Assembly (NCBI GenBank): GCA_903870245.1
Contig: CAIQCB010000057.1
Coordinates: 62,001 to 126,000 of the forward strand
Direction: 5' to 3'
Source of the DNA: an uncultured Methylocystaceae bacterium
GTDB taxonomy: Bacteria; Pseudomonadota; Alphaproteobacteria; Rhizobiales; Beijerinckiaceae
DNA length: 64,000 nt
In this document: in pieces, positions 1-64,000 of the stretch
How the letters are laid out: every line of letters starts with the position of its first letter
Position numbering within the stretch: the stretch's first letter is position 1
Made by a program: the position numbers and the translations under genes
Notes under the pieces: generated by a model
Told to the model about the DNA's origin: nothing
Seen by the model: only the letters and a program-made list of their open reading frames with translations
Databases searched by the model: none

Positions 1-285
1 AAATCCACCAATCCCTAATCCCCCAATAGTAATAGGATAGGATTTTCCTTTGTAATTAAGCTTTCCTCCGCCCAATGCTCCCGAGCCTATAAAGGCGATC
101 TGAATCTGTTGAAATTGAACTGTGGCCGAGGGTGTCCCTGAGGGCTGGTCTTCAGCATGTGCGAGACGCACGAAAGGAGTGGATAGCAATAACGAGGTTC
201 CTGCAATGACGCCGGCAAATAAAATAGCACGTCTAGTTATAATTCTAGATTTTTTTGAGTAAGGGTATGTTTGGGTTGCAGGCAT
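1..285 (-). CDS. Secreted protein of unknown function (3' part outside window)
   Basis: The reverse strand reads open from an ATG at 285 to the window edge, giving 95 residues of an incomplete protein. An AAAGGA ribosome-binding site lies just upstream of the ATG. The N-terminus is a signal sequence: a basic stretch with a twin arginine (ITRRAILFAG), a hydrophobic core and an AHA-type cleavage site around residue 45. The mature part has glycine-rich segments (IGSGALGGG, TIGGLGIGG), suggesting a small beta-rich exported protein. The twin arginine could make it a Tat substrate, but the motif is not a full consensus. I cannot name the family with confidence, and the rest of the gene lies before base 1. 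Confidence 0.6.
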   Translation of the reverse strand, partial: MPATQTYPYSKKSRIITRRAILFAGVIAGTSLLLSTPFVRLAHAEDQPSGTPSATVQFQQIQIAFIGSGALGGGKLNYKGKSYPITIGGLGIGGF

Positions 286-1604
286 CTTCGTTCCTTTCGA
301 TCATGTCCAGGTGGGTTAAGATTCACGAATCGAATGTAGTGTGCGCGAACAGTTTTATTGAGTAGACTATATACCAGCCGCAATCACAAGCGAGGGCGGT
401 TACTGAAGGCGGCAGACTGTTATCCTAACATCTCCGTATAGCACTTTATTCAGCCTATAATCAAATTCGACTACGGTTTTTGGCAGACCACAGGTTCAGA
501 CGCCCTGTAAGCGAGGCTAAGGGTCGTGGAAACCCGCCCCAAACAGTATAAAATGGCGCATTAGCTGTCATCAAGGCAATGAACTCCTTCTCATCTAAAT
601 TATAACAAACAGACGTAAATTATGCTAGATAATTAATATGCCATACTGCAGTTGAAATTTATCAACGGTATGAGGGATAATAGAACCCAAGGAGATAAAA
701 TGTAGTCTTACTAGGTCAAAAAGCTATCTTAAACGTGAAAGTAAAACCAAAATTGCCCCTATCGCTTTCACAGAATTGCACATCTTTCAGTAGATACGCG
801 GCTTCCTTGAATAATCTGTGCAAACTCAGAGCTTTCTCGTTAAGATGCGATTGACGAGCCAAGCGCTATACATAAATACTGTTTATGAAGGTTGCTACTA
901 ACGAAATTCGGATTTGTTGCAGTTCGCTAGTTTGGCTCAGGTCGTGGCGGATTGTGTTACACATTAGGCCTGCATCTTTGCGCTAAGACGATGACATCCT
1001 TCAGTTAAGGCTAACCAGAGATCACGCCAACGCCGTTTCAACAATAACCGCAGCGGCGTCCGGAGCTCGCGTTTCCTTTATTAGTATCGGGCCCCACGGG
1101 ATAAAAAATTGTGCAATTAAACAGTGGCAGTGCTCGCGACCTTTGAGGCGTTAGCCATGTTAAGATTTGAAGCAATTCGGTTGAGTAAAAACTTTTGAAA
1201 GCTCGGAGATATCGTCTTCATCGTCGAGTGAGATAAAAAAGTGATTCGGGGGTGTTTGCGAAATTAACAACTCAAAGTGCTACTCTGTCATAATTTGGTT
1301 CTATGGCTAGGATGTTGAGAAGCGCTCTTGGCTCGGTCGCCGTCCACTATGGCCGCATTAGTGGTCCCGGAACCTTAATGATAAAATAACATTCTAAAGC
1401 CCGTGGCTTTGCTTGGAGTTACGCACTTTTTGATATATACAGTGAATGCCTGTTATGCCGTAGTTGGCCCCATTTCGCGAACTCTAAAACACTGATTTTC
1501 AATGAGATCTATCAGGGAAGCACATATGCATTATATTTATCTTTTGCCGATCGAATATCATCTAAACGTATGATCTTCTCTACTCTTGTCGGGAATCATC
1601 TTCG
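286..1604. other. Gene-poor spacer, about 1.3 kb
   Basis: No reading frame of gene-like length or composition is seen on either strand, and no tRNA, terminator or repeat array is apparent. The sequence mixes AT-rich and more GC-rich patches, as expected of decayed accessory DNA. It separates the reverse-strand secreted protein from the forward metallophosphoesterase. Confidence 0.5.
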
Positions 1605-2402
1605 ATGCGCTGGCTAATCATCTCGGATTTTCATTATGGTTTACCGCAGTTCGATTGGCTTCTTGGTGTTGCCCCACAATTCGATCTCATCATCTTCGCT
1701 GGAGACGCTCTCGACGCCGGCTCCATTGTGGATTATGGCGCTCAGGTTGTAGTCGTGCGAAAATATCTAGAGAGACTTGCTAATATTACGCGTGTGATTT
1801 TCTGTTCCGGAAATCATGATTTGAATGCCAAATTGGAGACCGGAGAAAAAATCGCTCTTTGGATTGAAGATATTCGTGACTGTGGCGTTGTCTGTGATGG
1901 TGAAGCGGTCATCATCGAAGATATAATTTTTTCTGCATTACCATGGTGGGATGGCCCATATATCAAGCAGAAACTCCTCGCGCAGCTTGCTTCGGATGCA
2001 GAGCGTCGTCAGGGGCGACGCTGGGTATGGGTGCATCACGCACCACCGCGTAATTCACCTACGAGCTGGACGGGTAAACAAAGTTTCGGGGACATTGAGC
2101 TAGTAGAATGGATCGCTAGTTATGCCCCAGACTTCGTGATTACTGGTCATATTCATCAGTCTCCATTTGTTGCCGACGGTTCCTGGGCAGATCGGCTTGG
2201 ATCAACTTGGGTTGTCAACGCCGGACGATATTATGGCTCCCCTCCAGCCTATGTCGTTGTTGATACTTTCCAAAATGAAGCTCTTTGGTTATCGGCGATG
2301 GGTGGGCAATTAGTGAGGCTTAATGAGCCGCTCAAGCGACCGATCGCACCACTAATGGCTCTACCAAATTGGTTTGAGCGTATGCCTGCCTCGGCGGTTT
2401 AA
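1605..2402 (+). CDS. Calcineurin-like metallophosphoesterase
   Basis: This 265-residue protein carries the complete metallophosphoesterase signature in order: DFH near residue 8, GDALD near 34, GNHD near 69, HHAP near 146 and GHIH near 185. These residues bind a two-metal centre that hydrolyses phosphomono- or phosphodiesters. There is no signal peptide, so it is probably cytosolic. The ATG at 1605 gives a start only seven residues before the first metal ligand, as in compact family members. The substrate cannot be read from sequence. The gene ends tail-to-tail with, and overlaps by four bases, a reverse-strand cyclic-nucleotide-binding protein. A cyclic-nucleotide phosphodiesterase role is therefore conceivable, but that is inference. 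Confidence 0.85.
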   Translation: MRWLIISDFHYGLPQFDWLLGVAPQFDLIIFAGDALDAGSIVDYGAQVVVVRKYLERLANITRVIFCSGNHDLNAKLETGEKIALWIEDIRDCGVVCDGEAVIIEDIIFSALPWWDGPYIKQKLLAQLASDAERRQGRRWVWVHHAPPRNSPTSWTGKQSFGDIELVEWIASYAPDFVITGHIHQSPFVADGSWADRLGSTWVVNAGRYYGSPPAYVVVDTFQNEALWLSAMGGQLVRLNEPLKRPIAPLMALPNWFERMPASAV

Positions 2403-2911
2403 TCCATGTATCCATCACGATCAGAGGCTGAATGAGATGTGTTTATGCCCTGCTGATGCATGAGTGTCTCCAATACTTCTCCAACGAGTTCCAGATGATT
2501 GCCGGCGCCAGTGAACTGTTGTTTTATATCCACGAGATAGGTGGTGGCGGCATTGAGTCTCCTCGCCAGAAGACGCGCTAAAAGTAATGACAGCCCCGGA
2601 TGCGACGACAAAAAGCTTGCGCCGTCCTCAACAGCGCGGACTTTAGCTTGGCCGACAGCACGAACTGTCGCAGTATGAGGCGAATCCAGCAGCACAGCCA
2701 TCTCGCCGATCAGTGAACCTGGCTCCGTAAGCAGCGCAACCTCCGTATCACCCCGTAAAACAACCAGCCTTCCTTCGACCAGTGCATACAAGTGACCAGT
2801 TTTGTCCCCCTCGCGCAGTAACACATCTCCGTCGCCAAATACGCGAAGCGGCGCTTCGTCAAAATGAACCAATATCATCCGCATGTATTCACCCTCTTGT
2901 GCGGTTAACAT
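2399..2911 (-). CDS. Small cyclic-nucleotide-binding-domain protein
   Basis: This 170-residue protein is one cNMP-binding (CAP_ED) domain followed by a short helical tail. The beta-roll is clear from about residue 20 (GDVLLREGDKTGHLYALVEGR), and the phosphate-binding cassette is GEMAVLLDSPHTATV near residues 69-83. The arginine that normally grips the cyclic phosphate is replaced by histidine (SPHTA instead of SPRTA), so ligand binding may be altered or lost. No DNA-binding helix-turn-helix follows, so it is not a Crp/Fnr transcription factor. A second Met at residue 10 is an alternative start. It converges on the metallophosphoesterase gene with a four-base overlap. Confidence 0.75.
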   Translation of the reverse strand: MLTAQEGEYMRMILVHFDEAPLRVFGDGDVLLREGDKTGHLYALVEGRLVVLRGDTEVALLTEPGSLIGEMAVLLDSPHTATVRAVGQAKVRAVEDGASFLSSHPGLSLLLARLLARRLNAATTYLVDIKQQFTGAGNHLELVGEVLETLMHQQGINTSHSASDRDGYMD

Positions 2912-3830
2912 ACTCGATATGACATTTATCGATTGAGTAAATAAGATATTTATAAAGAGGTAATTTTATGAATGTAAATATCAAAGGCTGAACGCTAGAA
3001 ATTCATAGACTAAGAGCGCCGAAGGTGTGGCTGCTGATCCCGGCGGGGATTTGATGCTTCAATGTGGCGATTTTAACGCATCCTTCAAGATAAGTGGCCT
3101 ATCACTTGATAAGGTAAGAATTAACGGTCTAGACCACGCAAAGCGTATGTTTGAGGAGAATGATCTCTCGGTGTCTGTTCAAAGCATACTTACCAGGAAG
3201 ACTCGAAAATATTAAGGGATAATGGGTAAGGCATAGAGCTCGCTAGTTCCGTTCAAGCGGCGCTTGTAACAGTTCTTCCAAAAGGTTTACTTATCCAGAT
3301 TGCCCTGTTCAATATCGTTAATTTGCAAAAGAAACAGATGAGTTACCTGGTATCTTTCTTTGCGATATGGACTAAGTGTCTAAAATAATTGAATTTACAA
3401 GTGTTTAGTTTGCAGGCGCTTCGATTTTACCGATGAATGCTGACAACTTTGATTTGCAAAAAATTTTTAGATAATTGAACGGTATGTTATCGCATACCAT
3501 TTATACATCTAGATTTCGCCATTAACCTTTTTTCAAAATTCTAATTATAAATGACAACAATAAGTGTGCTGGATTATCCTTTACCCATGCACAACATTAA
3601 TTTAATCATGAGACTCGAAATCCCGTAGAGGTTTACAAATTAATTTAAACAAGTCACTATTAGACTGAAATATTTGAAAATTGATTATCAATGAGTAATC
3701 AGCTATACAGCTAGAGTCAGCAGATATGCCTAAGTGTCTAAATCATTATGTGGTTCCCGGGGAAAGACTTGTGCTTTGTTTGAACTATAATTATAGATTC
3801 TGGTTGGGATTACTCATGGAATAACTGGAT
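2912..3830. other. AT-rich spacer with a doubtful 62-codon frame
   Basis: This spacer of about 0.9 kb is very AT-rich. The only frame of note runs 3027-3215 from a GTG and lacks a good ribosome-binding site, so I do not call it. The 12-base sequence taagtgtctaaa occurs twice in the same orientation, at 3373 and 3731, each preceded by a GATATG. The second copy lies about 100 bases before the glutaminase start and could belong to its promoter region. Confidence 0.4.
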
Positions 3831-5642
3831 ATGAATACGCCGCTACAAAAATTGCTAGAAAATTGCTACGATGACCTACTTGGTGATCTATCAGGCAAAG
3901 TAGCCGACTACATACCTGAACTCTCTAAGTCTGATCCTAAGAGGTTTGGTATAAGTCTGACAACCTTGGACGGACATATCTACGATATTGGAGATAGTCA
4001 ATTTCCTTTTACAATCCAATCAATTTCTAAAGCTTTTGTATTCTCAATGGCCTTGGAAAATCTTGGTTCCAACCATGTCGAAAGCGTCATTGGCGTAGAG
4101 CCGAGCGGTGAAGCGTTCAATGCTATTCGGTTAACTGCGGACAACAGGCCTTTTAATCCCATGGTCAACGCCGGGGCAATCGCTTGTACAGGGTTAATTG
4201 TTGCTACAGAGGGAAAAAAAGCATTTGATAAAATCCATGAAACATTAAGCCGCTTTGCAGGTAGAAAACTGGGAGTTGACGAGGAGGTTTATCGTTCTGA
4301 GAGTTTAACGGGAGATCGCAATCGCGCCATTGCATGGTTGCTGCGAAATTATTCACGATTACCGGAAAATGTAGATTTGGTTTTAGATGTATACTTCAAA
4401 CAATGTTCAATACTTGTTACGTCCCATGATCTTTCTGTAATGGCGGCTACTTTGGCAAATAGCGGAATCAATCCTGTAACAGGGGAGCAAATTATTTCGC
4501 CTTATGTTGTTGCTCGTACACTATCGGTGATGACCAGTTCAGGCATGTACGACTATGCTGGTCAGTGGTTATATAAAGTTGGGATGCCAGCAAAAAGCGG
4601 TGTTGGTGGAGGGATAATTGCTAGTTTACCTGCTACTTTGGGTCTTGGAACCTATTCTCCGAATCTTGATAGTTATGGTAACAGTGTTCGTGGCATTAGG
4701 GTTTGCGAAAAAATTTCATCTTACTTGAACCTTCATGTCTTGAGCCAAAAAACTGATATTAAAACATGTATTCTTGCTGATTATGGACTATCTGGAATTA
4801 GCTCACGACGCAGTCGCAGACATGAGGAAGTAAATATACTACAAGATCATCATGATGAGGTTCGTATAATTGAACTTATTGGCGCACTTACATTTGCTAC
4901 AATGGACTATGTTTCTCGTGCAGTAATTACATCTTCCGCGAATCTTAAATATTTAATTTTGGATTTAAGACGAGTTTCTGGCATAACTGATGCAGCAAAA
5001 ATATTACTAAATTCACTTCAAAATGATGTTGAGCATAATGGTATCTATATTATTTTCTCTGGAAGAACGATTAGCTCCGATGATCTTAATCATATCGCCT
5101 CAAAAAATACATTATTAAAAAATCTTAATTTCCGAATTTTAGATGAAGCTATTGAATGGGTTGAGGATGATATTATCAAGCGCTATGCTGAATTGTTGAA
5201 TCCCAATGAATTGGTTTCCTTAAGCGAGCAATTTCTTCTTGCTGGCTTTACAGACAAGGAAATTGAGACTATTTCAGGCCTATGTATTGAAAGAAATTAT
5301 AAATCAGGTGAGCAAATTCTCTTTGCTGGGGATTCATCGAAATCATTCTATTTTCTTCTATTAGGTAAAGTAAGCGTAAGATTACGTAGTGGTATTCGCT
5401 TATCATCTCTTTCAGCAGGAATGAGTTTTGGTGAGATGGCTTTATTAGAAAATTTGCGGAGCGCAGATGTATGGGCGGATACTGATGTTAGATGCCTTGA
5501 ATTAACATTGCATGCGTATAACAATTTTACAAAAGCATTTCCTGAATGTGGGGAAAAATTAATGAAAAATGGGGCTTTGTTATTAAGTCAACGATTAAGA
5601 ATGGCAAACGCCAAAGTTGACATACTTTCATCCTCAAATTAG
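3831..5642 (+). CDS. glsA: Glutaminase fused to STAS and cyclic-nucleotide-binding domains
   Basis: This 603-residue protein has three parts. Residues about 1-310 are a glutaminase A (serine-dependent beta-lactamase fold), with the catalytic S64-x-x-K67 in QSISKAF plus NPMVNAGAI and KSGVGGGI motifs. It should hydrolyse glutamine to glutamate and ammonia. Residues about 343-445 resemble a STAS domain (LKYLILDLRRVSGI and following). Residues about 470-595 form a cNMP-binding roll with an intact cassette, GEMALLENLRSADV, keeping the phosphate-binding arginine. Plain bacterial glutaminases are about 310 residues, so the C-terminal half is probably regulatory. The gene is AT-rich compared with the core genome further right and stands alone, upstream of a dead IS5 element. 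Confidence 0.9.
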   Translation: MNTPLQKLLENCYDDLLGDLSGKVADYIPELSKSDPKRFGISLTTLDGHIYDIGDSQFPFTIQSISKAFVFSMALENLGSNHVESVIGVEPSGEAFNAIRLTADNRPFNPMVNAGAIACTGLIVATEGKKAFDKIHETLSRFAGRKLGVDEEVYRSESLTGDRNRAIAWLLRNYSRLPENVDLVLDVYFKQCSILVTSHDLSVMAATLANSGINPVTGEQIISPYVVARTLSVMTSSGMYDYAGQWLYKVGMPAKSGVGGGIIASLPATLGLGTYSPNLDSYGNSVRGIRVCEKISSYLNLHVLSQKTDIKTCILADYGLSGISSRRSRRHEEVNILQDHHDEVRIIELIGALTFATMDYVSRAVITSSANLKYLILDLRRVSGITDAAKILLNSLQNDVEHNGIYIIFSGRTISSDDLNHIASKNTLLKNLNFRILDEAIEWVEDDIIKRYAELLNPNELVSLSEQFLLAGFTDKEIETISGLCIERNYKSGEQILFAGDSSKSFYFLLLGKVSVRLRSGIRLSSLSAGMSFGEMALLENLRSADVWADTDVRCLELTLHAYNNFTKAFPECGEKLMKNGALLLSQRLRMANAKVDILSSSN

Positions 5643-5706
5643 ATTTAAAGTGAAAAATTCAACCATATCATGGTATCGAAATATCTAGGGTCCGGACTCA
5701 ATTATC

Positions 5707-6462
5707 TTAGATCCAGTAAGCGAGGGTAGCGACGCAACAGAGCGCTGAAAAGTAATTTTGTGCGAGCTTGTCATATCTTGTTGCGATGCGTCTGAAGTCT
5801 TTCAGCCTGCAAAAGCATTGTCGACAACATTTCTACCCTTGTAGACTTTTTTGTCGTGGCGGATTTTCTTTTTCGGTTGCTCTGGCCCGGAATGACAGGC
5901 TTGATGCCGTGCTTCTTGAGGAACGCGCGGATGGCGTCCGTGTCATAGCCCTTGTCGGCGAGGAGTTGTTTGACGCCGGGGATCAGACTGACGCATTCCT
6001 CGGCCATTACACAATCGGCGTTGTTGCCCGGCGTGAGGACAAAGGCCCACGGCCGGCACTGTTCGTCGACCACCGCGTGGATCTTGCTGTTGCGTCCGCC
6101 CTTCGTAAGCTTGATCGCCTCAAAATCAGCCCCCCTTTTCTACCATTGGGGCTGCGGTGAATTTTGACACGGCCACTATTAAGTGAGGCCGTTTTTGGGG
6201 GCTCGGATGGTCCAGCGACGCATTCGAATATCTTTTGCCAAACGCCTTTTTCGCTCCAGAGGGAGGAGCGATTATAGATGGTCTTGTGCGGACCGTATTC
6301 TTTGGGGCAATCCTGCCAGCGGCAACCAAATTTCAGAACATGCATGATCCCGCTTAAAATGCGGCGATCATCCTGACGTCTGGGGCCGAGCTAGTTAACA
6401 GGCAGGTGCGGAATGATTTTCGACCTCTGCGCATCACTGAACCAAAACAGGTTGGTGTCCAT
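5707..6462 (-). pseudogene. Degenerate IS5-family transposase
   Basis: The reverse strand encodes a recognisable IS5-family (IS427-like) transposase broken into several frames. It begins at an ATG at 6462 (MDTNLFWFSDAQ), meets an in-frame TAG after 23 codons, and continues as HVLKFGCRWQDCPKEYGPHK. It then changes frame near 6170 and 6030, and again near 5800 to reach the conserved end LKDFRRIATRYDKLA and a TAA at 5707. The fragment around 5771-6073 retains the GYDTDAIRAFLKKHGI region. One element end probably lies near 5684-5700 (agggtccggactcaatt). I could not find a matching inverted end on the other side, so the element is truncated as well as frameshifted. Confidence 0.8.
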
Positions 6463-6662
6463 GGCTGCGGCCCCAATCGATTGAACAAACCACTGAATCA
6501 AAACATGGTTAATTAGGTCTTAACCCTAGTAAGTCTTGAGAATAGCCTTTTCTATAGCATGTACTTAGTCCGATAGGAGTCGCTTATTGTAGCTATGTGC
6601 GATCTACTTAATGAGGATACGATATTCATTCTCTTTGCCACATAGAATTCGGGGATAATTAT

Positions 6663-7178
6663 TCAAAATTTGGCTTTATTGTCATCAAAAAACAGGTTGA
6701 TTTTGTGTATTTTTTGCAGTTCTTCCAATGTATTTGTTAATTCGTTAGCTGTTGTTGAATAAATAAGCTCTATCAATTTATGCGCTTTGCGTAATTCTTC
6801 TTCAAGAAACTGATTTCGGAGAGAAAGACTAGAGTTTACAAGTGTCAGTTCTTTTATCTCTGTTTTAAGACCGTTGCCTTGTTGAAATGCATTTATTGAA
6901 ATAGTATCGAGTTTTTGTGTAAGTTTTTGTAATTCTTCCTGAAATTCAAGTACTTTTTTGCGTTCAGAAAATAAATCAGATTGAAGTGTTGAAATTTTTT
7001 TTTCAGCTCGAATCTTTATTTCATGATTATTATGAGCAAATTCATTCATAATGGATGAGCATGCTCGCACGGTATCGACCAATTTTATTACATCAATTCC
7101 TGCCGGGACGCGGAGATCTATTTCAAGGTCGGCATTAACATCTGGATTAAATTGAGGAGCATCCGTTTCGTGGTTCAT
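6663..7178 (-). CDS. Coiled-coil protein A of a three-member paralogous set
   Basis: This protein of about 171 residues is almost entirely predicted coiled coil, rich in Lys, Glu, Leu and Asn, with no signal peptide or membrane segment. The ATG at 7178 is preferred to an upstream TTG at 7190. After a short acidic N-terminus comes a helix (GIDVIKLVDTVRACSSIMNE), then heptad-like sequence, and a C-terminal segment ending FFDDNKAKF. The same layout occurs in the proteins at 7899-8558 and 11598-12266: a helical head, a basic IxxxAEKKI-type segment, a coiled coil, and a closing helix followed by an acidic tail. It is the shortest and most diverged of the three. It sits alone between AT-rich spacers. 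I do not recognise the family. Confidence 0.65.
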   Translation of the reverse strand: MNHETDAPQFNPDVNADLEIDLRVPAGIDVIKLVDTVRACSSIMNEFAHNNHEIKIRAEKKISTLQSDLFSERKKVLEFQEELQKLTQKLDTISINAFQQGNGLKTEIKELTLVNSSLSLRNQFLEEELRKAHKLIELIYSTTANELTNTLEELQKIHKINLFFDDNKAKF

Positions 7179-7898
7179 TGTGACCGCCAATTTTAGACCA
7201 ATTTAAAGGTTTGTTGCTTTATTTCAACTGCAAAGTATTTCGATTAAAAAGATATTTTGAATTAATTAAATTAGCTCTTCCGAGCTCGTCTCAATAATAA
7301 GATTATGTTATTTTATCGCTGATACGTCTTTAATGTTTTATATTCTATTAATCGAGAAATATAATCCTAATTAAAATTTAACTATTGCCAATTGCTACAA
7401 TTCTAGGATAAATATTGAATTATCTTTAAGCGTTGTAATCACTTTATTTGATAAGTAGACCCGTCAGCAACCAATCATCTTGAAAAATACGTCCCACAAG
7501 AACCCTCATAATTTTACTAAGGTTAAGATAATTATAAAAATATGTTAAATCAATAGCATAAGGCTGATAATGTTAATATTTTCTAGTGGCTAGCTGGAAC
7601 TATAAATGCAAATATAAATCATTTTTTAATAAAATTATACAAGAGGATAATTATTACAATAGAAATTCTCAATGCTTTTGCTTATGTCTGATGTTGATTT
7701 TATGCTTAGGCATAGCCATAGAGTTGATTATATCACCTCAATACATGTAAGGATTAACTATTCTGGTCTATTATAAGAATCTCAACATCATGAATTGTTG
7801 CATTGCTTGTATTTTTAAAATATAAGCAAATATTGGGATTGCCGCAATAATATCAAAGAGCATGTATCCTTGTCCCGCAATTCAACAATGGATTATTT
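7179..7898. other. AT-rich spacer, about 0.7 kb
   Basis: Very AT-rich sequence with no plausible reading frame on either strand. It separates coiled-coil genes A and B, which are divergently transcribed, so it should contain both promoters, although I cannot place them securely. No obvious inverted repeats or terminator-like hairpins were seen. Confidence 0.45.
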
Positions 7899-8558
7899 AT
7901 GAATAATCAATCTGACAAAAAAATTCGACAAGCTTTTCTCGACAAAATCTCCACCCAAAAAGTGGATATTAACAAACAAATTGAAGCAAAGGCTGCGCAG
8001 TCTTTAAATCTACCTGGAAGTCGGAAAGATCAAGCACTTAATGAAGACAGTCTTTTTGAAAATAACATTAGTATGGTCGATGTAATACAAGCATCCTCTC
8101 GCGCTCTTAAAATCATATCCGAGCAGAAAAAAACTATTAGCTCAAACGCAGAAAAAGCAATTGAACAGTTGCGAGATAAAATCAAACGATTGCGTGAAGA
8201 GAATGATGGTTTAACGAACAAGATTGAAAACGAACACGCAATATCATCTAATCTGAGAATGGAGCTTAAAACCGCTCTGGATGAAAGTGAAAATCGAGCT
8301 GCGCTGATTTCTGGCTTAAAAGACAAGATAACAGTCTTAGAAATTAGTAATGATTCCCTGAAAAGTCAGCTTAATCAAACCAAATTAGAATTAGAAAGCT
8401 CGAAATCTGAACTCTCTAATGTTTCTGAATTCTTTAAAACACTTAATTCTGAAATTCATACAAAGCTTATGGCTGCCCTTGAAGAGGCTAATGAAATCAT
8501 TATAGATGAAGATCCTGAATTCCATTTAAAGGATGTTGATGACTTTGAAAATGATTAG
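7899..8558 (+). CDS. Coiled-coil protein B of a three-member paralogous set
   Basis: This 219-residue acidic protein has a polar N-terminus of about 55 residues, then VDVIQASSRALKIISEQKK and SNAEKAIEQLRDKIKRL (about 60-100). A long coiled coil follows to about 185, then LNSEIHTKLMAALEEA and an acidic tail (DEDPEFHLKDVDDFEND). The segment ALKIISEQKKTISSNAEKAI aligns with IIKIISDKNKIIESNAKYAI of protein C at 11598-12266, and EIHTKL aligns with EINSKL, so the two are clear paralogues. There is no signal peptide or membrane span, so a cytosolic structural or scaffold role is plausible. The first ATG after a long AT-rich leader was chosen. Function unknown. Confidence 0.7.
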   Translation: MNNQSDKKIRQAFLDKISTQKVDINKQIEAKAAQSLNLPGSRKDQALNEDSLFENNISMVDVIQASSRALKIISEQKKTISSNAEKAIEQLRDKIKRLREENDGLTNKIENEHAISSNLRMELKTALDESENRAALISGLKDKITVLEISNDSLKSQLNQTKLELESSKSELSNVSEFFKTLNSEIHTKLMAALEEANEIIIDEDPEFHLKDVDDFEND

Positions 8559-8801
8559 AGCAAATATTTATCGATTTTGGGTTAATATTGATCTTCAGTG
8601 TTCGGCTATAGGTAACGATAGTAATGCAATATGAATTATCTAGATAAATATTCTATATTGTTATGAATGATAATGCGCAAATTCAAATCTCCTGATTAAA
8701 AGGTCACATAATTTCTCCTTATATGATATGGCTTGTAGTAAACCTCTGAACTGGAAGATTGAATTAGTGTTATAATTTTGAACAGCTTGCCGGTAACAAG
8801 A

Positions 8802-9515
8802 TTGGCCGGCCCCCATTGGGTGATCCAGATTGAATGTTAGTTCATTACCGGTCTTTGGGCTAGCCGCTGGGCGCCCGGCGGCGCTGGTCGGGGTTGCGTA
8901 GCCGGGCGCTCAGCGAGCAGAGCCGGTGGCCGATAGCCCAATGACGATTGCGGGCGGACCTCGTTCTAATGATGCCGTCAGTTTTCGATGACGATCTCGG
9001 CCTCCTTCAGGGAATAGAAGATCTCACCATTGAGAAGTTCATCTCGAAGCTTCGAGTTGAAGCTCTCGCAATAGCCATTTTCCCATGGGGAGCCGGGTTC
9101 GATGTAGGCGGTTCGGGGACCCAACAGCCGTGATCCACTGCTGCACGGCCGCAGCGATGAACTCTTGACCCATTGTCAGACCGGACATAGCCCGGCGCCC
9201 CCCCCCGCAGGATGAAGAGGTCCGACAGCACGTCGATCACCGCGGTCGAGTTGAGCTTGCGGTCTATGCGGATTGCCAGACACTCCCGCGTGAACTCGTT
9301 GATCACGTTGAGCATGCGGTATTTCCGCCCGTCATGTGTGCAGTCCTCGACGAAGTCGTAAGAACTGACATGATTTGGCCGCTCCGGCTGCAGCCGAATG
9401 CAGGAGCCGTCATTCAGCCATAGCCTTATCCTCTTTAGCTGATTTGCAGGAACCTTCAGCTTCTCCCGCCGCAAGAACCGCTCGACCCGTTTGAGGTTGA
9501 CCACCCAGCCGGCAG
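8802..9515 (-). pseudogene. IS3-family element remnant (orfB 3' part)
   Basis: The reverse strand carries the last two-thirds of an IS3-family orfB integrase, reading from [13 protein letters not shown] near 9500. The DDE-type core includes SYDFVEDCTHDGRKYRMLNVI and VRSDNGS. A frameshift near 9140 moves the frame to [19 protein letters not shown], and an in-frame TGA occurs at 8978-8980. The decayed frame continues to a TAA at 8837-8839. The element end is probably at about 8802-8825, where ggcccccattgggtgatcc resembles IS3-family termini. The 5' part of orfB and all of orfA are missing, cut at about 9515. The element is inactive. Confidence 0.75.
8855..8941. repeat. Nested imperfect inverted repeat inside the IS3 remnant
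   Basis: Outer arms TTGGGCTA (8855-8862) and TAGCCCAA (8934-8941) are perfect complements. Inner arms at 8865-8879 and 8901-8915 match over 14 of 15 bases, giving a strong GC-rich stem with a 21-base loop. It lies in the decayed C-terminal coding part of the IS3 orfB, so it may be an accident of GC-rich codons or a fold of the element's transcript. Confidence 0.5.
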
Positions 9516-9569
9516 AGCTGGCCCCGCAAATTCGGACAGTAGGCCAAGTGGATTTTCTGCCTGACGACA
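9510..9569 (-). mobile_element. Detached right end of a second IS3-type element
   Basis: Read on the reverse strand, this stretch contains GGCAGAAAATCCACTT, then CTGTCCGAA, then GGGGCCAGCTCT. The right end of the intact IS3 element at 10,820-10,880 contains GGCAGAAATCCACTT, CTGTCCAAA and GGAGCCACCTCT in the same order. The likeness suggests the end of a related element in opposite orientation, abutting the truncated orfB remnant. Confidence 0.5.
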
Positions 9570-9602
9570 ACGAAGATTCTCGCTGCTAATCAGGAGCATA
9601 GG

Positions 9603-9911
9603 ATGACGAAGCGAAGCCGCCGGGCGCATTCTCCGGCATTCAAGGCCAAGGTGGCGCTGGCCGCGGTCAAAGGCGAGAAAACGCTGGCCGAACTGGCGCA
9701 GCAGTTCGATGTCCATCCCAACCAGATCACCAATTGGAGGAGCCACTTGCTGGAAGGCGCGGCGGGCGTTTTAGGACAGGAGAGGAGCGAGCCGAAGGAA
9801 GCCGCCGTCGACCTGAAGGGTCTTCATGCGAAGATCGGCGAACTGACGCTGGAAAACGATTATTTATCCGGCGCGCTCACCAAGGCGGGATTGTTGGGCG
9901 CAAAAAGATGA
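9603..9911 (+). CDS. IS3-family transposase OrfA
   Basis: This 102-residue protein has the helix-turn-helix head of IS3-family OrfA proteins ([26 protein letters not shown], shown in two parts: [13 protein letters not shown] then [12 protein letters not shown]; followed by [10 protein letters not shown]), and a leucine-zipper-like C-terminal half ([15 protein letters not shown]). It binds the element ends. A good AGGAGCA ribosome-binding site precedes the ATG. Its TGA stop overlaps the ATG of orfB as ATGA, and an A5G run (gcaaaaagatg) just before it could serve as a -1 frameshift site producing the OrfAB fusion typical of the family. Confidence 0.9.
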
Positions 9912-10735
9912 TTGACCGCGATCACGAACTTCCGATCACCCGGCAGGCGAAGGCGCTGGGCGTCGCCCGTAGCTTGGTCTACGACGCGCCTCGGCCGGTC
10001 TCGGCCGAAGATATGAAGCTGATCCGCCGGCTCGACGAACTGCATCTCGATCACCCCTTTGCGGGCGCGCGAATGCTGCGGGATCTGCTGCAGCGCGAAG
10101 GTGTCGTCGTAGGCCGGCGACATGTGTCGACGTTGATGAAGCGGATGGGGATCGTGGCGATCTATCGCCGGCCCAACACGAGCAAGCCGGCGCCCGGACA
10201 CAAGATCTATCCCTATCTGCTGCGCGGGATGACGATCGATAGGCCGAACCAAGTCTGGGCGACGGACATTAGCTACATCCCGATGCGGCGCGGTTTCGTC
10301 AATCTCGTGGCGGTCGTCGATGTCTTTACGCGTCGCGTTCTATCGCATCGCGTATCGATTACCATGGAAGCGGAGTTTTGCGTCGAAGCCTTGAAGGAGG
10401 CGATGAAGAGATACGGCAAACCGGAGATTTTCAACTCGGACCAGGGCAGTCAGTTCACCAGCATCGACTTCACCGGCGTGCTGCTCGATGCGAAAGTTTC
10501 GATCAGCATGGACGGCAAAGGCGCCTGGCGAGACAATGTATTCGTCGAACGGCTGTGGCGCAGCGTCAAATACGAAGAGGTCTATCTGCACGCTTACGAT
10601 AGCGTGTCCGAAGCTCGCGTCTCGCTTGGCCGGTATCTGGCTTTCTACAACGAGCGGCGTCCGCATTCGAGCCTTGACGGGCGCACGCCCGATGAGGCTT
10701 ACTTCGGTAGGCAAGATACGGTGATGGCCGCATGA
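9908..10735 (+). CDS. IS3-family transposase OrfB (DDE integrase)
   Basis: This protein of about 275 residues begins [18 protein letters not shown], has an HTH_21-type region (LDELHLDHPFAGARML), and a retroviral-integrase-like core. The DDE triad is visible as WATDISYIP (Asp), FNSDQGSQF (Asp) and DNVFVERLWRS (Glu). It ends with the usual FYNERRPHSSLDGRTPDEAYF motif. It overlaps orfA by four bases in the -1 frame. A longer in-frame upstream extension from 9734 overlaps orfA and is not used as an independent start. All catalytic residues are present, so the protein could be functional. Confidence 0.9.
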   Translation: MIDRDHELPITRQAKALGVARSLVYDAPRPVSAEDMKLIRRLDELHLDHPFAGARMLRDLLQREGVVVGRRHVSTLMKRMGIVAIYRRPNTSKPAPGHKIYPYLLRGMTIDRPNQVWATDISYIPMRRGFVNLVAVVDVFTRRVLSHRVSITMEAEFCVEALKEAMKRYGKPEIFNSDQGSQFTSIDFTGVLLDAKVSISMDGKGAWRDNVFVERLWRSVKYEEVYLHAYDSVSEARVSLGRYLAFYNERRPHSSLDGRTPDEAYFGRQDTVMAA

Positions 10736-10882
10736 CCGTCGCCTTCGGTTTTATCGCCGCTCTGGTCGTGCTTAAGCCCTCCCGACGCTGCGACAAAATC
10801 GAACCGCCCCGCGTTCACCAAACCCCGGCAGAAATCCACTTAAAATCCGCGGGGAACTGTCCAAACAACCGGAGCCACCTCT

Positions 10883-11597
10883 CATCTCTGGAATCATGGC
10901 TACCCGTTATATCTTTTTGCTGACAATGGAGCTTAATTTACATTCGATTTCATTGATCTCTTGGCCGATCACAATCCAGTTGGGACCGATTCCTCGCGCA
11001 AGGGTAATCCAACGGACAACACATTTATAAATATAGTTAATAGGTTGCTTCGCCACGAATTCCTCTAGGTCCATGGGTTCGAAATGCTAGCAGAGGCATA
11101 GAGACTTATTGAGACTTGGAGGATTGAACACAACGATAGCCTCACTCACGGCGACATAAAAATATAGCCTCTAGACAATATGCTATGCAGGCAGTTCCTT
11201 CAGAAACTAGATGGGTGAAAATCTTGTTAGAGACTAATACGGACAATGGAACACCATTTCAAATCGCTTTAATTAAGTAGAATATTCTAACCTATAAAGC
11301 TCAAGTTTGAGGGCAAAGCAGCTTGGTAGGATTCTAATCTGTTCTGAATATAAGGTCGGGAACTCGTCAAAAAAGAAGTAATAGAAAAATTTATGCGGGG
11401 CCTGATATCAGTCAAAAATCATGAACCTATGGTCTTCTATCATCTTAGGGAAAACACTCTTGTCTTCTTCTAAAAATACCTACAGATTTTTATTTGTTTG
11501 TGAACTGTAATTCTGTTTTAATAAATTAAGTCTTGGGTTAACAAAGAAAATGTGTATTATAATTTTAGGTAACCCTTGAATAATATGGCTATCATAC
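10883..11597. other. AT-rich spacer, about 0.7 kb
   Basis: No convincing gene on either strand. The only frame near its end (reverse, 11480-11692) lies largely antisense to coiled-coil gene C and has no family character. The promoter of gene C should lie near 11,500-11,590 but has no clear consensus. Confidence 0.45.
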
Positions 11598-12266
11598 ATG
11601 AAAAAAAAAGATACCTCGGAAATCTCTAATGATTTCCAGTCACAGCAACAAGAAACAGAGATTAATAAATTTGCATATGCAGCTAATATCACGCATAAAA
11701 TGGAATTCGGACTTTTTGGACATCTTTATTCGCCAAACAGCAGTATTTCAGTGGCTGATCTGGAATCAGAAGGCCGTAGATTGGTAGAAACAATTAATCA
11801 ATCCACAAGTATCATTAAAATTATTTCTGATAAAAATAAAATCATAGAAAGTAATGCTAAATATGCAATACATGGTTTAAAGCAGCAGCTTGAAGAAGTA
11901 AGCAAAGAACTCTCCTCGCTAAAATCAAATGGAGACAAGCAAAATCATAAATATGAAAATATGCGTCAAAATTTTGAGGAATTAAAAGCCATTAATGAAA
12001 AACTAATTCGCAAAGCCCGACAGCTGGAGATAGATAATAATGAATATTCAGCGCAAAATCTCTCTTTGATTGATGAAATTGAAAAACTTAAACTAGATTG
12101 CGACAAATCGCAGAAAGAGCTCAGCAAAGTCAAAAAAGAACGCGATGCCGCTAATTATTGGTTGTTAAAGATCAGCGGAGAGATTAATTCAAAACTTGTA
12201 ACGATCACACAAAGCGCAGAAGTTGGGCTTTATTATGATGAAGTAAAAGACGATAAAACAAATTAA
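11598..12266 (+). CDS. Coiled-coil protein C of a three-member paralogous set
   Basis: This 222-residue protein has a polar N-terminus of about 70 residues, a helical head (RRLVETINQSTSIIKIISDK, then NKIIESNAKYAIHGLKQQL), and a long coiled coil to about residue 185. It closes with YWLLKISGEINSKLVTI and an acidic tail (YYDEVKDDKTN). It shares the head and closing motifs with protein B at 7899-8558 in the same order and spacing, and more weakly with protein A at 6663-7178. There is no signal peptide or membrane span. It is AT-rich and flanked by non-coding sequence. No function can be assigned. Paralogues retained among IS debris suggest selection, or recent arrival on a mobile island. Confidence 0.7.
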   Translation: MKKKDTSEISNDFQSQQQETEINKFAYAANITHKMEFGLFGHLYSPNSSISVADLESEGRRLVETINQSTSIIKIISDKNKIIESNAKYAIHGLKQQLEEVSKELSSLKSNGDKQNHKYENMRQNFEELKAINEKLIRKARQLEIDNNEYSAQNLSLIDEIEKLKLDCDKSQKELSKVKKERDAANYWLLKISGEINSKLVTITQSAEVGLYYDEVKDDKTN

Positions 12267-12590
12267 TTTATGGTAGATTTAATAATATTCATATATGTTT
12301 TATACCGTCGGCGGTGCAGAAATTTTCCTGTATATTGATTTTCTGGCCTGAGATATTTATGATATACATATGATATTTGATGCCATGCCAATTCATTGCT
12401 GATAGCTTATGTAAGCGAAGTCTCAATGCATCGATCAGCAGCAAGCTTTCTTAATAATTTTTAGATATATATGAATTTAAATAGTTATAATAAATTTCTG
12501 AGTTTTTGATTCTGAATTTAAAAATGATTTGCCAAAATTAATCGTGCTAAAAAATTTTTTGTCATTCTAAATCAATAGTGTTTAGAAAAA
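12267..12590. other. AT-rich spacer between convergent genes
   Basis: About 320 bases between the ends of coiled-coil gene C and the reverse-strand SH3b gene. No reading frame and no strong terminator hairpin were found, although transcripts from both sides must end here. Confidence 0.4.
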
Positions 12591-14216
12591 TTAGTTGGTT
12601 GACGTCCAAAAAGAGATTAGAGGTTTGAGACGGCTATCTCGAACTCTGCAAAGGTTTCGATCGAGGTTTATAGATAGGCAGCTATTACTGTTGGTCGACG
12701 ATAGTCGAACCCACAATTCATATCCATAAGATATCCTTGCTTTTCTTCCAGTATTATCAAAGCAAATCTCAGCATTGCCAACAATAAATTCTGATGTATT
12801 TGTTGAATTACCCTTTAATCCATCTGTTACAGTGTGTGTGCAATTCGAATAAATTCCTGACCTTTGTATATTTCTAATCCGATAAAAACCTGAACTAGTT
12901 TGATCTTCTTTATTGGCATGGTGAACTAAGATCAAAGGCATATAGGCCCATGATTGCGCCCTATCTTTTGGGTTGTAATTCTGCATATTGTCTTCACCAT
13001 CGGTAATATCAATATTAAACTGATCGCTGATACCAGCACTTACATGGATATGGCCATCATCTGTAATGATGAATTTATCAAAGTTTGCTATTCCGGATTC
13101 CAAATTATATATTTTGTTTTCTGGTATAAATTCCTTGGGGCTATTGCTCATCGTGATCGTAGAGCCAGTGCTGCTCATGTACGATTCTTCATCAATTCTC
13201 GGAAAGTTTTTATTATTGAATATAATATCATCATGCCAAACCTGATATTGGATGTAAGGAAAATTCTGGTCAGAGCTATGCGCTATAAAATATGGAAGAT
13301 TAATATTCCTCGGGCCTATGCCAAGATTTACATCAAAATTATAAGGAATTGATGATGAAAAGCTTAAAATGTTAATATTACTTGTGTTGTTATTTGTGTT
13401 TTGTTCTGGTGTAAACTCCTCTTCATAGTACTTTTCTTCAAGCTTTGATAAATAAGGGTCTTTTGTACTTGTATTTAGGTAATTCTGTTCGCTAAATTCT
13501 TTTTCCTCATTAAGAGCAATTTTTTCGTCATTCTTATCCACAAATGATACAGTTTTAGAAATCTTCTTATAGAAGCCTTGTCTGGAAGCAGATTTCTCTT
13601 GTCCTAGAGAATGATCCGTAGGTGATCTGATCGTATCTATTTTCTCAGGAAGTGTATAATTCTTAATCCATCCAAGAGTTCCGTCTTCAGGAATTCCGAT
13701 CAGTTGCCAACCATCCTCCCTTGAGTAAATAGTCAAGTAATCTGCGATATATCTATATGTGTTGATTATTTCATACTCTGTCCCAGGACCTGATCTTACA
13801 CATACTTGTGATTTGTAATTTATATTAGTACTATACTCGTTTGAGCTTGATATATTAATGTTTCTTTTGTGTTTCAATCTACGACGATGGATTATATGTC
13901 TTGGTTCAAAATATGAAACATCAGAACACCTTATTCTCGTATAGCGATTTTGTATGAAGTGATTTGAATTGACATGATATTTATTGCTTCCATTTGGCGT
14001 GGATTGGATTGTTTCAGAGGAAAAAATGTCGTTGATAGAGCAAAACAAATAGTCAATAATAAAATAATTTTGACATGATTTGCTAATCTCGCTAGCATTT
14101 GCAGACTGTATTAAAATCAACATATACAATAAAGATATAACGGGAGTGAAAATTATGGCTTTGCCAATATCTATAAATAAGGCATTAATTTTATCCTTTG
14201 ATAAATTGAAATTCAT
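12591..14216 (-). CDS. Exported or membrane-anchored SH3b-domain protein
   Basis: This 541-residue protein starts with a hydrophobic segment (residues about 18-41, FTPVISLLYMLILIQSANA), which acts as a signal peptide or anchor with a likely cut after NASA-type residues. A bacterial SH3 domain follows at about 130-190, with the diagnostic VCVRSGPGTEYEIINTY and GWQLIGIPEDGTLGWIKN. SH3b domains commonly bind cell-wall peptides. The middle (about 200-290) is low-complexity and acidic. The C-terminal half (about 290-541) contains several Cys residues and beta-rich sequence of no family I recognise. Its ATG overlaps the stop of the 757-codon gene upstream as ATGA, so the two are one transcription unit and probably act together in the envelope. 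Confidence 0.7.
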   Translation of the reverse strand: MNFNLSKDKINALFIDIGKAIIFTPVISLLYMLILIQSANASEISKSCQNYFIIDYLFCSINDIFSSETIQSTPNGSNKYHVNSNHFIQNRYTRIRCSDVSYFEPRHIIHRRRLKHKRNINISSSNEYSTNINYKSQVCVRSGPGTEYEIINTYRYIADYLTIYSREDGWQLIGIPEDGTLGWIKNYTLPEKIDTIRSPTDHSLGQEKSASRQGFYKKISKTVSFVDKNDEKIALNEEKEFSEQNYLNTSTKDPYLSKLEEKYYEEEFTPEQNTNNNTSNINILSFSSSIPYNFDVNLGIGPRNINLPYFIAHSSDQNFPYIQYQVWHDDIIFNNKNFPRIDEESYMSSTGSTITMSNSPKEFIPENKIYNLESGIANFDKFIITDDGHIHVSAGISDQFNIDITDGEDNMQNYNPKDRAQSWAYMPLILVHHANKEDQTSSGFYRIRNIQRSGIYSNCTHTVTDGLKGNSTNTSEFIVGNAEICFDNTGRKARISYGYELWVRLSSTNSNSCLSINLDRNLCRVRDSRLKPLISFWTSTN

Positions 14217-16486
14217 TGTGACAATACCTGCTGCTCAATCTTGAATCTAATTTTTTCCGGCAAGCTATGAATTAGATCCATCATGGTCAGCGTTTTTTTA
14301 CAATCATTTATATTATTTTCTGAAGTTTTGCTTAAGAAAGAGTCTATATCAACACTGCTTAAGTTGAAGTTTGGTAATGAAGATGCCTTGTTTGCTATTT
14401 CAATTTTGTCTTTATCGCCCAAGAAAAGTCTGTTTTCGGGATAACCGGAAGCGTTTTGAATAGCGTCTAATTCGGACATTGATACATTTAGAATATCAGC
14501 AAGATAAGTGTCTGATTTGGCTGAGTTTATTAGCGATTTATCGGTATGGGTCAATAATACCTTACAATCGGACGATGCTTTACTTGCTAGTTTTTGGATT
14601 AGATTTTTCTCTTCCTCGAAAATTTTATCCATATCTGATAACTGTAGTTTGGATATGCTTTCTTTTCTTTTTGCTGCAATTTCTTCTACTATTGCAGGAA
14701 TTGCATTGCTATTAATTCTAGAGTTATTTGCTATATATCCTTTGTTAATAAAATTATTAATCAATCTTTCGTAGTCTGTTTGGAAATAGCTTTTATAAAG
14801 AGCTAATAACTTACCGATTTCAGGGTTAGAGTAAAGTGTGTTTTCCATTTTATTATAATCAACGGTGTTGGGCTCACTAACATGGGCGTCTGTGTGAGCT
14901 TTCTCGGATTGCGAGTATTTTGATTTGTCGATCCTGATTAAATATGCGATGCCAACTAATAAAAATATCATAAAAAATATCATAAAATATTTGTTAATAT
15001 ACTTCTTTTTTTCGACAGTTGGTATCGTAGTGATGTTGTAATTCTGCCCGGAAGTATTGTCTTGTTGGGAATCCTCTTGTTTAGTCAGATGTATTTCTTT
15101 TTCTGCTTCAGGAGAGGGAAGAAGAGTTATTGTTCCATGATCCGAAGATTGAAGTTCTAATACGTCATTCTCTGTATAATTAACCGCTACTGCCTGATCT
15201 ATGATTTTTTCATTTTCTTTTGGTGTTGTAAATTGATTATTTTCATCGCCATGTTCTTTTTGTGTTTCATGAGGTTCGTCCAGCCTTTCAAAAGCTGATA
15301 TGTTATTTTCATTGAGCATAATCTCCATGCCAATGAGATTTTGGGACAAGCTATTATCGTATGATGTGATCGCGGTATAATTTGATATCCAGTCTGACAA
15401 GCCTTGCTGTGCAAATCTAGAGATACGATACTCTACTGTATTTGCGCCATCTCGTCTGAGTTGAATATTGCTTGAAATAGCATCAATATCGTTTGAAAAA
15501 TCAACTATACCTTTTACGATTATCAGGCAGTTGGTTTCTATCAAATGACTCGCCATTTTTATGGAAACAGGAGATGTTTTTAAATTTGTGTAAATTGATT
15601 CAATTATGGTTTTGAAAAAGATATACTTGAGGCTTTCGCTGTCTGATGTGTTGTTGTTGAGGCCATACTTATCTCTTAAAATAATTTCGCAACACCATTG
15701 AATGGATAGTCTGATTATATTGCAAAATAAAATCAGATCCTTTTCATTGTCTTCAATATCATGATTATCTTTTTCAGGAGAGTCATCGCTTGCGTAATTG
15801 TATTTCTTGTTCAGTTCGCTAAATAGCCTTTTGATTTCCCTTTTGATAAGAGCCTGATCGCTTCTCATGAGATGGTCGAAGGCGTTCTTGCCATCATTTG
15901 TCGCGAGTGGCGTTATGATTTCTTTTACATCCGTAAATCCGGATATTAAAACTAGAGTTTTGTGGCTTGAGTTTTCAATAAATTTGATTGCTTCTATTAA
16001 AGCGCCATCGAAGATACTTGCCAGGTTTACGGAGAAATCTCGTAGCTCTTGCCCGTGAACGCTGGAAAGAACCTGACTGTATAATTTAGCTTTCGCGTCT
16101 ATCGGTTTTTTCCTGACGATAGATATATTTTCCTGAGTGGCTTGCGTGCGAAGCGGCTTCTCGTCAAATAACGAGGACTGATAATCAGCCTTTGGTTTGG
16201 CTGCAACTTTACTTTTTTGTTCAATCGGTGTTTTCGACGAGCCAATATCTTCCTGTTTTTTTCGTCGAGATCCGCTTTTCTTCGTGCCGGTTTCAGACAG
16301 CGGGCTTTGAACTGTCTCCTCTGGCGCAGAAGGATTGCTTGTTTTTCGTCTGGTTCTTCCCGCAGCAGCTGGTTTTACAACGCTACCAGCATTCTCTTTT
16401 TTTTTCCTGGAAGTGGCCTTTTTGGGCGCAATTATTTCAAGTGAAGAATTAATTCCAGTTTCTTCATTCTTATTCTGGTCTGCCAT
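14213..16486 (-). CDS. Large single-pass membrane protein with basic N-terminal region
   Basis: This 757-residue protein has a Lys/Arg/Ser/Pro-rich disordered N-terminus (about 1-125, with TSRKKK, GRTRRKT and GSRRKKQ clusters). A mainly helical soluble domain spans about 130-380 (for example SSVHGQELRDFSVNLASIFD), followed by an acidic linker. One membrane span lies at about 493-515 (NKYFMIFFMIFLLVGIAYLI). The C-terminal domain of about 235 residues holds two or three Cys and should lie in the periplasm, given Lys residues on both flanks and the basic N-terminus. I know no family for it. It is the first gene of an operon with the SH3b protein downstream. A cytoplasm-to-envelope scaffold is plausible but is inference. 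Confidence 0.65.
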   Translation of the reverse strand: MADQNKNEETGINSSLEIIAPKKATSRKKKENAGSVVKPAAAGRTRRKTSNPSAPEETVQSPLSETGTKKSGSRRKKQEDIGSSKTPIEQKSKVAAKPKADYQSSLFDEKPLRTQATQENISIVRKKPIDAKAKLYSQVLSSVHGQELRDFSVNLASIFDGALIEAIKFIENSSHKTLVLISGFTDVKEIITPLATNDGKNAFDHLMRSDQALIKREIKRLFSELNKKYNYASDDSPEKDNHDIEDNEKDLILFCNIIRLSIQWCCEIILRDKYGLNNNTSDSESLKYIFFKTIIESIYTNLKTSPVSIKMASHLIETNCLIIVKGIVDFSNDIDAISSNIQLRRDGANTVEYRISRFAQQGLSDWISNYTAITSYDNSLSQNLIGMEIMLNENNISAFERLDEPHETQKEHGDENNQFTTPKENEKIIDQAVAVNYTENDVLELQSSDHGTITLLPSPEAEKEIHLTKQEDSQQDNTSGQNYNITTIPTVEKKKYINKYFMIFFMIFLLVGIAYLIRIDKSKYSQSEKAHTDAHVSEPNTVDYNKMENTLYSNPEIGKLLALYKSYFQTDYERLINNFINKGYIANNSRINSNAIPAIVEEIAAKRKESISKLQLSDMDKIFEEEKNLIQKLASKASSDCKVLLTHTDKSLINSAKSDTYLADILNVSMSELDAIQNASGYPENRLFLGDKDKIEIANKASSLPNFNLSSVDIDSFLSKTSENNINDCKKTLTMMDLIHSLPEKIRFKIEQQVLSQ

Positions 16487-16899
16487 GATTTATCCGTGCA
16501 TATTGCATGCTTGCGAATGTGAACGCAGGTCGCTTTTTTTCAACAATAGCAATAAACATCATTTCTCGATTAAAACACCAAATCCTTATAATGTTTCGTT
16601 GCGGGTCATTGCGATATCTTTATAAATACCTGCTTTCACGAGCAAAACACGCCCTGACGAGATTTATCCACAAAGTCTGATCAAGTCGGGGCCATTTCTG
16701 CGCGATAACCTGAATTTTGTATCATAAGCTAAAGTATAATTTCCCGTCTGAATATATGGTCAAGCACAAGAATGCCTCCGCTGTTCATCAACATATTGAT
16801 CTTATCACGTGCGTCGATTTTCGTCGTGATTAATGCAGAGAGAGTAAATCTTTAAATAATGCGGCCTTCTGCTCTCATATGGCCGTAACTTCAGCGGTG
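16487..16899. other. Spacer at the edge of the AT-rich island
   Basis: About 410 bases without a supported gene; composition shifts here from AT-rich on the left toward GC-rich on the right. It should contain the promoter of the reverse-strand membrane-protein operon. Confidence 0.4.
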
Positions 16900-17265
16900 T
16901 CAGCGACAGTAATCGATCGCAAATGATCGATCCGTGAAGGCGTCGGTCCAGGAGATCCATTTTTCATCGACAGATACGCTTACCTTGATCGCTGCGTTTA
17001 ATGTTGGACCGTGCGCTGTGACCACAAATCCGTCGCTCTCTGTTTCGACCCGTTCTATCGGATAGGACCGGCGTCCCGCGAAAAGTCCTGTCGTCTTGTT
17101 GATCTGGAGCGAGAGGTTCCGGGAATCGACAACGACGGCGTAGGGCAGGGCATATACATTCCCCGAGTCGCGACAGCTTAGCCTGGTGGCGCGCGCCTGC
17201 GCAGGGCCGGCGATGAGCAAGGCAAGGGCCGCGATCAATGGTCCGATATTGTTGCGTGTCATCAT
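16900..17265 (-). CDS. Small secreted protein of unknown function
   Basis: From the ATG at 17265 (or 17262) the protein is about 121 residues. It has a clear signal peptide: MTRNN, a hydrophobic core IGPLIAALALLIA and an AQA cleavage site. The mature part of about 95 residues has two Cys (one near the start, one three residues from the end) that could form a disulphide, and beta-rich sequence (SLQINKTTGLFAGRRSYPIERV). The longer upstream extension to 17373 is rejected because it precedes the signal peptide with non-hydrophobic sequence. It resembles the small periplasmic proteins common in Rhizobiales, but I cannot name a family. Confidence 0.6.
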   Translation of the reverse strand: MMTRNNIGPLIAALALLIAGPAQARATRLSCRDSGNVYALPYAVVVDSRNLSLQINKTTGLFAGRRSYPIERVETESDGFVVTAHGPTLNAAIKVSVSVDEKWISWTDAFTDRSFAIDYCR

Positions 17266-17590
17266 CGCGCTATCCGGGCAGCGTTTCGCGGTGCGTCCCT
17301 CAGTGCATTTGCTGGCGCGGGGGTGCTCCAGACCATCATTTGAGAAAGTAGGCGATGCGGCTCCGAAAGACAATTACGCACGATGGTCGCGATGAATAAT
17401 GAGCGCGCAAGACTTGCGCTTGAGGGATTGAAAAGCAGGGCGGAACCGCTAATCCCCCGTCGAAAGTCCCCTTCACGGTCTGACCAAGTCAGTCAGGCGT
17501 TCTGGTCTTGTGTTTTTTTGGGGGGTATTTCGCCGAACCGATATCCGCTTCAACGGAAGGGGCTTCAAGGCGGTCTTCGCTCAGATGAAG

Positions 17591-17623
17591 AAAAACCGGG
17601 CGCCCAGCCTTTTGGGCGCCCGG
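17591..17623 (-). terminator. Rho-independent terminator of the RTX peroxidase gene
   Basis: Perfect 11-base arms CCGGGCGCCCA (17596-17606) and TGGGCGCCCGG (17613-17623) flank a six-base loop. On the reverse strand they are followed by five T. The hairpin begins 14 bases past the stop codon of the peroxidase gene. Confidence 0.9.
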
Positions 17624-17636
17624 CCTTATTGTCAGA

Positions 17637-20600
17637 TTACAGAACGACGTTGGCGCCGGGCAGGGTCGTAACGCCTGTCAGGTTGATGGCGAACTCCGCG
17701 CCCCCTGTCCCGGTCGTGTTCAGTTCCAGCACGCTGTTGGCGCCCGTAACGACGAGACGCGCCTGACCCGCCGCCGTGAACTGAGCGCCCGCCCCCAGCA
17801 GGGTGAACGCCTGATCTCCGGCCAGGGCGCTATTCGCGTCGATCCCGCTCAGATCAAGGATATCGCGATCACCGGCGACGAAGTCGGTGATCGTATCCCG
17901 GTAGAGCGAGGTGGCGGCCGAGCTGTTGGCGTTGCCAGTCACGTCAAGATTGCTGAACACGAAGGTGTCGCGGCCCAGGCCGCCGGTCATCACGTCATTG
18001 CCGGCAAAGCTGGTGATCGTGTTGCGGTTACCGTTGCCGATTAGCGTATCATTGCCGGTTGTGCCGTTAATGGCGGTCGTATTCGGACCGGCGGTGATCG
18101 TCTGGCCTGGCGTGCCGGGGTTGAGGGGCAGGGTCGCTCCTCCTCCGCCGCCACCACCGCCACCAGCGCCGGCGAAGATGAAGTCGCCGACCGCCATCGC
18201 CGCAAGTCCATTCAGGTCGATCTGGAAATCGGAGACGCTGTTACCGTTTGTATCGCCGAAGAGCACGCCATTGGCGAGACGCAATTGTCCGGCGACATTG
18301 GAGAAAGCGGACGCTCCGATGTAGGTGAACCCTTGCACGCCCGCCACATTGGTGTTGCCGTCGATAGCGGACAGATCGATCTTGTCGGTTCCCGAAAGGA
18401 AATCGAGGATGCTGTCGCGCGCGCCAGCGGCGTTGCCAATGTCGGCCACGCTGCTGAAGACGAAGGTGTCGACGCCGCCGTTGCCTCTCAACTGGTCGAA
18501 GCCTGCGCCGCCATTGATCCTGTCGGCGCCGGCATGGCCCGTGATGACGTTCCCGACGCCATTGCCGTTGAGGGTCGCCGCAAGAGCAACGCCCATCAGC
18601 GAGGCGTCAAGGTTTTCGATGTTGTTCTGCAAGGTGTAGTTGACGCCGACAGTGCTGCGCAGACGGATCGTATCGACGCCGCCGGTCGCCGCAGTAAAGC
18701 CGGCGGTCAGCGGATTGGCGGCCGAGACGGCGTCCGTTCCGGCGACCGGCGCGGCGAATACCGCATCGGCGTTCGCGCCTTCAACGATCGTATCCTGGAG
18801 CGCATTGCCCGCCGCAGTGACGTCGACAACGTAGATGTCGTTGCCGGCGCCGCCGATCAGCGTGTCCACACCCGCGCCGCCATCCAGCAGATCGCCGCCG
18901 TCGCCGCCGGTGATCACGTTGGCGAGGCCGTTGCCCGTGCCGGTGAAGCCCGCCAGACCGATATAGGTCAGGTTTTCGATGCTGGCGCCCAGCGCATAGC
19001 TCACCAGAGACGTCCGCACCGTATCGGTTCCGGCAGAGTCAAACACAACGTCGCCGATGTTATCGACCACGTAGGCGTCGTTACCGGCGCCGCCCTGCAT
19101 GTTGTCGGCGCCTGCGCCGCCATCGAGCGTGTCGTTGCCGGTTCCGCCGACGAGCGCGTCGTTACCGTCAAGACCCCAGAGAACGCTGCCGGTGTTGAGA
19201 CCGCTAATGGCGTCGGCGAAAGCCGAACCCTTCACGTTCTCGATAGAAACGAGCGTGTCGAGATCGCTGTTAGACCCGAGCGACAGGATAACGTTCACGC
19301 CCGTGGCCCGGTGTTCGTAGGAGACCGTATCCAGGCCGGCGCCGCCATCGATACGGTCGGCGCCTGCGCCGCCCTCGATTTCATTGGCGCCGCCATCGCC
19401 GGTCAGCGTATCGGCGAAGGCGCCGCCACGGATGTTTTCCATGCTCGAGAGGGTGTCGACGCCATCCGCGCCAGTCGATCTGCCCGTATTCGCCGTGCCC
19501 GCCGGAGCGCCGGCGACCGGAGACGTCAGGGTGACGGTGACCGCGCCGGCCGCATGCTCGTAGGAGACCGTGTCGATACCATTGCTGCCCGTAATGGTGT
19601 CATTGCCAAGACCACCTTCGAAGGTGAACTTGACGAAGACATTCTGACCATTGGTTGCGAGCGCATTGGGGGCGACCTCGACGCCAAACTGGTTGACGAG
19701 GACGGGAATACCCAGCGCATTGTTCTGGTAAAGCGGATTGGGAGCCAGAATATTTCCGCCCAGACTCGCAAGCATGACGTCGGCGAAGCGTGTGCCGCGT
19801 GCGCCCTCAACATTAAGATAGGCGTCAAGCGGCGTTTGGGTCGGCGGCACGATCGCCACGCCCGCAACGCCAAGATCGATGGTCAGACCCGCGTTGAGGG
19901 TCGGGCCGCTCGCCAGAGAGTAGTCCACCACGTCGAAGTCGACGCCGCCATCAATAGTGTTGCCGCGTCCGAATTCGGCGGCCTCCATGATGAACAGGTC
20001 GTTGCCGTCTTCGCCAGACAACACATCAAGGCCTGTGCCGCCGATGATGATATCGTTGCCGTCGTTGCCGTTGATCGTATCGGCGCCGCCCTGACCATAA
20101 ATGGTGTCGTCGCCATTGTCGCCGTCGATGATGTCGGAGTCGCCCAGTTGGTCGAGAATGCCATTCACGGGAGCATTGTCGCCGTAAATGACGTCATTGC
20201 CGTTATTGCCCTGAATCGCGTCCGCGCCCATGCCGCCGGCGATGGTGTCGTTGCCATCGCCGCCGAACATCAGGTCGATGCCTGTTCCGCCGCTCAGTGT
20301 ATCGTCGCCGGCGTCGCCCCAGATGAAGTCGTCGCCGGAGGTGTCGCTGATGATGTCGTTGCCATCGCCGCCCTTGAGGAAGTCGTTGCCAAGGCCGCCA
20401 TCAATGACGTCATTTCCCAGACCGCCATAGACGGTGTCGTTGCCGTCGAGTGCGTTAATCCTGTCAGCGAGGGCCGTGCCGATGATGTTCTCGCTGGCCA
20501 CACCCGGTCCATTGGGGTTCAACACGCCGCGCGCGTCGAGATAATTGCCGGCGTTACCGTAGAAGGTCGTTCCGACGAAGCCGGCCGTGCCGAGGGTAAC

Positions 20601-23345
20601 CGGCGCGCCAAGCACATCAGTCGCCGCAATCTTGACCGCCTTCAGTGCTGTGAGGGTGCCGTAATTTCTGCTCTGGGCCAGCGTCAGCTTGCTCATATCG
20701 ATCGTGCTGTCGGCCACGGAGAAGATATCGCCGTAGAGATTCTGCGCATTGGTGTTGCGCATCACAAGATCGGAGAACAATTGGGAATCGATGGTCAGGA
20801 GCATATCGGTCCCGGCCAGACGATTGAGGTAATAGAGACGATCAGCGTTTTGAAGTTTGATCATCTGATTGGCGAAGATGAAGTCGAAGGTCGACCCCAG
20901 CATGCCGCCCGATTCTTTCTGTTCGCCGAGACCGCCGATCCATAGATCGATGCTGTTCATGGCGTCATAGGCTGCAGTGCCGACGCCCGAGGTCATGAAT
21001 GTAATATCCTGCGTCGCTGCGACAGCTTTGGCGCGCAGATCGAGCGCATTCAACGCAAAGGTTTTTTGCGCAGGCGTTAGCGCGGCGTTGTTGTTCACGG
21101 CGGCGATCTCCGCCGCAGACGCCGTCACGTTGGCGAAGTTCGCCTTCAAAACAGGCTCCGCATAGGCGGCGATGTAATTCACCAGTGATTCAGGGTGAAC
21201 AAGATTAGCGCCGAATTGGTCCCAGTTGTCGTAGGGCGTCAATGAGGCAAGGCCCGTCTGGGCGAAGAGGTCCGCACGCACCACGTTGAGACTGGCTGTG
21301 CCCGTGTCTCTGCCGCGGACCAGATTAAGCGTGGCCAGATCGAGCGGCAGTCCGACCAGATTGTCGCGAAGGACAGGCGTCATCCATTCGTCGATCAGAT
21401 TGCCGACGGCGTTGGTGGTGCCGCGCATGATGTTATCGGCCGTCGTCGCATTATAGGCGAGCGGGTTGAGGAAGCCCTGAAGCAGCGGGATCGAGACATC
21501 CACGCCGGCCGCATTCTTCTCCTCGATGAAGTTGGTCATCATCGAGTGGCCGAAACGATAGACGGCGTTTGCGAATTCCGACGTCACCGCAGGATCGATC
21601 GTGATGTCGTAACCCGCGAAGGCGTTAATATTCGGGCTCAGCTTGCGGGCGAATTCGGCGAAGACGATGTGTTGATACTCCATCTCCGTCGTGCCCTTGG
21701 CGGCCTGGAAGATATTCTCTCCCGACCAGGAGCGGCCTTTCAGATCGACGTAAGCGCCATTGGCGTCCTTGATATAAACCGCGCCAGGCTGGCCGGCGAC
21801 GCCGCTCGACACCTGGAAATTCGCCAGCAGCGACTGAACATTGTTCGAGTGTTCGCTATGAAAAATATCGTGAATCGTGGTCAGGCCAAGATTCTCGTTG
21901 GCGCGGCCATCGCCGGCGATCACATGGGCGTCAAGCAGCGCCTTGTTGGTTGGATTGATGATATCGCCGGCGGCGTTGAGGCCGTTTCCAAGGGCGCCGT
22001 TCGCCGCATGGGCAATATCGTCAAGGAAGGATTGCGGATTGGTGAGGAGCGACAGATTGGCCGCGGCCAGCTTATCCTTGGCGGTGTCCTGCACAAAGGC
22101 GATCGCGCCCGTCGTCAGATCGGTCGCAACCAGCCAGGCCTTGCCGTTGGCGTCACGATAGAGGCTGCCATCCGGGTTGGTGCGGAAAACAGGTACGCCG
22201 CCGACATTATAATCATGGAGGGTAATGCCGATACGCAGCGCGTTGATCTTGATATCCGACCAACGGGAGACGCCGGTGCTGGTTCCGCCATTGAGAACAG
22301 AGCCGCCAGCCGTGTTGCCGCTGACCAACTCGCCGGTCACCTTGCCGCTTGCATCATATTCCTTGAGGAAAACGGTGTGATCGGAGATGGACCCGTAGGA
22401 CTGGCTCAGATCGATAAACGGAGAGATTGTATTGAAGCTCGCGCCGGCAAGCGGCGTCAGCACCAGTCGACCCTGGGCATCGAGGGACGCAGTAACGCCG
22501 GTCTCGCCCTGTACCGCATTGAAGGCGGCCAGCACGGCGGCGTCGCCGTTCGCGCCGCCATTACTGGCGGGGATCGTAATCAGCTTGCCGTTGAGAATAA
22601 CATTACCGCCTGCGGTCGCGCCCAGCGCCGCAACGCCGGTGACGGCGGCGAAGGAAACGCGTCCCTCAACGCCATTGGCGCCAAGAAGGTTCTGAAGCAC
22701 AGCATTGGAGCCGCCGGCGCCAAAGGTAACGGAAGCCGTGTTGGTGCGTGACGCCAGGAAGCCGGGCGGCACATTCGCCTGCGTCGCTTGAGCGTAAAGC
22801 GGATCGCCGGGATTAAGAGGCACATAAACGAGCCCATCGACGCCCTTTTTAACAAAATCCAGACCGTGATCGAAGAACTGACCGAAGAAGCCCATGAAAG
22901 AGCTGGCCGCCAGCGGGTTATCGGGACCGGTCAGCGGAGAGACGCGTCCGTTCGGCGTCGTGGACGGATCGTCTTGCACCGCAAGCTTTTGCTGACCCGG
23001 CGTCGTGTATCCGAGCGCCGCCAGCGCCGCAGGATTAGAGTTGGCGACCCAGTTGCTGATGTTGCGAGGCTCGCTGTCGACAAGGTTAACGCCGCGCACA
23101 AAATAGCTTGTCGGCGTCATCACCGGCAGGAATTGAGCATTCAGCACGCCCTGGGCGTTACGCCAGACGCTTGTCGTCAAACGCGGAAAAATCTGGTTTG
23201 CGCTGCCCCAGGTGGGATTGAAAAAATTATTCCCGACGCCCGAAACGTTTCTGAGACCTGTTGGATCTGTGGGGAAAACCGGCGTGTTATTGGCAAGGTT
23301 GATTTGGTTCCACCAGAAATCGAGGTCGTTCAGCGTAAGTTTCAT
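17637..23345 (-). CDS. Giant RTX-repeat haem peroxidase (type I secretion substrate)
   Basis: The 1902-residue protein carries an animal-type haem peroxidase domain at roughly residues 100-850. The distal haem motif is FGQFFDHGLD, the proximal histidine motif YRFGHSMM, and the conserved LNLVRGRDTG follows. From about 965 come blocks of nine-residue calcium-binding RTX repeats (GGLGNDVIDGGLGND type), recurring in several clusters to the C-terminus and interrupted by linkers, one a run of glycines near 1725. There is no N-terminal signal peptide, and the C-terminus is a plausible uncleaved secretion signal. It is probably exported by the exporter encoded divergently at 24,063-29,213. Secreted peroxidases of this kind oxidise halides or phenolics; the true substrate is unknown. 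Confidence 0.9.
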   Translation of the reverse strand: MKLTLNDLDFWWNQINLANNTPVFPTDPTGLRNVSGVGNNFFNPTWGSANQIFPRLTTSVWRNAQGVLNAQFLPVMTPTSYFVRGVNLVDSEPRNISNWVANSNPAALAALGYTTPGQQKLAVQDDPSTTPNGRVSPLTGPDNPLAASSFMGFFGQFFDHGLDFVKKGVDGLVYVPLNPGDPLYAQATQANVPPGFLASRTNTASVTFGAGGSNAVLQNLLGANGVEGRVSFAAVTGVAALGATAGGNVILNGKLITIPASNGGANGDAAVLAAFNAVQGETGVTASLDAQGRLVLTPLAGASFNTISPFIDLSQSYGSISDHTVFLKEYDASGKVTGELVSGNTAGGSVLNGGTSTGVSRWSDIKINALRIGITLHDYNVGGVPVFRTNPDGSLYRDANGKAWLVATDLTTGAIAFVQDTAKDKLAAANLSLLTNPQSFLDDIAHAANGALGNGLNAAGDIINPTNKALLDAHVIAGDGRANENLGLTTIHDIFHSEHSNNVQSLLANFQVSSGVAGQPGAVYIKDANGAYVDLKGRSWSGENIFQAAKGTTEMEYQHIVFAEFARKLSPNINAFAGYDITIDPAVTSEFANAVYRFGHSMMTNFIEEKNAAGVDVSIPLLQGFLNPLAYNATTADNIMRGTTNAVGNLIDEWMTPVLRDNLVGLPLDLATLNLVRGRDTGTASLNVVRADLFAQTGLASLTPYDNWDQFGANLVHPESLVNYIAAYAEPVLKANFANVTASAAEIAAVNNNAALTPAQKTFALNALDLRAKAVAATQDITFMTSGVGTAAYDAMNSIDLWIGGLGEQKESGGMLGSTFDFIFANQMIKLQNADRLYYLNRLAGTDMLLTIDSQLFSDLVMRNTNAQNLYGDIFSVADSTIDMSKLTLAQSRNYGTLTALKAVKIAATDVLGAPVTLGTAGFVGTTFYGNAGNYLDARGVLNPNGPGVASENIIGTALADRINALDGNDTVYGGLGNDVIDGGLGNDFLKGGDGNDIISDTSGDDFIWGDAGDDTLSGGTGIDLMFGGDGNDTIAGGMGADAIQGNNGNDVIYGDNAPVNGILDQLGDSDIIDGDNGDDTIYGQGGADTINGNDGNDIIIGGTGLDVLSGEDGNDLFIMEAAEFGRGNTIDGGVDFDVVDYSLASGPTLNAGLTIDLGVAGVAIVPPTQTPLDAYLNVEGARGTRFADVMLASLGGNILAPNPLYQNNALGIPVLVNQFGVEVAPNALATNGQNVFVKFTFEGGLGNDTITGSNGIDTVSYEHAAGAVTVTLTSPVAGAPAGTANTGRSTGADGVDTLSSMENIRGGAFADTLTGDGGANEIEGGAGADRIDGGAGLDTVSYEHRATGVNVILSLGSNSDLDTLVSIENVKGSAFADAISGLNTGSVLWGLDGNDALVGGTGNDTLDGGAGADNMQGGAGNDAYVVDNIGDVVFDSAGTDTVRTSLVSYALGASIENLTYIGLAGFTGTGNGLANVITGGDGGDLLDGGAGVDTLIGGAGNDIYVVDVTAAGNALQDTIVEGANADAVFAAPVAGTDAVSAANPLTAGFTAATGGVDTIRLRSTVGVNYTLQNNIENLDASLMGVALAATLNGNGVGNVITGHAGADRINGGAGFDQLRGNGGVDTFVFSSVADIGNAAGARDSILDFLSGTDKIDLSAIDGNTNVAGVQGFTYIGASAFSNVAGQLRLANGVLFGDTNGNSVSDFQIDLNGLAAMAVGDFIFAGAGGGGGGGGGATLPLNPGTPGQTITAGPNTTAINGTTGNDTLIGNGNRNTITSFAGNDVMTGGLGRDTFVFSNLDVTGNANSSAATSLYRDTITDFVAGDRDILDLSGIDANSALAGDQAFTLLGAGAQFTAAGQARLVVTGANSVLELNTTGTGGAEFAINLTGVTTLPGANVVL

Positions 23346-24062
23346 TTTTATTTTCTCACTCTCGGTGTTTCGGGTACGGAGGTATCCTATTTGCGCAAAC
23401 CCATGTCACATCGTCAAGAGCTCGACAAGATGAGACTGCGCAGATGTCGGAAATTTGTGCGAATTAGTTTGTGAATGCAGGGCCAATCACAAACCGGCGC
23501 ACATCTCGCAACAGAATACTGTGTAAGCAACGACATGAACCAATTATGAATGGATTATGAGACCTGTTCATTTTGCCTGATACAATCTGAGGCTTGAATG
23601 CGCCGAATGTTTATTTGCAGGCTACGCATTCAAGTCTTCCCAGATGGCGGCTAATTGATTGAAACAGTGAACGAAAGCATGAACTGGATTGTCGCGGAAT
23701 CAGGCGCTTCAACCAGCCAAACGATACAGGTCGTCGCTAAATCATGAGTTTGATTTTTTTTAATTATCGCGCATCTTTAAGCTTAATCTTGGGTGAGAGT
23801 AAAAATCTCGGACGAAATTAAACGCAAGCGCGGCATTATCCCGGCGCAATGTTCAACCAGCCGATGAACCAACCAAGATATGAATTATATCGACCGGATA
23901 ATAATATTTTAGAGCAGGGCATTAGCGTGCGCAGGTTTCCATCAAAGGCCATGAACAAGCTTGCGGCGTGGTAAATGAAGCGACTATGAGTAAATCAATC
24001 TGATTAATAATGAGCGTCAGAATTTTCTGTTGGGTAATGCGTTCAGAGTTGGTGGTACAGTA
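23346..24062. promoter_or_regulatory. Divergent intergenic region between RTX peroxidase and its exporter
   Basis: About 0.7 kb with no gene on either strand. It must contain the promoters for the peroxidase (leftward) and the secretion operon (rightward), which would allow joint regulation. No operator was identified with confidence. Confidence 0.5.
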
Positions 24063-26225
24063 ATGGATAGTCCAGGCGCGTCAGGCGCAGACAAAACCAA
24101 TGATCTTGGTGGGATAAATTGTCTTTGTGCAATTTCTGCCTATTTCCGCATTCCAGCCGATCCTGAACAGATCATTCGCGAATTAGCGCTCCAGGGGAAA
24201 CAGATCGCTCATGAGGATCTGCTGCGGGCGGCGCAACTTATCGGATTGAAAGCCAGAATTATTGAAGCCAATAAATCCGAAAGATTCCTTCGCGTTCCTG
24301 TCCCTGCCATCGCCAAACGTCTTGATGGCTCCTATCTCGTGTTTGGCGGCAAGCAGTCTTCGGGCAAACTTCGTTTTGTTGATCCGAGCACTCGGGAAGC
24401 GCTTGAGCTTGACGAAAGCGAGCTTGAAACGACCGTCGAAAAGAAGCTGATCCTTGTCACCCGCAAGCTGGGCGGCGCGGGCGTCGATCCTCAGAGCTTC
24501 AATCTAAAATGGTTCTTTCCCTCAATTTGGCGATACAGGAAACCGCTCGCTCATGTGCTGGTCGCGTCTTTTTTCCTGCAAATATTCGCGCTTGTAACGC
24601 CGCTTATTTTTCAGGTGGTGATCGATAAGGTTCTAAGCCACAAAGGATACGATACGCTGTTTGTTATGGTGGCGGGTATTCTGTTTATCGGGCTCTTCGA
24701 CGTTGTTTTACAATATCTGAGAACATATGCCCTGACTCATACGACAAACCGGATTGATGTGGAGTTGGGCCGCAGGCTTTTTTTCCATCTTTTTCATTTG
24801 CCGATGAGTTATTTTGAAACGCGTTCGGCAGGTCAAACCGTCGCCCGCGTGCGTGAACTTGAAACCATAAGGTCATTCCTAACAGGTCAGGGTTTGTTTT
24901 CAGCACTGGATCTTTTGTTCACGATTGTCTTTATCATCGTCATGTTGTTCTATTCATGGAAACTTACCCTGATCGTCGTTGCATCAATTCCACTTTATTT
25001 GATTATCGCCGCCGTTATTCGCCCCGTATTGCGCGAGCTTGTAAAAGAGAAGTTCAATCGCGGCGCCCTCAGCCAGCAGATGCTTGTTGAAGCGATTGTT
25101 GGCGCTCAAACGATCAAGTCGGCGGCGGTCGAACCTGCCATGCAAATGCAATGGGAGGAAAAACTCGCTTCCTATGTCACGACATCGTTCGACAGCGGAC
25201 TCATCGGTGCTGGCGGTCAGATGGCTATTCAATACGTTAACAAAGCTACATCGGCGCTTTTGCTTCTTTTTGGAGCCAAGGCGGTGATTGAAGGCGAGCT
25301 GACCGTTGGAGAACTGGTCGCCTTTAATATGATATCGGCGCAGGTCGCTCAGCCCATTTTGCGACTGTCACAGATATGGCAAGACTTTCAGCAGGTACAG
25401 ATTTCAATTGATCGTTTGGGAGATATTCTCAATCACCCCATGGAGCCATTAAATCTCGCTCATGGAAATCTGCCGCGCGCCCGGGGAGCCATTGAATTCA
25501 AAAATGTCAGTTTTCGATACAAACCTGGCGCCCCCGAGGCATTGAAGGGAATTTCGATCAGCATAAACCCGGGTGACGTTGTCGGCATCGTTGGACGGTC
25601 GGGATCGGGTAAATCAACCCTGGCAAAACTCATTCAACGGTTTTACGTCCCTGAATCAGGTCAGGTTATGGTTGATGGCATAGACCTCGCTCAGGTTAAT
25701 CCAGCATGGCTGCGCTCTCAAATCGGCGTTGTGCTTCAGGATAATCTGCTCTTTAACCGCTCAATTCATGACAATATTGCGCTTTCCAATCCGGGTATGC
25801 CGCGCGCCATCGTTATCCAGGCTGCACGCATGTCTGGAGCCGATGAATTCATTGGCAGGCTGGAAAATGGATATGATACGATCATCGAGGAGCGGGGAGC
25901 GAACCTTTCCGGTGGTCAACGCCAACGCATTGCTATTGCGCGCGCACTTGCGATCAATCCTTCGATATTAATTCTTGATGAAGCAACCAGCGCCCTTGAT
26001 TACGAGAGCGAGAAAATAATCCAGAATAATATGATGCAGATTGTTAAGGGGCGTACGGTCATCATCGTTGCGCACAGACTCAATGCAGTCAGAAACTGTT
26101 CTAAAATCATTGGCGTAAACGAAGGACAAATCGTCGAAGTCGGAACGCATAAAGAGCTTCTCGAAAAGCAGGGAGGGCTCTATGCTCATCTCTGGTCTCT
26201 GCAGAACGCTCTGGGAGAAGAATAA
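24063..26225 (+). CDS. Type I secretion ABC exporter with degenerate C39-like domain
   Basis: From the ATG at 24063 the protein is 720 residues (an upstream TTG at 24030 is less likely). Residues about 1-130 match the C39-like domain of HlyB-type exporters. At the place of the catalytic cysteine the sequence reads LGGINCLCAISAYF, with glycine where C39 proteases have Cys, so it should dock rather than cut the substrate. A six-helix exporter core spans about 150-440. The ATPase has Walker A GRSGSGKST (about 509), signature LSGGQ (about 614) and Walker B ILILDEATSALD (about 634). It heads an operon with the adaptor and TolC-type genes and faces the RTX peroxidase, its probable cargo. Confidence 0.93.
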   Translation: MDSPGASGADKTNDLGGINCLCAISAYFRIPADPEQIIRELALQGKQIAHEDLLRAAQLIGLKARIIEANKSERFLRVPVPAIAKRLDGSYLVFGGKQSSGKLRFVDPSTREALELDESELETTVEKKLILVTRKLGGAGVDPQSFNLKWFFPSIWRYRKPLAHVLVASFFLQIFALVTPLIFQVVIDKVLSHKGYDTLFVMVAGILFIGLFDVVLQYLRTYALTHTTNRIDVELGRRLFFHLFHLPMSYFETRSAGQTVARVRELETIRSFLTGQGLFSALDLLFTIVFIIVMLFYSWKLTLIVVASIPLYLIIAAVIRPVLRELVKEKFNRGALSQQMLVEAIVGAQTIKSAAVEPAMQMQWEEKLASYVTTSFDSGLIGAGGQMAIQYVNKATSALLLLFGAKAVIEGELTVGELVAFNMISAQVAQPILRLSQIWQDFQQVQISIDRLGDILNHPMEPLNLAHGNLPRARGAIEFKNVSFRYKPGAPEALKGISISINPGDVVGIVGRSGSGKSTLAKLIQRFYVPESGQVMVDGIDLAQVNPAWLRSQIGVVLQDNLLFNRSIHDNIALSNPGMPRAIVIQAARMSGADEFIGRLENGYDTIIEERGANLSGGQRQRIAIARALAINPSILILDEATSALDYESEKIIQNNMMQIVKGRTVIIVAHRLNAVRNCSKIIGVNEGQIVEVGTHKELLEKQGGLYAHLWSLQNALGEE

Positions 26226-27739
26226 TGGCTCCCACGAACAACAAAAACAAAGAACCTCTCATTGATACCTTAAAATCAGGTTTGGGTGAATTTACCGAGA
26301 ACACAAGCAAATTAATTGCTAATTATACTCTCGAAAAAGAAAAACGCTCGGATCAGGAGTTCTTACCTGCGGCAATTTCCATATTGGAAACCCCGCCGTC
26401 TCCTATCAATATCGCCATGCTGCGCGTCATCTGCGCCCTGGTCGCCTTGACGATCTTGTGGATGTATTTCGGTCATATCGATATATTGGCGGTCGCTCAG
26501 GGCAAGGTGCAGCCATCAGGTCGTGTTAAAACAATCCAGCCGCTCGAACCCGGTCGTGTGACTTCTATCAACGTCCATAACGGCCAGCATGTGACGGCTG
26601 GTGAAACGCTTGTGGAACTGGACCCGGCTGAGGCGATTGCGGACGAACGTTCTTCCTCCTCCAGCTACCTGGCTTTTCGGGCAGATGCGCTTCGTCGGAA
26701 AGCCTCACTGGAGAGCATCGCCCATTTGAACAGCGAACAACTTCCAAAAATAGAATGGCCCGAGGCGATCCCTCAAAATATTCGTGAGCGCGAGAGCCGT
26801 GTCCTTGTGGGCGACATAGCGCAGATCAAAAGCGCCGTACAAAGTTATGATGCTCAAATCAATCAAAAGGGAAGTGAACAGAAAAAATTAGAGAGTCAGA
26901 TCCGATCTCAGCAAATGCTCATCGATACACTTAAACAACGTGTAAATATGAGAAAAGCTCTTTATGCTCGGGGCTCTACATCCAAAGCAGCTGTTATCGA
27001 TTCAATGGAGAGTTTGCAAACGCAAGAGACAGCGTTGGCTGGTCAAACAGGACAGTTGGACGAGACGAAAGCTGCCATTGTCGTTCTTCAAAAAGATAAA
27101 AAGAAAACAATCGATGCATTTGTTGCGGAAAATCAGCAAAAGATCAGCGAGTCCGAACGGCAGGCCGACGATCTGGAGCAAAAGACTGTCAAAGCGCATG
27201 TCAAAACGGGACATATGACCCTGACGGCGCCGATTTCGGGGGTAGTCCTCGGGTTAACGATCACAACTAAAAATCAGGTTCTTCAAAGCGGCGAAGAGAT
27301 CATGCGTATCGTTCCTGATGATGCCTCCCTTGAAATCGAAGCTTATGTCGAAAACAAGGACATAGGATTTGTGAAGGTTGGGCAGGATGCGATTATCAAA
27401 GTGGAATCATTTCCATTTACTAGATTTGGCACGCTTGATGGTCTGGTGACGCACGTATCCCATGACGCCATACCGGAACCAGATGCGACAACCTCCGAAG
27501 GGATGCCGACCAAATCGAAAAAAGACTCTTTTCTTGGCGGGGCCCAGAGAACACAAAATCTGGTGTTTCAGGTTTTATTGAAGACAAAACAAGACTACAT
27601 GTCCGTAGAGGGCGTTAAAATACCGCTGTCTTCAGGAATGGCTGTGACAGCAGAAATCAAAACGGGGAAAAGACGCATCATAGAATATATTTTCTCTCCT
27701 CTTGTTGAAGTCGCATCACGTGCGATGAAAGAAAGATAG
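26225..27739 (+). CDS. Type I secretion membrane fusion protein, HlyD family
   Basis: This 504-residue protein has a cytosolic N-terminus of about 60 residues and one membrane span (about 61-80, VICALVALTILWMYF). A lipoyl-like half motif follows (IQPLEPGRVTSINVHNGQHV), then a long helical hairpin (about 190-330) and the second lipoyl half (LTAPISGVVLGLTI). The beta-barrel domain has IVPDDASLEIEAYVENKDIG, the HlyD signature. It links the inner-membrane ABC exporter to the outer-membrane channel. Its ATG shares one base with the exporter's stop codon (TAATG), indicating translational coupling. The length is a little above the usual 430-480. Confidence 0.93.
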   Translation: MAPTNNKNKEPLIDTLKSGLGEFTENTSKLIANYTLEKEKRSDQEFLPAAISILETPPSPINIAMLRVICALVALTILWMYFGHIDILAVAQGKVQPSGRVKTIQPLEPGRVTSINVHNGQHVTAGETLVELDPAEAIADERSSSSSYLAFRADALRRKASLESIAHLNSEQLPKIEWPEAIPQNIRERESRVLVGDIAQIKSAVQSYDAQINQKGSEQKKLESQIRSQQMLIDTLKQRVNMRKALYARGSTSKAAVIDSMESLQTQETALAGQTGQLDETKAAIVVLQKDKKKTIDAFVAENQQKISESERQADDLEQKTVKAHVKTGHMTLTAPISGVVLGLTITTKNQVLQSGEEIMRIVPDDASLEIEAYVENKDIGFVKVGQDAIIKVESFPFTRFGTLDGLVTHVSHDAIPEPDATTSEGMPTKSKKDSFLGGAQRTQNLVFQVLLKTKQDYMSVEGVKIPLSSGMAVTAEIKTGKRRIIEYIFSPLVEVASRAMKER

Positions 27740-27749
27740 GGAATATTCT

Positions 27750-29213
27750 TTGATATCCGCGCAACACCGATGGATGTCGAGATTTGAAGAATTCATGCCC
27801 CGCATGAAATTCGTTATGTTTATATTTGCGCTGCTAATTACCTTTTTTCTGAATGATGTATTTAATGAAGCAAAAGCTCAATCAATAGGCGATGCGCTGA
27901 GCAAGGCCTACAGCGAAAATCCAGAAATTGATGAGCAGCGAGCCAAGTTACGAGTTAGGGATGAAGAAGTGCCCAAGGCTATGTCGGGTATGCGTCCCAA
28001 AGCTAGCATCAATATCTATGGAGGACCACAGCGCACGACGATCAAGGCGCCGGCTGGCATCGATCAGTTCAACTCCAGAGTATATCAGTCAGATCAATAT
28101 AGCGGATATCCCACAAATGGTACATTCAAATTTGATCAACCAATTTTTGATGGCGGCAAGACGCGTAACGCCGTCAGACAGGCTGAATCTGGCGTTTTTG
28201 CTGCACGCGGCGAGTTGCAAGCAGTTGAACAAGAGACTCTTCTGAGAAGCGCAACTGCGTATATGGATGTCTTCAGAGATACAGCTATCTTAAGACTGAA
28301 GAAAAATAACGTTCAGGTTCTTCAGCATCAATTAAAGGTTACTCAAGATCGTTACGACTTTGGCGAAGTGAGCATGACTGATGTCGCTCAGGCGCAAGCT
28401 GCGCTGGCCAAGGCTCAATCTGAACACGCTGTTGCGAGCGGCACATTACAAAAGAGCATAGCTGCCTATCAGAGGGTTATCGGCGTTCAGCCAACACGGC
28501 TCACGCCGGTCCGATCACTCGAAAATCTACTGCCAAGAACCAGGGAGGAGGCAATCGAGATAGCTTTGGCGGAAAACCCATATATTCGCACAAGTTTGCA
28601 TTCGGTCGATGCGGCCGACGCCGGAGTAAAGATCGCTGAAGCGGCGCTTATGCCGACTGCTTCCGTCGGAGGCCAGGTTATTCAATCGTTGGATTCTTAT
28701 TTTGGATATCCCCATACCCGTCAATTTGGAGCCCAGGCGTTGGCGACCCTTAATATCCCGCTCTATCAGGGAGGCGGTGAATATACCGCTATTCGCCAGT
28801 CGAAAGAACAGCTCGGCCAGGCCAAGATTCATGTTGATAGCGTCAGAAATGAAATCAGAGCTAAAGTAATTGAAGGGTATGCACAATTTCTCTCCGCAAA
28901 ATCATCCGTTGAATTTGGCGAGAAAGCAATTAAAGCGGCCGAGCTTGCCCTGCGCGGGGTGCGGGATGAATCTGCTTTTGGTCAGCGTACGACGCAGGAT
29001 GTGCTTATCGCCCAACAAACCCTTCTTGAAGCTCGCGTCAATCTGGTCTCTGCGCAGCATGACAGGATTCTTGGCGCTTATACAGCATTAGCCGCAATAG
29101 GGCGGCTGTCTGTCAAGGACCTTCAGCTGGACGTTTTGCCGTATGATCCAAATCGCCACTATGAGCAAATAAAAGATAATTGGTTTGGCGTTTCCACGAC
29201 CGATGGGAAGTAG
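27750..29213 (+). CDS. TolC-family outer membrane efflux/secretion channel
   Basis: This 487-residue protein shows the two-fold repeat of TolC proteins: SIGDALSKAYSENPEIDEQ at the start and EEAIEIALAENPYIRTS at mid-protein, each leading a pair of helices. It contains the conserved FDGGKTRNAVRQAESGV, FGEVSMTDVAQAQA and FGQRTTQDVLIAQQ strings. The signal peptide runs from the Met near residue 19 (FVMFIFALLITFFLND, cut after KAQ-type residues). The frame opens with TTG at 27750, seven bases after an AGGGA. Internal ATGs at 27774, 27795 and 27804 are alternatives. It is the third gene of the secretion operon, ten bases after the adaptor. Confidence 0.92.
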   Translation: MISAQHRWMSRFEEFMPRMKFVMFIFALLITFFLNDVFNEAKAQSIGDALSKAYSENPEIDEQRAKLRVRDEEVPKAMSGMRPKASINIYGGPQRTTIKAPAGIDQFNSRVYQSDQYSGYPTNGTFKFDQPIFDGGKTRNAVRQAESGVFAARGELQAVEQETLLRSATAYMDVFRDTAILRLKKNNVQVLQHQLKVTQDRYDFGEVSMTDVAQAQAALAKAQSEHAVASGTLQKSIAAYQRVIGVQPTRLTPVRSLENLLPRTREEAIEIALAENPYIRTSLHSVDAADAGVKIAEAALMPTASVGGQVIQSLDSYFGYPHTRQFGAQALATLNIPLYQGGGEYTAIRQSKEQLGQAKIHVDSVRNEIRAKVIEGYAQFLSAKSSVEFGEKAIKAAELALRGVRDESAFGQRTTQDVLIAQQTLLEARVNLVSAQHDRILGAYTALAAIGRLSVKDLQLDVLPYDPNRHYEQIKDNWFGVSTTDGK

Positions 29214-29223
29214 GTATTTGCTA

Positions 29224-29448
29224 ATGTATGACATCCCTTCCCTGTGGAAAATAACTTCCTGTCTTGCAAGGATCTTTCTTCTGATGAACAGGTTTCATCA
29301 TAAACACCTTTTGCATGGACATATATTGGCAGAGCATAAAGCAAAGCCTCGAATACCCTACGACTATTATCTTCTCCCGGTTGGCCATTCTATTTTAATG
29401 ACGTTGCAGGGCTTTAAGGAAAGAAGATTACAGGAAATTGTTTCATGA
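29224..29448 (+). CDS. Small protein of unknown function in the secretion operon
   Basis: From an ATG at 29224 this frame gives 74 residues. It begins ten bases after the TolC-type gene, and its TGA overlaps the ATG of the following lipoprotein gene as ATGA. That spacing is the main reason to believe it is translated. The protein is basic and His-rich (NRFHHKHLLHGHILAEHK), with a conserved-looking centre (PRIPYDYYLLPVGHS) and no clear signal peptide. I recognise no family. It could be a small regulator or accessory factor of secretion, or a chance frame. Confidence 0.45.
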   Translation: MYDIPSLWKITSCLARIFLLMNRFHHKHLLHGHILAEHKAKPRIPYDYYLLPVGHSILMTLQGFKERRLQEIVS

Positions 29449-30002
29449 ACGTTCTCATAGTTCTTCTCGCCGCAATGACCGTTGCATTGTCCGGGTGCGC
29501 ATCCTCAACGCGAGGGAAAGATCAGAGAATTATGGTAACAACACCGGGCGCCCCCGGTGCTTCATGCAGACTTTTATCTGATAGTCAGGAAATTTATTCC
29601 TTCACAACCCCTGAGGCAATCCAGCTCTCCAGAGCTTCTGGTCCTGTCGAGGTTCGATGCCAAAAGAAATGTTTTCTTAGTGTCGTTAAAATTTTCACGC
29701 CTTCTATAAATGGCGAGCAAGAAATTAATGACATATCGGCCGATTTAGCATTTATCGCCACAAATCTCACGACACACAAATCATATAATTATAATTTCGA
29801 TTTTATCATTCCAATGAAGCGAGACAGTCGTTGCAAACCCGAAGGGAAAGCTTTCCTGGATGGCGATCAGAATGATTTCGATAATGCTATTGACGACTTT
29901 TCATTTGACTCAACCATGTCCTCAAAACCGACGCCAAAGTCTGAATCCATTCTGACCCGGGACTTTATGGCTCCAGTATCCAAGGAGAAAGGTCAGCCAT
30001 GA
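29445..30002 (+). CDS. Lipoprotein of unknown function in the secretion operon
   Basis: This 185-residue protein has a lipoprotein signal peptide with lipobox LSGC at residues about 15-18, so it should be lipidated at that Cys and anchored in a membrane. The mature part has three or four further Cys (GASCRLL, VRCQKKCFL, SRCKPEG) and a PEGA-like opening (TPGAPGASCRLLSDSQ) common in cell-surface lipoproteins. The C-terminal 40 residues are polar and low-complexity. It overlaps its neighbours at both ends with ATGA junctions, so it belongs to the type I secretion operon and may assist the secreted peroxidase or the channel. Confidence 0.75.
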   Translation: MNVLIVLLAAMTVALSGCASSTRGKDQRIMVTTPGAPGASCRLLSDSQEIYSFTTPEAIQLSRASGPVEVRCQKKCFLSVVKIFTPSINGEQEINDISADLAFIATNLTTHKSYNYNFDFIIPMKRDSRCKPEGKAFLDGDQNDFDNAIDDFSFDSTMSSKPTPKSESILTRDFMAPVSKEKGQP

Positions 30003-30463
30003 ATAGGCGGTGGATTGATACTTATTGTTCTCTTGCAATGTTTTTTTCAGCCTTATTGCTGTGTTGCGCCAGCCTGGCGGAAGACATTTACAGTAACCCA
30101 CCTTCCGAGCAGGGCGCGTGGCCCTATGACTATGATTTGCCAGTATGCGAAGATCCAATTGTCTTGCGAAAGATTATTCACGATTTTGAACTCCGCGAAC
30201 GGGAATACTGGAATTCTGGATTATTTATAAATTCATTTGCCAGTGTACTAGAGACAGGTCACAGGGTCCATGGGCTTGATTATACGCCCCGACGTTACTG
30301 CAAATCTATTGGACTCTTCAGTGATGGTCTTGAACGTAACGTATTTTACAATATATCGCCTGATCAGTCCGTCATTTTATCCGGACAAGTGATCGACTGG
30401 TGTATTCAGGGACTTGACCGCACGCATGTGGACGGCCCGGAATGTCAGCGTGTCCGGCGGTGA
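29999..30463 (+). CDS. Small secreted Cys-containing protein, last gene of the secretion operon
   Basis: This 154-residue protein has a signal peptide (MNRRWIDTYC, hydrophobic core LAMFFSALLLCCASLA, cut near AED). The mature domain has four Cys (LPVCEDP, RRYCKS, DWCIQG, PECQRV), probably two disulphides in the periplasm. The string YTPRRYC recalls small periplasmic proteins of unknown function found widely in Alphaproteobacteria. Its ATG overlaps the lipoprotein stop by four bases. No catalytic motif is visible. It is the last gene before a gap of about 200 bases and a convergent formate dehydrogenase operon. Confidence 0.7.
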   Translation: MNRRWIDTYCSLAMFFSALLLCCASLAEDIYSNPPSEQGAWPYDYDLPVCEDPIVLRKIIHDFELREREYWNSGLFINSFASVLETGHRVHGLDYTPRRYCKSIGLFSDGLERNVFYNISPDQSVILSGQVIDWCIQGLDRTHVDGPECQRVRR

Positions 30464-30667
30464 AACCGATTCGAGGCCATCTGTTTGATGTTTGAACGCC
30501 AGACTCAATAGACTGTATTAATTTCACTTGATCTGCATTTCATCTTTTTCCTGTGAGGTGGGTGATTTGCCCGAGCCAATCAATAACCTTGGATCTTTAG
30601 TGATTTAAATCATAAAGCTTCTTTTCGATTGCCATAGTCTGGGCAATTCAGCCAGTAGATCAATAAA

Positions 30668-30961
30668 TCAAGCTTTTGGAGGACCATAATATCCAGGCTT
30701 GCTATGCTTGTCCTCCCTCAGAAGCAAAGCAGCATCGATCACATGTTGTGGTAGACCGCTTTCGCCGGAGTCAATCAGAGCGAAAAGTTCTGCGCGCATT
30801 CGCGGTTCCCAATAGGTTCTCAGGTGGTTTCGAACACCTTCAGTCCGTCGCTCCGGCGGGTAAGGAGCGAAGAAGTCTCCGATCTGCTTTGCCATGGATA
30901 CAATTCGCTCCGCCGCCATTATAGGGGCGATCTTGGCGCCGCTTGGTTCATTCATCGTCAT
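30668..30961 (-). CDS. fdsD: NAD-type formate dehydrogenase delta subunit
   Basis: This 97-residue protein matches FdsD proteins, with KIAPIMAAERIVSMAKQIGD near the N-terminus, FFAPYPPERR, and HLRTYWEPRMRAEL. FdsD has no cofactor and is thought to aid assembly or stability of the molybdenum formate dehydrogenase. Its ATG overlaps the fdsA stop codon by four bases (ATGA), so it is co-transcribed as the last gene of the unit. The usual sulphur-transferase gene fdsC (fdhD) is not between them. Confidence 0.85.
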   Translation of the reverse strand: MTMNEPSGAKIAPIMAAERIVSMAKQIGDFFAPYPPERRTEGVRNHLRTYWEPRMRAELFALIDSGESGLPQHVIDAALLLREDKHSKPGYYGPPKA

Positions 30962-33108
30962 TCCGCCGGCTCCAGTTGTTTGGCGCTTGCGTCAATCGCG
31001 ATATTGGAACTTGTAATTTCTGCTCTGTTTGTCGGGGTCACATCAACGGCGGTTACTTTATATTCGGGACAGTTGGTGGCCCAATCAGAAAGATCAGAGG
31101 TCACGACATTCGCCTTTGATGTTGCATGGTGGAAGGTCGTGTAGACAACGCCGGGATTGACACGGGAGGATATCTTCGCGCGCAACTCAATCTGGCCAAA
31201 ACGGCTTGTGAGTTTTATCCATTGACCGTCCTTCACCCCGCGTTCATCAGCATCCTGCTGATTGATTTCGAGGACGTCTTCAGGGTGCCATAGTGAGTTT
31301 GGCGTGCGTCGGGTCTGTGTGCCCACGTTGTATTGCGTCAGAATTCGCCCTGTCGTCAGCATGAGCGGATATCTGTCGGAGGTCCGCTCCGCTGTCGGCA
31401 CATATTCCGTTAACATGAATGTGCCCAGTCCATTGGCTCTGGGAAATTTCTCGCGATGTAAAACCTCCGTCCCTTCCGGCGCGTTTTCGTCGCATGGCCA
31501 TTGCGCGGAGCCGATCCGGTCAATGAGGTCGAAGCTCATACCCCGGTAAGCCGGCGAGAGGCGGGCGATTTCGTCCAGAACTTCGCCAGAGTGGTTGTAT
31601 GTCGCCTTGTAACCCATGGCGTTCATAAGCTTGACGGTTATTTCCCAATCCTCGTAGCCAGCCAAAGGCTCAATGACTTTCCGCACGCGCGAAACCCGTC
31701 TTTCGGCGTTCGTGAAGGTGCCGTCTTTTTCAAGCGATGATGAACCAGGCAGGAAGACATGAGCGTATTTCGATGTCTCGTTAAGGAAGAGATCATGAAG
31801 AACGACACATTCCATCGCCTTCATTGCTGCGATGACATGATGCTGGTTCGGGTCGCTTTGAACGGGGTCTTCACCCATGATGTACATGGCCTTGAATGAA
31901 CCCGCGACTGCGGAGTCGAGCATGTTGGGTAGTCGCAGGCCGGGCTCTGGGTCCAGAGGCACGCCCCATTCGGCTTCGAAGCTCTTTCGGGTTGTCTCAT
32001 CAGTTACGAAACGATAGCCGCTGAACACATGAGGCCAGCTGCCCAGACAACTACCGCCCTGCACATTGCCCTGGCCTCTGAGCGGATTCACGCCAACGCC
32101 TTCCCTGCCAAGCATTCCGCAGGCGAGACCGAGGTTGCCGAGACACATCACTCCTGTTGATCCCTGGGAGTGCTCGGTTACGCCGAGACCATAGTAGATC
32201 GCGCTGTTGGGTCCGCCCGCATAGAGCCGCGCCGCGCGGCGAATGTCTTCGGGGTTGACCCCCGCAAGAGGGCCAATCGTTTCCGGCGCGTATTTTTCCG
32301 AGGAAACGAAGTTCTTCCAACTCTCGAATTCGTGAACCTCGCACCGCGCCTTTACGAAGTTCGCATTATACAAATTCTCCGTGACGATTACATGCGCAAT
32401 ACTGTCGAGTATCGCCACATTGGTGCCGGGACGTATCGCCAGATGAACATCTGCCTTGCAATGTGCGGATTCTACTGTTTCCGTGCGTCGGGGATCGATT
32501 ACGATGAGTTTTGCGCCCTGACGGATGCGCCGCTTCATCAGCGATCCGAACACCGGATGTCCCTCTGTGGGATTGGCGCCGACGACCATAATCACGTCGG
32601 ATTGGAGGATCGAGTCAAAATGCTGGCTCGCCGCGCCCCATCCAATCGTGTTGGTCAATCCGAACTGGGTCGGGGAATGACAAATGCGGGCGCAATTGTC
32701 GATATTGTTGTTGCCCAGAACAGCACGCGCAAACTTCTGAACAAGAAAGATTTCTTCATTCGTGCAACGGGAACTTGAAACGGCTCCAACCGATTTGACG
32801 CCATATTTACCCTGAATGCGTTTGAATTCCCGCGCAACATGGTCAAAGGCTTCTTGCCAACTGACCGGCGTCCAGGGATCGGCGATAGAGGCTCTGATCA
32901 GTGGCGTGCGCACCCTGTCTGGCGCATTATAATAATCGTAGGCGAACCGACCTTTCACGCAGCTATGGCCGTGGTTGGCCTTACCCTCTTTCCAGGGGAT
33001 CATCCGCACAATTTTACCGTTGAGGGTTTCAGCTCTGAACCCGCAGCCGACGCCGCAATAGGCGCAGGTCGTGACGATAGATTTTTCAGGCTTTAACGGA
33101 TTCGGCAT
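30958..33108 (-). CDS. fdsA: Formate dehydrogenase alpha subunit, molybdopterin part
   Basis: From the ATG at 33108 the protein is 716 residues. It begins with a [4Fe-4S] site (TTCAYCGVGC and HSCVKGRF) and continues as a molybdopterin oxidoreductase. The active-site metal ligand is the Cys in NCARICHSP, followed by the catalytic His. The dinucleotide-binding C-terminal domain is near the end (TGRILTQYNVGTQTRR). It oxidises formate to CO2. In known FdsA proteins this region is fused to an N-terminal ferredoxin-like part; here that part is encoded in another frame (33086-33817) with a 23-base overlap. Either the subunit is truly split or one frameshift separates the halves. The short extension to 33180 lies inside the upstream gene and is not used. 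Confidence 0.85.
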   Translation of the reverse strand: MPNPLKPEKSIVTTCAYCGVGCGFRAETLNGKIVRMIPWKEGKANHGHSCVKGRFAYDYYNAPDRVRTPLIRASIADPWTPVSWQEAFDHVAREFKRIQGKYGVKSVGAVSSSRCTNEEIFLVQKFARAVLGNNNIDNCARICHSPTQFGLTNTIGWGAASQHFDSILQSDVIMVVGANPTEGHPVFGSLMKRRIRQGAKLIVIDPRRTETVESAHCKADVHLAIRPGTNVAILDSIAHVIVTENLYNANFVKARCEVHEFESWKNFVSSEKYAPETIGPLAGVNPEDIRRAARLYAGGPNSAIYYGLGVTEHSQGSTGVMCLGNLGLACGMLGREGVGVNPLRGQGNVQGGSCLGSWPHVFSGYRFVTDETTRKSFEAEWGVPLDPEPGLRLPNMLDSAVAGSFKAMYIMGEDPVQSDPNQHHVIAAMKAMECVVLHDLFLNETSKYAHVFLPGSSSLEKDGTFTNAERRVSRVRKVIEPLAGYEDWEITVKLMNAMGYKATYNHSGEVLDEIARLSPAYRGMSFDLIDRIGSAQWPCDENAPEGTEVLHREKFPRANGLGTFMLTEYVPTAERTSDRYPLMLTTGRILTQYNVGTQTRRTPNSLWHPEDVLEINQQDADERGVKDGQWIKLTSRFGQIELRAKISSRVNPGVVYTTFHHATSKANVVTSDLSDWATNCPEYKVTAVDVTPTNRAEITSSNIAIDASAKQLEPAE

Positions 33109-33817
33109 GGACGTAATCTCCCTCGAACAGGCTTTTTTCGACGAGCGCATGGCTTGGACAGGCCTGAACGCAGGCTCCACAACTTACGCATTCTGACTCG
33201 AAAAAGGACTGGTCCTGACTTGCGACGACCTTTGACTCAAAACCCCTGCCCGCAATGGTGATTGCGAAAGCGCCCTGAATGTCGTTGCAGGCGCGCACGC
33301 ATCTGCTACAGACGATGCATTTTGCGGGATCGAAAAGGAAATAGGGATTGGAGGCGTCTATGGGCGCCTGAAAATGGTTGTAGGAGCCGTCGAAGGGGTG
33401 AGTAGTGACGCCCTCGCCAATAATCGTTTGGTGAAATTCGCTCCAGCCGCCAACGAGTTCGCTTTCCGGAAAATCTGAAAGATACAGCTCCAACACGCCT
33501 TTGCGCAGTTTTTTCAACGTTTCCGTTTGTGTGCGCACTTTCATGCCGTCGATGACGGGCGTCGTGCAACTCGCAGGATAACCGCCGCGCCCCTCGATCT
33601 CGACAAGACAAACGCGGCAACTGCCAAAGGGCTCAAGCATGTCTGTGGCGCAGAGTTTCGGTATCGGTCGACCAGCGCTCGCGGCCGCAAGCATAATCGA
33701 ACTTCCATGCGGAACGCTGACAGTCTCGCCGTCAATTTCAAGCGTCACCATGGGGCCGTCGCGGGGCGGCGTGCCATAGTCGATATCATCCGTGAGATTG
33801 CGCAGCTCGTTCCACAT
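33086..33817 (-). CDS. fdsA: Formate dehydrogenase alpha subunit, N-terminal iron-sulphur part
   Basis: This 243-residue protein matches the N-terminal third of FdsA. It has a plant-type [2Fe-2S] domain with Cys in LCATDMLEPFGSCRVCLVE and ASCTTP. A His/Cys-ligated [4Fe-4S] site is likely around TTHPFDGSYNH, followed by two ferredoxin clusters (CIVCSRCVRAC and CVSCGACVQACP). It passes electrons from the molybdenum site toward an NAD-reducing partner. Family proteins continue directly into TTCAYCGVGC. Here the frame stops after AESVKA, while a +1 shift would join ESVK to PEKSIVTTCAYC. The genes for FdsG and FdsB, the FMN/NAD diaphorase, are not upstream. Confidence 0.85.
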   Translation of the reverse strand: MWNELRNLTDDIDYGTPPRDGPMVTLEIDGETVSVPHGSSIMLAAASAGRPIPKLCATDMLEPFGSCRVCLVEIEGRGGYPASCTTPVIDGMKVRTQTETLKKLRKGVLELYLSDFPESELVGGWSEFHQTIIGEGVTTHPFDGSYNHFQAPIDASNPYFLFDPAKCIVCSRCVRACNDIQGAFAITIAGRGFESKVVASQDQSFFESECVSCGACVQACPSHALVEKSLFEGDYVHAESVKA

Positions 33818-34586
33818 CAGAATGTTCCGTCCCGATTACAAGGCGCTTTGCTTCGCTGGCGCAGGACCAACGCAATTTGGGCTAACATATCTCTGTTCTG
33901 GAAACGGCCAAGTGCCCAAACCCTGAACGTGTTATCTATAAAATAAACGAGTGTTTTATATTTTTTGAAGGATCATTCCGGCGCGCGCGATATGCTGCGG
34001 CGCAATAATTTTTACAGATAAATGATCTCACAACAAAGCCCGACCCTTTCTGGCTGGGCGGTTGCAGGCTGTCGTTCAATATGGAGCTTGCTGTTCGCTA
34101 GTTGAGGCGCCGCTCATGGTGCTTTGGCGCATTGGATGATCCCTGGTTTCCAGCATCATTGTGCAAAGCCGGCCTCGCATGGCGCGCGCGGGCAGAGCAT
34201 TTACCCTCGGACGACGGTATGATCGGTTTTGGCGGCGGCTGATTATTCTTCGACGCCTTGAAGCGTTGGGAATACAGAAATGCCCGCGCAATTCTCGCGA
34301 TCAGGGCATGTCGATGTACGCCGAGCGTATGTCGGCCTCGACGTCTACGCCGCGCCAGGCCTCAAATTCGCCGAAGGTTTTTTTCAACTAATACAGTTGA
34401 CGGCGACTTTGGCGACCAGCGCGCCGAATTCCAGATTCAGGCGTTTTATGTCCGCCGCGTTCAGAGGGCATAGTTCATCGGACGGCAAACTTAAAAACAC
34501 TCATCCGGGCTTCCGGGAGAAATTGAAGCTTCACACTCCATTTTCCCCGGTTACGCCCGGATGGACAATCAATCACAAACTCACCT
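33818..34586. other. Spacer between formate dehydrogenase and porin genes
   Basis: About 770 bases without a convincing gene; short overlapping frames at 34,161-34,636 have no family character. Inverted arms CATCCGGGC (34502-34510) and GCCCGGATG (34555-34563) lie just past the end of the reverse-strand porin gene, with a 44-base loop, and could help end its transcript. The promoter of the fds operon should lie near 33,830-33,950. Confidence 0.4.
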
Positions 34587-35492
34587 TCAGTATGCCGCCA
34601 CAACCGGAGTGGTGGTCCAATTCAGGTGGTAGTTAACGCCGGCGCGCACAATATTTCCGCTGGCACGCGAATTCCCCGAAGCTATAGCTTGCACGGCAGG
34701 CGGATCAGCATTTACCGCAGGATTGGGGATACGGATGATATTGGCGTTGGCCGAGCCGTTTCCAAGATCGTAATAGAGATACTCGGCTTTTGCCGACCAG
34801 TTCGGCATGAACATCCATTCTACGCCGCCGCCGGCGGTGTAGCCGACCTGAATGTTGGACTCAGATCCGCCGCCAAAAGCCTGGTAGATCCAGGTCCGGA
34901 ACAATCGCGAATTGAATATCTGATAGGCGCTGAAATTTGAGCTGACATCGCCATAGGCCAGGCCGCCCGTGCCATAAACCATCAGTTCAGGCGTCACCAG
35001 ATAACCAATTCGGCCACGAACCGTGCCCAGATAATTCAGACTCGATGAGCTGGACAAGTCGGTCACGCCAACATCTCCGGGGAGCCGGCCGAAGAAAACC
35101 GAGGAATTGGAGCCGCCGCCGCCGCTTGAGGCGATCCCCTGAATGTCGGCCTCCAGACCGGCGACAAGACCCAATTCTCTGACAGGAAGTTGCCAGTCAT
35201 AACCAACCTGGCCGCCGCCGATAAAGCCCGAGCTGTTGCCGGAGCTAATGCCGCCCGCAAGAGTCGCAGTTGAGCCCGGGATTCTGGGAACCGCGCTGAC
35301 TGGCAACACGCTGCGGGAGGCCCCGCCCGAGTTGCTCCAAGTTCCGCCAGCGTTCACGCCGATATGAAAGCCGGTCCACATGGGCGGCGGCGGCGGGGGC
35401 GCAACAGGCGCTTTATACGACGGCAGATCCGCCGCCAGGGCGGGAGACATTAAAATTGAAAGCGCCGTGGCGGTCAGGAGAAACTTTTTCAT
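34587..35492 (-). CDS. Outer-membrane beta-barrel protein (porin-like, Omp25/31 family)
   Basis: This 301-residue protein has a textbook signal peptide (MKKFLLTATALSILMSPALA, cut before ADLPSYKAP). A proline-rich linker (APVAPPPPPPMW) leads into an eight-stranded OmpA/Omp25-type barrel: WTGFHIGVNAGGTWSN, GGGQVGYDWQ, GRIGYLVTPELMVYGTGGLAYG and WSAKAEYLYYDLG. The C-terminus ends in alternating aromatic residues, as barrels do. Such proteins are abundant surface proteins in Rhizobiales and methylotrophs. It stands alone, and a tandem 22-base repeat lies just upstream in its leader. Its exact ligand or pore function cannot be inferred. Confidence 0.9.
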   Translation of the reverse strand: MKKFLLTATALSILMSPALAADLPSYKAPVAPPPPPPMWTGFHIGVNAGGTWSNSGGASRSVLPVSAVPRIPGSTATLAGGISSGNSSGFIGGGQVGYDWQLPVRELGLVAGLEADIQGIASSGGGGSNSSVFFGRLPGDVGVTDLSSSSSLNYLGTVRGRIGYLVTPELMVYGTGGLAYGDVSSNFSAYQIFNSRLFRTWIYQAFGGGSESNIQVGYTAGGGVEWMFMPNWSAKAEYLYYDLGNGSANANIIRIPNPAVNADPPAVQAIASGNSRASGNIVRAGVNYHLNWTTTPVVAAY

Positions 35493-35524
35493 GGCGTCTA
35501 CTCACTATTATGGGTGTTAATTAT

Positions 35525-35568
35525 GCACCAGAACACATACGCAGCAGCACCAGGACACATACGCAGCG
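35525..35568. repeat. Two tandem 22-base repeats upstream of the porin gene
   Basis: Copies gcaccagaacacatacgcagca (35525-35546) and a second at 35547-35568 that differs at two of 22 positions lie head to tail. They start 33 bases upstream of the porin start codon, in its leader or promoter. The 22-base period equals about two helical turns, as expected for side-by-side operator sites, but a simple duplication is also possible. Confidence 0.7.
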
Positions 35569-36157
35569 TTGTTTTATTGAGGTTCGCCATGATTAGAAAT
35601 TAAACACGAAAAATAAGCCAGAACTATTAAGGCGTGAAATGCAATATAATCATGAATGATGTAAATATATCACACACGCTATGTCTGCCTATGAGGCATC
35701 ATAACAGTGTTGGCGGGTCGTTCTTCATGATTGTCTTTGTGAGCCAATGGCCTGGCGCCTTCGCCTGCTGGGTATCCGATCTCCCCTGACCCGCCGGGGC
35801 TACGCGCGTAAAATATAGAAGCGTAGAATTTCAGCATACCGCTTCGTTTAGAGCGTGCGATTCGGGGACGAAAATCACCAGGCTGCGCCAAATAATCACA
35901 AGGCCGGGCAAGGATTGAGCTGGGCAGCCGGGCAGGCGCGAGGCCCGGCCTAATTTTATAAGTAATTGAAAAAATTATTAATTCATCTGTGAACCGGCTT
36001 TGCTTCGTCACGTGAGTATTAATCGTGTAATATTGATATTGACACGCTTTCAATGGTGTTTATTATCTATTACTGAAATCACATTGGCGGCGTTTTTTGC
36101 CAATAAGGTTAAGATAAAGCTTAACGATCTCGATCGTTGACCATGCGAGGGTGTGAA
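35569..36157. other. Spacer upstream of a small secreted protein
   Basis: About 590 bases. A reverse-strand frame at 35,679-36,053 exists but has no family features, so I do not call it. The sequence changes from GC-rich near 35,750 to AT-rich near 36,080; the latter probably contains the promoter of the gene starting at 36158. Confidence 0.4.
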
Positions 36158-36697
36158 ATGCGTAAGTTATTCGTCATTTTTTCTTCTTTAATGATATCAC
36201 TCGTCGCGGCGTCCTCGCCAGCTTCGGCGACAACGATCAATGGCCCGGTCGGCATTACTGTCGATGGAGGCGTTTACAGCACCTACTACTCTACCACTGA
36301 GTATTATAGAGTTTTGGAAAATTACACACAAACAGTCGGGCCGAGCATAACAGCGCCAACCAATAATCCGAACAACCTTGTCGGAATCGCAGACGCAACA
36401 TCATTTTTTAGCCAGCCCTGGTGGAGCGGTGGCTTTGATCCTACGGGCGCCAAGGCGCAGGCCGCCGCCATCCAGTGGTTTAATACCTCTGGCTTCCCCA
36501 TTAATCAGGGCGTGCAGCTTCCCAATGGAAGCCAAACACCCTATTTTGTTTACGCGACCGGCGATACCTCCGATCAAGTCCGTTATGCCTATGCTTACTT
36601 TGACGCCGGCTCTGGTCAAGTTGTGTCTAGCATCGCTCAATCGGAAGTCGTAGGAGACACCTTTTCTTACGCCCTAGCAGGACCCCTGTCCCAGTAA
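36158..36697 (+). CDS. Secreted protein of unknown function
   Basis: From the ATG at 36158 the protein is 179 residues (an upstream ATG at 36137 precedes the signal peptide by seven residues). The signal peptide is MRKLFVIFSSLMISLVAASS, with a cut near ASA. The mature domain is Ser/Thr/Tyr/Asn-rich and has no Cys (TINGPVGITVDGGVYSTYYS), with a beta-rich pattern (VRYAYAYFDAGSGQVVSSI). There is no charged catalytic motif. A strong terminator directly follows, so it is a single-gene unit. It may be an extracellular or periplasmic structural protein; I do not recognise the family. Confidence 0.7.
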   Translation: MRKLFVIFSSLMISLVAASSPASATTINGPVGITVDGGVYSTYYSTTEYYRVLENYTQTVGPSITAPTNNPNNLVGIADATSFFSQPWWSGGFDPTGAKAQAAAIQWFNTSGFPINQGVQLPNGSQTPYFVYATGDTSDQVRYAYAYFDAGSGQVVSSIAQSEVVGDTFSYALAGPLSQ

Positions 36698-36729
36698 GCG
36701 CGCTCAGGACTGCTAAATCTATTCGTTTG

Positions 36730-36768
36730 ACTGGCCTCAGGGTTGAAATCCTGAGGCCAGTTTTTTTT
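36730..36768 (+). terminator. Rho-independent terminator
   Basis: Perfect 12-base arms ACTGGCCTCAGG (36730-36741) and CCTGAGGCCAGT (36750-36761) with an eight-base loop are followed by eight T (36761-36768). It lies 33 bases after the stop of the secreted-protein gene. Confidence 0.95.
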
Positions 36769-37015
36769 CGTGAGATCCTCCAGATTCATCGTCGCAGCGG
36801 TTGTTTTGATAATCCCGTGATGTCGAATAAATTTGCATTTTACGAATCCTGCTTATCATTCCTGCTCGACTGGTGCGTTTCCCGGTCTGATGCAACAAAC
36901 GTTGCAGGAGACTTGTAGGAGAATTGACAATTACGCCGCGCCCGCGCCATCACTCATGATGGAGACGGGGTGGAGCGCCGCTGCGGCGTTGCGATAGAAG
37001 CCGTCTCCTGCGGCC

Positions 37016-37846
37016 ATGGCGGAGCGCGACCATGACATTGTCCATCAACTTTATCGTCGTAAGCCCATGAACTGGATCATGCCATTGGACCGTTATGTGG
37101 TCGGCGTGCCGTTGATTCTGGTTTTTTCCCTGCTTTTTGCCCTCTGCCAACTGGGTTTGAGGCGGCTGCTCGGGCCGGAGCGCATCCGAGAGTGTCACGA
37201 GGTTGGCGGCTATTATCTCGCTATCGTCGGGAGTTTCTACGCGGTGCTTCTCGGCCTGATCGTCTACGCCGCAATGGACAAATTCTCCAAGGCCGAGTCG
37301 ACGGTCGAGAATGAGGCGCGCGCAGTCCTCGGCGTCTATACGCTGGCGAGCCAGTTTGGCGACGAGGGGCGGGCGATCCGGGAAAACCTCTCAAAATACG
37401 CCAGCGAAGTCATCGTTAATGAATGGCGGTTGATGGAGCAAAACAGGATCAGCCTTGCGGCGCGAAATTTGTTCGTCGATACGATTGATCGCGTCAAAAA
37501 AATCCAGCCGGTCTCCGAAAACCAGAAAGCCCTCTATCCCGTCATGGTGTCAGAGCTCATCAACCTCTGGGACAGTCGGCGCGACCGAACCAAGGTCAGC
37601 AACTACGGTCTTCCCGGCGCCGAATGGACGGTCTTGATCCTCGGCGCCGCGATTACGCTTTTTTTCACCCTCTTCTTCACCATCGAGAGCACGTCGATCC
37701 ATCTGTTCATGACAGGCATGATCGCCTTGTTGATCTTCGCCTCGCTCTATCTCGTTTTGTTGTTCGGCGCGCCGTTCTCGGGGGATCTGCGCGTATCGAA
37801 TACGGGATTTCTCATTGCCCAGAGGATTATGAGCGAGAGACGGTAA
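37016..37846 (+). CDS. DUF4239 (bestrophin-like) membrane protein
   Basis: This 276-residue protein has the DUF4239 layout. Two N-terminal membrane helices (about 27-49 and 64-86) flank the conserved RECHEVGGYYLAIVGSFYAV. A soluble central domain of about 110 residues contains VENEARAVLGVYTLASQF. Two C-terminal helices follow (about 204-225 and 229-252, then FGAPFSGDLRV). The family is weakly related to bestrophin channels, but its function is unknown. The Met at residue 18 (37067) may be the true start, because most members have few residues before the first helix; neither site has a strong ribosome-binding sequence. Confidence 0.8.
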   Translation: MAERDHDIVHQLYRRKPMNWIMPLDRYVVGVPLILVFSLLFALCQLGLRRLLGPERIRECHEVGGYYLAIVGSFYAVLLGLIVYAAMDKFSKAESTVENEARAVLGVYTLASQFGDEGRAIRENLSKYASEVIVNEWRLMEQNRISLAARNLFVDTIDRVKKIQPVSENQKALYPVMVSELINLWDSRRDRTKVSNYGLPGAEWTVLILGAAITLFFTLFFTIESTSIHLFMTGMIALLIFASLYLVLLFGAPFSGDLRVSNTGFLIAQRIMSERR

Positions 37847-38169
37847 GAGGCGCGCGAGGCAAGGGCTAAAAAGTCATGGCCTCATCGCGAGTCCATGGTG
37901 ATTGCGAAAGTCGATCAAGCGGCTAGCCTTGCCTGTGGCGCCATCGCGGCCGTCTGCCCGAGCGTCGATGCCGACCGCGCCAACGTCGACGCCAAACAGT
38001 CTTTTCATGCCTCCAGAGCGCGCCGCCGCTGGACCCGCGCCGATCGCGCCATAGGTGGAATTACAATTGGCGCATCGTTTCGGGAATGTTCGAGCGTCAG
38101 GGGAAACAAACCAACCTGTGGTCACGCAGCGCCCAAGCGCCCGGACCCGTGCATTATGGAGAACGCCTG

Positions 38170-38523
38170 ATGTCTCTCTCGACGCGCTTTGTTTTCTCGC
38201 CCCAGGGGGGCCGCGCGCCGGCTCTCGTGGCCGCCGCGCTCATTGCGGCGACGTTTCTGCCCGGTCGGCTGGCTCACGCCGAGGGCGCGTCCTGCGCTGC
38301 GGATAAAAAACACACCTGCGAACAACTGGTGCAAGACACCATTCTGTGGCGCGTCAGCGATCCCGACAGCCCGGCCTCGAAACACTGGGCGCAAAAAAAT
38401 CTTGACGATCTCTGCGCCTGCACGTCGGACGTCTACGCCACAGTCAATTGTTTTCAGGTTCAGGTGAACAACAACCACAAGACATGGCAGGACGCCATCG
38501 CGACCTGTCGCGCAAAACCATAA
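38170..38523 (+). CDS. Small secreted Cys-rich protein of unknown function
   Basis: From the ATG at 38170, preceded by GGAGA, the protein is 117 residues. The signal peptide has the hydrophobic core ALVAAALIAATFLPG and a cut near AHA. The mature part has six Cys (ASCAAD, HTCEQL, DLCACTS, VNCFQV, ATCRAK), enough for three disulphides, and an otherwise helical polar sequence. The longer frame to 38086 is rejected because it precedes a proper signal peptide. A GC-rich hairpin follows the stop. I know no family. Confidence 0.65.
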   Translation: MSLSTRFVFSPQGGRAPALVAAALIAATFLPGRLAHAEGASCAADKKHTCEQLVQDTILWRVSDPDSPASKHWAQKNLDDLCACTSDVYATVNCFQVQVNNNHKTWQDAIATCRAKP

Positions 38524-38532
38524 AATAACAAA

Positions 38533-38556
38533 ATGCGGCGGAGCCATCCGCCGCAT
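38533..38556 (+). terminator. Likely terminator hairpin
   Basis: Arms ATGCGGCGG (38533-38541) and CCGCCGCAT (38548-38556) are perfect complements around a six-base loop, ten bases past the stop of the small secreted protein. There is no long T run after it, so it may be a weak or bidirectional terminator. Confidence 0.55.
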
Positions 38557-38570
38557 CCCTATCGCGATTT

Positions 38571-38834
38571 TCAGCATTTTGGCGCATCGACGAACTTATT
38601 CCGAAACGATGCGCTTTTCATCGGTTCGTGTTGTAATTGTAGAATGCTTTGTCCTTTGTTCGGAGTATTGAATTTCTCCAGCGTTTTCGACAACTCTCCG
38701 ACCAGCATATTGAACGCTCCCATCGTGACGCCAGTGCTGGCGTGCGCCGGTTTCATGTCGTCCCCGATGTCTTTGCAGGGTTCTCCGGCGCCGGCGGACA
38801 GGAAGAGCAAGTAATGATCGTCACAATGAAGGAA
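38571..38834 (-). pseudogene. C-terminal fragment of a group 1 truncated haemoglobin
   Basis: The reverse strand encodes GAGEPCKDIGDDMKPAHAST followed by ALVGEL-like and KTLEKFNTP segments. This matches the C-terminal half of group 1 truncated haemoglobins (GGPCKYTGRDMKEAHKGL and TLDKFKVP in typical members). The N-terminal half, with the haem-ligating histidine region, is not in this frame. The frame opens only after a stop at 38835-38837 and has only a TTG in a poor context. The usual glycine pair before PC is GE here. It is probably a remnant of a truncated gene, though a divergent short protein cannot be excluded. Confidence 0.5.
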
Positions 38835-38837
38835 TCA

Positions 38838-39364
38838 CGGTCGTAATTGGGGTCAATCCCCCCGAACATGTTGGAAGCTTGTTTAAGTCGTAACCATGGC
38901 TCGCTTCATGGGCGCCTGGGCTGGCGAGACGACGCTCCGACGTCCAGAATGTTCTGGCTCATGCGCTCGTCGTTGTCATTGGAGTTGGTGGCGATGAGCA
39001 TTTTCATGGTCAAGCGCGCGCCGAACAATCGCCCGGAGATTTGTGTGGCGGCGGGGCAAGGGTTGACGGACGACCCGAGACTGTCAAGGCGCCAGGTTTG
39101 GATATCCGGGGTTGAGGTGCGCTGGGCTGGCGCATCGCGCAACAGACGCATGCACGATGAGCGTCACTGAGAAAGATGCAACAAAAAAATGCAAGACTGG
39201 TTAGTTCTTGTCCAACGAGCCCACGAAACTATCGAACCGGGCCCGATTGGCGCCGATTATTTATTTTTGACGTCCGATCATTTCTCTCCTAGCATTCAGT
39301 ATGTTTGGCGAACAGAAGGATGACGTTGAGGGATGTAATCGCTCTGACAAGAGGAGTGGTTGTG
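38838..39364. other. Spacer with short frames only
   Basis: About 530 bases. Overlapping frames exist on both strands (38,847-39,170 forward and 38,906-39,151 reverse), but neither shows a family motif, signal peptide or ribosome-binding site. The 5' part of the haemoglobin remnant is not recognisable here. The promoter of the small HTH gene should lie near 39,250-39,340. Confidence 0.4.
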
Positions 39365-39583
39365 ATGACTCCACAACAATGCCGTTTTGCAAGGACCCTC
39401 CTGAACTGGTCGGTTCTGGACCTCGCAGATAACGCCGATCTGAGCACAGAGACCATCTCCGGATACGAAGCCGGATATGAAGAATTTATGGAAAGCGTGA
39501 TCGCCTCAATTCAGGTTACGCTCGAATACGCTGGCGTTGAATTCATCGCGCTGGATGAAAATGGCGTCAGATTACGATCCTGA
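39365..39583 (+). CDS. Small XRE-type helix-turn-helix regulator
   Basis: From the ATG at 39365 the protein is 72 residues, a single helix-turn-helix: TPQQCRFARTLLNWSVLDLA, then DLSTETISGYEAG, and the tail VTLEYAGVEFIALDENGVRL. This is the Rhizobiales family of mini XRE proteins whose typical tail is ALEAAGVEFI followed by GVRL. AGAGGAG lies eight bases before this ATG, so I prefer it to the upstream TTG and ATG starts at 39305 and 39320. It is probably a DNA-binding transcription regulator with a local target; no partner is evident. Confidence 0.8.
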   Translation: MTPQQCRFARTLLNWSVLDLADNADLSTETISGYEAGYEEFMESVIASIQVTLEYAGVEFIALDENGVRLRS

Positions 39584-39649
39584 CCACCGGGGTGGCGGCA
39601 TGCAGTATCTTCCCCAACTGCCGCCGCCGCCCCATTGCTCCGAATATGG

Positions 39650-40258
39650 TCAGATCTTGCCGCCCTTATGCACAACAAATCTGGGAGGCGCAGCGGGCGG
39701 GATGACGCGGTGGAAGCTGGCTTCCCTGTAGAGATCGACGCGAAAGGTCTCCGGGGGCATGATTTCCAATGATGTCAGTTCAAGCGGCTCGGCGCGAACC
39801 TGACCATACCATCCCGGCTGACAGGATGGCGTCAACGCTCCAAACACGCGCGCCGGGGCCGTGGGCGTCTTGCGCACCGGCAACAACAGCAACTCCATTT
39901 CGACGTCGCAATGACCCGGAGTCCTCGCTCGCGCTGAACCGGCGAAGGGCGCGGCGGCGTCGCACACAGTCAGCAGGGCGGCGGCAACCGCCCGTCTGGC
40001 GTCGGGGCGCCAAAAATCGAGAAAGGCGCTGCCTTTCATGTTTTTCAACCAGAGCGCGTCGAGTCGCGCGCCACACAATCGCAAAGGAAAGTTTCTCGCC
40101 GCATCGAGATCGATCATAAAGGCGTCAGCGAGGATATGCGGAATGTCTCCAGGGTTGATGTCGGCGCGTGTCGGCGCAGCGTGCGGGCCGCGGATACGGT
40201 TCCAATAGGCGTATAAATCGGCTGTAACCGTCTGACGGATGGTTTCTTCGGCGCGCAT
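39650..40258 (-). CDS. PAS-domain protein (PAS_5 type)
   Basis: This 202-residue protein begins with a helical segment (LYAYWNRIRGPHAAPTRADI, then NPGDIPHILADAFMIDLD), followed by a PAS fold (FPLRLCGARLDALW, GSAFLDFWRPDARRAV and MELLLLPVR). This is the pattern of the PAS_5 family common in Alphaproteobacteria, including the ending LLLPLR...RVFGALTP. There is no output domain, signal peptide or membrane span. It probably senses a small ligand and works with a partner, or regulates indirectly. The gene is isolated, transcribed leftward, and diverges from a structured leader and the rhomboid gene. Confidence 0.75.
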   Translation of the reverse strand: MRAEETIRQTVTADLYAYWNRIRGPHAAPTRADINPGDIPHILADAFMIDLDAARNFPLRLCGARLDALWLKNMKGSAFLDFWRPDARRAVAAALLTVCDAAAPFAGSARARTPGHCDVEMELLLLPVRKTPTAPARVFGALTPSCQPGWYGQVRAEPLELTSLEIMPPETFRVDLYREASFHRVIPPAAPPRFVVHKGGKI

Positions 40259-40472
40259 GTCGCGGCTCCTGTCCAGTTCTGATACAAGACGGCCGCCAAT
40301 GGGCCGTCCCCCGAATAAACCTGCACGCGCGGGGCCAGACGATCCTGGACGGCTCCGGGAATTCTCCGGGACAAGCTTTTGCGCCTTTTGGCTTCCTCGC
40401 CGCCACGAGGGTGGCCAGCAACTTCAGCAAACCGTAAATTGCAAGAAATCAAAACTCTCGTTATGACGAGAT

Positions 40473-40616
40473 GGAGCCGCAGCTGATCGCGCCTGCGACG
40501 TTTAACTGTATCTGCCCCGTGACCGGGGTTTGAAATCCGGTATCCCGGCTCCATGTCCGCCATTGTGGTCTGTGTCGTTTTGACCGGCCTGTGGTTCATT
40601 TTGAAACAGGTCGGTC
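40473..40616 (+). ncRNA. Candidate structured leader RNA before the rhomboid gene
   Basis: A closing stem TGGAGCCG (40472-40479) with CGGCTCCA (40546-40553) encloses two smaller hairpins: CGCAG with CTGCG, and CCCCG (40515-40519) with CGGGG (40524-40528). A second hairpin, GACCGGCCTGT (40582-40592) with ACAGGTCGGTC (40606-40616, one mismatch), ends three bases before the rhomboid GTG and covers the only Shine-Dalgarno-like bases. The arrangement looks like a three-way junction plus a start-occluding hairpin. It is not a tRNA, because no proper T-arm can be drawn. No known riboswitch class was recognised. Confidence 0.35.
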
Positions 40617-40619
40617 TTT

Positions 40620-41393
40620 GTGTCGGAACGCGAGAAGATCATCAATCTGCCAGGCGTGATCACCGTCTTGATCTGCGTTCTTGCAGGGTTGCAATGCGTC
40701 GTAGAATATGGGCCCGAGCCAATCGCGCAGCAAATGTATCAGGCCTTCGCTTTTATCCCGGCGCGACTGAGCCTTGTCATGGACCCTCATGCGCTCCTGC
40801 CGACGCGCTCGACCTTCGACTATGACACCCAGCAAGCGGTAGAGCGCCTCAATGCGGCGATGGGGGTCGGTCAACTGACGATCCTGACGCTGTTCACCTA
40901 CGCCTTTCTCCACGGCAGCTGGTCTCACCTGCTCGTCAACGCTCTCTCGCTCGCCGCCTTTGGTTCGCCCGTCGCCAGGCGGCTGGGCGATTTCATGTTT
41001 CTGGTTTTTGTCTCCTGCGGCGCTGTCGCCGGGGCGTTGGCGCATTTTTTTCTGCACCCGCTCGATCTGACGCCAATGGTCGGAGCCTCGGCCGGGATCT
41101 CCGCCGCCATGGCGGCGATCGTTCGCTTCGCCTTCGCGCCTGGCGCCGTACTCGGGGCAACGCGCCGCGAGTGGCGCGACCCGCATCCGCCCGCCGAGCC
41201 GCTGATGAATCTCACGGGTAATCGTTCGGCCCTGATGTTCGTACTGGTGTGGTTTGGAACCAACGCCCTGTTCGGCGTTTTTCCGCAGGCGATGGGGTCG
41301 GACGCCGCTGTCGCCTGGGAGGCGCATGTCGGCGGCTTTGTCTTTGGCCTGCTGACCTTCGGTCTTTTCGAGAAGCGGGCGAAGGCTGGATAA
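40620..41393 (+). CDS. Rhomboid-family intramembrane serine protease
   Basis: This 257-residue membrane protein has rhomboid hallmarks: FLHGSWSHLLVN with the conserved His and Asn, the catalytic serine in GASAG (about residue 159), and the catalytic histidine in AHVGGFVFG (about 243). About six or seven hydrophobic helices are present. It cleaves membrane helices of unknown substrates in the inner membrane. The only possible start before the first helix is the GTG at 40620, because an in-frame stop lies 16 bases upstream. Its ribosome-binding site is poor and sits in a hairpin, so translation may be regulated. Confidence 0.9.
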   Translation: MSEREKIINLPGVITVLICVLAGLQCVVEYGPEPIAQQMYQAFAFIPARLSLVMDPHALLPTRSTFDYDTQQAVERLNAAMGVGQLTILTLFTYAFLHGSWSHLLVNALSLAAFGSPVARRLGDFMFLVFVSCGAVAGALAHFFLHPLDLTPMVGASAGISAAMAAIVRFAFAPGAVLGATRREWRDPHPPAEPLMNLTGNRSALMFVLVWFGTNALFGVFPQAMGSDAAVAWEAHVGGFVFGLLTFGLFEKRAKAG

Positions 41394-41412
41394 ATCCCGG
41401 CTCCGTCAAATT

Positions 41413-42468
41413 TCAGATCGAGACGCCCGGGATCGGGATGTGAGCGAAGATGTTCGGCAGGGCGCGTTGCGCCGCCTGATGTCCGATCTCGATCAATCTC
41501 TCGGCGCGATGAAAATCGAACATGCCGATGTTTTCCATGCGCGCCGTAATGATGGCGTCTGGCGGATCGCCGGCCAGGCGCGAGCGCAAAATGCGATCCT
41601 GCACAATATTGAAGGCGTCGATCATCGCTGTCGCCACATTAGGCGCGTCGTCAGCCCTGCGATCGAAATAACGCGGCAGAAGCCGTTCGACGAGAGAGGG
41701 ATCGCCCCGGTCGTCGTAGGGCGAAGGTTCGTTCGGTTTCTTCTTCAATACCGCATCGCCCTGGATGACCCCGGAGCGATACATCATGTCTGCTGTGACA
41801 TTGACGGCGATGACGAATTCTGCGCCCAGCGCCCGACACACCGTCACCGGCACCGGATTAACGAGCGCGCCATCGAACAGCCAGCGCTCGCCGACGCGCA
41901 CCGGTTCGAAAATGCCGGGCAGGGCGTAGGAGGCGCGGATCGCCAGTGGCAGCGAGCCGCGTTGCATCCATACTTCATGACCTGACCCGACCTCTGTCGC
42001 GACGGCGGCAAAAGGGATAGGCAGGTCCTCGATATTGAAATGATCCAGTTCCTGTTCGAGCGCCGCCCTCAGTCTCTCGCCTCCGATCAGACTGCCGCCG
42101 GAGAAGGATAAATCCATGAGCGTGAAGACGCGGCGGCGGGTCAGCGACCGTGCGAAGGCCTCGATCTGATCGAGACGGTCGGCGGCGTAGCATCCGCCGA
42201 CAACGGCGCCGATTGATGTGCCCGCGATGATGTCCGGATGCACGCCATGCGCGGCGAGTTCTCTCAGCACCCCGATATGCGACCAGCCGCGCGCGGCGCC
42301 GGCGCCAAGCGCCAGACCAATGCGCGGTCTGTCATCGCGCCGCTTGTGCGGACGACATTCGACATCGCCGGGGATGTTGGCTTTTTCATCTTGCATAAGC
42401 GGATTCTTCATCACCGAATCGGTCAGCGTGATTTTTTCGGCGGCTTCGGCGCGACGCAAGGAAAACAT
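41413..42468 (-). CDS. Patatin-like phospholipase (RssA/NTE type)
   Basis: From the ATG at 42468, with GGGGA just upstream, the protein is 351 residues; a TTG at 42522 is the alternative. The catalytic serine lies in GTSIG, the oxyanion loop is GAGAARG, and the aspartate of the Ser-Asp dyad is in DGALVNPVP. The protein hydrolyses acyl esters of phospholipids. It has no signal peptide and is probably cytosolic or peripheral to the membrane. The N-terminal 60 residues are polar and the C-terminus carries extra helices. It converges with the rhomboid gene, leaving a gap of only about 20 bases. Confidence 0.9.
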   Translation of the reverse strand: MFSLRRAEAAEKITLTDSVMKNPLMQDEKANIPGDVECRPHKRRDDRPRIGLALGAGAARGWSHIGVLRELAAHGVHPDIIAGTSIGAVVGGCYAADRLDQIEAFARSLTRRRVFTLMDLSFSGGSLIGGERLRAALEQELDHFNIEDLPIPFAAVATEVGSGHEVWMQRGSLPLAIRASYALPGIFEPVRVGERWLFDGALVNPVPVTVCRALGAEFVIAVNVTADMMYRSGVIQGDAVLKKKPNEPSPYDDRGDPSLVERLLPRYFDRRADDAPNVATAMIDAFNIVQDRILRSRLAGDPPDAIITARMENIGMFDFHRAERLIEIGHQAAQRALPNIFAHIPIPGVSI

Positions 42469-42584
42469 CGTTTTTCCCCGGCTCCTGCAATATCGTAACG
42501 TTAGAAAATTATATGGTTGCAAGACTGGCGACGATAAATGCTGTTTTCAGCGATCCTTGGACAAAATGCGTCAATCATCCGCCA

Positions 42585-42980
42585 TCAGGACTCGATTACG
42601 AGCGATGTCCGTCCTTCATTCAATTCGATGCGGCGGTAGAAACAGGATTTGCGGCCGGTGTGACAGGCTTTGCCGTCGCCGCCGGGTTCAACGTCGAGCA
42701 ACAGGGCGTCCTGATCGCAATCAACCCGCAGCGACACAACCTTTTGCACCTGTCCGGAGGTGTCGCCCTTGCGCCATAGAGATTGTCTGGAGCGGGACCA
42801 ATAATGCGCCACGCCGGTTTCCAGGGTTTTATCGAGCGCGAGGCGGTTCATGTAGGCGACCATAAGCACCTCGCGCGTCGTGGCGTCGGTGGTCACGCAA
42901 ACAATGAGACCATTGGCGTCAAACTTCGGTGAGAACGCCGTTCCCTCCTCAAGGGCGGCCTTGTTGTCGACGATCGACAT
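42585..42980 (-). CDS. hisI: Phosphoribosyl-AMP cyclohydrolase
   Basis: This 131-residue enzyme of histidine synthesis opens the adenine ring of phosphoribosyl-AMP (third step). Family motifs are [33 protein letters not shown], the metal-binding DCDQDALLL and a [11 protein letters not shown] segment with Cys and His zinc ligands. The length is usual for the monofunctional form, so the HisE function is encoded elsewhere. It starts three bases after the folE stop codon, giving a two-gene unit transcribed leftward. Confidence 0.95.
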
Positions 42981-42983
42981 TGA

Positions 42984-43598
42984 TCAGCGCGCGCCTCGGA
43001 GCAAGGTGAAGAAATGCGCCTGTTGCGCGGCGTTGTTCTCGAATACGCCGGAGAAGCGCATCGTCACGGTGGAGGAGCCATGTTTCATTACGCCGCGCAT
43101 TGACATGCACATATGCTCTGCTTCGACCATCACCGCGACGCCGCGTGGATTGAGATGGGTCGCTATGGCGTCTGCGATTTGGGCCGTCATCGATTCCTGG
43201 GTTTGCAGCCTGCGCGCGAAGACGTCGACCAGCCGCGCCAGTTTCGACAAGCCGACGACTCCGCCGTTCGGATAGTAAGCGACATGCGCCTTTCCGACAA
43301 AAGGCACCATGTGATGTTCGCAATGCGACGAGAATGGAATATCGCGCACCAGCACGAGATCGTTGTAATTCTCAACTTCCTCGAAGACGCGGGAGAGGAT
43401 GTCCTCGGGGCTTTCCGTATAGCCGGCAAAAAATTCACGATAGGCTTTCGCTACACGGCGTGGCGTGTCGCGCAGTCCTTCGCGTTCGGGATCGTCGCCG
43501 GCCCAGCGCAACAGGGTGCGAACGGCAGCTTCGGCTTCTTGTTGCGATGGGCGCGTCATGGGACGGGGGGCGGGCGAGGGTCGTTCCGGAGCGATCAT
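42984..43598 (-). CDS. folE: GTP cyclohydrolase I
   Basis: From the ATG at 43598 (MIAPERPSP) the protein is 204 residues; a longer frame to 43733 has no family support. It converts GTP to dihydroneopterin triphosphate, the first step of folate synthesis. Motifs include [14 protein letters not shown], the zinc-ligand segment [10 protein letters not shown] and [17 protein letters not shown]. The second zinc cysteine is in [11 protein letters not shown]. It is upstream of hisI and diverges from the IscU-like gene. Confidence 0.95.
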
Positions 43599-43827
43599 GA
43601 AGGGGTGCTCCGTTGTTTCCGGTCGATCTTCCAGGGTCTTGACCACGTCTTCCAAGTGGCGCCTCCAGTCCTGCGTGCCGCTGTCTTGTCCGTTCCGGCC
43701 CACGGGGTTGGCCGACGCTCGAACGCTCGCCAACCTCTCGGTTTGGGAGTATCTGTTTTGCAGAAATTTCGCGAGAGCGACGCTTCATGCCGGCGTTCCG
43801 GCGCCGCTTTCGGCGGCAGACCGTAGA

Positions 43828-43839
43828 CCCTATATAGGG
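43828..43839. promoter_or_regulatory. Palindrome CCCTATATAGGG in the folE/IscU-like divergent region
   Basis: A perfect 12-base palindrome containing TATATA lies 29 bases before the start of the IscU-like gene. It could be the -10 region of its promoter overlapped by an operator. I see no clear -35 element. Confidence 0.35.
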
Positions 43840-43868
43840 AGCGACCGCAGCATGGTAAGCCCGAGTCC

Positions 43869-44309
43869 ATGATCGATCAGATTTACAACGCGCGCATTCT
43901 CGAACTGGCCGCCGATATTCCGCGCATTGGTCGTCTGGAACGGCCAGACGCCTCCGCGACTGCGCATTCCAAACTTTGCGGCTCCACGATCACCGTAGAT
44001 CTGACGTTGCGCGACGGGCGGGTCGCCGATTACGCTCATGAGTTGCGCGCTTGCGCCCTGGGGCAGGCTTCCGCTTCGGTCCTGGCCCGCAATATCATCG
44101 GGACGACGCCTCAGGAGTTAAAAGACGCGCGCCACGCATTGCTGGGCATGCTCAAAGAGAACGGTCCGCCCCCCGGCGGAAAATGGGCCGATCTTGCGGT
44201 GCTGGAGCCGGTGCGGGAATACAAGGCGCGCCACGCATCGACGCTGCTCGCCTTCGACGCCGCCGTCGAAGCGGCGGAGAAGGCTGAGAAGCCGGCCGTC
44301 GCCGATTGA
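43869..44309 (+). CDS. IscU/NifU-like iron-sulphur cluster scaffold
   Basis: This 146-residue protein matches the IscU-like family: [14 protein letters not shown] at the start, a first conserved Cys in SKLCGSTI, and a second in [12 protein letters not shown]. The third ligand Cys of classical IscU is missing; the matching region reads [11 protein letters not shown]. Proteins of this subgroup are annotated as iron-sulphur assembly scaffolds in Alphaproteobacteria and often sit beside folE and hisI, as here. The C-terminal Ala-rich tail is probably disordered. The start is supported by the conserved DxIYNARI opening. Confidence 0.85.
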
Positions 44310-44356
44310 GCCGCGCCCCTCTCGCCCGGGAGGCCCCGATCCGGCTAACCTGCGGC

Positions 44357-44860
44357 ATGAGCAAAGATCCGATTCGCATCCTCGGGATTGATCCCGGCCT
44401 GCGCAACACCGGCTGGGGGCTGATCGAATGTCAGGGCTCACGCCTGTCTTTCGTCAATTGCGGCCGGCTGCAACCCGATCCCGGGCAGGCGATGGGCGCG
44501 CGGCTGCGCGATCTGCATGAGGGCCTGATGCAGATCATCGCCGACTATGCGCCTCATGAGGCGGCGGTCGAGGAGACCTTTGTCAACCGCGATCCGCAAT
44601 CGGCGCTGAAACTGGGGCAGGCGCGCGGCGTCGCCCTCGCTGCGCCGGCCCTGGCCGGGCTGATCGTCGCGGAATACGCCGCCAATGTCGTCAAGAAGAC
44701 CGTCGTCGGCGCTGGCCACGCCGATAAACAACAGGTGCAAATGATGGTGCGCGTGCTGTTGCCGTCGAGCGCGGCCTCCAGCGCCGACGCCGCCGATGCG
44801 CTTGCCGTGGCGATCTGTCATGCGCAGCACCGCAGCGCGCGAATGCGGGCGATCGCATGA
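44357..44860 (+). CDS. ruvC: Holliday junction endonuclease RuvC
   Basis: From the ATG at 44357 the enzyme is 167 residues. The active-site acidic residues are the first Asp in [13 protein letters not shown], Glu in VEETFVN, and Asp residues of [13 protein letters not shown]. It cuts Holliday junctions symmetrically after RuvAB branch migration. The longer frame from 44306 lacks family sequence. It overlaps ruvA by four bases (ATGA), the first of a chain of coupled genes. Confidence 0.96.
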
Positions 44861-45474
44861 TCGGCAAACTCAGGGGCCTCATCGACAGCTATGGCGAGGA
44901 TTTCGTGATCCTCGACGTGAATGGCGTCGGCTATGTCGTGCAATGTTCGGCGCGCACCCTGCAAAAACTGCCGCGTCCCGGCGAGGCGAGCATGCTCGCG
45001 ATCGAGACGCAGGTGCGCGAGGATTCGATCCGACTCTTTGGCTTCGAGAACGAGAATGAGCGAGACTGGTTCCGCCTGCTGCAAGGGGTGCAGGGCGTCG
45101 GCGCGAAAGTCGCGCTGGCTATTCTCTCGATCCTGTCGCCGGGCGATCTCGCTTCCGCCATCGCCACGCAGGATAAGGCGATGGTCGCCCGCGCCCCCGG
45201 CGTCGGCCCTAAACTTGCGGCGCGAATCGTCGCCGAACTCAAGGACAAGGCGCCGGCCTTTGGGGCCGTCGATCCGCTGGTCGCCAAACTCTCCGGCGAG
45301 ACGGACGCCGATACTGCGCCCTCCGGCGTGCGCGACGCGATTTCGGCGCTGGTCAATCTCGGCTATGGCCGACCGCAGGCCGCCGCCGCTGTCGCCGCCA
45401 GCGTTAAAAAATTGGGCGAGAGCGCCGAGACCGGCGCGCTGATCCGGCAGGGGCTTAAGGAGTTGGCGGCGTGA
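44857..45474 (+). CDS. ruvA: Holliday junction branch-migration protein RuvA
   Basis: This 205-residue protein has the OB-fold domain ([20 protein letters not shown]), helix-hairpin-helix DNA-binding motifs ([18 protein letters not shown] and [16 protein letters not shown]), and a C-terminal domain that contacts RuvB ([16 protein letters not shown]). It binds the junction as a tetramer and loads RuvB. It overlaps ruvC and ruvB by four bases at either end. Confidence 0.97.
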
Positions 45475-46511
45475 GCGAAACCCCGCGACTGGTCAGCCCT
45501 TCGGCGCGCGACGACGACGCCGACCTCAGCCTGCGTCCGCTGGCGCTGGAGGATTTCACCGGCCAGGAGGCGGCCCGCGCCAATCTTCGGGTGTTCATTG
45601 AGGCGGCGAAAAAACGCGGCGATGCGCTCGATCATGTGCTGTTGGTTGGACCGCCGGGGCTGGGCAAGACGACGCTGGCGCAAATTGTCGCCCGCGAGCT
45701 GGGCGTCAATTTCCGTTCGACCTCCGGTCCGGTGATCGCCAAGGCCGGCGATCTCGCCGCGCAACTCACCAATCTTGAACCGCGCGACGTGTTGTTCATC
45801 GACGAGATTCACCGGCTTAATCCGGCGGTGGAGGAAATTCTCTATCCTGCGATGGAGGATTTCCAGCTCGATCTCATTATCGGCGAGGGACCGGCGGCGC
45901 GTTCGGTGAAGATCGATCTGGCGCGCTTCACGCTGGTCGGCGCCACGACCCGCGCCGGCCTGCTGACGACGCCGTTGCGTGACCGCTTCGGCATTCCGTT
46001 GCGGCTGAATTTCTACACGCCGCAGGAATTGGAGTTGATCGTCAGGCGCGGCGCACGGGTGCTGGGCATTGGCATGAACGCCGCCGGCGCGCAGGAAATC
46101 GCCCGACGCTCGCGCGGCACGCCGCGCATCGCCGGCCGCTTGTTGCGACGGGTGCGCGATTTCGCGGTCGTCGACGGCCTTACGACCATCACGCGCGAAC
46201 TCGCCGACCGGTCGCTATCTCTGCTCGACGTCGACAGCATCGGCCTCGACGTCATGGATCGGCGGTATCTCGACATGGTCGCCGTGAATTTCGGCGGCGG
46301 GCCGGTCGGGATCGAGACCATCGCTGCGGCGCTTTCCGAACCCCGCGACGCCATTGAGGACATCATCGAGCCCTATCTGCTTCAGCAGGGATTTCTCCAG
46401 CGCACGCCGCGCGGGCGATTGCTGACGCCGCAGGCGTTCCGCCATCTGGGCCTTGCAGAACCGGCGCGGCCGGCCGGGCAATTCGGTCTGTTTAGCGAGG
46501 AGGAGGGATAA
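45471..46511 (+). CDS. ruvB: Holliday junction helicase motor RuvB
   Basis: This 346-residue AAA+ ATPase has Walker [10 protein letters not shown], Walker [10 protein letters not shown], sensor GATTRAGLL and an arginine finger near TPLRDRFG, plus a winged-helix C-terminal domain ([15 protein letters not shown]). It drives branch migration with RuvA. Translation starts from GTG, overlapping the ruvA stop (GTGA). Confidence 0.97.
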
Positions 46512-46512
46512 G

Positions 46513-46950
46513 TTGTCGACAGTCCACACCCTTCCGGTCCGAGTCTACTGGGAAGACACCGACGCCTCGGGGCTTGTCTATCATACTTCCTATATCCGTT
46601 TCATGGAGCGCGGCCGTACCGAGTTGTTGCGCACGCTGGGACTTGTCCAGCGCGACTTGCTCGAAAGCCCGGCGGGCGCGCCGATCTTTTTTGTCGTCCG
46701 CAAAATGGACGTCGAGTTCGAACGTCCCGGCCGGATGGACGACCTGCTCGCCGTCGAGACCGCCGTCACCGCCATCGGCGGCGCTTCGGTCGATCTCGAA
46801 CAGCGTGTTGTTCGAGACGGCGAATTGCTGGTGAAGGCGCGGGTCCGGGTCGTCTGCGTCGAGGGCGGGCGGGCGCGACGCTTGCCGGCGCAGGCGCGCG
46901 AAAGTTTCCTCACGGCCTTGCGAACAGGTCTGAGCCATACCGAATGTTAA
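46513..46950 (+). CDS. ybgC: Acyl-CoA thioesterase YbgC
   Basis: From the TTG at 46513 the protein is 145 residues. GAGGAGGGA lies a few bases before it, inside the ruvB 3' end, and the TTG follows the ruvB stop after one base. It is a hot-dog-fold thioesterase of the YbgC/YbaW family with the active-site motif YWEDTDASGLVYHTSYIRFMERGR (given here as YWEDTDASGLVYH and SYIRFMERGR), including the catalytic Asp. It opens the usual ybgC-tolQRAB order. It probably hydrolyses acyl-CoA or acyl-ACP at the inner membrane. Confidence 0.9.
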   Translation: MSTVHTLPVRVYWEDTDASGLVYHTSYIRFMERGRTELLRTLGLVQRDLLESPAGAPIFFVVRKMDVEFERPGRMDDLLAVETAVTAIGGASVDLEQRVVRDGELLVKARVRVVCVEGGRARRLPAQARESFLTALRTGLSHTEC

Positions 46951-47069
46951 CCGCTCCTGCCTAATCCTTCCTTGTGCGGCGCAAAATGGCCCCGAAAAGG
47001 GCGAAATCGCTCGCGATAAACGACATTCGGACATTAACGTCGCGTCCCGCGCCGCCGCAAGGACAAATC

Positions 47070-47804
47070 ATGAATCCAGCCGAAGTCGCCGCTCCGATCG
47101 CCAATCCCGCCGTCGCCGAGATCACGGTGTGGAGCATGTTCTGGGGCGCCCATATCGTCGTCAAATTCGTCATGCTTGGTCTGCTCGCCGCTTCGGTGTG
47201 GTGCTGGGCGATCATCGTCGATAAAACGCTGCTCTTTCGTCGCGTGCGCAAGGCGATGGAGCGTTTCGAGGACAGCTTCTGGTCCGGCAATTCGCTGGAG
47301 GAGCTTTACACGAAACTCTCCGAACGGCCGACCATCGGCAACGCCACGCTGTTCGTCGCCGCCATGCGGGAATGGAAGCGCTCCTTCCAGAGCGCCGGAT
47401 CGAGTTACATGGGCCTGCAGGCGCGCATCGAGAAAGTTCTCGACGTGTCGATCGTGCGCGAGGTCGAGAAGCTCGAATCCAACCTGCTGGTGCTGGCGAC
47501 GGTCGCCTCGGCCGGCCCCTTCGTCGGCCTGTTCGGCACGGTGTGTGGCATCATGACCTCGTTCCGCTCCATCGCGGCCTCGAAAAACACCTCGCTGGCG
47601 GTCGTCGCGCCGGGCATCGCCGAAGCGCTGCTCGCCACCGCCATCGGCCTCTTCGCCGCGATCCCGGCGCTGATCGCCTACAACAAGATGCAGGGCGATG
47701 TGGCGAAGACGCAGGCGCGCATGGAGAGCTTCGCGGACGAGTTCTCCGCCATCCTGTCGCGCCAGATCGATCAGCATACGGCCAATCGCGACCGCGCGGC
47801 GTAA
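47070..47804 (+). CDS. tolQ: Tol-Pal system proton channel subunit TolQ
   Basis: From the ATG at 47070 (MNPAEVAAPIA), with an AAGGA upstream, the protein is 244 residues. It has three membrane helices: one N-terminal (about 35-55, VKFVMLGLLAASVWCWAIIV) and two near GPFVGLFGTVCGIMTSF and GIAEALLATAIGLFAAIPAL. These two pairs of motifs define the MotA/TolQ/ExbB family. It works with TolR to use the proton gradient for outer-membrane constriction during division. The frame before 47070 has no family match. Confidence 0.95.
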   Translation: MNPAEVAAPIANPAVAEITVWSMFWGAHIVVKFVMLGLLAASVWCWAIIVDKTLLFRRVRKAMERFEDSFWSGNSLEELYTKLSERPTIGNATLFVAAMREWKRSFQSAGSSYMGLQARIEKVLDVSIVREVEKLESNLLVLATVASAGPFVGLFGTVCGIMTSFRSIAASKNTSLAVVAPGIAEALLATAIGLFAAIPALIAYNKMQGDVAKTQARMESFADEFSAILSRQIDQHTANRDRAA

Positions 47805-47816
47805 GAGGAGGGCAGC

Positions 47817-48269
47817 ATGGGCGCATCCATCTCCACCGCCAAGGGCGGCGGCGGCCGGCGTCGCCGGCGCGGCGTGCCGCGCTATGGCGCTATGGCGGAA
47901 ATCAACATGACGCCGTTCATCGACGTCATGCTCGTTCTGTTGATCATCTTCATGGTTGCGGCGCCATTGTTGGCGACCGGCGTCGCCGTCGATTTGCCGC
48001 AAACGAAGGCGGGAGCGCTGAACATCGATCAGAAGCCGGTTTCCGTCGCCATCGACGAAAAGGGACAGGTCTTCCTGATGGATCAGCCCATCGAACTCGA
48101 AAAACTGCTTGAGAAACTGAAAGAGACCGTCAAGCAGGGTTTCGACGAGCGCATCTATGTGCGCGGCTCGAAGGCTGTGAACTACGGTCGCGTCGCCGAG
48201 GTGATGTCACTGGTCACGAGCGCCGGATACCGCAAAGTCGCTCTTGTGACGGAGCAGGAGAAGAAGTGA
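47817..48269 (+). CDS. tolR: Tol-Pal system protein TolR
   Basis: This 150-residue protein has a basic glycine-rich N-terminus, one membrane helix (about 37-57, DVMLVLLIIFMVAAPLLATG), and the proton-path aspartate in MTPFIDVML. A periplasmic domain follows (VSVAIDEKGQVFLMDQPIEL). It is the partner of TolQ. GAGGAGG lies just before the ATG, 12 bases after tolQ. Confidence 0.95.
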   Translation: MGASISTAKGGGGRRRRRGVPRYGAMAEINMTPFIDVMLVLLIIFMVAAPLLATGVAVDLPQTKAGALNIDQKPVSVAIDEKGQVFLMDQPIELEKLLEKLKETVKQGFDERIYVRGSKAVNYGRVAEVMSLVTSAGYRKVALVTEQEKK

Positions 48270-48279
48270 GTCGGCGAAA

Positions 48280-49434
48280 GTGAGATTTTCGCGCTCCGAA
48301 CCGGGTTTCATCGTCTCTCTGATCGCCCATGCGGGGCTTTTCCTGGCGGCTGTCGTTCTGTTCGGGTCAGCGGAAAAATTCGAAGATGCGCCGGAGACGA
48401 TCCCGATTGACGTGGTCTCGGACAGCGAACTGAATTCGGTGACGAAGGGCGAGAAAACCGCCAAAGAAGTCAAACCGTCGCCGCGCGTCGACCGCGTCGC
48501 CGATAAAACAGATCTGCCGCCCGAACCTCCGCTCGATGCGGCGAACAAGGACGTTCCCGCGCCGCCGCCAAGGGCGCCGCGCCGACCGGAGCCTGGCTCG
48601 GATAATAGTCCGGAACCGCCAAAACCGCCCAAGCGCGCTGCAGCGCCGCCTCCGACGAAGGACCCCTCGCCGGCCGACAAAAAAGTCCCCAGTCCGCCGC
48701 AGGATAAACCTCCGCCGTCGACTCCGGAGAAGGCGGCTAACACCGAGGACAAGCAAGAGCCAGAGGATGCGGAGGTCGTGAGGCCGAAGCCGCCGGCGCG
48801 TCCCAAACTTGACAGGGCGCAGGATAAACCGCCGGAGCCCCCCAAGCCGCCCAAACCCCGGCTGCGCGCTGACGACATCGCCAAATTGCTCGAAAAACGC
48901 AAAGAGCTTGAGAAGGCGAAGGAGAAACCTGACGCCGAGACCGCCGACGCGCCGTCTCAGGACGCTCGACCAAAATCCGGCGACGAGAATGCGCCGAAAT
49001 CGAAATTCGATCTCGCCAGCATCGCCAATCTGTTGAGCCGCGAGGCGCCGCAGCGGCGCGCCGCGACGGGACAGCAGATCAGTCCGGCGTCGCTTGGCGC
49101 GGCCGAGGGCGCAGCGCAAAAACTTTCGGCATCGATGGAGTCGCGCATCGCCGCCTATATTCACGATCACTATCACCCCTGCTGGGTGTCGGCGCTGTCT
49201 CTGGGCGGCGCGGCCTATGCCCCGGTCGTGGAGTTTCGTCTCTCGCGAGAGGGAGAGCTTGAAGGTCGGCCCAAACTGATCAATGGCTCTGCCAACCCTG
49301 TCGAGCGCGCGCGCGGCGAACAGGCGTTACAGGCCGTTCGCCGGTGCAGTCCGATGAAAATACCCGCCGATTTCATGCCCTATTATGAAGAAGTCCTTCG
49401 CGACATCACGATACGTTTCCGTGACGAGCGTTGA
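48280..49434 (+). CDS. tolA: Tol-Pal system protein TolA
   Basis: This 384-residue protein has an N-terminal membrane helix (about 7-27, [20 protein letters not shown]) and a long periplasmic Pro/Lys/Glu-rich spacer (about 45-260). The C-terminal globular domain (about 285-384, [18 protein letters not shown] and [13 protein letters not shown]) holds two Cys likely to form a disulphide. It bridges TolQR to the outer membrane. The start is GTG. The spacer is proline-rich rather than the alanine helix of Escherichia coli, as usual in Alphaproteobacteria. Confidence 0.92.
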
Positions 49435-49483
49435 TGAAGGCCTTTTATTCCCTTACCTCCCAGACACACAGGGAAAACGCCAC

Positions 49484-50785
49484 ATGATTCGCCCCATCAC
49501 CCGCCGCGCCGCCGCAAGCCTTATCGCCGGCGCGGCTTTCGCGCCCTTCGCGCCGGCGCGCGCCGGCCGCATCATCGATGTGAAGGGCGGCGGCTTTCAG
49601 CCCGTCAATATCGCTGTCGCGCCATTTGTCGGCGACGACGCCGCGCGTACGGTGACATCGGTTACGCTGAATAATTTTAAGCGCTCGGTGTTTCTCAAGC
49701 CGATCGAGGCCCCGACGTCGATGGCGCCGCCGGATACGACGCCCGATCTTTCGGCGCTCAAGGGACTCGATGCGCAATTCGTGCTCACCGGACGTTCCCT
49801 TCGGGCCGCCGACGGCCGGCTTAAAACCGAATTCAGGCTCTTCGACGTAACAACCGGGGAACAGGTCGCCGGTCAGCAATATGTCACCGAGTCGGCCAAT
49901 ATGCGTCGGGTCGCGCATTTACTCTCTGATGCGGTGTTTTCGCGCATCACCGGCGAGAAGGGTTTTTTCGACACGCGCATCGTTTTTGTCGATGAGTCGG
50001 GCGCCAAGGACAAACGTCGCAAGCGTTTGGCGATGATGGATCAGGACGGCGCCAATGTTCGTTACCTGACGCGCGGCGACGAACTGGTGGTGACTCCGCG
50101 TTTCTCTCCTTCTTCGCTCGATGTGACCTATATGGCCTTCACCGCCGAAGGCGAACCAAAAGTTCTGCTGATGAACATAGAGAATGGCCAGCATGAGGTT
50201 GTCGGCAATTTTCCCGGCATGACGTTCTCGCCGCGTTTTTCTCCCGATGGCCAGAAGGTCATCATGTCCCTGTCTGAGGGGTCGAACACCAATCTCTACG
50301 CTATGGATTTGCGAACCCGAACGACGACCCGCCTCACCGATACGGCGGCGATTGATACGGCGCCTTCCTATTCCCCGGATGGCTCGCAAATCACCTTCGA
50401 GAGCGATCGCGGCGGCGCGCAGCAGATTTACGTGATGAGCGCGCATGGCGGCGCGGCGAAACGCATCTCCTTCGGCGGCGGTCGCTACTCGACGCCGGTG
50501 TGGTCGCCCAAGGGCGATTACATCGCCTTCACCAAGCAGAATGGCGGCAATTTCGCCATCGGCGTGATGAAGACCGACGGCTCCGGTGAACGCATCCTCA
50601 CCGAGGGCTTTCATAATGAAGGCCCGACCTGGGCGCCTAATGGTCTGTTTTTGATGTTCTTCCGCGAGAGCGGCGGCGGCGGCGGACCGAAAATTTACAT
50701 GGTGGATGTTTTCGGCCGTTCGGAGTCTCTTGTGCCGACGCCGGGTTTCGCCAGCGATCCGGCATGGGGTCCGTTGCAGGATTGA
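49484..50785 (+). CDS. tolB: Tol-Pal system periplasmic beta-propeller TolB
   Basis: From the ATG at 49484 ([20 protein letters not shown]) the protein is 433 residues with a signal peptide; its twin-arginine opening may route it through Tat. The N-terminal domain of about 130 residues ([13 protein letters not shown]) precedes a six-bladed propeller whose repeats read [46 protein letters not shown] and [11 protein letters not shown]. It normally binds Pal. No pal gene follows here; the next gene runs in the opposite direction. Confidence 0.95.
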
Positions 50786-50808
50786 GCGCGGACCGGGTCG
50801 CGGGACGA

Positions 50809-51588
50809 TCAGGCGGCGACGTCCTCCGAAGCTCGGCGATTTTTCTCGATCATGGCGGCGAGGGTTGGATCTTTCGCGATGGCTTCATCAATCAACCGGT
50901 TCGACGCCGTCTCGATATCGTTTTCCAGCCGATGAAATAATTCGCGCGGCGGGAGGCCCGGCGGAATCACTGGCAGAAACTCGATCACCGCTGTGCCGGG
51001 TCGAATGATAAAGGCGCGTTTGGGCCAGAACAGGCCGGAGTTCACCGCGACGGGCAGTACTGGCGCGCCAGTCGCCTCATACAGATAGGCGACGCCAATC
51101 TTATACTGCGGCGGCGCGCCGGCCGGGCGGCGTGTGCCTTCGGGAAAGATGAATAGCTGACGCCCTTGCGCGAAAATTCTGCGCGCTTTTTCGACCAGTT
51201 GCGGCATCAACTTGCCGCCCTTGGCGCGATCAATCGCAACCTGCTCGGCGGCGAGCAAATACCAGCCGAAGAACGGGAGCCAAATTAATTCGTGTTTGAG
51301 AATATAGCTGAAATCCGAAAACCTTATCGGCAGCACGAAGGTTTCCCACATTGATTGGTGCTTGGCGGCGACGATCAGCGGGCCGGTGGGAATATTCTCG
51401 ACGCCGCGCCATTCGATTTTCAGGCCGATGATTTTATCCAGCAGCCAAAGCGTCGTTCGGCCCCACGTTCGTCCGAGCTCCTGCGCAACCTGTCGCCGCA
51501 TGAACAGGCCCGGCAACCAGATCAGGATCAAAATGATCATGTTCAAAAAGAACAGGATCTGAAAAACAAGCGATCGAAGCACAAGCAT
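50809..51588 (-). CDS. plsC: 1-acyl-sn-glycerol-3-phosphate acyltransferase
   Basis: This 259-residue inner-membrane enzyme makes phosphatidic acid. It has an N-terminal hydrophobic helix (about 5-29) and the PlsC signatures: a block I motif reading AKHQSMWETF, and the block III motif FPEGTRR. Block I normally ends in Asp (HX4D); here the fifth residue after His is Glu, a conservative change that is rare for the catalytic dyad. Block IV is LPVAVNSG. It is the last of the reverse-strand ftsE-ftsX-ydcF-plsC unit. Confidence 0.9.
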   Translation of the reverse strand: MLVLRSLVFQILFFLNMIILILIWLPGLFMRRQVAQELGRTWGRTTLWLLDKIIGLKIEWRGVENIPTGPLIVAAKHQSMWETFVLPIRFSDFSYILKHELIWLPFFGWYLLAAEQVAIDRAKGGKLMPQLVEKARRIFAQGRQLFIFPEGTRRPAGAPPQYKIGVAYLYEATGAPVLPVAVNSGLFWPKRAFIIRPGTAVIEFLPVIPPGLPPRELFHRLENDIETASNRLIDEAIAKDPTLAAMIEKNRRASEDVAA

Positions 51589-51666
51589 CGGCGTGACCGG
51601 ACATTGGGGAACCGGACGTCTTTTACGCTATCGGCGCGGGCGGGAACAAGGCGGCGCGCGGCGTCT

Positions 51667-52344
51667 TCAGGGCAGGGCGTCGCTACGACGCAATGGAGTC
51701 GTTTCGATTGCGTCAGCGTCGGGGTCAAAGGCGATACGGAAGATCGCGCGGAGGTATTTGACGTATTCACCGCCCACGAGCTGGGCGACGCGCAGATCAT
51801 TGGGCCAGTCGGCAACGTCCACATGTTCGCTGACGACGGGGAAAGGATAAAGCGCCACGCCGGGCAGGACGGCGGAAAGTTCGAGCAATGCGCGGGGCAT
51901 GTGGTAATTCGACGTAACAACGATCAGGGAACGCGTCAGATGATGCGCTTGCGCCCATTGCCGTGTTTCACGCGCATTTCCTGCCGTGTCCTGCGCCTCG
52001 TAGCCCAGATCGACGCAGCAATCGAACATGTCCCGCGGCAACGGCAGCAGCCGGGCAAGCACGGAGCTGCGTGTGGCGCGATTGACGCCGGTGATCAGCA
52101 AACGCTGCGCCTGTCCGCGCGCAAGAATGGCGGCGGCGTCGATGACACGGTCCGACCCGCCCGTGAAGGCGACAATTCCTTCCGTCCTGACCGCGAGCGT
52201 GGGCTCTTCCCGAGCAAGAGTCAGCGCAAAAACAACGAAACCGCCCAGCAGGACGACGACTACAAGTCCCAGACCGCCGAGGAGACCCCGCGCGAGGCTC
52301 GCCGAGAAGCCGGACATCCGAGCAGATGGTGGTATTCCCGACAC
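51667..52344 (-). CDS. ydcF: YdcF-family (DUF218) membrane protein
   Basis: This 225-residue protein has an N-terminal membrane helix (about 22-43, GGLGLVVVVLLGGFVVFALT) and a periplasmic DUF218 domain: IVAFTGGSDRVIDAAAILA, LLITGVNRA and IVVTSNYHMPRALLEL. Related proteins (ElyC/SanA) act in envelope homeostasis. A second Met at residue 10 is an alternative start. It lies between ftsX and plsC, an order common in Rhizobiales. Confidence 0.85.
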   Translation of the reverse strand: MSGIPPSARMSGFSASLARGLLGGLGLVVVVLLGGFVVFALTLAREEPTLAVRTEGIVAFTGGSDRVIDAAAILARGQAQRLLITGVNRATRSSVLARLLPLPRDMFDCCVDLGYEAQDTAGNARETRQWAQAHHLTRSLIVVTSNYHMPRALLELSAVLPGVALYPFPVVSEHVDVADWPNDLRVAQLVGGEYVKYLRAIFRIAFDPDADAIETTPLRRSDALP

Positions 52345-52400
52345 CTTGTCTTCCTTCCTCTCCCTTGCGCTGCTTTATCTTGGGGCGCCCTCGGTCGCGC

Positions 52401-53351
52401 TTATCCGTCTGCGTCCTTAAGATATTGAAATACAGTTCTTTGGGAAATCCATGCGGTCAGCAAGGCAACGCCGCCAATGAGGGCAAGGATCAGGCCGTAT
52501 CCAATCGGATCGAGCCCGAAATCGCCAAACATCGCTTGCATCTGATCGGCGCTGGCCGTGGCGCGCCACTGTCCAGCGAGGAGTTGCGCAAATGCAAAAA
52601 ATGCGATGGCGCCGCCCCCCCCGATCAGCGCCCCGCGCAGACCAAACGACAGAAACCGTCGACGGAATTCTCCCGCAATCAGCGTGTCATTGGCGCCAAG
52701 GATATGAAGTATGTCGACAATGTCGTGATTGGAGGCGACAGCGGCGCGCGTCGACGAGGCGATGACGACGCCGAGCGCGATCAAAACAAGAAGAAAGACC
52801 CCAATCGCCGCCAAAACAACAGCGCGCGCCATGTCGCCCAGACGCGCGATGGTTAGATGATGATCGTCCAGCGTCGCGTCGGGCAAGGCGGCGGCGAGAT
52901 CGCGCCGCAGCTTGTCGAGATCGGCCGGGCCCTCGGAATTGAGCCGCAAGACGATCACCCGCGGCGTCGGGAGATCGGAGAGATCGAGGCCCTCGCCAAG
53001 CCAGGGGGTGAGCAAAGCCTCCGATTCGTTGCGGCTGAAAATGCGCGCATTGCTGACGCCCGGCGTTTTTTCGGCGATGCCTGCGGCGATTTGCAAGTCC
53101 GCATCGATGTCGCGGTCTTTGGCGACCTGCAACTGGATCGTCGCCTCCCGCGCCGCTTCTCCTCGCCATTCGGCGCTCGTCTGTGCGACCAGAGCGGCAG
53201 CGCCGGCGCAAAGCGCCGCCAGAAAAGTCATAATGGCGACGACAAGCGTCAGCGAGCGTCCCGCTGCTGTATCTGCCGGCGCCAGCGGGTTGGAGTCGTG
53301 GGCCGGGCCGGAAGGGAAGGGGAGTTTCAAACGGGTCGGCATGGCCCTCAC
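52401..53351 (-). CDS. ftsX: Cell-division ABC transporter permease FtsX
   Basis: This 316-residue membrane protein has four hydrophobic helices, one near 35-58 and three in the C-terminal half (about 173-195, 226-248 and 276-300). The extracellular loop between the first and second carries FSRNESEALLTPWLGEGLDL, the FtsX ECD pattern. The string SNHDIVDILHILGANDTLIA is the coupling region that contacts FtsE. It regulates peptidoglycan hydrolases at the septum. Its ATG overlaps the ftsE stop by four bases. Confidence 0.92.
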   Translation of the reverse strand: MRAMPTRLKLPFPSGPAHDSNPLAPADTAAGRSLTLVVAIMTFLAALCAGAAALVAQTSAEWRGEAAREATIQLQVAKDRDIDADLQIAAGIAEKTPGVSNARIFSRNESEALLTPWLGEGLDLSDLPTPRVIVLRLNSEGPADLDKLRRDLAAALPDATLDDHHLTIARLGDMARAVVLAAIGVFLLVLIALGVVIASSTRAAVASNHDIVDILHILGANDTLIAGEFRRRFLSFGLRGALIGGGGAIAFFAFAQLLAGQWRATASADQMQAMFGDFGLDPIGYGLILALIGGVALLTAWISQRTVFQYLKDADG

Positions 53352-54058
53352 TCGAACGCCAGCAGGCGGCCATCGGCCAGTACCAGGCGGCGGGCCAAAG
53401 CATAATGATCCATCAGGCCAAGATCATGCGTGGCGACCATTACCGCCGCGCCGGCCTTGTGCATTTCGATCAGCAACCTGAGAATTCGACGCGCCAATGT
53501 TGGATCGACGTTGCCGGTGGGCTCGTCGGCCAGCACAAGCTCCGGGCGCGCAATGAGCGCGCGGGCGATGGCCGCGCGTTGTTTTTCCCCGCCGGAGAGC
53601 GAGGGCGGCCGGGCGTTGCGCACGTCGCCGAGTCCGACCCATTCGAGCAGTTCGATCACCTCGGCTCGATATGATGTCTCCTCTCTTTCCCGCAAACGCA
53701 GCGGCAGGGCGACATTTTCATATAAAGTCAGGTGATCGAGCAGCCGAAAATCCTGAAACACCACTCCCATGCGTCGACGCAGCGCGACGATGTCCTGCCT
53801 GCTGATTTTTCCCCCCTGGTCGCCGACCGCCAGAGCAAGGTCTTTCCCGACGTTACAGCCGAGATTATGGCCCATGAGCCTGATGACCCCTCGCGTTGGT
53901 CGCAGGGAGAGGGTGATCATCCGCAAAAGAGAGGTCTTGCCGGCGCCGGAGGGGCCGGTGAGAAACTGGAATGAGCCGGGCGCAATATCGAAGGTGATAT
54001 CCTGCAACGTCTCGGGGGCGTCGCCATAGCGCAAACCGACATTCTCGAAGCTCAACAT
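53348..54058 (-). CDS. ftsE: Cell-division ABC transporter ATPase FtsE
   Basis: From the ATG at 54058 (MLSFENVGLRYG) the ATPase is 236 residues; an alternative start lies at 54091. Walker A is GPSGAGKTS, the signature LSGGEKQR and Walker B LVLADEPTGNVD, followed by the switch histidine in ATHDLGL. It is a little longer than usual because of an insert of about 12 residues (GKDLALAVGDQGGKIS) before the Q-loop VVFQDFRLL. It forms the FtsEX complex with the next gene. Confidence 0.95.
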   Translation of the reverse strand: MLSFENVGLRYGDAPETLQDITFDIAPGSFQFLTGPSGAGKTSLLRMITLSLRPTRGVIRLMGHNLGCNVGKDLALAVGDQGGKISRQDIVALRRRMGVVFQDFRLLDHLTLYENVALPLRLREREETSYRAEVIELLEWVGLGDVRNARPPSLSGGEKQRAAIARALIARPELVLADEPTGNVDPTLARRILRLLIEMHKAGAAVMVATHDLGLMDHYALARRLVLADGRLLAFE

Positions 54059-54201
54059 CCGGCTATGCGATCCTGTCTCCGGTCGGCGCACGGCGGCGCG
54101 CCGTCCCGCCCCAACAGTAGCGGTTCACCACTTCTTAACCATGAGTATAGTTAACGTAAGGTTGATCGGGCGCTTTGTATGCATCCGAGCGGGGATTTTC
54201 G

Positions 54202-54747
54202 ATGGCGGCGATCATGATCGATTCGAGCGAGATCCTTCCGATGACGACGGTGAATCGGCGGTGGGAAAAATGGCTGGCGGCTATCATCATGAGCCTGACT
54301 TTAGTCGGGGTCGCCGACACAGTTCAATTACTGGGGCGCGGCGACGGCCCTGATCTGCGCGGCGTCCGCTCGCGGCTGGTCTGGGAGGAGGGCCGAAAGG
54401 TTTTGCTGATTGACGGCGAGGTCGCCAATAGCAACCGCGTCGGGACTTCCATTGCGCCAATCCGCCTCTCGGTTCGCGACCGGGAGGGAGCAGATCTGTT
54501 CACATGGATCATCGCGCCGCCCGTGGCCCATCTGGCGGCTGGGGATCGCGCTAAATTCTTTGCTCGATTGCCGTCGCCCCCGGAGGCTGGCGTCGACACC
54601 GCGGTGCGTCTGGAGCGCATTCCCTGGCCCGCGCCGCCGGCGTCGGGCCGAATGGCCGTCCCGCCAAGCGCCGGGCGGATCGCTCAGGTTGCTTCCTTGC
54701 GCGCCGCCGCCATCGACAACATTTCCAACCTGCGGAAAATGCCCTAA
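54202..54747 (+). CDS. Membrane protein related to MJ0042/DUF3426-type zinc-ribbon proteins
   Basis: From the ATG at 54202 (with GCGGGGA upstream) the protein is 181 residues; other in-frame Met lie at 54175 and 54241. It has one membrane helix (about 25-44, WLAAIIMSLTLVGVADTVQL) and a periplasmic beta-rich domain: LRGVRSRLVWEEGRKVLLID, then GEVANSNRVGTSIAPIRLSV. This matches the C-terminal domain of alphaproteobacterial proteins that begin with an MJ0042-type zinc finger and are often encoded next to ftsE. The finger itself is absent here, so the protein may be shortened. It is divergent from ftsE. Confidence 0.6.
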   Translation: MAAIMIDSSEILPMTTVNRRWEKWLAAIIMSLTLVGVADTVQLLGRGDGPDLRGVRSRLVWEEGRKVLLIDGEVANSNRVGTSIAPIRLSVRDREGADLFTWIIAPPVAHLAAGDRAKFFARLPSPPEAGVDTAVRLERIPWPAPPASGRMAVPPSAGRIAQVASLRAAAIDNISNLRKMP

Positions 54748-54757
54748 TCAGACAGGC

Positions 54758-56068
54758 ATGTCCCTTAACCGGCCTGTCTCGCCGCTTTACCTCGTCAACG
54801 CGCGCCTCATCGATCCCGCAACCGGGATGGAGACGCCCGGCGGCCTATACGCCTGCGACGGCAAAATAGTCGATCTCGGCGCGTCTCTGACCCGCGACGC
54901 CGCGCCCCCGGACGCGCGCCTGATCGATTGCGCCGGGGCTGTTCTCGCCCCCGGCCTCATCGACATGCAGGCCTTTGTCGGCGAACCCGGCGCAGAGCAC
55001 CGTGAGACTATCGCGAGCGCGACCCTGGCTGCGGCGGTCGGCGGCGTCACCACCCTTGTAGCGACGCCTGCGACGGCGCCGGCGATCGACGATCCCGCCG
55101 TTGTCGATTTTGTCTTGCGCCGGGCCCGCGACACAGGTCGGGTGCGCGTGCTGCCGATGGCGGCGCTGACCAAGGGCCGCGAGGGACGCGAAATCGCCGA
55201 ATTCGGTTTGTTGCAGCAGGCGGGCGCCGTCGCCTTTTTCGATGGCGCTCGGCCGGTGAGGAATGCGCTGGTGATGCGCCGCGCCATGACTTATGCGCGC
55301 GATTTCGGCGCCCTGGTCATTCATTTTCCGCAAGACCCGGATCTGGCGTCGGGGGTCATGAACGAGGGCGAGCTGGCCCTGCGACTGGGGCTCTCCGGGG
55401 CGCCGCGCGAGGCCGAAGCGATCATGCTGGACCGCGATTTGCGTCTCGTCGCGCTAACCGGCGCGCGCTACCATGCCGCGTTGATCTCGACGACGCTCTC
55501 TCTGGAGGCCTTGCGTGCGGCGAAGGAGGCGGGACTGCCCGTCACCTGCGGCGTCTCGATCAATCATCTAACATTGAACGAAAACGACATTGGCGATTAT
55601 CGCAGCTTTCTCAAGTTGCAGCCGCCGCTGCGGCAGGAGCAGGAGCGTCAGGCGCTGGTGGCCGCGCTGGCCGAAGGTCTGATTGACGTGATCGTCTCCG
55701 ACCACGATCCGCAGGACGTCGAGACTAAACGACGGCCTTTCGCCGAGGCGGAATATGGCGCTGTAGGCGTTGAAACCATGCTGGCCGCCGGTTTGCGTTT
55801 GGTTCACGCCGGCGATGTCGCCTTGCCGCGTCTTCTCGCGGCGCTATCGTCGACGCCGGCGCGTATCCTCGGATTGGAGCAGGGGCGCCTGCAAAAAGGC
55901 GCGCCCGCCGACCTGATCGTCTTCGATCCCGACGCGCCTTTCGTCGTTGCGCCGGAAACGCTGCATTCGCGTTGTCGTAATACGCCCTTCGACGGCGCCT
56001 TGTTGCAGGGCGAGGTCCGTCTCACTGTGGTCGGCGGCGACATTGCGCATGAGAGCGCCGCAGTCTGA
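54758..56068 (+). CDS. pyrC: Dihydroorotase-like protein, probably non-catalytic
   Basis: From the ATG at 54758 the protein is 436 residues with a class I dihydroorotase fold ([17 protein letters not shown] through [15 protein letters not shown]). The metal-binding H-x-H-x-R of active enzymes is replaced by [10 protein letters not shown], losing both His and the Arg. Other ligands are only partly kept ([21 protein letters not shown]). This degenerate form is frequent in Alphaproteobacteria beside pyrB and resembles the inactive subunit PyrX/PyrC' that stabilises aspartate transcarbamoylase. Here pyrB is not adjacent in the window. A catalytic dihydroorotase should be encoded elsewhere. Confidence 0.85.
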
Positions 56069-56129
56069 TCACGAGACCATTTTAACCACGCGCGTTGCGC
56101 GCATCTCAGATGCCGGAGCAAGGTTTGTC

Positions 56130-57734
56130 ATGACCACCGCCGCCGAAGCCTTTCACCACGACATCGCTGATCGTCATGACAAGGTTTTGATTGTCGATTT
56201 CGGCTCGCAGGTCACGCAACTGATTGCGCGTCGCGTGCGCGAGGCCGGCGTTTATTGTGAGATCGCGCCGTTTCAGAGCGCCGAACGCGCCTTCGCCGAG
56301 GTTCGTCCTAAAGCGGTGATCCTGTCGGGCGGACCCTGTTCGGTCACGGAGGACGGTTCGCCGCGCGCGCCGCAGGCGATTTTCGACTCGGGCGTGCCTG
56401 TGCTCGGCATCTGCTATGGCGAGCAGACGATGGCGACGCAACTCGGCGGCAAGGTCGAGGCCGGACATCATCGCGAATTTGGCCGCGCCGAAGTGGTGGC
56501 GCTGGAATCAAGCCCGCTCTTTGAGGGAGTCTGGCAAAAAGGCCAAAGCTATCCCGTCTGGATGAGCCATGGCGACCGGGTAACGCAATTGCCCGAAGGT
56601 TTTCGCGCTATCGCCGTCTCAGAAAATGCGCCAATGGCGGCGATCGCCAATGAGCTGCGTCGTTATTACGGCGTTCAGTTTCATCTTGAAGTCGCGCATA
56701 CGCCAGATGGCGCGAAACTGTTGTCAAATTTCGTGCATAAGGTCGCCGGCCTCAAATCCGACTGGACCATGGCGGCCTTCAGGCAGGAGTCGATCGCGGC
56801 CATCCGTCATCAGGTCGGCGATGGTCGCGTATTGTGCGGCTTGTCGGGGGGCGTCGATAGCGCGGTCGCCGCTGTGTTGATCCATGAGGCGATCGGCGAC
56901 CGGCTGACCTGCGTCTTTGTTGACCATGGCCTGTTACGGCTGGGCGAGGCTGAAGAGGTCGTGCGGCTGTTTCGCGATCATTATAATATTCCGCTCCATC
57001 ATGTGGCGGCGGAAAACAAATTTCTCGACGCGCTTGAAGGGGTCGACGATCCCGAGGTCAAGCGCAAGACGATTGGCCGCCTGTTCATCGAAACCTTCGA
57101 AGCAGAAGCTAAAAAAATTGCGCAGGACGGTCGAGGCGCGCCGCAATTTCTGGCGCAGGGCACACTCTATCCAGACGTGATCGAAAGCGTCTCCTTCACC
57201 GGCGGCCCATCGGTGACGATCAAATCGCATCACAATGTGGGCGGCTTGCCCGAACGCATGAACATGGCGCTGGTGGAGCCGCTGCGGGAATTGTTCAAGG
57301 ACGAGGTGCGCGCGCTGGGACGCGAACTCGGTCTGCCGGAGGCTTTCGTCGGGAGACATCCGTTTCCGGGACCCGGGCTGGCGATCCGCTGCCCTGGCGT
57401 CATCACCCGCGAGAAGCTTGACATTTTACGCAAGGCCGACGCCGTTTATCTCGACGAAATTCGCAAAGCCGGACTTTACGATGAGATCTGGCAGGCGTTC
57501 GCAGCGCTCTTGCCAGTGCGCAGCGTTGGCGTGATGGGCGATGGTCGCACCTACGATTACGTTCTGGCGCTGCGGGCGGTGACAAGCAGCGACGGCATGA
57601 CCGCCGATTTTTATCCTTTCGACATGACATTTCTTGGCCGGGCTGCGACGCGCATCATCAACGAGGTGCGCGGCGTCAACCGAGTGGTTTACGATGTGAC
57701 CTCCAAACCCCCGGGAACGATCGAGTGGGAATAA
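56130..57734 (+). CDS. guaA: GMP synthase (glutamine-hydrolysing)
   Basis: From the ATG at 56130 the enzyme is 534 residues. The class I glutamine amidotransferase domain has the nucleophile in GICYGEQ and the His/Glu of the triad in [13 protein letters not shown]. The usual sequence is FHPEV, so the Pro between His and Glu is Leu here. The ATP-pyrophosphatase domain follows ([17 protein letters not shown]-loop SGGVDS), then the dimerisation domain ending PPGTIEWE. It makes GMP from XMP. The 3' end of the gene is a known integration site for mobile elements, and an integrase remnant follows about 300 bases downstream. Confidence 0.96.
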
Positions 57735-58028
57735 TTTTTGCCCATCCGAGGGTATCCGCAACTACGCTGCCGTGCGACGCAACTACCTGAAAAAAATAAA
57801 AAATCCTGACGATACCTATCGGGGGCTATCGGTGGGCATGAATCGCGTCTGGCGGCCTCGCTGACGGACCTCGCCCCCATTGATCAACCAGAAAATCGAA
57901 AGTACCGTCACGGCAAATGAGGCTCGTGACGGTACTTTTTTTTGATCTAGCGCACTGAATAGTAATTCTTTTCACCGCCACGAGCCTCCGAAAACCGCGT
58001 GACGGTACTTTTCGCGAGGTGGCTCAGC
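57735..58028. other. Repeat-rich attachment region between guaA and integrase
   Basis: The stretch contains AAAGTACCGTCACG (57899-57912) and its exact complement CGTGACGGTACTTT (57925-57938), followed by a run of T. A second copy of CGTGACGGTACTTTT lies at 57998-58012. GAGGCTCGTG (57919-57928) recurs inverted as CACGAGCCTC (57979-57988). Such repeats next to a tyrosine integrase and the end of guaA suit an att site with integrase and excisionase binding sites. The first hairpin could also end guaA transcription. Confidence 0.65.
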
Positions 58029-58849
58029 ATGTTGACCGATGCAGCGCTCAAGGCTTTGAAACCTAGAGAGAAAATGTTCAAGGTGACCGACCGTGACGGC
58101 ATGTATGTGCGCGTGGCACCGTCTGGCGCCATCTCCTTCAGGCTCGACTACCGGCTGAACGGCAGGCGGGAGACCGTCTATCTCGGCAAGTACGCCCGAG
58201 ACGGGATCTCGCTCGCCCGGGCTCGCGAACTATGCCTGGACGCGCGCCGGGCGATCGCAGAGGGGCGTTCCCCCGCTATCGAGAAGCAGCGGGAAAAGCG
58301 CCGGATCAAGGAAGCCAAGAGTTTCGCCGAGTTCGGGGAGAAGTGGCTGGTCAACGCGCCAATGGCTGACAGCACGCGCGCGATGCGCCGCTCGATCTTT
58401 GAGCGAGAGCTTATGCCAGTCTGGCGGAACCGTTTGCTGACCGAGATCACGCCCGATGACCTTCGCGCCCATTGCGCGAAGATCGTGGAACGGGGCGCAC
58501 CGGCGACGGCGATCCATGTGCGGGATATCCTGAAGCAGATCTACGGCTTCGCCATTCTCCACGGCGAGAAGGTCGCAAACCCGGCCGATGACGTCGGTCC
58601 AGCCTCGATCGCCACCTTCACACCCAAAGACCGTGCGCTCTCGGCGACCGAGATCCGCATCATGCTCAAGCAGCTCGAGCATGTTGCCACGCTGCCAACG
58701 ATCCGCCTCGGCATGAAGCTCTACCTCTTGACCATGGTCCGTAAGAGCGAGCTGCAGGACGCCGTTTGGGACGAAGTCGATTTCGACAATGCCGTCTGGA
58801 CGATCCCGAAGGAGCGTATGAAGCGATCGAAGCCGCACAACGTCTATCC
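58029..58849 (+). pseudogene. Truncated tyrosine integrase (guaA-site, P4/IntG type)
   Basis: From an ATG at 58029 the frame encodes the N-terminal DUF4102 domain (LTDAALKALKPREKMFKVTD, then RDGMYVRV), the core-binding domain, and the start of the catalytic domain including the first Arg (LLTMVRKSELQDAVWDEVDF). Similarity stops at KRSKPHNVY near 58849, where the sequence switches to antisense relaxase. The open frame runs on by chance to 58919. The downstream His-x-x-Arg and the nucleophilic Tyr are missing, so it cannot recombine. Position and type match integrases of elements at the guaA 3' end, such as IntG of tripartite ICEs in Mesorhizobium. Confidence 0.8.
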
Positions 58850-59738
58850 ACTGGCCGGGGCCGAGCGGCGCGGCGAGCCCAAGCTTTTCGAGCTTGCGCG
58901 CGCGAGCGATCAGCGTTGAGCGTTCGACATCGTTCTTCTGACCGGCGTTCGGCCGAAGGTCTATGAGACCGTCCTGCTTCCCCGCTTCCCGCGCCAGCGC
59001 CCGATCAAGCGGCGTCCAGCGGTCTGAGTCGACCTGCCGCTCCAGCGATTGGCGAATCTCATGCTCGCTGCGGGGCCCGAGCTCCAGGGTGACAAGCTGC
59101 TCGGCGCGGGCGCGGAGGCCTCGGCTGATATAGTCGCGGCTGATAACGAGATCGCCGCCGTCATCAACCCGGCCCCGCACCAGGACATGGATGTGGGGAT
59201 GCTCAGTGTTCCAATGGTCGATCGCCGCCCAATCGAGTCTGGTCCCGAGATCGCGCGCCATCTCGCCCATGAGGTCACGGGTGAAGGCGCGAAGGTCGGA
59301 AAGCTCTCCGGCGTCGTCGGGCGAGACGATGCATCGAAAATGATGTCGGTCGCCCCGGCAGCGATCGGCGAAGTCTCGCGCATCCATCTGGTCGCTGTTG
59401 GGATCAAACATTCTTCCGGGCGCGCCGTCGCGGGTGACGCCGTCGCGTTGCAGATAGCAAAGATGCGCGGTAAGCGGCGCCGATCTCGGACCGTGTCGCA
59501 CGACGCGCGCCTTGATCACAACGCCGCGCGAATGGGAGGTCAGGCCGCGCAGCGCCGAGAGACTTGCCGCCCGGCCGCGGCCGAATGCGCCACGCCCCTT
59601 TCCGCGCGCGTCCGACCGATGCAGACCGCCCGCCTTCTGCATGGTGGCCAGCACGCGCGACACGAAGCTCTTCGCTCTTCCCGGCTTCGTCGAGCGGAGG
59701 CGGCCGGGCCGAACGCGAATGTCGTCGTCACCCGACAT
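58850..59738 (-). pseudogene. Truncated conjugative relaxase (RlxS/DUF3363 type)
   Basis: From the ATG at 59738 the reverse strand encodes MSGDDDIRVRPGRLRST, then the relaxase core. The histidine motif is in IDHWNTEHPHIHVLVRG, and further conserved segments are LVISRDYISRGLRARA and RKLEKLGLAAPLGPGQW. This is the relaxase family (VirD2-like with DUF3363) carried by ICEs of Rhizobiales. Similarity ends at GPGQW near 58850, exactly where the convergent integrase also ends; the frame then runs on antisense through the integrase to 58230. It should have about 600-700 residues, so the C-terminal half is gone. An alternative start is at 59777. Confidence 0.8.
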
Positions 59739-59894
59739 GGCAAAGCGCAGACGAGGTGGAAATAGGCGCGTTGTCACAGAGGCTTGCTGCGAGCGAAAGG
59801 CTGCGCATCAAAATCGCAGCCTGTGTGAATGCATTGAAGGGGAACGACAAACGGACCGCCGGACAAGGCCGCAGGCTGCCCCTTTTATCCTGCC

Positions 59895-60600
59895 TTAGCT
59901 CGGTCGCTTTCGCTCCCTCGGCGGGACTCGCGCACAAAGGTGCGAGGACATGCGCCAATATGCGAAAATAGCAGATTGCTGGCATCGGGATGCTCCTGAA
60001 TGCCGGCGAACGGCGAAAAGGCCGGAGGCGCGCGAAAGAGCAGCAGACGACGAAGCGTTGGAGTCGCTGGCTGCGTGCAAAGCTACAGCAAATAATCTGA
60101 CGTCTGGCCGCGCCGGAATGAGAGAGCGAATTATCGATCCTTCGGCTCCGACAGCGGCATCGGCGCTGTGTCTCGGCGGCAGACCGTCGTGCTTTTCTGG
60201 TGCGGTGATCGCGACAAAGATTGACGAGGAAACGTTGCCAGAGGAGGCGGAATAAGGGGCTGCGGAAATTCCGCCGAGTGAAAGTGCGGACGCAATCCGT
60301 CGGACATATTCCGTCGTTTCGGCCGGCAAGGAGCGACCGTGAAGGTAGTCCTCGTAGCGCCCTGGGCCGGCGTTATACGCCGCCAGAAAGCCGACGTCGC
60401 CATATTGGTCGAGCAACTCGCGAAGGTAAGCGGCTCCGGCCTGAATATTGTCGTGAGGATCGAAAGGGTCGGCGCTAAGACCGTAGCGCGTCCGCAATTC
60501 AGCGTAGGTCGCGGGCATGAGCTGCATGAGGCCGATCGCGCCTTTGCTGGAGACGGATTTTGCTTCTCCATTGCTTTCGGCGCGGATATCTGATCGCGCG
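59895..60600 (-). pseudogene. Truncated conjugation-associated lytic transglycosylase
   Basis: The reverse strand encodes an SLT domain: AESNGEAKSVSSKGAIGLMQ with the catalytic Glu in ESNG, LMPATYAELRTRYGL, DPHDNIQAGAAYLREL and AAYNAGPGRYEDYL. Such enzymes open peptidoglycan for conjugation machinery. The signal peptide and first helix are missing: an in-frame stop lies about ten codons before AESNG, and the only Met start (60527) is after the catalytic Glu. A tail of low family likeness follows to 59895. It is probably a remnant of the same ICE as the relaxase. A frameshift or assembly error near 60,600 is an alternative. Confidence 0.7.
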
Positions 60601-60741
60601 ACAGCGCGTCATTGCGCGCGTTATCGTGGAAGAAGAAAAAGCGAACAGTCAGTGCACACGAACTGCACACGTGGCGACTCAAATATATGAAATATTATAC
60701 TTTTTTCTCCAATCCATCATCGCCGTCCAAGACCCGCTGCG

Positions 60742-62178
60742 CTACACGGGAGGCGTTGTACGCTTACCTCTGACTTCCAGCACGCCTTTGCGCCATAGCC
60801 AGTGAGCGACTGACCAGCAAATATCCTCGGGGAATGATTGCCGCCACTCGATAATTATTGCGGCCAGCGAGCGGCTAAACGTCGTGGACTGAAGCAACGG
60901 CGCGATCGCCACAGGTCCCAGATATGCTATGGGCGCGCGCCACTCTGGCAGTCTCAATCCCAAGCGTTGGACAACGAGGTCGCCTTCGATCACCGCTGCC
61001 TCCTCAAACCTAGCCGACGACGCCAACTCGATGATCCCGTCTGTCCGAAGGGCGGCAACCGGTGACAAATGTTCGCCAGGTTCTGGTTCGTGTGAGGCCG
61101 ACCGCTCTTTCCAAAACTGACTGGAAAAATGGGATGCAACCTTATTATAAAGACTTGCCGACTTCCGAATATGGGCGCCCAACCGCTCGCGCTGCCGGTC
61201 ATCGTAGAAGTTGATGGCCATCGAGGAGGATTGAGGCTTACGCAGCATTGTGTTAGCGATCACGGCGGCCTGTAGCGCAGAAGCAATAGCAACCGGCACC
61301 CCTTGAGATGACAGGGGATCAAGCTTAAGGCTGGCGTCCCCGACGCGCAAATAGCCTAGTTCGGCATGTGTCTCGGCCGCGCGGCAGGTCGCATCACATA
61401 TACGAATCTCATTTAGGCGCGCATCAACAAGTACCGAACCGATTAGTCGTGATCGTCCAAGAATTTCAAGATATGTGCTATGTATTGCCGAGCGATCGCA
61501 ACGCGACAGACGCTTCGGTTCGATAAAGGCGATGGCGATCAGTTCCCTTGGCCCCACGGGCGCACACCAGAGCCATTCATTCTCGCACGCTTCGAGTATT
61601 GCGCGTTGAGGCTCGCGACTGAGATTGTCCCAGCGTGCGAACACCGCCAATGTAGTCGGACCGCGACGGCTTGGCGCTCCAGGTAACAGACGCCCCCCCG
61701 ACGCATCAACAATGATATGGCTTGAAACGACCGTTTGCTGGTTTGCGCCGAACTTTATTGGCGTGCGCCAACCGCCGTTCTCGTCGCGCACCGGTCGAGA
61801 TGCGCGCGCGCCCTCAATTGTATGGACGCCCGCAAGCGCTGCCGCTTCAAGTAGTATTGCGTCAAATCTTGCGCGCTCGACATAGAGGCCAGTTTGCTCC
61901 CTCTCTTCACTTAGCGTCGAAGCCCTATCATGTGGCCAAACCACGATGGGCGCGCGAGCCGGGATGAACTGCGCGCCGGCGATCCGCTCAGTTACGCCTA
62001 TTGCATCAAGTAGGGGCCAGATGATTGCGGGTAATGATGCGTCGACGCGATGTCGCGGAAAAACGGTCGCCTCCGCCAACAGAACGCTGTGACCCATGCC
62101 CGCCAGACGATTAGCGATCGTCGCGCCTGCGGGACCGCCGCCAATGACGAAAATATCAGTTTGGAGGAAGGACGTCAC
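60742..62178 (-). CDS. FAD-dependent oxidoreductase, LodB/QhpG-like maturation enzyme
   Basis: This 478-residue flavoprotein has an N-terminal FAD-binding motif (FVIGGGPAGATIANRLAGMG) and a second motif (YLRVGDASLKLDPLSSQGVP) near residue 280, the GD-type motif of halogenase and hydroxylase-like proteins. It lacks the tryptophan-halogenase WxWxIP. Its closest functional models are LodB, needed to form the tryptophan-derived cofactor of lysine epsilon-oxidase LodA, and QhpG of quinohaemoprotein amine dehydrogenase. The order LodA-like, radical SAM, FAD enzyme on one strand supports this role. It overlaps the radical-SAM gene by 23 bases. Identity as LodB-like is inference from context plus fold. 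Confidence 0.8.
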   Translation of the reverse strand: MTSFLQTDIFVIGGGPAGATIANRLAGMGHSVLLAEATVFPRHRVDASLPAIIWPLLDAIGVTERIAGAQFIPARAPIVVWPHDRASTLSEEREQTGLYVERARFDAILLEAAALAGVHTIEGARASRPVRDENGGWRTPIKFGANQQTVVSSHIIVDASGGRLLPGAPSRRGPTTLAVFARWDNLSREPQRAILEACENEWLWCAPVGPRELIAIAFIEPKRLSRCDRSAIHSTYLEILGRSRLIGSVLVDARLNEIRICDATCRAAETHAELGYLRVGDASLKLDPLSSQGVPVAIASALQAAVIANTMLRKPQSSSMAINFYDDRQRERLGAHIRKSASLYNKVASHFSSQFWKERSASHEPEPGEHLSPVAALRTDGIIELASSARFEEAAVIEGDLVVQRLGLRLPEWRAPIAYLGPVAIAPLLQSTTFSRSLAAIIIEWRQSFPEDICWSVAHWLWRKGVLEVRGKRTTPPV

Positions 62179-63559
62179 GCCTTGCCTCCGACGCTACTTC
62201 AACGCCAAGGATGCTCGCGAGCTGGTGTGGGCGTTCGGAAGCGAGCCTTACATAAACGCCAAGGCAATGATCCAACCAACCACGAATATAGTCGCAGAAT
62301 AGACGGCCGCGGTTGATGACGTCGTAATGACAGCCGCCCCCACAAAGATGACGTGCCCAACAGCTCTTGCAAGGCTCCTGGAATTGCACATTGCGCCGGG
62401 CCAACCAGTCTGCCTGCGAATTCTGATTCAATCCGACATCGATGTCGCCCATGCGTGCATCGTCATCATTGACGAAGCGATGACAAGCGTAAAGACCGCC
62501 ATCAGTGGAAACGCCAAGATAACTGCCGCCGGCCCCGCAGGGATATTCGTCACGGGACCCTTTGTGAATGCGCGCTAGGGTTTCAATTAAATTGGCGAAT
62601 GGAAGCGTTTTGCCCTCGGCAAGCAGGGCTTCGAACCGCTCGCTGCAGGCGATCATTTGTGCGAGCATCAGATCAAGCTCTTTAGTGTCGAGCGAACAGC
62701 TCCCGCTTGGGGAGGCGATGACCGGCGCGAATTGAATTCTGTCGAAGCCGAGATCAGCAAGGCCAGTCAAAATTTCTGGCAATTCAAGATTGTTCGGCGT
62801 AACGCTCACCCGCGCGGCTATATGGCAGCGTCGCTGTCGTCGTTCCACTAAATGACGCAGGCGTCCAATAACCCGCTCATAGGTACCGTGTCCGCCTCGA
62901 TCCGGTCGCGCTTTGTCATGCGTAGCGCCAATTCCGTCGATGCTGACAGTTACCGCGAAGCGATATTCGTCAAGAAAATCCGCGTCATCTTCAGTGAGCA
63001 GGGTGGCGTTGGTGGTAAGCGAGAAGTCGACAGTAACGCCTTTTGACGCAGCATAACCTGCGGCAAATTTCGTCGCTTCGCGCAACCCGGAACGATTGGT
63101 CAAGGGTTCGCCACCCATAAAGATCAGCCGCACGTGTTCGCCTGTCGCCGCGTCATCAATGAGCGATTTCACGGCGCGTAGCGCCACATCGAGCGACATC
63201 GATTTGTCAGCGCCGCCGAAATTACCGCCTTCGGCATAGCAATATGCGCAAACCAGATTGCATTTCGCCGCAATGGTGAGCGAAAATGAACGCACTGGGA
63301 CGGAACTCGGAATCGAACCGCCTAAATTTTCCGGGGCCGCTACGCCGACGGCAGTCATTAGCATCCGCAGACGCGCTTCGTCTCCGACGGCCATCGCTTC
63401 TCTCAGCGGGTCGAGCAGGCCCTCATCCGGCGCGTATAGCCGGCCGCTCTCAACCGTGAGCATCGCCCAGCGCCCGCCGGCATTGAAGATATGCGCGGCC
63501 GCGTCAGCTGGCTGCGCAGCGCTCGCTTGCAGGACGTAATCCTCCACGATGAACTCCAA
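62156..63559 (-). CDS. Radical SAM/SPASM peptide maturase (QhpD/PeaB-like)
   Basis: This 467-residue enzyme has the radical-SAM motif C100-NLV-C104-AY-C107, a GGEPL segment (FMGGEPLTNRS), and a C-terminal SPASM domain with auxiliary-cluster cysteines (PCGAGGSYLGVSTDGGLYAC, then CKSCWARHLCGGGCH and FCDYIRGW). The CHRFVN string after the SPASM start recalls QhpD, which makes thioether cross-links in the gamma subunit of quinohaemoprotein amine dehydrogenase. The N-terminal 95 residues could be a peptide-binding domain. It lies between the LodA-like oxidase and the FAD enzyme, so its likely substrate is the oxidase or a small companion peptide. Confidence 0.85.
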   Translation of the reverse strand: MEFIVEDYVLQASAAQPADAAAHIFNAGGRWAMLTVESGRLYAPDEGLLDPLREAMAVGDEARLRMLMTAVGVAAPENLGGSIPSSVPVRSFSLTIAAKCNLVCAYCYAEGGNFGGADKSMSLDVALRAVKSLIDDAATGEHVRLIFMGGEPLTNRSGLREATKFAAGYAASKGVTVDFSLTTNATLLTEDDADFLDEYRFAVTVSIDGIGATHDKARPDRGGHGTYERVIGRLRHLVERRQRRCHIAARVSVTPNNLELPEILTGLADLGFDRIQFAPVIASPSGSCSLDTKELDLMLAQMIACSERFEALLAEGKTLPFANLIETLARIHKGSRDEYPCGAGGSYLGVSTDGGLYACHRFVNDDDARMGDIDVGLNQNSQADWLARRNVQFQEPCKSCWARHLCGGGCHYDVINRGRLFCDYIRGWLDHCLGVYVRLASERPHQLASILGVEVASEARRDVLPPN

Positions 63560-63627
63560 TCATGCGGCTATGACCGCGTTTGAATGGATAGCGCGCGCAA
63601 TTTATCGCCGAGCGCGGGCGCCACCGA

Positions 63628-64000
63628 TCAAACGATATCGACCAGATCGTCGCCAGGTCCGCGTTCGGTTTCTATCGCCTTGCCATTCACGATTCTGACC
63701 ACGCCGATCTTGTCCTGATGGCGCTCGAAATCATCTCCGTTTGTCAGTCGCGACGGATTGGGACCGGTGCTCGCATATTGACGCCGATACACACGCACTG
63801 GCGTATTCGTCGCCTCATCAAGAAAAGCCTGTGTCGGAAGATTTTCCGCCCAATAGCCAATACAGGCTGTGAAATCCGTCTGCCAGGGCGAGCAGAGTCC
63901 GCTCGTCAGTTGACCTGGGACCGCGCCGGGTTCAGCCGGGGAGCCTTTATGCCGAACTCGCATCTCGCGCGGATCAAGGAGCGGCTCGACATTCGGATTG
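63628..64000 (-). CDS. LodA-like quinoprotein oxidase, C-terminal part (5' end outside window)
   Basis: The reverse frame is open from the window edge to a stop at 63628. It gives the last 123 residues or so of a protein resembling the LodA/GoxA family (CTQ-dependent amino-acid oxidases): NPNVEPLLDPREMRVRHKGS and PGQLTSGLCSPWQTDFTACI (consecutive stretches), then GYWAENLPTQAFL. In LodA a Cys and a Trp in this region are joined to form cysteine tryptophylquinone; here the Cys in FTAC and the Trp in GYW are candidates. The apparent ATG at 63963 is internal. Downstream on the same strand are the radical-SAM and FAD genes. Substrate unknown. Confidence 0.75.
   Translation of the reverse strand, partial: NPNVEPLLDPREMRVRHKGSPAEPGAVPGQLTSGLCSPWQTDFTACIGYWAENLPTQAFLDEATNTPVRVYRRQYASTGPNPSRLTNGDDFERHQDKIGVVRIVNGKAIETERGPGDDLVDIV

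Follow-up and report, generated by a model that had tools for sequence, protein, structure and literature searches.

What kind of enzyme is encoded by an operon in which a LodA-type protein stands beside a radical SAM enzyme and a flavoprotein? The question is raised by a 64,000-nucleotide stretch of DNA from an uncultured Methylocystaceae bacterium (here called the window), for which the initial annotation had suggested that the LodA route to a tryptophylquinone and that of quinohaemoprotein amine dehydrogenase (QHNDH) were combined at one locus. Our analysis favors the reading that the operon encodes a small quinoprotein of the LodA type that would be matured like QhpC, the gamma subunit of QHNDH, and we assign this reading a probability of roughly 0.7.

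Gene content of the locus

The ORF list of the window agreed with the arrangement described earlier: genes for the LodA-type C-terminus, the radical SAM enzyme and the flavoprotein follow one another in this order on the minus strand, the last two overlapping by 23 bases (Table 1). The CNLVCAYC motif and SPASM region of the radical SAM enzyme were both present, as was GGGPAG near the N-terminus of the flavoprotein. From the DNA upstream of position 64,000 we recovered the whole oxidase, a "mini-LodA" of 403 aa (LodA, 726 aa), and a ferritin-like gene (PF12902) directly upstream of it, past the window edge. A scan for promoters and terminators gave no more sites than were found in shuffled sequences.

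Table 1. Features of the operon (window positions unless another record is named)
Feature	Position	Strand	Basis
mini-LodA gene, 3' part	63628..64000	-	LodA_N and LodA_C matches; partial ORF at 63628-63999
mini-LodA gene beyond the window edge	to G000:C57:126839; L002:7629-8840		upstream DNA
radical SAM/SPASM maturase, QhpD-like	62156..63559	-	TIGR03906 (QhpD), highest-scoring NCBIfam model
QhpG-type flavoprotein, proposed peptidyl-Trp dihydroxylase	60742..62178	-	NF049967 over cut-off
overlap of both maturase genes, 23 bases	62156..62178	-	ORF list

The whole oxidase has the LodA_N domain (PF17990) of LodA and GoxA (57.9 bits, cut-off 26.3), and its partial ORF matched LodA_C (PF18417) with an E value of 8.3e-5 and 22.8 bits, just below the 25-bit cut-off; these matches exclude the outcome that the partial gene is unrelated to LodA. 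Scores of the window protein against LodA_C ranged from 21.3 to 22.8 bits, all under the Pfam cut-off, which was passed by two relatives, L032 (35.8 bits) and L026 (25.6 bits). The protein stayed below both NCBIfam cut-offs (GoxA, 41.5 of 750 bits; LodA, 27.8 of 600 bits).

The initial annotation had allowed for a small Cys-rich peptide upstream, but the ORFs of at least 60 aa in the operon include no peptide gene. The gap between the oxidase and radical SAM ORFs, the latter taken as listed, is 68 bp, so that a peptide gene would hardly fit there; with the 23-base overlap that follows, a precursor gene between the operon genes was rejected. A separate peptide would also be unnecessary, because the protein that would carry the cysteine tryptophylquinone (CTQ) itself holds a Cys/Asp pair.

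Family distribution and cross-link residues

We examined 80 of 356 relatives, chosen solely by radical SAM similarity and drawn from nine phyla. A LodA-type CTQ protein was encoded at 78 of these loci, a flavoprotein match was present at 79, and a ferritin-like protein at 72; the two loci at which no CTQ gene was found were L058 (a 3.8-kb contig) and L083. In the larger set of 94 loci, window included, 84 had the complete set of four components and 10 were without at least one, the ferritin-like gene being present at 85 and therefore not universal. The window locus is not a singular hybrid but a member of a family, whose gene set is linked across nine phyla.

The CTQ proteins of the family hold the cross-link residues of QhpC, in QhpC order. 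At 92 of the 94 loci, a Cys precedes the conserved Asp by six residues; since the motif search demands Cys, Trp, Asp and Cys, this figure counts loci with such a protein, and the two exceptions (L058 and L083) are loci at which no CTQ gene could be detected, not cases of another residue at that position. The Cys is present in L023, L024 and L025 as well, although it was misread there by the PGxE script. The Asp, which the motif requires, occurs in all 92 CTQ cores found, and the C-x5-D spacing equals that of QhpC. In contrast, the position six residues before the Asp is Ala or Gly in 20 of 20 ordinary LodAs. This set leaves out L114 and L120, whose genes are those of L010 and L011, as well as L135, a fragment in which the motif is absent, and the proteins of L066 and L077 that are linked to a radical SAM enzyme. 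In QhpC, a Cys41-Asp49 pair and Cys37/Trp43 are found, together with the pairs Cys7-Glu16 and Cys27-Asp33. The two members of the second Cys/Asp pair were either both present or both absent. QHNDH has three Cys-Asp/Glu thioethers plus CTQ; the residues would allow up to three thioethers in many relatives, and one plus CTQ in the window protein. Loss of the C41/D49 pair was restricted to the mini-LodAs and may represent one event.

In the mini-LodA itself the core LCSPWQTDFTACIGYW contains Cys316, Asp322, Cys326 and Trp330, and Glu263 belongs to PGxE; Cys316 and Cys326 are the only two cysteines of the protein. Besides the genus of the window, four named genera are represented among the six minis (391-421 aa), all of which keep these four core residues in the alignment. 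Cys326 and Asp322 were placed by alignment to LodA, a weak match (E 0.3), whereas Trp330 was assigned by motif and by its conservation in 6/6 minis and matched to LodA Trp581 through the motif, over a length difference of 60 residues. The CTQ of LodA is formed by Cys516 and Trp581, as given in the available text of PMC4417212; the proposed CTQ residues of the mini are 4 residues apart, compared with 65 in LodA. Residues suited to both a thioether and CTQ are present and conserved in the window protein, and its sequence leads us to predict a single thioether, Cys316-Asp322, and a single CTQ, Cys326-Trp330. The structure model of the mini was useless (pLDDT 42). A fused relative had a predicted fold that appears LodA/GoxA-like, with a low-confidence CTQ segment and Foldseek TM-scores to GoxA/LodA of only 0.21-0.38.

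Maturation enzymes and proposed chemistry

The radical SAM ORF comprises 467 aa from the listed TTG, a putative start. An alignment of 14 rows, one of them from the window, showed no variation at its radical SAM cysteines (C100, C104, C107) or at those of the SPASM region (C341, C359, C397, C400, C406, C410, C422). The best NCBIfam model was that of QhpD (TIGR03906), with 326 bits against a cut-off of 453; 10 family enzymes scored 255-345 bits, all below this cut-off, whereas Paracoccus QhpD reached 775.5 bits. We infer the cross-link positions, since the scores of the family enzymes lie under the QhpD cut-off. In a tree of the kind proposed in the initial annotation, computed quickly on 95 rows left after thinning from 106 and lacking an outgroup, a long branch sets the QhpD rows apart. 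The second-best model was that of PapB (NF047865; 253.5 bits, cut-off 340), and the SCIFF maturase model also scored well. PapB-type ranthipeptide maturases are likewise SPASM radical SAM enzymes and make Cys-Asp/Glu thioethers (available text of PMC9413430), but the window enzyme is under their cut-off and, as proposed here, would act on an enzyme instead of a peptide.

The flavoprotein passed the QhpG model NF049967 (249.3 bits, cut-off 240) and failed those of LodB (119.5 of 400) and GoxB (93.6 of 400); identity with LodB was rejected on these scores. In L026 and L028, the flavoprotein is distant from QhpG. A LodA-like protein does have both a radical SAM enzyme (QhpD-like) and a flavoprotein as neighbors; however, the idea that two routes are combined did not hold, because the flavoprotein is of the QhpG type and not of the LodB type, which points to a QHNDH pair serving a LodA-type substrate.

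On this basis, the QhpD-like enzyme would form a thioether between Cys316 and Asp322 that corresponds to Cys27-Asp33 in QhpC. The QhpG-type flavoprotein would then hydroxylate Trp330 twice, and Cys326 would add to give CTQ. The mature enzyme would oxidize an amine or amino acid via a Schiff base on the quinone, with electrons most likely passing to O2 by analogy with LodA and GoxA. As the weakest step, the ferritin-like protein may act on a product, either H2O2 or an imine.

Other readings of the operon appear less probable. It is improbable that the LodA-like protein receives another modification from the radical SAM enzyme, such as a Cys-Trp carbon-sulfur bond or a link at another acid, while the flavoprotein alone makes the quinone. 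The sub-threshold QhpD score and the good PapB and SCIFF scores would fit this, and PapB accepts Cys-Xn-Asp with n = 0-6 (available text of PMC9413430), so the product is not fixed by spacing alone; yet the Asp occurs in every CTQ core (as the motif requires) and in 6/6 minis at the spacing of QhpC, and the second Cys/Asp pair is present or missing jointly. A halogenase, giving halogenated Trp or a small molecule, seems very improbable: the flavoprotein did match Pfam Trp_halogenase (40.9 bits), among solved structures it matched the halogenase 8zop best (99 bits, against 75 bits for QhpG 7ctq), and several flavoproteins of relatives are named tryptophan 7-halogenases in annotated plasmid records, but the full-length QhpG model was over its cut-off and beat the halogenase model CmlS by 249 to 92 bits, and in two QHNDH operons of Leisingera the genes adjoining peaA are likewise annotated as this halogenase (as annotation alone). 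We regard a decaying operon with an inactive product as hardly credible. Although 403 aa is well below the 600-700 aa usual for LodA according to the available text of PMC4417212, the four ORFs are uninterrupted with lengths near those of L035, and decay was rejected on the conservation of the CTQ and cross-link residues among the six minis.

Relation to QHNDH and LodA

The locus can be compared with both known systems. In the family, as in LodA and GoxA, the motifs PGxE and PWQ-x-D-x3-C precede a Trp motif; however, those proteins have about 700 aa, Ala or Gly in place of the cross-link Cys, and LodB/GoxB as maturase instead of a QhpG-type flavoprotein plus radical SAM enzyme. As in QHNDH, a QhpD-like and a QhpG-type enzyme occur together, with C-x5-D and a compact C...W site, but the CTQ site of QHNDH lies in a subunit of about 9 kDa, and the ferritin-like partner and the radical SAM score under the QhpD cut-off set the window locus apart. 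Neither the QhpC domain PF08992 nor the haem-binding domain PF09098, presumably that of the QHNDH alpha subunit, had a match in the genome of the window. No LodA-type protein with a radical SAM enzyme was described among the matches listed from the open-access literature, in the portions of text available.

The profile of the 20 LodAs aligned with QhpC around the CTQ site (E 3.9e-5, 0/197 shuffles), whereas the family's own CTQ subunits did so weakly (E 0.012, 1/199), and the minis gave E 0.022 (1/200); 200 shuffles each were run by hhalign, and these denominators are the usable ones. A 150-shuffle run, in which two hhalign values are possibly stale, gave 0/150, 3/150 and 0/150, respectively. 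It is possible, but on balance unlikely, that this likeness reflects convergence and that QhpD/QhpG-like enzymes were recruited independently. The study of QhpG closes by proposing a convergent origin of tryptophylquinone cofactors in different proteins (available text of PMC7876137), the stretch in common is only about 30 residues, the family profile is weak against QhpC, and the QhpD rows stand apart in the unrooted tree. Against this, the LodA profile outscored all usable shuffles, the order PGxE, D, C and Trp motif is common to the three families, and both maturases are related to the QHNDH pair too. A family with a LodA-like fold, QhpC cross-link residues and QHNDH-type maturases makes the convergence proposal testable, and suggests that the QHNDH and LodA cofactor-making systems, thought to be separate in origin, are related.

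The family might further be a third widespread CTQ class linking QHNDH and LodA, with a LodA fold, QhpD-type thioethers, a QhpG-type quinone and a ferritin-like dimetal partner. The scaffold of CTQ plus thioether would then have arisen once, LodA later losing its cross-link Cys when the radical SAM enzyme was lost, and the window mini would be a minimal case; we consider the chances of this broader scheme to be even. If it is true, radical SAM thioethers, described in the literature considered here for the subunit of about 9 kDa in QHNDH and for peptides such as PapA, would be part of active sites in full-size enzymes of nine phyla. The two-cysteine mini protein offers a clean test substrate.

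The ferritin-like partner (344 aa) matched PF12902 with 212 bits (cut-off 22.3), a domain shared with VioB/RebD-type proteins, but it failed the VioB model (31.5 of 1250 bits). It keeps conserved Glu/His residues that may be ligands of two metals. At L032, the position of the ferritin-like gene is taken by a gene for a protein with two CxxCH motifs. Genes with PF12902 also adjoin fungal lodA-like genes (available text of PMC4417212). In the annotated plasmid records of relatives mentioned above, the CTQ genes are named hypothetical or ferritin-like proteins.

Gene linkage and extent of the family

The most valuable part of the result, which was invisible from the window alone, is a family of loci in which a QhpD-like radical SAM gene accompanies a LodA-type cysteine tryptophylquinone (CTQ) protein, a flavoprotein and, usually, a ferritin-like PF12902 protein. 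Plasmid searches revealed such operons in Rhizobium, Bradyrhizobium, Mesorhizobium, Mycetohabitans, Embleya, Novosphingobium, Streptomyces, Nostoc and Microvirga. Species genomes were scanned with a 14-row radical SAM alignment, yielding 356 relatives; the best 80 of these, together with 13 plasmid loci and the window, gave 94 loci that were scored by profiles, a component being counted if it matched anywhere within the fetched stretch. Of these loci, 92 encoded a CTQ protein, 93 had a flavoprotein match, 85 contained a ferritin-like protein and 92 carried a LodA_N-side half (X) or mini part; all four components occurred in 84. Among the 80 loci from species genomes, the corresponding counts were 78, 79, 72 and 78. 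Since these 80 were picked by the radical SAM enzyme alone, their partner genes represent independent evidence of linkage. The CTQ gene adjoined the radical SAM gene in 91 of the 94 loci (same strand, gap <400), and the flavoprotein gene did so in 86 of the 94. Rows of the radical SAM tree covered nine phyla.

The oxidase had four main shapes. X and the CTQ-site half (Y) were encoded by separate genes, or were combined in an XY protein of ~720-800 aa; in L026 and L045, Y was joined to a ferritin-like domain; and the mini form (window, L030, L032, L035, L053 and L086) measured 391-421 aa. One Nostoc protein (L026:5175-6809) contained an X-like half and a ferritin-like domain, and the nearby Y half was joined to another such domain. 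No second mini form was found among 248 family genomes, where everything else that matched was either an ordinary LodA or another form of the radical SAM-linked system.

The mini oxidase and its maturases

Features in and around the operon (window, G000:C57:62001-126000; L002, stretch including DNA beyond the window edge)
Feature	Location	Strand or orientation	Remarks	Source
Partial oxidase ORF (mini-LodA 3' part)	window 63628-63999	minus		ORF listing
Radical SAM ORF	window 62156-63559	minus		ORF listing
Flavoprotein ORF	window 60742-62178	minus	23-base overlap with radical SAM ORF	ORF listing
Ferritin-like gene, 344 aa	L002:8899-9933		directly before oxidase gene	ORFs and Pfam
Phage-type integrase	window 57999-58919	opposite to 515-aa ORF	downstream of operon	
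515-aa ORF	window 58230-59777	minus	no Pfam match; overlaps integrase ORF on other strand	
Upstream genes	L002:10151-19999	divergent	hydrolase-like, CHAT-domain, three without Pfam match, GMC-type oxidoreductase, GDPD-like	Pfam

The initial annotation had described three genes on one strand, the last two overlapping, and the ORF coordinates confirmed this. Its view that the oxidase was LodA-like was also upheld: with upstream DNA added, the complete protein had 403 aa (start ATG at L002:8840) and scored 57.9 bits against LodA_N, above the Pfam cut-off, and 21.3-22.8 bits against LodA_C, below it. The sole PDB sequence matches at E <=1 were L-lysine 6-oxidases 2ymw (E 0.3) and 3weu (E 0.35), both weak, with the alignment at LodA LTKRMACPWQADFFNC, whose final Cys is C516 in chain numbering. 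According to PMC4417212, C516 and W581 form the CTQ of LodA.

Among NCBIfam models, the window flavoprotein scored 249.3 bits on QhpG (cut-off 240), 119.5 on LodB (400) and 93.6 on GoxB (400). The top model for the radical SAM enzyme was QhpD (TIGR03906; 326 bits, below the cut-off of 453), followed by PapB (253.5 of 340); a control, Paracoccus QhpD, scored 775.5. Seven of ten relatives' flavoproteins picked from the loci exceeded the QhpG cut-off, the others being those of L032 (225), L026 (98) and L028 (no match at E 1e-15), and QhpD was the best model yet below cut-off for 9/9 radical SAM relatives (255-345 bits). Judged by these scores of the window proteins and their relatives, the maturases are of the kind serving quinohemoprotein amine dehydrogenase (QHNDH), with a radical SAM enzyme that is related to QhpD without being QhpD itself. 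The proposed LodA-like enzyme with both maturases was supported with corrections: both are present, but they are QHNDH-type and the system is a family rather than a singleton. A quick radical SAM tree without outgroup placed seven QhpD rows on one side of a branch (support 100) and the window with four other mini forms (96), the six minis grouping at 62.

Four family flavoprotein genes and peaA-adjacent genes in two QHNDH operons are annotated as tryptophan 7-halogenase (L018, L021, L022, L023, L125 and L126); where the product is of QhpG type, the label is probably a misannotation.

Residues of the cofactor site

The reference QhpC (QHNDH gamma subunit; Paracoccus, from L029, numbered after a 28-residue leader) has C7, E16 (PGWE), C27, D33, C37, C41, W43 and D49. 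Its CTQ is formed from Cys37 and Trp43, and a thioether links Cys41 to Asp49; the two remaining thioether pairs are C7-E16 and C27-D33. A typical family CTQ protein, NCFPGLEFD ... LCSPWQNDYRECACYYWAASRPD, shows this residue order; its C-x5-D matches C27-D33 in spacing, and its D-x3-C matches D33-C37. The C41-like Cys and D49-like Asp occurred together in 87 of 92 CTQ proteins and were both absent in five, every one a mini; L032 was the only one of six minis keeping both. A C7-like Cys was present in 66 of the 86 proteins with a PGxE site parsed by script; L023, L024 and L025, which the script misread, have it as well. The PGxE motif is also found in ordinary LodAs (20/20 distinct genes), but six residues before the Asp all 20 have Ala or Gly where the family C-x5-D has Cys. 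One locus, L077, encodes a CTQ protein of each kind.

The only cysteines of the window mini-LodA are C316 and C326, and C316, D322, C326 and W330 are invariant in 6/6 minis (numbering of the 403-aa protein; the alignment numbering is one higher), from which we predict a single thioether and a single CTQ. An ordinary LodA of Paraburkholderia caribensis (L129) has a very short loop from the CTQ Cys to the WWP motif, and its locus lacks a radical SAM enzyme; therefore, the compact arrangement is also found in a LodA whose locus has no such enzyme. On a Microvirga lotononidis plasmid (L027, L133), an ordinary LodA gene lies ~10 kb or less from a radical SAM-linked system, and the two kinds are likewise close together in L077.

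Genomic surroundings and the ferritin-like partner

The G+C content of the operon block (L002:4000-16000) was 54.5-59.2%, compared with 57.6-65.0% in one flank and 64.6-67.2% in the other. Given this lower-G+C block and the nearby integrase, a recent arrival is plausible, and the block is possibly a genomic island. The divergent upstream genes had two weak matches elsewhere among the loci, both in L039.

In the ferritin-like protein, E32, E64, E65, H68, E126, E205 and H220 were kept in 12/12 aligned sequences, a Glu/His pattern compatible with a dimetal site. Fungal PF12902 genes are described as adjoining lodA-like genes in PMC4417212. Our guesses are that the protein might remove H2O2 or use the imine. 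In the mini operon of Bradyrhizobium sp. NAS96.2 (L032), profiles found no ferritin-like gene within the fetched stretch. Its place is taken by a 371-aa protein (L032:4643-5758) that carries two CxxCH motifs, matches no Pfam family and is reminiscent of the QHNDH dihaem subunit.
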